A stretch of DNA of 8,479 nt from an uncultured Pseudomonadota bacterium (lineage in GTDB: Bacteria; Desulfobacterota_B; Binatia; UBA9968): positions 1 to 8,479 of the forward strand of contig CAMLCX010000192.1 of assembly GCA_946478635.1 (NCBI GenBank), in the 5' to 3' direction. The notes under the pieces are model-generated. The model was given only the letters and a program-made list of their open reading frames with translations. It was not told where the DNA came from and searched no databases. Made by a program: the position numbers and the translations under genes. This document shows positions 1 through 8,479 of the stretch, piece by piece (the first letter of the stretch is position 1; each line of letters opens with the position of its first letter).

Positions 1-516
1 ACCGGAGGCGTCGGCAGCGTGGCGGTCGCGATTCTCGCCAAGTTGGGCTTCAACGTGGTTGCCGCCACCGGAAAGGCGAGCGAGCAGGAGTTTCTCAAAG
101 GGCTTGGCGCCAAGGCGATCATTTCTCGCGACGAAGCGAACGACACCTCTGGACGGCCGCTGCAGAAACCCCGATGGGCCGGCGTCGTCGACACGGTGGG
201 AGGAAACATTTTGGCGACCGCGCTCAAGTCGACCAAGTACGGCGGTCTGGTCGCCGCCTGCGGCAACGCCATGTCCGCCGAGCTCAACGTCAACGTTTTC
301 CCGTTTATTCTGCGCGGCGTGAGTCTGCTCGGTGTCGATTCGGTGGAGATTCCCATGCGCGCTCGGCAGATGGCGTGGAACAAACTCGCCGGCGAGTGGA
401 GCATCGACGTGGGCAGCCTGACCACCGAAGTATCGCTCGCGGAGCTCGATCCAAAGATCGACGAAATACTCAAAGGCAACATTCGCGGCCGCGTTCTGGT
501 CAATCTTGCAAAGTGA
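1..516 (+). CDS. acuI: AcuI/YhdH-type acryloyl-CoA reductase (MDR family), C-terminal half
   Basis: This is the last 171 codons of a zinc-independent medium-chain dehydrogenase/reductase, cut by the window edge and open in frame 1 from the first base. It begins inside the Rossmann nucleotide-binding motif (TGGVGSVAVAIL), which in this family binds NADPH. Other family-typical segments are the LGAKAIISRDE strand, RPLQKPRWAGVVDTVGG at about residues 55-71, TKYGGLVAACGNA, and FPFILRGVSLLGVDSV followed by a C-terminal GNIRGRVLVNL. These match AcuI/YhdH, which reduces acryloyl-CoA to propionyl-CoA in the cytoplasm. Full-length members are about 325-330 residues, so roughly half is missing upstream. 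A generic quinone-oxidoreductase label is the alternative, but the RGVSLLGVDSV and YGGLVAACG signature favours AcuI. It precedes the double CoA-transferase by 124 bp on the same strand. Confidence 0.8.
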   Translation, partial: TGGVGSVAVAILAKLGFNVVAATGKASEQEFLKGLGAKAIISRDEANDTSGRPLQKPRWAGVVDTVGGNILATALKSTKYGGLVAACGNAMSAELNVNVFPFILRGVSLLGVDSVEIPMRARQMAWNKLAGEWSIDVGSLTTEVSLAELDPKIDEILKGNIRGRVLVNLAK

Positions 517-556
517 AATCTTTTTTCTCCCCGAGGGCATCGTGAATGTGCGGCTG

Positions 557-598
557 CCCCTCACCCTTCCCTCTCCCCGCAAGCGGGGCGAGGGTAAG
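557..598. repeat. GC-rich intergenic palindromic repeat, copy 1
   Basis: A REP-like element between the reductase and the CoA-transferase. It has a CCCTCACCCT-type lead, then a perfect CCCCGC/GCGGGG hairpin (575-580 with 583-588) and a closing GAGGG. A nearly identical copy in reverse orientation lies at 3151-3183, and looser relatives lie at 3080-3126 and 5426-5465. The hairpin lacks a T-run, so it is more likely a dispersed repeat than an intrinsic terminator. Confidence 0.7.
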
Positions 599-625
599 AC
601 TTAAGGCGGGACTGCGGGGAAAATC

Positions 626-643
626 GAGAGAGGTAACCAATTG
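626..643 (+). promoter_or_regulatory. Ribosome binding site supporting a TTG start
   Basis: The purine-rich GAGAGAGGT at 626-634 lies 6 nt before the TTG at 641. It supports TTG as the true start of the CoA-transferase. The translation from this TTG reaches the family's usual N-terminal L-x-x-L-R-V-I-E-L strand after about a dozen residues. Confidence 0.6.
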
Positions 644-3043
644 TCCGACACCGGCAACAACCAAGAATCAGCCCTAAGCCATCTCCGCGTCATCGAGCTC
701 GGCGATATTCCCGCGTCCTATGCGACGCGCTGGCTCGCCGATCTTGGCGCTGACGTGATCAAGATCGAGCCGCCGGGCGGCGATCCCAATCGCTTGTTGC
801 CGCCCTTCGCCGGCAACATCGTGCATCCGGAGCGGAGCCTCGCGTTCATTCACGCGAATACCAACAAGCGCAGCATCGTTCTCGATTTTGAGCGCGAATC
901 GGACCGCGAGATTTTTGCCAAATTACTGCTGTCGGCTAATCTTTTCGTCGAAGCAACGCCGTTCGGCTATCTGGAAAAACACGGTTTTGACGACCGACGT
1001 TTCACAAAAGATTTCGCGCCGCTGGTGATCGTCTCGCTGTCGCCATTCGGCCGCAGCGGACCTTACCGCCATTACAAAGGCAGCGATGCCATCGCCAATG
1101 CCACGGGCGGTTTTCTTTTCGGCCAGGGCGACAATACCAAGGGTCAGTGCACGGCGCCGAGCCATCTCGCTTACCAGATGGCCGGCGCCATGGCGGCGAT
1201 GCTGGGACTCGCCGGAATTCGCCACGCGAGAGAAACCGGCGCCGGCCAGCGCATCGATATGTCGCTTCAGGAAGCGCTGACTTTCGCCAACAGCAGCTCT
1301 GTCGCGCGCTACACGCGAGAGAACCGCCTCGAGCGTCGCCCGGGCGGAAGAGCGTACGGCGGCGCCGGCACGAATATCTATCGCTGCAAGGACGGGCGCT
1401 ACGTGCACTTCACGACCAATATGCCGCACATGTGGAAGGAGTTCGCGCAGAACTGGATCAGCGACAAGTCGCTCGCCGGACCGCAGTGGGAGAATCCGCG
1501 CTACCGCGACGAGCACGCCGAGGAAGTTGCCGCGGCTTTCGCGAAATTCATCGGCCAGTTCAACGCCGATGACTTCGCCAACCAGGCTCAGGCGCGCCAT
1601 CTCGCGGCGGCGCCGCTCAATACCGTCGGACAATTCGTCGACTGCGAGCAGAACCGCGCGCGCGAATGGCTGCAAGAGATCGAACATCCGGTGATCGGCA
1701 AGTATAAAGCGCCGGGCGCGCCCATGCGCCTGTCGCTGACGCCGATGCGCGTGCGCCGGCCCGCGCCGTTGCTGGATCAGCATCGAAAAGAGATTCTCGC
1801 GGAACTCGATAAACCATCCGCCAACGCGCCGGGCAAGGCTGTCGACGATGTTGAGGCGTGCAAGCCCATGCTGCGCGGGCTGCGCATGGCCGATCTGACC
1901 CAGCAGTACGCCGGGCCGCTCGGCACGGAACTGCTCGCCTACTACGGCATGGAAGTCGTCAAGATCGAAACCGGCACGATCCCAACCAAAGAGCGCGAAG
2001 CGGCCGTGCACGCCTGCATGAACCGGGCGAAGCTCGGCTGCACCCTCAATCTGCGAAACTCCCACGGCAAAGAACTCTTTAAACAGCTGGTCGCCAAATC
2101 GGACGTCGTCGTCGACAACTTCAGCTCCGGCGTGCTGGAGCGCCTGGGATTTAGCTTCGATGTGCTGCAGAAAATCAATCCCGGCATCGTGCAGGCGGTG
2201 ATGCCGGGTTGGGGACTCAGCGGTCCGCTCAAATCCTGGGTCGCGTGGGGCTGGCAGCTGCTCGCTTACACCGGCATCATGCGCCTCTGGGGCTATCCTG
2301 ACTCGCCCATGGAAACGCGCTGCAAAATCGCCTGGCCCGATCGCGTCGGTTCCGTCACCATGGCCCTCGGCGTGCTCGCCGCGCTCGAATATCAAGCGCG
2401 CACCGGCAAGGGACAGTTTATCGAAGCCGGCATGCTCGAAGCACAGGGCTCCATGATGGGGCCGGCGATTCTCGACTACACCGTCAACGGCAACGAGTGG
2501 GATGCCATGGGCTATCGAGAAATTCTCGGCGACCCTTACGCGCCTTATGGATGTTATCCCTGTTACGGCGAGGACAATTGGATCATCATCGCCTGCGCCG
2601 GGGACGAGGAGTGGCGCAGGCTGGCAGCCTTGATCGGCAAATCATCCTGGGCCGCTGACGGGAAGTTCACCGCTGAGCCGGGCCGCAAGGAGCATCGTGG
2701 AGAGCTTGATCGAAAACTTTCGGAGTGGAGCCGTAAATATACTGCCAAGCAACTGTTTCGAATGCTTCAGGAGGCGGGCATCGCCGCTGGAATTCCATCC
2801 TCCGGTGAGGATCTTTTTCACGATATGCACTTGCGCGCCCGCGGCCACATCGTGGAGACGGATGGGCAGCCCTGGGGGAAAATCACGCATCATGGACTGC
2901 CGGGAATTCCATCGATCTCCAGCGCCAGCGCGGCTCGTCCGGCGCCGTGGATCGGCGCGCACAACGATCAAGTCTTCGGCGGCATCCTCGGCTTGAGCAA
3001 GGAAAAAATCTTGGAGTTGCAAAACGCGGAAGCGATCAAGTGA
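641..3043 (+). CDS. Tandem two-domain class III (CaiB/BaiF) CoA-transferase
   Basis: An 800-residue protein with two complete family III CoA-transferase units, where single-domain members have about 400 residues. Unit 1 spans about residues 12-385 (HLRVIELGDIPASYATRWLA, ADVIKIEPPGGDP, RETGAGQ at 197-203). Unit 2 spans about residues 408-790 (LRGLRMADLTQQYAGPLGTE, EVVKIETG, VVVDNFSSGVLERLGF, ALEYQARTGKGQ at 581-592). The catalytic Asp of the family forms a transient aspartyl-CoA anhydride and lies 21 residues before the TGxGQ threonine. That position is Asp567 (WPDRVGS) in unit 2 but Tyr178 (AYQMAG) in unit 1, so probably only unit 2 is catalytic. DddD, the DMSP CoA-transferase/lyase, also has two fused CaiB domains with its active Asp in the second, and an AcuI-type reductase sits just upstream here. 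The substrate cannot be read from sequence; other two-domain CaiB proteins act on unrelated acids. The start is TTG with a good ribosome binding site. Confidence 0.9.
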   Translation: MSDTGNNQESALSHLRVIELGDIPASYATRWLADLGADVIKIEPPGGDPNRLLPPFAGNIVHPERSLAFIHANTNKRSIVLDFERESDREIFAKLLLSANLFVEATPFGYLEKHGFDDRRFTKDFAPLVIVSLSPFGRSGPYRHYKGSDAIANATGGFLFGQGDNTKGQCTAPSHLAYQMAGAMAAMLGLAGIRHARETGAGQRIDMSLQEALTFANSSSVARYTRENRLERRPGGRAYGGAGTNIYRCKDGRYVHFTTNMPHMWKEFAQNWISDKSLAGPQWENPRYRDEHAEEVAAAFAKFIGQFNADDFANQAQARHLAAAPLNTVGQFVDCEQNRAREWLQEIEHPVIGKYKAPGAPMRLSLTPMRVRRPAPLLDQHRKEILAELDKPSANAPGKAVDDVEACKPMLRGLRMADLTQQYAGPLGTELLAYYGMEVVKIETGTIPTKEREAAVHACMNRAKLGCTLNLRNSHGKELFKQLVAKSDVVVDNFSSGVLERLGFSFDVLQKINPGIVQAVMPGWGLSGPLKSWVAWGWQLLAYTGIMRLWGYPDSPMETRCKIAWPDRVGSVTMALGVLAALEYQARTGKGQFIEAGMLEAQGSMMGPAILDYTVNGNEWDAMGYREILGDPYAPYGCYPCYGEDNWIIIACAGDEEWRRLAALIGKSSWAADGKFTAEPGRKEHRGELDRKLSEWSRKYTAKQLFRMLQEAGIAAGIPSSGEDLFHDMHLRARGHIVETDGQPWGKITHHGLPGIPSISSASAARPAPWIGAHNDQVFGGILGLSKEKILELQNAEAIK

Positions 3044-3079
3044 GTTTGTTGCAGCTACGCTTGCACGATTCTGACTCCC

Positions 3080-3126
3080 CCACCTTCATCCTCCCCCGCA
3101 AATCTTGCGGGGGAGGAAAGAGGAGG
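3080..3126. repeat. GC-rich palindromic repeat, copy 2, with perfect 12-bp hairpin
   Basis: A perfect 12-bp stem, CCTCCCCCGCAA (3090-3101) with TTGCGGGGGAGG (3105-3116), and a 3-nt loop (ATC). Flanking CCCCACCTTC and AAAGAGGAGGGG show the same lead and tail style as the other copies. It follows the CoA-transferase stop by about 40 bp and might slow or end transcription, but no T-run follows. Confidence 0.65.
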
Positions 3127-3150
3127 GGAATGAGATCGGCGATAGTCATT

Positions 3151-3183
3151 CTCGCCCGCTTGCGGGAGAGGGAAGGGTGAGGG
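3151..3183. repeat. GC-rich palindromic repeat, copy 3 (inverted relative to copy 1)
   Basis: The reverse complement is almost identical to 561-592: CCCTCACCCT, CCCTCTCCC, then a CCCGC/GCGGG core (3155-3159 with 3162-3166). Copies 1 and 3 therefore bracket the double CoA-transferase gene as inverted repeats about 2.6 kb apart. Confidence 0.7.
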
Positions 3184-3231
3184 TTTCGTAATTTGACTTG
3201 GCGCCGGATTTATCTGCATAGTACGAAAAAC

Positions 3232-3290
3232 TAAAGGCGGTGGGGTTCGCCAGTTAAACCATTCGCGATTGCGGATTGATGACCCCTACT
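3232..3290 (+). ncRNA. Fluoride riboswitch (crcB motif) aptamer
   Basis: Every part of the fluoride aptamer is visible. P1 is GGCG (3236-3239) with CGCC (3248-3251), followed by the conserved CAGTTAAACC joining segment. A second hairpin is ATTCGC (3261-3266) with GCGGAT (3271-3276), loop GATT, followed by TGATGACCCCTAC. The pseudoknot pairs GGGGT (3242-3246) with ACCCC (3282-3286). In well-known examples the same positions read GGAGT/ACTCC, so the pairing is preserved by covariation. It lies just upstream of crcB, the usual target gene. In known members, bound fluoride stabilises the pseudoknot and permits transcription. Because the ACCCC strand is also the 5' arm of the following terminator, an ON switch for fluoride is expected here too. 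Confidence 0.93.
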
Positions 3291-3320
3291 TCGATGACGA
3301 CCAGAAGTAGGGGTTTTTTA
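3282..3320 (+). terminator. Riboswitch-controlled intrinsic terminator
   Basis: An 11-bp perfect stem pairs ACCCCTACTTC (3282-3292) with GAAGTAGGGGT (3304-3314), with an 11-nt loop and a T-run at 3314-3319. Its 5' arm begins with the same ACCCC that forms the fluoride pseudoknot, so the pseudoknot and the terminator exclude each other. The terminator lies 25 bp before the crcB start, so it would block crcB transcription when fluoride is absent. Confidence 0.92.
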
Positions 3321-3344
3321 TTTTCCTATAGGGATCGGTGAGAC

Positions 3345-3728
3345 ATGAGCCAAATCATTTTAGTCGGCGTCGGCAGCTTTCTCGGGGGCGTTTTGCGCTA
3401 CGGGCTCAACACCTGGGTGCATCGGCTGCTCGGCGGACCGTGGTTTCCCTTCGGCACGCTGGCGGTCAATGTGCTCGGTTGCCTCGCAATCGGTTTTTTG
3501 ACGGGCATAGCGGAAAGCTGGACAACCTTTAGCTCACAGATGCGTCTCTTTGTCTTCGTCGGCGTCCTTGGCGGATTCACAACCTTTTCCGCTTTTGCTT
3601 TGGAAAGCTACGCGCTGGCGCGGGACACTCACCAGGGCGCGGCGCTCGTCAATATCGGTTTGCAGGTGCTGCTCGGTTTGTTTTCCGTTTGGATCGGCCA
3701 CGCCCTCGGGCAGTGCATCGGTGACTGA
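3345..3728 (+). CDS. crcB: Fluoride ion channel CrcB/FluC
   Basis: A 127-residue inner-membrane protein of usual family length with four hydrophobic segments (about residues 3-20, 34-55, 67-88 and 99-121). In this family it works as a dual-topology homodimer that exports toxic fluoride. Visible motifs are GSFLGGVLRYG near the N-terminus with Arg18, Asn42 in VNVLGC of helix 2, and GGFTTFSAF at 76-84 at the break in helix 3. That last motif carries the threonines around the central sodium site and the pore phenylalanines (Phe81 and Phe84). The ATG at 3345 gives the expected N-terminus, with a modest GGTGAG site upstream. It is preceded by a fluoride riboswitch and terminator, so it should be induced by fluoride. 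It is probably transcribed alone: the next gene starts 211 bp later. Confidence 0.95.
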   Translation: MSQIILVGVGSFLGGVLRYGLNTWVHRLLGGPWFPFGTLAVNVLGCLAIGFLTGIAESWTTFSSQMRLFVFVGVLGGFTTFSAFALESYALARDTHQGAALVNIGLQVLLGLFSVWIGHALGQCIGD

Positions 3729-3939
3729 CAAGCGTGTTCGCGCGATCAAAATGTACGCTAGTTGAGATTTCAACGATAAACTTCTACTGTCGCGAGATCG
3801 TTGCCGACTCGTCTTACCGCCGTGTTCGATCTCATTTCGATTCACCGCAGGAACGAAACACAAGGGCTTGCGTCCGCTGGGCGCGCATCGCCGGCGCGAT
3901 CTTTGGCGTACACTCGCACTGGCAACGAGGCTCATAACG

Positions 3940-5370
3940 TTGGATTTGCAAGACCAAACTGAGACAAACGAACGGCTGCGCCGGCTGACGCTGATCAATT
4001 CCGTCATCGGTGTTTCCATCGCCGGGATTTCGACCCGGGTGTTTATGATCTCGGTGCCCACGCTTGCGGCGGCGCTGGGAACGGACATGCTCGGTATTTC
4101 CTGGGCGTTGATCGTTTATCAGATGGCCGGCATCGGCTTGGGGGTGGTGTGCGGCCGTTTGGGCGACATCTACGGTCATCACAAAATGTTCGGCGCCGGC
4201 ATGGGAACCATGGCGGTGGGTTCGCTACTCTGCGGTCTCTCCCAGGATGTGTTGCAACTGATCCTGTTTCGCTTCGTGCAGGGCGTCGGCGGCGCGATGA
4301 TTCAATCTTCAGGACGCACCCTGGCATTCCGGGCCATGCCGCGAGGGTCCGAGGGCAAGGCCCAGGGGCTCATGGCGATGTCGCACCAGTTCGGTTTTTT
4401 TGTCGGGCCGCCGATCGGCGGCCTGATCATCGATCTCGTGCACTGGCGCGGCGTTTTCTTTTTCTTGTTTTTGCCGAGCCTCGTCGGCATGGCGCTTTGT
4501 TTCGTGACCGGGCGCGCCGTTGGGCGCTCCGAAACGCGCCGCCAGCCGATCGATTATCGCGGCGCGGTTATTTTCCTTGTGCTCACGGTCCTCGCGACGA
4601 TCCTCATGGATCAAAAAATTGCCGAGCGCGTGGGCGGCGCCAGCCAGGCTCTGCTCGGCGTGCTATTCGTGGCGGGCATCTGGGCGTTTATCTCCCATGA
4701 GAAAAAAACGCCGAGCCCGATGATCCGTCTTTCTTTTTTTTCGGTGCCGGCGTTCGGCTTCGGCTCCGTTGGCCTGCTCATGTGCTGCATTACGCAGGGC
4801 CTGGTCGCTTTCGTCGTGCCGTTTTACCTGCAGGACGTACTCAAGCTCTCGCCCACTTTCATGGGAGTTATTTTTCTTGTACCGTCGCTGCTCAGCATGG
4901 TGCTTTCGCCGGTGAGCGGCGCCATGACCGACCGTTTCGGAGCGCGCTTGCTGTTGATCACGGGCGTGGTGATTTTGATGATCGCTTTTGTTATCGGCGC
5001 GAACCTACGCGCGGACTCGCATTGGATTTTGCCCGCCATCCTGCTCACGCTCACGGGCATCGGTTCGGCCTTTTTCAATACGCCGTCTCAAGCGGTGATG
5101 ATCGGCGCGCTGCCCAAGGAAAACTGGGGCACGGCGATCGGCATTATCAACGGCATCTTCGGCCTCGGCCATATGCTCGGCATCTCGCTCAGCGGCATTT
5201 TTTTGACCCTGGCGTTTCGCTACTATACCGGCATTCCCGGCACAACGCCGAATCCGGGGGACACTCAGGTCTTCGTCGCTTCGATGAACGTCACCTATCT
5301 GTTCGCTTTCGCCATCAGTCTGATCCCGCTGGTCACTTCGATGAAGATGAAAAAAAGCGGCGGAGGCTGA
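3940..5370 (+). CDS. MFS transporter, DHA2 (EmrB/QacA-like) type
   Basis: A multi-pass inner-membrane transporter, 476 residues from the TTG at 3940. That size suits the 14-helix DHA2 branch of the major facilitator superfamily, which works by proton antiport. Motif A is GRLGDIYGHHK (72-82) between helices 2 and 3. Motif B carries its arginine in LILFRFVQGVGG (Arg111). Motif C of antiporters is in GFFVGPPIGG (152-161). A second motif A-like loop, GAMTDRFGAR, lies at 327-336 in the C-terminal half. The TTG at 3940 is preferred over an in-frame TTG at 3868 because GAGG lies 9 nt upstream and the extra 24 residues are basic and unlike the family N-terminus. The substrate is unknown. Its position among acyl-CoA genes makes an organic acid or related metabolite possible, but drug efflux is the common annotation for this family. 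Confidence 0.85.
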   Translation: MDLQDQTETNERLRRLTLINSVIGVSIAGISTRVFMISVPTLAAALGTDMLGISWALIVYQMAGIGLGVVCGRLGDIYGHHKMFGAGMGTMAVGSLLCGLSQDVLQLILFRFVQGVGGAMIQSSGRTLAFRAMPRGSEGKAQGLMAMSHQFGFFVGPPIGGLIIDLVHWRGVFFFLFLPSLVGMALCFVTGRAVGRSETRRQPIDYRGAVIFLVLTVLATILMDQKIAERVGGASQALLGVLFVAGIWAFISHEKKTPSPMIRLSFFSVPAFGFGSVGLLMCCITQGLVAFVVPFYLQDVLKLSPTFMGVIFLVPSLLSMVLSPVSGAMTDRFGARLLLITGVVILMIAFVIGANLRADSHWILPAILLTLTGIGSAFFNTPSQAVMIGALPKENWGTAIGIINGIFGLGHMLGISLSGIFLTLAFRYYTGIPGTTPNPGDTQVFVASMNVTYLFAFAISLIPLVTSMKMKKSGGG

Positions 5371-5425
5371 TCGCACGTCAAAGCAGATGACTGCGGCAAG
5401 TTCTAAGGAAGACAAATGGAATTAC

Positions 5426-5465
5426 ACCCTCGCCCGCTTTTGCGGGGAAGGATCAAAGAGAGGGT
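5426..5465. repeat. GC-rich palindromic repeat, copy 4 (diverged)
   Basis: ACCCTCGCCCGC, TTTT, then GCGGGG and a closing AGAGAGGGT: the CCCGC core pairs with GCGGG (5433-5437 with 5442-5446), and terminal ACCCT (5426-5430) pairs with AGGGT (5461-5465). It is a diverged member of the same family in the gap between the transporter and the enoyl-CoA hydratase. The rest of that gap (5466-5530) holds no gene that I can support. Confidence 0.55.
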
Positions 5466-5555
5466 CTGAACCCTTCGGCGTTGCTCAGGGCAGACTCCGC
5501 GTAGCGAGTGAACGCCTTGAACGTTTGGAACTTTAGAGGAAAGAGGTAGGAGACA

Positions 5556-6350
5556 ATGGATTACCGGACAATTCTGTTCGAAGTACGCGAGCAAATCGCT
5601 TATGTCACCTTCAACCGGCCGGAAGCCATGAATGCGATGAACCGGCAGATGACGCAGGATCTCATCGAAGCCTGCCGGCAGATCGAAGAGGACGCCAATG
5701 TGCGCATCGCGATCTTCACCGGCGCCGGAGAAAAAGCATTTTCGGCCGGCATGGACTTAAAGGAGCGCGCCGCCACGGTGTTCTCGCCGATCGAACGGCG
5801 CCAGCAGAAATTGACCAACAAAATTTATACTCAAGCACGCGCGGTAGCGGCGATCACCAAGCCGACCATCGCCGCTATCCACGGCTATTGCGTCGGCGGC
5901 GGATTGGAATTCGCGCTGGCGTGCGATCTTCGCGTGGCGGCGGAGGATGCCAAGCTGGGACTCACGGAAGTGCGGCGCGGCATCATCCCCGGCGCCGGCG
6001 GCACACAGCGGTTGACGCGCGCGGTGGGAGTGACCAAGGCGATGGAGATGTGCCTCACCGGCGACACGGTAAGCGGCGTCGAGGCAAAGTCGTTGGGCTT
6101 GGTGAACAACGCGGTGCCATCAAAGGACGTTCTCAAAGCTGCTGAGGATCTGGCCAACCGCATACTCAAGGGCGCGCCGACATCGGTGATGTTTATCAAG
6201 GAAGCGATCAAAAAGGGCGTGGAACTGCCGCTCGAAGAAGGCTTGCGCCTGGAAGCCGACCTCTCGTCATTAATCGGCAGTACGGAAGATGCCAAGGAAG
6301 GTCCGCGCGCCTTCGCCGAGAAACGCGCGCCGGTGTGGAAAGGAAAATAG
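5556..6350 (+). CDS. Enoyl-CoA hydratase (crotonase family)
   Basis: A 264-residue cytoplasmic crotonase-fold protein of normal length. It would hydrate a 2-enoyl-CoA to the 3-hydroxyacyl-CoA, or act in reverse. The first oxyanion-hole segment is AFSAGMDLKE at 61-70, and the second is HGYCVGGGLEFALACD at 109-124. Both catalytic glutamates of true hydratases are present: Glu118 in GGGLEFA and Glu138 in GLTEVRRG. Their spacing is 20 residues, as in rat crotonase (Glu144/Glu164). IIPGAGGTQRLTRAVG and MEMCLTGDTVSGVEA follow in the usual order. The start is the ATG at 5556, after a purine-rich leader with AGAGG and AGGAG (5536-5552). Its specificity is not readable. Next to AcuI and a two-domain CoA-transferase, an AcuK-like role (3-hydroxypropionyl-CoA/acryloyl-CoA) is one option; 4-carbon or longer enoyl-CoA is another. 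Confidence 0.93.
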   Translation: MDYRTILFEVREQIAYVTFNRPEAMNAMNRQMTQDLIEACRQIEEDANVRIAIFTGAGEKAFSAGMDLKERAATVFSPIERRQQKLTNKIYTQARAVAAITKPTIAAIHGYCVGGGLEFALACDLRVAAEDAKLGLTEVRRGIIPGAGGTQRLTRAVGVTKAMEMCLTGDTVSGVEAKSLGLVNNAVPSKDVLKAAEDLANRILKGAPTSVMFIKEAIKKGVELPLEEGLRLEADLSSLIGSTEDAKEGPRAFAEKRAPVWKGK

Positions 6351-6444
6351 GCGTGAGGCATGAGGCAACAGACAGAGATTCTGGATTGTCGATCCTTCGA
6401 TTTCGTTCAGCACAGATTGTGGGTTTGGAAACTAGGTCATGACG

Positions 6445-6513
6445 AAGGTATTTTATGCTGGCGGGCTCATGTCCTATGGAGCGGCCCCCGCGGACAGCTA
6501 CCGGCGCGGGCGT
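6445..6513 (+). pseudogene. ABC_sub_bind relic A: short C-terminal fragment
   Basis: Reading from 6445 gives KVFYAGGLMSYGAAPADSYR, the well-conserved C-terminal block of ABC_sub_bind periplasmic binding proteins (typically EAGGLMSYG, then D-S/L-Y-R-R-A). A TAG follows at 6514. Reading one base out of phase continues with the family-like A-G-V, which suggests a small deletion at about 6507. Nothing before 6445 or after 6513 continues the family. The sequence between the hydratase stop and this fragment (6351-6444) shows no gene or structure that I can support. Confidence 0.6.
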
Positions 6514-6612
6514 TAGATCCTCTTGTCGGTTTTTCGCGTAAATGAAAAGCATGTAAATGACTTCGCCTCCGCGCTGCCAATAATAGATCAATCTTGTCCC
6601 ACGGGACTTTCC
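6508..6612 (-). pseudogene. RelE/HigB-family toxin relic, antisense fragment
   Basis: On the - strand this block reads GKSRGTRLIYYWQRGGEV and then IYMLFIYAKNRQEDLTP, 35 residues in all. That is the core of small RelE-type mRNA-interferase toxins, which typically have G-G-x-R-V-I-Y-Y-W, then a hydrophobic strand, then Y-A-K-N-x-x-x-D-L-T. The N-terminal helices and the C-terminal tail are missing: the flanks on both sides are ABC_sub_bind coding sequence of the opposite strand. There is no start codon, ribosome binding site or antitoxin next to it, so it is a remnant. Assignment rests on the motif alone. Confidence 0.6.
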
Positions 6613-7104
6613 AACGTTGCGCCGGAGATAGCCGGAAAACAGCTCGAGCTTCTGAAGGAGATCATTCCCAAGCTCTCCCGTGTGGCCGTCCTGGGGACCT
6701 TTGGGAACAATCCCGGTAACGCCCAACAGCTAAGAGAAATCGAACGCGCTGCCGAAGCATACAAGGTGAAGCTTCAATACCTAACGTACGAGGTCCCAGG
6801 GATATTGACACTGCATTCCAAGCCGCGACCAAGGGGCGTTGCCGATGCAGTCCTGGTGCAGCAGGGCCCTATCTTCAATTCTAATCGACCACAGTTTGTC
6901 AAACTCTCAGTAAAGAGCCGACTCCCAGCGATATATAGCCATTCCCAATACGTCATCGACGGTGGGCTTATGACCTACAGCGCGAACTTGCCCGACTTGG
7001 ACCGGCGCGCCGCTAAGTATGTTGACAAGATATTAAAGGGCGCTAAGCCCGCCGATCTGCCCGTGGAGCAACCAACGAAGTTCGAATTGATCATCAATCT
7101 GAAA
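6601..7104 (+). pseudogene. ABC_sub_bind relic B: 5'-truncated binding-protein gene
   Basis: An open frame runs from 6523 to 7170, but family similarity begins only at 6601 (TGLSNVAPEIAGKQLELLKE) and ends at 7104 (KFELIINLK). The N-terminal signal peptide and the first domain are absent. Recognisable blocks include IPKLSRVAVLG, VKSRLPAIYSHSQYVIDGGL, and YVDKILKGAKPADLP followed by VEQPTKFE. Between about 6801 and 6839 the family sequence (DIDTAFQAATKGR) lies in the next frame, so the open frame translates this stretch out of phase. A 1-nt loss near 6800 and a 1-nt gain near 6840 compensate. The first 26 codons of the open frame are antisense to the RelE relic. Functional members are secreted solute-binding subunits of ABC importers of uncertain substrate; this copy lacks a signal and is very likely dead. 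Confidence 0.8.
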
Positions 7105-7153
7105 GTAAGGCCCAAGGGGGCAAGGAATATGAAACTAACCAAGCCGAGATATA

Positions 7154-7498
7154 TCACAAGTTTAGAATGATGCGGATGCGGTTTTCCACCTCTTCCATCA
7201 TAGGATTTGGCAAGGAGCCAATCTCTTGGCGGAAAGACTCGTTAGACACAGCGATCACCTGGCCCAGCAGTAGATCGCTGTCGCGAGAAACTCCGCCTTG
7301 GCCCTTCTTGAGGTGAATCCGAAGAATTCCCGGATTTTCCACAAGCCGGGTCGTCGTCGGGATGACGATAGTCGACGGATACTCGGCCTCGTTGACGAGA
7401 TCGGATTGGAGCACCAGGCCAGGCCGAAGCTTTCCGGGCTTGGTTTTGATCCGAGGATTGAAGTCTATGATGTATAAGTGTCCCCTTTTGACGGGCAT
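7154..7498 (-). CDS. MazF/PemK-like endoribonuclease toxin
   Basis: A 114-residue protein of normal MazF length. In this family the toxin is a dimeric SH3-like-fold RNase that cuts mRNA at short specific sequences. The N-terminal KRGHLYIIDFNP strand and GKLRPGLVLQSD loop are diagnostic. Arg25 in LRPGLV and Thr48 in IVIPTTT fall at the same numbers as the catalytic Arg25 and Thr48 of Bacillus subtilis MazF. DLLLGQVIAVSNESFRQEIG also matches the family. It starts with ATG immediately after the antitoxin TAA with no gap, so the two should be translationally coupled. Its 3' end overlaps the converging open frame of relic B by 17 bp. It appears intact, with no truncation or frameshift, unlike everything around it. 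Confidence 0.92.
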   Translation of the reverse strand: MPVKRGHLYIIDFNPRIKTKPGKLRPGLVLQSDLVNEAEYPSTIVIPTTTRLVENPGILRIHLKKGQGGVSRDSDLLLGQVIAVSNESFRQEIGSLPNPMMEEVENRIRIILNL

Positions 7499-7741
7499 TT
7501 ACTCTTTCCCATCGGCCCGCGCGACACCGGCGTTGAAAAGCTCTCTGTTCTCCTCACGATCGGCCGCGCCGCAGCGACTCACAGAGTCCTGGATATCGCG
7601 GCGTAATTTTTCTTCCTGGCTTTTCTTTTCCAAAGTCCTTAACGCGGTGCGGATCAGTGCCGATTTGCTTGCGATTCCGAGATCCTTACGCAACCTTTCG
7701 ATTTGTTCTTCTTCCTTTTTGGAAACGGCTATTGCTCCCAT
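7499..7741 (-). CDS. Ribbon-helix-helix antitoxin paired with MazF-like toxin
   Basis: An 80-residue, strongly charged protein. Its first 40 or so residues fit a ribbon-helix-helix DNA-binding fold: a short strand AIAVSKK, a helix EEEQIERLRKDLG, then ASKSALIRTALRTLEKK with the S-K-S-A-L-I-R turn and second helix typical of CopG/ParD/MazE-type antitoxins. The acidic and arginine-rich tail (about 41-80) would wrap and inhibit the toxin. The start is ATG at 7741 with AAGGAG four nt upstream. The stop directly abuts the toxin start, the usual antitoxin-first order. By analogy with the family it should repress its own promoter, together with the toxin. The sequence does not resemble a classical AbrB-fold MazE. 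Confidence 0.85.
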   Translation of the reverse strand: MGAIAVSKKEEEQIERLRKDLGIASKSALIRTALRTLEKKSQEEKLRRDIQDSVSRCGAADREENRELFNAGVARADGKE

Positions 7742-7800
7742 AATGCTCCTTGTTAGAAGACTTATTAGATTATTTATAATGCAGCCGATGATTCAAGTCA
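7742..7800 (-). promoter_or_regulatory. Candidate promoter/operator of the toxin-antitoxin pair
   Basis: This stretch is markedly AT-rich in a GC-rich region. On the - strand it has TTGAAT (7791-7796) as a possible -35, followed by ATTATAAATAATCTAATAAG with overlapping TAAT/ATTA half-sites in the -10 area, then AAGGAG (7746-7751) before the antitoxin ATG. The ATTA/TAAT half-sites could be ribbon-helix-helix operator elements. No perfect -10 at ideal spacing stands out, so the exact promoter is uncertain. Confidence 0.4.
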
Positions 7801-7832
7801 AACTCATTAGCATCAGACCGCGTGTCCCCATC

Positions 7833-7895
7833 GTTGGGCTGCGACTCCCGGCAACAAAAAGTTTGTTAGCGAGAGCGGACAAGGTGATCCGATGA
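7833..7895 (+). pseudogene. Detached C-terminal tail of an ABC_sub_bind gene
   Basis: Twenty codons read VGLRLPATKSLLARADKVIR followed by TGA. This is the standard C-terminus of ABC_sub_bind proteins (normally ...K-x-x-G-L-T-I-P-x-S-x-L-x-R-A-D-x-V-I-x, stop). It picks up almost exactly where relic B stops matching the family (after N-L-K at 7104), missing only about five residues. The 728 bp between them carry the MazF pair. It is therefore best read as the displaced 3' end of relic B. Confidence 0.8.
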
Positions 7896-7900
7896 AGACA

Positions 7901-7985
7901 TGGAGTGATGGAGTGGTGGGGTCGTGGAGTGTTGGGTCAATTCGGCTGAGAGCATTACTCCAATACTCCAACATTCCAATTCCCC
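7901..7985. repeat. Inverted TGGAGT-type minisatellite upstream of binding-protein gene C
   Basis: The left arm (7901-7937) is a run of degenerate 8-9-bp units of the form TGGAGTGN (TGGAGTGA, TGGAGTGG, TGGGGTCG, TGGAGTGT). The right arm (about 7954-7985) carries the complement (ATTACTCCAATACTCC, then AACATTCC). The two arms could fold into an imperfect stem-loop around 7938-7953. It occupies the whole gap between the displaced tail and gene C, so no clear ribosome binding site for gene C is left. Confidence 0.6.
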
Positions 7986-7987
7986 GA

Positions 7988-8479
7988 TTGAGATTTTGTC
8001 TTACCCTTTGCGTCATGATCTTTGCGCTCTGCGCGGTCGCCCAGGCGCAGCAGACGAAGAAAGTCCCCCGGATAGGGTATCTAGTGGGGGGTGATCCAGC
8101 TACTGAGTCCACCCGTTCCGAGGCAATTCGGTTAGCTCTGCGCGAGCTTGGCTACATGGAAGGACAGAACATCGCCATCGAGTACCGATATGCGGAAGGG
8201 AAGGTCAGTCGGTACCCTGCGCTTGCGGCCGAGTTGGTGCGTCTCAAGGTTGATATTATCGTGGTAGCAGGCGGTCTCAGACCAATCCAGGCGGCCAAGA
8301 ATGCGACTAAGACGATTCCCATCGTCACTGGAAACATTTGTAAGGCCGGTGACGTTACCGCCGGGCCGGGCAAGGCTTTCCACCAGCCCTGCCCTGACAG
8401 GATCGAGCCCACCGCCCGTCATAACGGTAAGCGGCTGGAGCTGCTCAAAGAAGCGGTTCCCAAACTTGCCCGTGTCGCG
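7988..8479 (+). CDS. ABC_sub_bind periplasmic binding protein C, partial, with internal inverted block
   Basis: An open frame runs off the window (164 codons seen; the family is usually about 320-330 residues). From the TTG at 7988 it begins with a signal peptide (hydrophobic residues 3-18, cleavage likely after AQA at 18-20). Then come VPRIGYLVGG, ALRELGYMEGQNIAIEYRYA, LAAELVRLKVDIIVVAGG and ATKTIPIV, all standard for the first lobe of ABC_sub_bind proteins, the extracytoplasmic solute-capture subunits of ABC importers. Residues 114-145 then do not match the family at all, and from residue 146 it resumes with NGKRLELLKEAVPKLARVA. The mismatched block is an in-place inversion (8327-8422). The frame stays open through it, but the hinge-region block is replaced by antisense-coded residues, so the product is probably non-functional in this orientation. 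An ATG at 8015 is an alternative start but would shorten the signal peptide. Confidence 0.85.
   Translation, partial: MRFCLTLCVMIFALCAVAQAQQTKKVPRIGYLVGGDPATESTRSEAIRLALRELGYMEGQNIAIEYRYAEGKVSRYPALAAELVRLKVDIIVVAGGLRPIQAAKNATKTIPIVTGNICKAGDVTAGPGKAFHQPCPDRIEPTARHNGKRLELLKEAVPKLARVA
8327..8422 (-). other. 96-bp in-place inverted segment within gene C
   Basis: Read on the - strand, this block encodes MTGGGLDPVRAGLVES and then LARPGGNVTGLTNVSS, 32 residues. This is exactly the conserved ABC_sub_bind block that should follow IPIV and precede GKRLELLKE. Flipping 8327-8422 restores IPIV-MTGGG...NVSS-NGKRLELL in one frame with no gain or loss of bases. The two breakpoints share only a tiny imperfect inverted match (CGTCA at 8323-8327, and CGTTA as the complement of 8422-8426), so the true ends are ambiguous by about 3 bp on each side. 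Confidence 0.88.

What the first reader, a model, noticed from the sequence alone, without database searches (positions are those of the whole stretch)
8320..8430. In-place 96-bp inversion inside an ABC binding-protein gene, open in both orientations
The + strand protein matches ABC_sub_bind up to IPIV and again from GKRLELLKE, but 32 residues between are foreign. The - strand of that same stretch encodes precisely the missing conserved block (TGGGLDPVRAG, LARPGGNVTGL). Flipping it gives a perfect family sequence in frame. The block is 32 codons exactly, and neither orientation contains a stop in the gene frame. It could be a reversible switch in the solute-binding lobe of a multi-copy paralog family, or a one-off microinversion mediated by the CGTCA/CGTTA microhomology or template switching. 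The lack of long inverted repeats favours the second.
Basis: partly seen in the sequence, partly recalled or inferred. Interest (0 to 1): 0.85.

Follow-up and report, generated by a model that had tools for sequence, protein, structure and literature searches.

The report
Small flipped segment inside transporter gene
A stretch of about 100 bases inside one copy of a common bacterial transporter gene is turned around in place, most likely by a single recent copying or repair accident and not by a built-in genetic switch.

Summary
The inversion is in the letters. In ORF 7892-8479 (+), an ABC_sub_bind gene cut by the window's end, about 100 bp (best 8325-8424) are reverse-complemented in place. 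Of 69 distinct gene copies read from related MAGs, 56 match the block on the opposite strand, 13 give no block match, 0 match in the window's orientation. Flipped, the block keeps 18 of 19 conserved columns; as it stands, 0 of 19. Two corrections. The flip does not give a perfect family sequence: the flanks lie 99 bp apart against 105 in 51 and 102 in 14 of 69 copies, so two codons seem lost at the right junction. And being open both ways is ordinary: 30 of 51 normal copies would stay open if inverted alike. Lost bases, only a 3-bp inverted repeat at the ends, no recombinase among the ten ORFs tested and no second case among the candidates scored in 292 related genomes speak against a reversible switch and for a recent one-off microinversion. 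Without reads an artefact stays possible. The window ends 55 bases after the right breakpoint, which hints at an assembly-graph branch. New member of a known kind; modest interest.

The parts
7892..8479 (+). ABC_sub_bind (PF04392) solute-binding-protein gene, its 5' part, open at the window's end
   Evidence: ORF; PF04392, 30.5 bits against cut-off 25.9
8325..8424 (-). inverted block (100 bp; equivalent limits 8324-8425 and 8323-8426); its - strand encodes the conserved MTGGGLDPVRAGLVESLARPGGNVTGLTNVSSD
   Evidence: opposite-strand match in 56 of 69 normal copies, same-strand in 0, no match in 13
8323..8326 (.). left junction; the left flank matches relatives up to 8325, the inverted part starts at 8325 or 8326 (1 bp, T, shared)
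8424..8427 (.). right junction; the inverted part matches relatives' antisense through 8426, the right flank matches from 8425 (2 bp, CG, shared); 6 bp (mostly ACTAGG or GCTAGG in normal copies) missing here
8425..8479 (+). right flank, 55 bases to the end of the window; conserved among copies (55 of 55 in L032, 54 in L165)
8132..8479 (-). antisense open frame that happens to contain the block; probably not a gene of its own
   Evidence: PF04392 19.7 bits, below the cut-off

Best explanation
A real, recent, one-off microinversion in one copy of a large ABC_sub_bind family, in a bacterium whose nearest held relatives are MAGs labelled Deltaproteobacteria. About 100 bp were copied or rejoined in reverse orientation in place, with loss of 6 bp at the right junction, using 1 bp (T) and 2 bp (CG) of shared sequence. 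Most likely route (inferred): a two-step template switch or microhomology-mediated repair at a stalled or broken replication fork; end joining of two breaks is the alternative route to the same product. Shown: orientation, spacing, junction letters. Inferred: that the DNA molecule exists in cells, that the 6 bp went in the same event, the route, and the effect (probably loss of function of this copy, tolerated because of many paralogs).
For: Block on the opposite strand in 56 of 69 normal copies, in the window's orientation in 0, no match in 13. Spacing 99 bp against 105 (51 of 69), 102 (14 of 69) and 64, 104, 108, 111 (one each), so the event does not look conservative. The flipped block keeps 18 of 19 columns conserved at 90% or more, as it stands 0 of 19; its divergence from the family is not raised (rank 30 of 52 by block-minus-left-flank identity: 0.043 against a mean of 0.081, SD 0.103), so it looks recent. 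No inverted repeat of 8 nt or more brackets the block. No second case: 201 candidate proteins, none at E <= 10; in 292 related genomes, of which 20 match, no match over the whole chimeric stretch above 35.3 bits (at most 21 candidates per genome scored, list cut). The gene next to the matching enoyl-CoA hydratase in G005 (C96) has the normal order. In the fetched loci no exact word of 20 or more bases joins the two sides of either junction, so a false join by shared k-mers of 21 or more is unlikely.
Against: One sequence only, 55 bases from the window's end; no reads, no second isolate, no genome held. The 6-bp loss could predate the inversion, though none of 69 copies shows it. Lack of decay also fits an artefact. 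A 3-bp inverted repeat is the shortest reported for human-chimpanzee microinversions (PMC8755829) and may be chance. A 20-nt, 70% complementary inverted repeat (8256-8275 and 8411-8430) overlaps the right junction, but its left arm ends about 50 bases before the left one. Same-strand alignments that run through the block exist at low identity (for example G005:C96, 70-77%), carried by the flanks; the block-only query is what gives 0. Structure prediction did not help.
Confidence: 0.62

Rival explanations
1. Artefact: chimeric library molecules or a misassembly near a contig end produced the inverted stretch; the cell's gene is normal.
For: The block lies 55-154 bases from the window's end; [quoted passage not shown] No decay of the block.
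Against: Two junctions with at most 3 bp in common are needed within 100 bp, where library chimeras usually have one (recalled). In the fetched loci no exact word of 20 or more bases joins the two sides of either junction (longest 17 and 19); the loci are relatives, not the sample.
Confidence: 0.22
2. Templated insertion: the stretch was replaced by a reverse copy of another paralog's block, not of the gene's own block.
For: Paralogs abound (32, 32, 50 and 96 matches in G001, G002, G004, G005; only 1 in G003).
Against: L047 is the best match of the left flank (88%) and ties for best of the block (91%), which fits one origin for both; but the gene's own former block is unknown.
Confidence: 0.1
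3. Reversible intragenic switch (inverton) that gives the protein two alternative forms.
For: Frame kept in both orders; large paralog family in which variation could be useful.
Against: 6 bp missing, so flipping back would not restore the family sequence; only a 3-bp inverted repeat; no recombinase among the ten ORFs tested; the present order keeps 0 of 19 conserved columns; not seen in 69 copies or among the scored candidates of 292 genomes; openness both ways is common (30 of 51).
Confidence: 0.03
4. Same product by another route, a sub-case of the best explanation: two breaks rejoined by non-homologous end joining.
For: Ku (PF02735) over the cut-off in 3 of 10 related genomes; a small loss at one junction.
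Against: No Ku match in 7 of 10 (completeness of these genomes is not told); two breaks 100 bp apart are needed.
Confidence: 0.2

Closest known systems
Microinversions between human and chimpanzee (PMC8755829; passages read)
   Same: Short stretch reverse-complemented in place; short inverted repeats at the ends (3-75 nt there, 3 bp here); template switch or microhomology-mediated repair proposed.
   Different: Those are 17-33 nt and mostly pure; this one is about 100 bp, bacterial, in a coding sequence, with 6 bp missing.
Template-switch events in yeast genes (PMC8604942; abstract and outline) and the four-point model (PMC7954356; passages)
   Same: Local polymerase switching that changes several codons in one event; the window can be written as such a path.
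   Different: The yeast events were sought at perfect inverted repeats and change up to five neighbouring residues; here about 33 residues and almost no repeat.
Intragenic invertons (Chanin et al., Nature 2024; seen only as a reference in PMC11868660; features recalled)
   Same: A segment inside a gene in the opposite orientation, recoding the protein.
   Different: Those rest on inverted repeats and reversible recombination; here bases are missing and no such repeats were found.
ABC_sub_bind family PF04392; solved relatives 3lkv, 3lft, 6hni (a fourth, weak hit, 4osz, left out as likely chance)
   Same: The flanks and the flipped block are typical of the family.
   Different: The block as it stands matches no member found here.

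Membership tests
ABC_sub_bind (PF04392) gene | Pfam score over the curated cut-off | tested here: met
   30.5 bits against 25.9
ABC_sub_bind (PF04392) gene | conserved residues between IPIV and GKRLELL | tested here: not met
   0 of 19 as it stands; 18 of 19 after flipping
Site-specific inverton / intragenic inverton | inverted repeats bracketing the segment | tested here: not met
   only CGT/ACG, 3 bp, at the ends; none of the five repeats (8-20 nt) brackets the block
Site-specific inverton / intragenic inverton | conservative exchange, no bases lost | tested here: not met
   99 bp between the flanks against 105 or 102 in 65 of 69 copies; an older 6-bp loss is not excluded
Site-specific inverton / intragenic inverton | recombinase close by | tested here: inconclusive
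   none among ten ORFs of the window; beyond the window unknown
Site-specific inverton / intragenic inverton | both orientations in one population | not testable with these tools
   no reads held
Microinversion | segment is the reverse complement of its normal state, in place | tested here: met
Microinversion | short inverted repeats or shared bases at the ends | tested here: inconclusive
   1 bp and 2 bp shared; a 3-bp inverted repeat in the present state; could be chance

The most novel reading that the evidence does not exclude
Large families of solute-binding proteins in this lineage may be remodelled by in-place microinversions that, because the block's antisense frame is often open, can keep the reading frame and create some 30 new residues in one step; this copy would be an example caught before decay.
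Probability: 0.07. Interest if true: 0.6.

Novelty: new member of a known kind. Interest (0 to 1): 0.3.

Why it matters
If reads confirm it, this is a clean bacterial example of a microinversion of about 100 bp in a coding sequence, with the former order readable from dozens of relatives, and it shows how such events hide as 'foreign' protein stretches. It is also a warning: a frame kept in both orders is common here (30 of 51 copies) and is no sign of a switch. In the held library, the searches listed no paper that, by title or shown abstract, reports microinversions inside bacterial genes; of those listed I looked into PMC2483231 (passages: it only cites mammalian microinversions) and PMC5372343 (passages: inversions between bacterial core genomes). 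The lists were cut, and many subscription papers are not held.

Tried and rejected
Looked for the window's own genome: none held. Looked for other proteins with the foreign block: 201 candidates, none at E <= 10. Looked for a second inversion by tblastn: the only antisense overlap at E <= 1e-8 among 122 merged ABC intervals of 60 fetched regions plus the window is the window's own, and the two in-place antisense hits at E <= 5 are also in the window; this test is weak for diverged copies. Tested for decay of the block: none seen. Structure prediction: block pLDDT about 36-40 in the window's protein but about 39-47 in the normal homolog P0002, so it says nothing about misfolding. Ku in relatives: 3 of 10, not decisive. 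Considered a diversity-generating retroelement and a shufflon: no fitting repeats, no such enzyme among the ten ORFs tested. Left out: copies whose left match does not reach the breakpoint, spacings outside 60-170 bp, three loci of an N-masked copy (L130, L152, L158) and copies with an identical inner sequence. An earlier count without proper removal of duplicates gave 57 of 70. A paper search on Binatia and ABC binding proteins gave nothing of use.

Full report
What is in the sequence. The window's last gene starts at 7892 (+) and runs off the end at 8479. It scores as ABC_sub_bind (PF04392, 30.5 bits, cut-off 25.9). Between IPIV and GKRLELL the + strand reads TGNICKAGDVTAGPGKAFHQPCPDRIEPTARHN (with the V codon before it shared), which matches no homolog found. 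The - strand of the same stretch reads MTGGGLDPVRAGLVESLARPGGNVTGLTNVSSD, the kind of block seen in the homologs that cover the place (12 homologs aligned; P0112 stops before it and P0001 is cut within it). tblastn with family proteins puts this block on the - strand with E from 1.8e-14 to 2.6e-10.

Relatives. No whole genome is held for the window. A scan with the window's 800-residue CoA-transferase found six loci in MAGs labelled Deltaproteobacteria (five) or Syntrophobacter (one), at 79-86% identity; one protein hit is named Candidatus Binatia (P0062). These genomes hold 32, 32, 1, 50 and 96 matches to the gene (G001 to G005). In them and in further relatives the flanks match on one strand and the block on the other, up to 91% (G005:C133) and 92% (G009:C138). 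In G005 the gene next to the matching enoyl-CoA hydratase (C96) has the normal order, with 108 bp between the flanks.

Counts. From all loci fetched by then I took copies with both flanks (left match reaching the breakpoint, spacing 60-170 bp), one per distinct inner sequence: 69 copies, after dropping three loci of an N-masked copy. With a block-only query the block matches on the strand opposite to the window's in 56, gives no match in 13 and matches on the same strand in 0. The spacing is 105 bp in 51, 102 in 14, and 64, 104, 108 and 111 in one each; the window's 99 occurs in none. Paralogs and orthologs are not separated. Longer queries can align through the block on the same strand at low identity, carried by the flanks (G005:C96).

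Junctions. Normal copies begin the inner stretch with T in 46 of 51 (mostly TATG, 43 of 51) and have GA, then most often ACTAGG or GCTAGG, before CGGTAAG or CGGGAAG. The window reads ATCG-TCACTGG...GTCATAA-CGGTAAG. The simplest account is an inversion of 8325-8424 (100 bp) and loss of the 6 bp before CGG. The left junction shares 1 bp (T), the right one 2 bp (CG: the block matches relatives' antisense through 8426, the right flank matches from 8425). The flipped gene is thus a good but not a perfect family member: it lacks two codons. That the loss belongs to the same event is inferred.

Is 'open both ways' telling? No. Simulated in the 51 normal copies of 105-bp spacing, the same inversion and loss leave 30 open (L077, one of the 51, has a stop already in its normal order). 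A first, smaller trial gave 14 of 24.

Age. After flipping, 18 of 19 columns conserved at 90% or more are kept; as it stands, 0 of 19. The flipped block is not unusually diverged: block-minus-left-flank mean identity is 0.043, against a mean of 0.081 (SD 0.103) for the 51 others, rank 30 of 52. So the event is recent on the scale of the family's divergence, or not real.

Elsewhere. A protein search with residues 141-186 gave 201 candidates, none at E <= 10. A six-frame search with the 61-residue chimeric stretch in 292 relatives gave matches in 20. The best, up to 47.6 bits, cover only the middle and lie on the strand opposite to a gene match at the same place where I looked (G010:C171, G005:C133); matches over the whole stretch reach 35.3 bits (at most 21 candidates scored per genome, list cut). 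A gene with the same inversion should score well above that (inference). A DNA search in 97 relatives gave 19 with a match (up to 8 candidates scored per genome).

Mechanism. A site-specific switch should be conservative, bracketed by repeats and recurrent; none of this is seen, and none of the ten ORFs tested is a recombinase. Two near-blunt junctions with 1-2 bp in common and a small loss fit a two-step template switch or microhomology-mediated repair, as proposed for microinversions in apes (PMC8755829, passages), for template switching in yeast genes (PMC8604942, abstract) and in the four-point model (PMC7954356, passages). End joining is an alternative: Ku in 3 of 10 relatives. The route is inferred, not shown.

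Artefact or real? The window ends 55 bases after the right breakpoint, counted from 8425, the first base that matches normal copies. 55 is one of the k values commonly given to SPAdes (21, 33, 55, 77, 99, 127 in PMC8172020, passages; that metaSPAdes by default stops at 55, and that a de Bruijn contig ends with the whole k-mer of a branching node, is recalled). A branch at the 55-mer 8425-8479 is what one expects if a normal copy with the same right flank enters there. The right flank is conserved enough: L032, from another genome, is identical over 55 of 55 bases, while over the left 55 bases the best copy reaches 46. This rests on two things not shown, that the window's end is a contig end and that such an assembler was used; it could be chance. 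If right, the sample also holds a normal copy (paralog or strain), and the left flank led on into the inverted order. A false join by shared words is unlikely, because in the fetched loci no exact word of 20 or more bases joins the two sides of either junction (longest 17 at the left; 19 at the right, an antisense run that ends in the shared CG). A chimeric molecule remains possible. I give artefact 0.22.

Effect. The block is conserved in a solved relative too (3lkv alignment), so its replacement should spoil this copy (inference). Predicted structures do not decide it: the block scores low in the window's protein and also in a normal homolog. With many paralogs in most of these genomes the loss would hardly matter.

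Verdict. A real-looking, recent, one-off microinversion with a 6-bp loss in one copy of a large family; not a switch. New member of a known kind; interest 0.3, to be raised if reads show both orders or if such inversions prove frequent in this family.

Noticed in passing
7105-7892: A PemK/MazF-like gene (7154-7498, -) and an RHH antitoxin-like gene (7499-7741, -) seem to sit inside another ABC_sub_bind gene: its body ends at about 7105 and a tail-like piece lies at about 7833-7892 (weak: tblastn E 0.13-0.66; DNA matches of 20-27 bases). In relatives the two pieces lie 41-64 bp apart in the 11 rows shown of 95. No direct repeat of 7 bp or more was found between the two ends.
   Followed up: partly
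6457-7107: Remnants of ABC_sub_bind genes: a C-terminal crumb at 6457-6507 (82-88% over 17 residues) and a copy that matches only from about 6601 (GLSNV..GKQLELLKE), near the family position where the inverted block of the next gene ends.
   Followed up: partly
7892-7990: The ORF's leader (MKTWSDGVVGSWSVGSIRLRALLQYSNIPI) looks repeat-like at DNA level and has close counterparts in P0002, P0003, P0004 and P0112; the DNA was not compared.
   Followed up: no
P0001 and P0041: Two relatives look like fusions of two N-terminal parts of ABC_sub_bind genes, another sign of rearrangement in the family.
   Followed up: no
L050 (G002:C112): A copy with only 64 bp between the flanks, that is, a deletion in the same block.
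   Followed up: no
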